A stretch of DNA of 7,836 nt from Rubrivivax sp. GTDB lineage: Bacteria > Pseudomonadota > Gammaproteobacteria > Burkholderiales > Burkholderiaceae. The stretch covers positions 1 to 7,836 of the forward strand of contig SEEY01000160.1 of the NCBI GenBank assembly GCA_004211235.1. Direction: 5' to 3'. Position numbers and translations under genes: made by a program. The notes under the pieces are model-generated. The model made no database searches, was not told where the DNA came from, and worked only from the letters and a program-made list of their open reading frames with translations. How positions within the stretch are numbered: position 1 is the stretch's first letter; every line of letters starts with the position of its first letter. Positions 1-7,836 of the stretch are shown here, piece after piece.

Positions 1-153
1 GACAACTTTCCGACCGATGACATCGTGGCCGACGCGACGCGGATGAATGCCGTCATCGAAGCCCAGGTGCGTCGACAATTGCACCAGTATTTCTGGCTGC
101 ACAAGCGCTTCAAGTCGCGTCCGCCCGGCGAGGCCGACTTCTACGCCAAATGA
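1..153 (+). CDS. lpxL: Lipid A biosynthesis acyltransferase, LpxL/HtrB family (C-terminal 50 residues, 5' end outside window)
   Basis: Only the last 50 codons are present, open at the left edge and ending in TGA at 151-153. The translated tail contains DATRMNAVIE, then YFWLHKRFKSRPPGE at about residues 30-44 of the fragment. This matches the characteristic C-terminus of the LpxL/LpxM/HtrB acyltransferases, in which an aromatic-rich helix leads into W-x-H-K-R-F-K-x-R-P. Enzymes of this family act at the inner face of the cytoplasmic membrane and transfer an acyl chain from acyl-ACP to the 3-hydroxyacyl groups of the Kdo2-lipid A precursor. The catalytic H-x4-D motif lies upstream of the window, so activity cannot be judged. 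The fragment cannot separate LpxL from a paralogue such as LpxM or LpxP. The stop codon overlaps the start of lpxO (ATGA), which implies co-transcription and probably translational coupling. Confidence 0.85.
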   Translation, partial: DNFPTDDIVADATRMNAVIEAQVRRQLHQYFWLHKRFKSRPPGEADFYAK

Positions 154-1070
154 CCCACGACATCCCCTACGTCAAGCTCGCCGTCGTCGCGATCTTCATC
201 GTCAGCACGCTCTACGTGCACCTGCGCGGCCGCGTGCGCCTGAAGTTCTTCCGCCAGCTGACGGATCACTCGACCTTCATGGCGCCTATCAACTGCCTGA
301 TGTACCTGTTCTCCAGGCTGCCGGCGCGGCCCTACCTGCCCGTCAGCGAGTTCAAGGAACTGCAACTGCTGCAGGACCATTGGCAGGACATCCGGGCCGA
401 GGCCTACAAGCTGGCCGACGCGGGCGAGATCAAGAAGTCCGACAAGTACAACGACGCGGGCTTCAACAGCTTCTTCAAGACGGGCTGGACGCGCTTTCAC
501 CTGAAGTGGTACGACGAGGCCCATGCGTCGGCGCGCGAACTGTGCCCGGTGACGACGGGGCTCCTGCAGCGCATCCCGTCCGTCAAGGCCGCGATGTTCG
601 CGGCGCTGCCCCCCGGCGGGCGGCTTGTCACGCACCGGGACCCGTTCGCCGGCTCGCTGCGCTATCACCTCGGCCTCGTGACGCCGAACGCGGAGAGCTG
701 CTACATCTCGGTCGACGGCGAGCGCTACTTCTGGCGCGACGGTGAAGGCGTGATCTTTGACGAGACCTATCTGCACTACGCCGAGAACCAGTCGGACCAG
801 ATGCGCATCATCCTGTTCTGCGACGTCGAACGGCCGCTGAACACGCCCGTGGCGCGCTGGTTCAACCGCTTCATCAGCGGCACGCTGATCCGCGCCGCCT
901 CCGCGCCCAATTCCGACACCGACCGCACCGGCGGCATCAACAAGCTGTTCGCCTACGTGCAGCAGGTGCGGCTGTTCGGCAAGCGCATCAAGGCGCGCAG
1001 CCGCTTTGCCTACTACGCGCTGCAGTGGCTGATCTTCGGTGGCCTGTTCCTGTGGTGGATCTTCGGCTGA
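150..1070 (+). CDS. lpxO: Lipid A hydroxylase LpxO (aspartyl/asparaginyl beta-hydroxylase family, Fe(II)/2-oxoglutarate dioxygenase)
   Basis: The 306-residue product is close to the usual LpxO length of about 300. LpxO enzymes use Fe(II), O2 and 2-oxoglutarate to add a 2-hydroxyl to a secondary acyl chain of lipid A on the cytoplasmic side of the inner membrane. The sequence shows an N-terminal hydrophobic segment (about residues 8-23), the double-stranded beta-helix core with the iron triad H162-x-D164 (in THRDPF) and H209 (in ETYLHYAEN), and R219 (DQMRI) in the place expected for binding the 2-oxoglutarate carboxylate. A second hydrophobic segment, rich in aromatic residues, lies at the extreme C-terminus (about 289-305). 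The ATG at 150 overlaps the upstream acyltransferase stop codon, and no better start is seen. The partnership makes sense because in Pseudomonas LpxO hydroxylates chains that HtrB/LpxL enzymes add. Which chain is modified here cannot be read from the sequence. No terminator is visible after the gene. Confidence 0.9.
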   Translation: MTHDIPYVKLAVVAIFIVSTLYVHLRGRVRLKFFRQLTDHSTFMAPINCLMYLFSRLPARPYLPVSEFKELQLLQDHWQDIRAEAYKLADAGEIKKSDKYNDAGFNSFFKTGWTRFHLKWYDEAHASARELCPVTTGLLQRIPSVKAAMFAALPPGGRLVTHRDPFAGSLRYHLGLVTPNAESCYISVDGERYFWRDGEGVIFDETYLHYAENQSDQMRIILFCDVERPLNTPVARWFNRFISGTLIRAASAPNSDTDRTGGINKLFAYVQQVRLFGKRIKARSRFAYYALQWLIFGGLFLWWIFG

Positions 1071-1094
1071 GGTCATACCCGAGCTGGCTAGAAT
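1067..1094 (+). promoter_or_regulatory. Candidate sigma70 promoter for the gcv cluster
   Basis: TAGAAT at 1089-1094 matches the -10 consensus at five of six positions. A weak -35 candidate, CTGAGG at 1067-1072, lies 16 bases upstream and overlaps the lpxO stop codon. A -10 element here would start transcription near 1100-1102, just ahead of the P1 stem of the first glycine aptamer at 1104. That placement is the main support, because the -35 box alone (three of six matches) would not be convincing. Read-through from lpxO could also contribute. Confidence 0.45.
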
Positions 1095-1100
1095 GCTGGC

Positions 1101-1327
1101 TCTGTCAGGAGAGCGCCCCGGTGAACGTGGGGGCCGCCGAAGGCGCAGGGCCCGCAGTGAAATCGGGGCTCGAACGCTCAGGCAAAAGGACTGACAAAAC
1201 GTCATCGGTGGCAGACACTGGCGGCGTTCCTCACTGGAGAGAGGCCAACCCCTGAGTTGGTCCACCGAAGGGGCAAGCCCGCGGCGATTCGCCGGGGTCA
1301 ATCTCTCAGGTACCCCGGACAGCGAGG
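1101..1327 (+). ncRNA. Tandem glycine riboswitch (gcvT motif, two aptamers)
   Basis: Two consecutive copies of the glycine aptamer are readable. Aptamer 1 (about 1104-1195) has the closing stem GTCAG 1104-1108 with CTGAC 1191-1195, the GGAGAGCGC entry, a second stem GAGCG 1111-1115 with CGCTC 1175-1179, the conserved CCGCCGAAGG segment near 1134-1143, and CAGGCAAAAGGAC near 1179-1192. Aptamer 2 (about 1229-1327) repeats the plan: CTGGAGAGAGG, CCACCGAAGGGGCAAGC, and ATCTCTCAGG followed by CCCCGGAC. Its closing stem pairs CCTC 1229-1232 with GAGG 1324-1327 and CTG 1234-1236 with CAG 1320-1322, with one A/C mismatch between the two blocks. The tandem type binds two glycines, usually activates glycine cleavage genes, and here sits directly before gcvT. 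About 33 bases separate the aptamers. Confidence 0.96.
1198..1228 (+). other. Hairpin filling the linker between the two glycine aptamers
   Basis: Bases 1198-1210 can pair with 1216-1228 around a five-base loop (GCAGA, 1211-1215). The outer part is AACGTC with GGCGTT (one T-G wobble). After a single A/C mismatch (1204/1222), the inner part is TCGGTG with CACTGG (two wobbles). The stem accounts for nearly all of the sequence between the last base of aptamer 1 P1 (1195) and the first base of aptamer 2 P1 (1229), so it would stack between the two domains. Pairing was worked out by hand. No folding energy was computed. Confidence 0.55.
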
Positions 1328-1374
1328 ACATCCAAACCCGAATTCCGTCGGAGCTCTTGATGTCCTCTTTGCTG
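1320..1374 (+). promoter_or_regulatory. Riboswitch expression platform: start-codon sequestering stem that competes with aptamer 2 P1
   Basis: GAGGACATC at 1324-1332 is the exact reverse complement of GATGTCCTC at 1359-1367, which contains the gcvT ATG (1360-1362) and the next five bases of the gene. Beyond a three-base bulge (1368-1370), CAGC 1320-1323 can also pair with GCTG 1371-1374. The gcvT Shine-Dalgarno GGAG (1350-1353) lies in the 26-base loop, where CCGA 1338-1341 could additionally pair with TCGG 1348-1351 and cover part of it. The 5' arm reuses GAGG 1324-1327 and CAG 1320-1322, the 3' side of the aptamer 2 closing stem, so the two structures exclude each other. Glycine binding, which stabilises the aptamer, should therefore release the start codon. 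Complementarity is seen directly. The switching mechanism is inferred. Confidence 0.7.
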
Positions 1375-2472
1375 CAAACCCCTCTACACGCCCTCCACGT
1401 CGAACTCGGCGCCAAGATGGTGCCTTTCGCCGGCTACGACATGCCGGTGCAATACCCGAGCGGCGTGATGGCCGAGCACAAGCACACCCGTGCCGCGGCC
1501 GGGCTGTTCGATGTGTCGCACATGGGCCAGGTGCGCCTCGTCGGCCCTGACGCTGCTGCAGCGCTGGAGACGCTGGTGCCGGTCGACATCGTCGACCTCG
1601 GCGTCTTCAAGCAGCGCTACGCGTTGTTCACGAACGAGCAGGGCGGCCTGCTGGACGACCTGATGGTGTGCCGGCGGCCCGACGACCTGTTTGTCGTGGT
1701 CAACGCCGGCTGCAAGGACCAGGACATCGCCCATCTGCAAAAGCACATCGGCGGGCGCTGCACCGTCATCCCCGTGCCCGAGCGTGCGCTGCTGGCGCTG
1801 CAGGGCCCGCAGGCGGTGGACGTGCTGTCGCGCCTGAACCCCGAGGTCGCGAAGCTCACCTTCATGACCGGTGGCTTCTTCGCGCTCGACGGCATAGCCA
1901 CCTTCCTGACCCGTTCCGGCTACACCGGCGATGATGGCTTCGAGATTTCCGTGCACGAGGACGACGCCGTGGCGCTGGCGCGCAAGCTGCTGAGCCATGC
2001 CGAGGTCAAGCCCATCGGCTTGGGCGCGCGCGACTCGTTGCGCCTGGAAGCCGGCCTGTGCCTGTACGGCCACGACATCGATGAAACGACCACGCCGGTC
2101 GAGGCGTCCATCACCTGGGCCATCCAGAAGGTGCGCCGCGCCGGTGGTGCCCGCGCCGGTGGCTACCCGGGCGCGGCCGTCATCGACGGGCAGCTCGCCA
2201 ACGGCGCCGCGCGCAAGCGCGTCGGCCTGGTCGGCAAGGAACGCATGCCCGTGCGTGAAGGCGCCAGGATCGTCACCGCCGACGGCACCGAGATCGGCGT
2301 CGTCACCAGCGGCACGCTCGGCCCCACGGTCAACCAGCCGGTCGCCCTCGCCTACGTCGGCACGTCGCATGCCGCCGTCGGCACCGAGGTCTTCGCCATC
2401 GTGCGCGACAGGCGCACGCCGATGGTCGTCTCCCCTACCCCCTTCACCCCCAACCGCTACTACCGCGGCTAA
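1360..2472 (+). CDS. gcvT: Glycine cleavage system T protein (aminomethyltransferase)
   Basis: The 370-residue product is the usual GcvT length. T protein takes the aminomethyl group carried on lipoylated GcvH, passes the methylene to tetrahydrofolate to give 5,10-methylene-THF, and releases ammonia in the cytosol. Hallmarks in order are the N-terminal [17 protein letters not shown] (about 18-33), FDVSHMGQ (50-57), GGLLDD with D99/D100 where the family's catalytic aspartate lies, [12 protein letters not shown] in the folate-binding core, [19 protein letters not shown], and a C-terminal barrel domain with TSGTLGPT. The ATG at 1360 is preferred over the adjoining TTG at 1357 because GGAG at 1350-1353 is six bases from the ATG but only three from the TTG. 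The gene follows the glycine riboswitch directly and its first codons are part of the putative switch stem. GcvH begins 18 bases after its stop, in the same transcript. Confidence 0.97.
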
Positions 2473-2490
2473 TCCACGGAGCCTTCAACG

Positions 2491-2865
2491 ATGAGCATCA
2501 AGTACACCCCCGACCACGAATGGCTTGAAGTCCACGGCGACGGCACCGCCACCGTGGGCATCACCGTGCACGCGCAGGACGCGCTCGGCGACGTCGTCTT
2601 CGTCGACCTGCCCGAGGTGGGCAAGACCTTCGCCGAGAAGGAAGTGGCCGGCGTCGTCGAGTCCGTGAAGGCCGCGGCCGACGTCTACATGCCCGTCGAC
2701 GGCGAGATCACCGAGGTCAACGAAGCGCTGCGCGACGACCCGGCGCTGGCCAACTCCGACCCGCTCAAGGCCGGCTGGTTCTTCAAGGTCAAGCTGAGCA
2801 ATCCAAGCCAACTTGATGCCCTGATGGACTCGACCGCCTACGACGCCCTGCTCAAGACTCTCTGA
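2491..2865 (+). CDS. gcvH: Glycine cleavage system H protein (lipoyl carrier)
   Basis: The 124-residue product is a full-length H protein. It carries a lipoyl arm that shuttles the aminomethyl intermediate between the P, T and L proteins of the glycine cleavage system. The sequence opens with the typical [10 protein letters not shown], continues through [15 protein letters not shown] (about 33-47), and presents the lipoylation site in [13 protein letters not shown] with the modified lysine at K60. The C-terminal part has the family's [23 protein letters not shown]. The Shine-Dalgarno GGAG at 2478-2481 lies nine bases before the ATG. It sits 18 bases after gcvT and 21 before gcvP, as expected for one operon. 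Lipoylation requires LipA/LipB or LplA enzymes and the cycle needs an L protein, none of which is in the window. Confidence 0.97.
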
Positions 2866-2886
2866 CACACCCGCTGTAGAACCGCC

Positions 2887-5805
<2,919 letters not shown>

Positions 5806-5857
5806 AGCAGCCCGCTTCCTTCAGTCAGCCCGGCAGAACCGGTTGCTGATCTCCGCA

Positions 5858-5892
5858 GATTCGGGCGGCCACAAGCCGCCCTCCCCTGAATC
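5858..5892 (+). other. GC-rich hairpin in the gcvP-sdaA gap, next to the sdaA ribosome binding site
   Basis: GGGCGGC (5863-5869) and GCCGCCC (5875-5881) form a perfect seven-base stem with loop CACAA. The flanking GATTC (5858-5862) and GAATC (5888-5892) are also complementary, extending the stem across a one-sided internal loop (5882-5887). No run of T follows, so it does not look like a standard intrinsic terminator. The sdaA Shine-Dalgarno GAGG (5893-5896) starts at the very next base after the outer stem. It could protect the 3' end of gcvTHP mRNA, tune sdaA translation, or simply reflect GC-rich sequence. Confidence 0.5.
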
Positions 5893-5901
5893 GAGGCAGC
5901 C

Positions 5902-7290
<1,389 letters not shown>

Positions 7291-7293
7291 GGC

Positions 7294-7316
7294 CGAGGCG
7301 CCAGCCATGTGCCTCG
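7294..7316 (+). other. Small inverted repeat over the ribosome binding site and start codon of the NRDE gene
   Basis: CGAGGC (7294-7299) and GCCTCG (7311-7316) are perfectly complementary, with an 11-base spacer. The 5' arm contains the likely Shine-Dalgarno GAGG (7295-7298), and the ATG (7307-7309) lies in the loop. Folding would hide the ribosome binding site. Six bases is short in such GC-rich DNA, and the 3' arm is codons 2-4 of the gene, so chance is a real alternative. Confidence 0.35.
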
Positions 7317-7836
7317 CCGCCTTCGCCCTGAACGCCCACCCGCGCTTCCCGCTCGTCATCGCCGCCAACCGCGACGAGTTCTTCGCCCGCGCCGCGGCGC
7401 CGATGGCGTGGTGGGTCGACCGGCCCGACGTTCTTGCCGGGCGTGACCTCAGCGCCGGCGGCACCTGGTTCGGCCTGACGCGCGCCGGGCGCCTCGCGCT
7501 GCTGACCAACGTGCGCGAGCCCGGCCGGCAAATCGCCGAGGCGCCGTCGCGTGGCGCCCTCGTGGTGGACTGGCTGGGCAGCGACGAATCGGCGCCTGCC
7601 TTCGCGCACCGTCTGGCCGACGGCTACAACGGCTTCAACCTCATCACGGCCGACCTGGCGCGCCACGATTGGCACTGGCTCAGCAACCGGACGGCCACGC
7701 CGTTCGCACTGGGCACGGGCATCCATGCGCTGTCCAACGCGGCGCTCGACGCCCCCTGGCCGAAGACCGTGGGCCTGCGCAGTGCGATGGGGGACGCACT
7801 CGCCGTTGCTGCCGACGCCGACGACCTGATCGAGCG
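7307..7836 (+). CDS. NRDE family protein (TANGO2/DUF833 family), 3' end outside window
   Basis: The first 176 codons are visible, and the frame is open at the right edge. The protein starts MCLAAFALNAHPRFPLVIAANRDE, with the family-naming NRDE at residues 21-24 and the near-invariant Cys2. AGGTWFG follows, and HALSNAALDAPWPK comes later in the fragment; both are typical conserved blocks. Full family members are around 250 residues, so roughly a third is missing. The fold is related to N-terminal nucleophile hydrolases, and Cys2 could become an N-terminal nucleophile after Met removal, but no reaction is firmly assigned to bacterial members. Eukaryotic relatives (TANGO2, HRG-9) have been linked to heme handling and lipid metabolism. 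GAGG at 7295-7298 lies eight bases before the ATG, and the gene starts 16 bases after sdaA, so it probably shares that transcript. A functional link to serine breakdown is not evident. Confidence 0.88.
   Translation, partial: MCLAAFALNAHPRFPLVIAANRDEFFARAAAPMAWWVDRPDVLAGRDLSAGGTWFGLTRAGRLALLTNVREPGRQIAEAPSRGALVVDWLGSDESAPAFAHRLADGYNGFNLITADLARHDWHWLSNRTATPFALGTGIHALSNAALDAPWPKTVGLRSAMGDALAVAADADDLIE

Follow-up and report, generated by a model that had tools for sequence, protein, structure and literature searches.

The stretch of DNA analyzed here, 7,836 nucleotides in length and referred to as the window, carries gcvT, gcvH and gcvP in succession, preceded by two glycine riboswitch aptamers. 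The genes and aptamers of the locus are as follows.

150 to 1070, forward strand: upstream gene of the aspartyl/asparaginyl beta-hydroxylase family (Pfam PF05118, E 2.7e-47)
1096 to 1203, forward strand: glycine riboswitch aptamer 1 (RF00504, 57.4 bits, gathering score 32)
1224 to 1332, forward strand: glycine riboswitch aptamer 2 (RF00504, 53.5 bits, gathering score 32)
1360 to 2472, forward strand: gcvT, aminomethyltransferase (Pfam PF01571, PF08669)
2491 to 2865, forward strand: gcvH (Pfam PF01597)
2887 to 5805, forward strand: gcvP (Pfam PF02347)
5902 to 7290, forward strand: L-serine dehydratase gene, after gcvP (Pfam PF03313, PF03315)

The tandem glycine riboswitch that the first-pass annotation of this DNA had placed before gcvTHP is corroborated by two RF00504 matches directly upstream of the operon. 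Both exceed the Rfam gathering score and have the aptamer fold and core letters of the family, and the genes that follow (gcvT, gcvH and gcvP, assigned with Pfam) belong to glycine metabolism. The upstream gene is separated from aptamer 1 by a gap of 25 bases (1071–1095). No sigma-70-like promoter was found in 1040–1420, and the upstream gene may itself harbor the promoter. The same interval holds no intrinsic terminator-like site (a GC stem followed by a T run) of the kind that a terminator-type glycine riboswitch would have. Among the GcvT matches scanned, the four nearest (89–93% identity) come from Pelomonas aquatica, a Burkholderiales MAG, Roseateles caseinilyticus and Pelomonas sp. Root1237, which makes this group the most likely origin of the window. 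A comparison of the leader with plasmids returned no match. Extra glycine aptamers, on other contigs and away from gcvT, are present in two relatives (L093 in G001, L094–L095 in G005).

A stem over the gcvT start codon and its conservation in the genus

Four elements of the leader and of the beginning of gcvT take part in the two alternative pairings considered below.

1229 to 1236, forward strand: 5' strand of aptamer 2 P1, CCTCACTG (Rfam alignment; all 8 letters identical in 21 of 21 genus leaders)
1320 to 1332, forward strand: switching strand, CAGCGAGGACATC; 1320–1327 form the 3' strand of P1 and 1320–1332 the 5' arm of the start-codon stem
1359 to 1367, forward strand: 3' arm of the stem, GATGTCCTC, with the gcvT start codon (1360–1362), codon 2 and two bases of codon 3
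1371 to 1374, forward strand: outer 3' arm, GCTG, which pairs with CAGC 1320–1323 past the TTT bulge (98.7% of alignment cells paired)

As the first-pass annotation had pointed out, GAGGACATC at 1324–1332 is a perfect 9-base reverse complement of the sequence at 1359–1367, this second copy contains the gcvT ATG, and the CAGC/GCTG pairing prolongs the stem across the three bulged bases at 1368–1370. The overlap with aptamer 2 is also as described: in the Rfam alignment, the 3' strand of P1 consists of CAG, an A·C mismatch (1233/1323) and GAGG, and eight bases are common to P1 and the alternative stem. The mismatch is kept in all 21 genus leaders, and in the alternative stem C1323 pairs with G1371. 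The further claim that the two structures exclude each other is true of the 13-bp stem as a whole and fails for its inner part. The five pairs between 1328–1332 and 1359–1363 cover the whole ATG, do not overlap P1 and could persist in the presence of glycine.

The 85-nt segment 1316–1400 folds exactly into the start-codon stem, with an energy of −23.0 kcal/mol (z −2.51) that was matched by 2 of 200 shuffles. The stem is also seen in the minimum-energy fold of the riboswitch plus start, which as a whole is not unusually stable (z −0.73). When the 5' strand (1320–1332) was held fixed and 1337–1380 was shuffled with dinucleotides preserved, a perfect helix of at least nine pairs arose in 41 of 10,000 cases. 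The repeat is confirmed, and its recurrence at the corresponding position in all 20 genus genomes takes it beyond chance.

These 20 genomes, each with a full-length gcvT match, and the window make up the 21 genus leaders. In a gcvT DNA tree (50 rows, first eight codons left out), they form one clade with a support of 100/97, at the base of which lies L115. A GcvT protein tree placed L115 outside the genus clade with an unstarred support of 94, and the DNA tree was preferred. The stem is kept across the genus: the switching strand of each of the 20 genomes, like that of the window, forms its best helix as nine perfect pairs that span −1 to +8 of the start. Aptamer 2 P1 pairs the strand at 1229–1236 with CAGCGAGG (19 leaders) or CGGCGAGG (2 leaders), and 7 of its 8 positions are paired. 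An alternative stem that shares P1 bases and contains the AUG is found in every genus leader, the window included, and both of its arms are subject to other constraints, namely P1 and the start codon.

Compensatory changes between the two strands, which the first-pass annotation had proposed to seek in homologues, are weakly present inside the genus. As scored by the tool, none of the nine helix pairs varies or shows a double change, a result of the gap that MAFFT opened behind CAT in L098 and L115. Read by adjacency, 19 leaders have C behind GAGGACAT and G in front of the ATG, L098 and L115 have G and C at these two positions, and pair 1332/1359 is C-G in 19 of 21 and G-C in 2 of 21. This double change is perhaps a single event. 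In the genus alignment, 97.6% of cells are paired, relative to 97.1% in shuffles (3 of 500 as high), the covariation score is reached by 39 of 500 shuffles, and slid structures reach 29 to 57% paired cells. The genus itself thus offers thin covariation, and comparison with the layout outside it provides better support.

Bases 1328–1331, which lie outside P1, are invariant in 21 of 21 leaders despite changes in both the letters and the length of the spacer. Codon 3 of gcvT begins with TC in all 21, and GAGGAC co-occurs with a TCN codon 3 in all 21, the strand of the relatives being altered. Along with the C-G to G-C double change seen by adjacency, these features speak against the complementarity being a by-product of a P1 and a Met-Ser-Ser start fixed in one related group, with the switch working in some other way. 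Such a by-product would agree with the lack of tool-scored double changes, with the 41 shuffles that gave a helix as long, and with the fact that many gcvT genes begin with ATGTCC in any case (69 of 89 relatives); it is nevertheless considered very improbable.

The first codons of gcvT show an additional peculiarity. Of the 21 genus leaders, 18 have TCT as codon 3 and 18 have TTG as codon 4 (window 1366–1371), and the adjoining bases of these codons make up the TTT bulge that separates the two helices. From codon 9 on, TCT accounts for 2.7% of 219 Ser codons and TTG for 2.6% of 729 Leu codons, and a rare codon is the majority in 1 of 34 conserved Ser/Leu columns beyond codon 8. The rare codons are suggestive of a constraint at the RNA level. 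Low RNA structure near start codons is a general trend, and for this reason the codons are not taken as proof.

Predicted states of the translation initiation region

Between the arms of the stem lie two further elements.

1337 to 1353, forward strand: nested hairpin CCCGA(ATTCCG)TCGG-A-G with the Shine-Dalgarno in its 3' arm (minimum-energy fold; 92.6% of alignment cells paired)
1350 to 1353, forward strand: Shine-Dalgarno GGAG, 6 bases before the ATG (sequence; GGAG also precedes the ATG in the other 20 genus leaders)

The proposal that the start codon is closed when the switching strand is free is borne out by the predicted folds. In local folds, the median unpaired probability of the ATG is 0.001 across the 21 genus leaders, each of which is at or below 0.03, in contrast to 0.44 across 74 relatives that have a recognised Shine-Dalgarno and 45 bases of coding sequence; 4 of these 74 also close the ATG (unpaired < 0.1). 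When P1 was forced in a longer RNA, with 7 of 7 pairs confirmed to have formed in 21 of 21 leaders, the ATG was about half open (median unpaired 0.47, range 0.00 to 0.64). When the tail after P1 was folded alone, the ATG was mostly paired (median unpaired 0.04, range 0.00 to 0.57), partly with downstream coding sequence.

The window probably contains a tandem glycine riboswitch through which glycine switches gcvT translation ON by burial and release of the start codon, its pairing partner having moved in this genus. The sequences, their conservation, the clade and the other layout of the relatives are observed; the glycine binding, the ON direction, the toehold and the effect on the ribosome in the following scheme are inferred. 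Without glycine, 1320–1332 would leave aptamer 2 P1 and pair with the first gcvT codons (9 + 4 pairs), which would bury the AUG. The pairs between 1328–1332 and 1359–1363 would serve as the toehold that starts the stem, and the rest of the stem would invade P1. With glycine, P1 would be held, the invasion would fail and the outer eight pairs would be lost, and the remaining five pairs would be weak enough for the ribosome to open. The inner five pairs with the nested hairpin amount to −6.1 to −7.5 kcal/mol and the full stem to −19.4 to −22.6 kcal/mol. Work on phage MS2 reportedly found that ribosome binding is little affected by structure below a strength of about −6 kcal/mol, and the pairs left with glycine would, by the energy model, come near this limit. 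The model favors the OFF state by 5.9 to 11.3 kcal/mol, a bias that would have to be paid by glycine and tertiary contacts, both of which lie outside the energy model. The mostly paired ATG of the tail folded alone also counts against this scheme.

The first-pass annotation had left the Shine-Dalgarno in the loop. Instead, 1337–1341 pair with 1348–1351 and 1353 in the predicted fold, and three of the four Shine-Dalgarno bases are paired in the nested hairpin. The switch helix itself does not hide the Shine-Dalgarno: the hairpin is predicted to be much alike in both states, and the median unpaired value of the Shine-Dalgarno is 0.32 with the strand free and 0.35 in the tail after P1 (range of the latter 0.05 to 0.45). 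These features bear on a different reading, in which the whole initiation region is closed, the key lock is the nested Shine-Dalgarno hairpin and the start-codon helix merely acts as a clamp. The pairing of the Shine-Dalgarno fits with such a lock, as does the retention of the hairpin arms CCGA/TCGG in 19 of 21 genus leaders around a loop that varies from 4 to 7 bases. However, the isolated hairpin has little strength (−4.1 to −4.5 kcal/mol), L098 and L115 disrupt it in the form drawn, and its similarity in the two states makes it unlikely to be the sole carrier of the glycine response. Overall, this reading is judged unlikely.

A control acting mainly at the transcript level was also weighed, with untranslated gcvT RNA being ended by Rho or degraded without glycine and the start pairing acting as the trigger. 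Coupled effects of this type are described for translational riboswitches in the accessible text of two reports (PMC13104608, PMC5234074). The lack of intrinsic terminator-like sites in 1040–1420, a result with no bearing on Rho, weighs against it, and among the alternatives to start-codon burial this one is given the least credence, as most improbable.

Pairing partners of the switching strand outside the genus

To compare layouts, leaders were collected from 17 named Burkholderiales loci and from 83 usable genomes of the 84 best-scoring non-genus genomes of a family search, in which 399 genomes were searched, 356 had a gcvT match and the closer relatives were sampled. L164, which lies at a contig end without an aptamer, was left out. 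The 100 scorable leaders include 91 distinct ones, or 89 after removal of L173 and L185, whose starts were miscalled. Of the 91, 83 have the best partner of the switching strand upstream of the start codon. In 62 of the 89, the best helix ends 9–17 bases before the start, 48 of these 62 have GCCCTC, and a Shine-Dalgarno motif directly follows the partner strand in 50 of 89. This layout is exemplified by L018, where TGCCCTCGGAG is followed by six bases and the ATG. The remaining best helices are located further upstream (20 of 89) or elsewhere (7 of 89). Among these best-scoring relatives and named loci, the best helix lies over the start codon in none of the 89 distinct leaders. GGAC and the start are separated by a median distance of 71 outside the genus, versus 39–44 within it.

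For these leaders, start-codon pairing as a trait of a wider group was rejected, as the only overlap among the 91 was L173, a start miscalled by the script. Best scores inside the coding sequence in L019, L155, L163 and L169 were taken as chance, as was that in L185, where the start was miscalled. In two short leaders of the sister clade, L129 (G136) and L139 (G104), 41 and 48 bases separate GGAC from the ATG, and the best anti-P1 strand lies between the Shine-Dalgarno and the ATG, which gives two further layouts; each is the sole genome of its genus in the sample. In L139 and L194, the best helix is at −6 to −1.

Outside the genus, the pair that corresponds to A1325-U is G-C in 9 of 89 leaders and that corresponding to G1324-C is A-U in 3 and C-G in 2, in registers chosen to maximise pairing and thus favouring pairs. 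The strands fit their own leaders better than swapped ones (11.49 versus 11.02, sd 0.09), a value reached by 0 of 1000 shuffles. Relative to the consensus strand on the same leader, the 34 variant strands are better in 11 cases, equal in 9 and worse in 14. These comparisons suggest moderate support for covariation outside the genus.

The order-wide survey covered 30 loci and 60 more from the best-scoring of 234 matching genomes among 399; 87 of the 90 were scorable, with start codons assigned by script alone. In 7 of 87 (L213, L216, L217, L218, L220, L243 and L264), the best-scoring helix overlaps the called start, in each case with G-U pairs, and uniqueness of the start-codon layout is not claimed. 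In L243, an 11-pair helix (4 G-U) lies over the script-called start 276 bases downstream of a glycine aptamer and reaches the score of the window. L216, L217, L218 and L220 look alike, with a strand able to form 9 pairs (3 G-U) over the called start, and the open reading frame that follows their glycine aptamer encodes a putative serine hydroxymethyltransferase. In L274, L288, L271 and L285, which show the device in other placements, the anti-P1 strand overlaps or immediately follows the Shine-Dalgarno, leaving 1 to 4 bases between its end and the start. In L201, L222, L225, L252, L267 and L280, the partner of the P1 strand has a T-rich run behind it, an arrangement that resembles an intrinsic terminator. 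The order may contain both transcriptional and translational versions of the glycine riboswitch.

The switching strand itself differs between the genus and its relatives. All 21 genus leaders have A at base 1328, within GAGGAC, whereas none of the 91 others has GAGGAC and 74 of them have GAGGGC. A1328 pairs with the U of the Ser codon TCC. Another difference is seen at the putative site of the former partner.

1342 to 1353, forward strand: candidate site of the relatives' anti-P1 strand, ATGCCCTCGGAG in relatives; the window has ATTCCGTCGGAG, and L111, a member of the genus, has ATCCCCTCGGAG

The sequences of the window and of L111 at this site may reflect decay of the old partner, and the L111 strand looks like a relic of the other layout. 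GGGCAT in the strand coincides with ATGTCC at the start in 30 of 89 relatives, a latent pairing with one G-U, and L125 and L126 have eight such latent pairs. Because the start-codon helix is genus-wide and the relatives have an upstream helix, the switch seems to have been retargeted in the genus, from a site next to the Shine-Dalgarno onto the start codon, while its aptamer strand underwent a G-to-A change. That the partner changed by a G to A substitution at 1328, fitting a pre-existing Ser codon by way of a G-U intermediate and bringing codons 1–5 into the sensor genus-wide, is favored with some reserve. A plausible path, in an order of steps that we infer, would run from latent start-codon pairing through spacer shortening and the G-to-A change that fits the existing Ser codon to loss of the old partner.

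Expression platforms are described as hard to follow through evolution owing to their high variability, in the part of the source available (PMC13273304). Here, the start-codon layout, the sister-lineage layout, the two shortened layouts of the sister clade and the relatives with latent pairing are all present. Their co-existence makes the steps of a change in riboswitch output target traceable and testable base by base. The start codon and the first codons of the enzyme would also become part of the ligand sensor.

Comparison with known riboswitches

The window shares with the tandem form of RF00504 found before gcv genes the two aptamers above the gathering score and the gcvTHP genes downstream. 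It differs in that the Rfam model describes the aptamer only, whereas the expression platform of the window uses the start codon. The window and the Burkholderia species presumably belong to the same bacterial order. The gcvTHP operon is common to both, as a glycine riboswitch before gcvTHP is reported for Burkholderia spp. (Munyati-Othman 2021, as cited in the available text of PMC13104608). Other translational ON switches, those of N. gonorrhoeae gcvT and V. vulnificus add, are already known to close the start region. Neither the start-codon layout nor a change of partner in a glycine riboswitch is named in the titles and abstract openings searched, few of them from subscription papers.

The N. 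gonorrhoeae gcvT leader is presented, in the part of the report available, as a tandem translational glycine ON-riboswitch (PMC13104608). Like the switch predicted in the window, it is an ON switch on gcvT, and in both systems the OFF state would have the translation initiation region paired with bases from aptamer 2. In the N. gonorrhoeae system, bases of P3a, P3 and P1 are proposed to pair immediately upstream of the start (−2 to −5 were mutated; same source), whereas in the window the P1 3' strand plus five bases would pair with codons 1–5. The V. vulnificus add adenine riboswitch, as outlined in the accessible text of PMC5847336, is likewise a translational ON switch, with a P1 switch region that takes part in an alternative domain hiding the Shine-Dalgarno and the AUG. 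The window is not filed as an add member; it would be add-like in mode. The add riboswitch has another aptamer and another ligand, and both its Shine-Dalgarno and its AUG lie in alternative helices (PMC5847336). In contrast, the switch helix of the window covers the AUG and codons 2–5.
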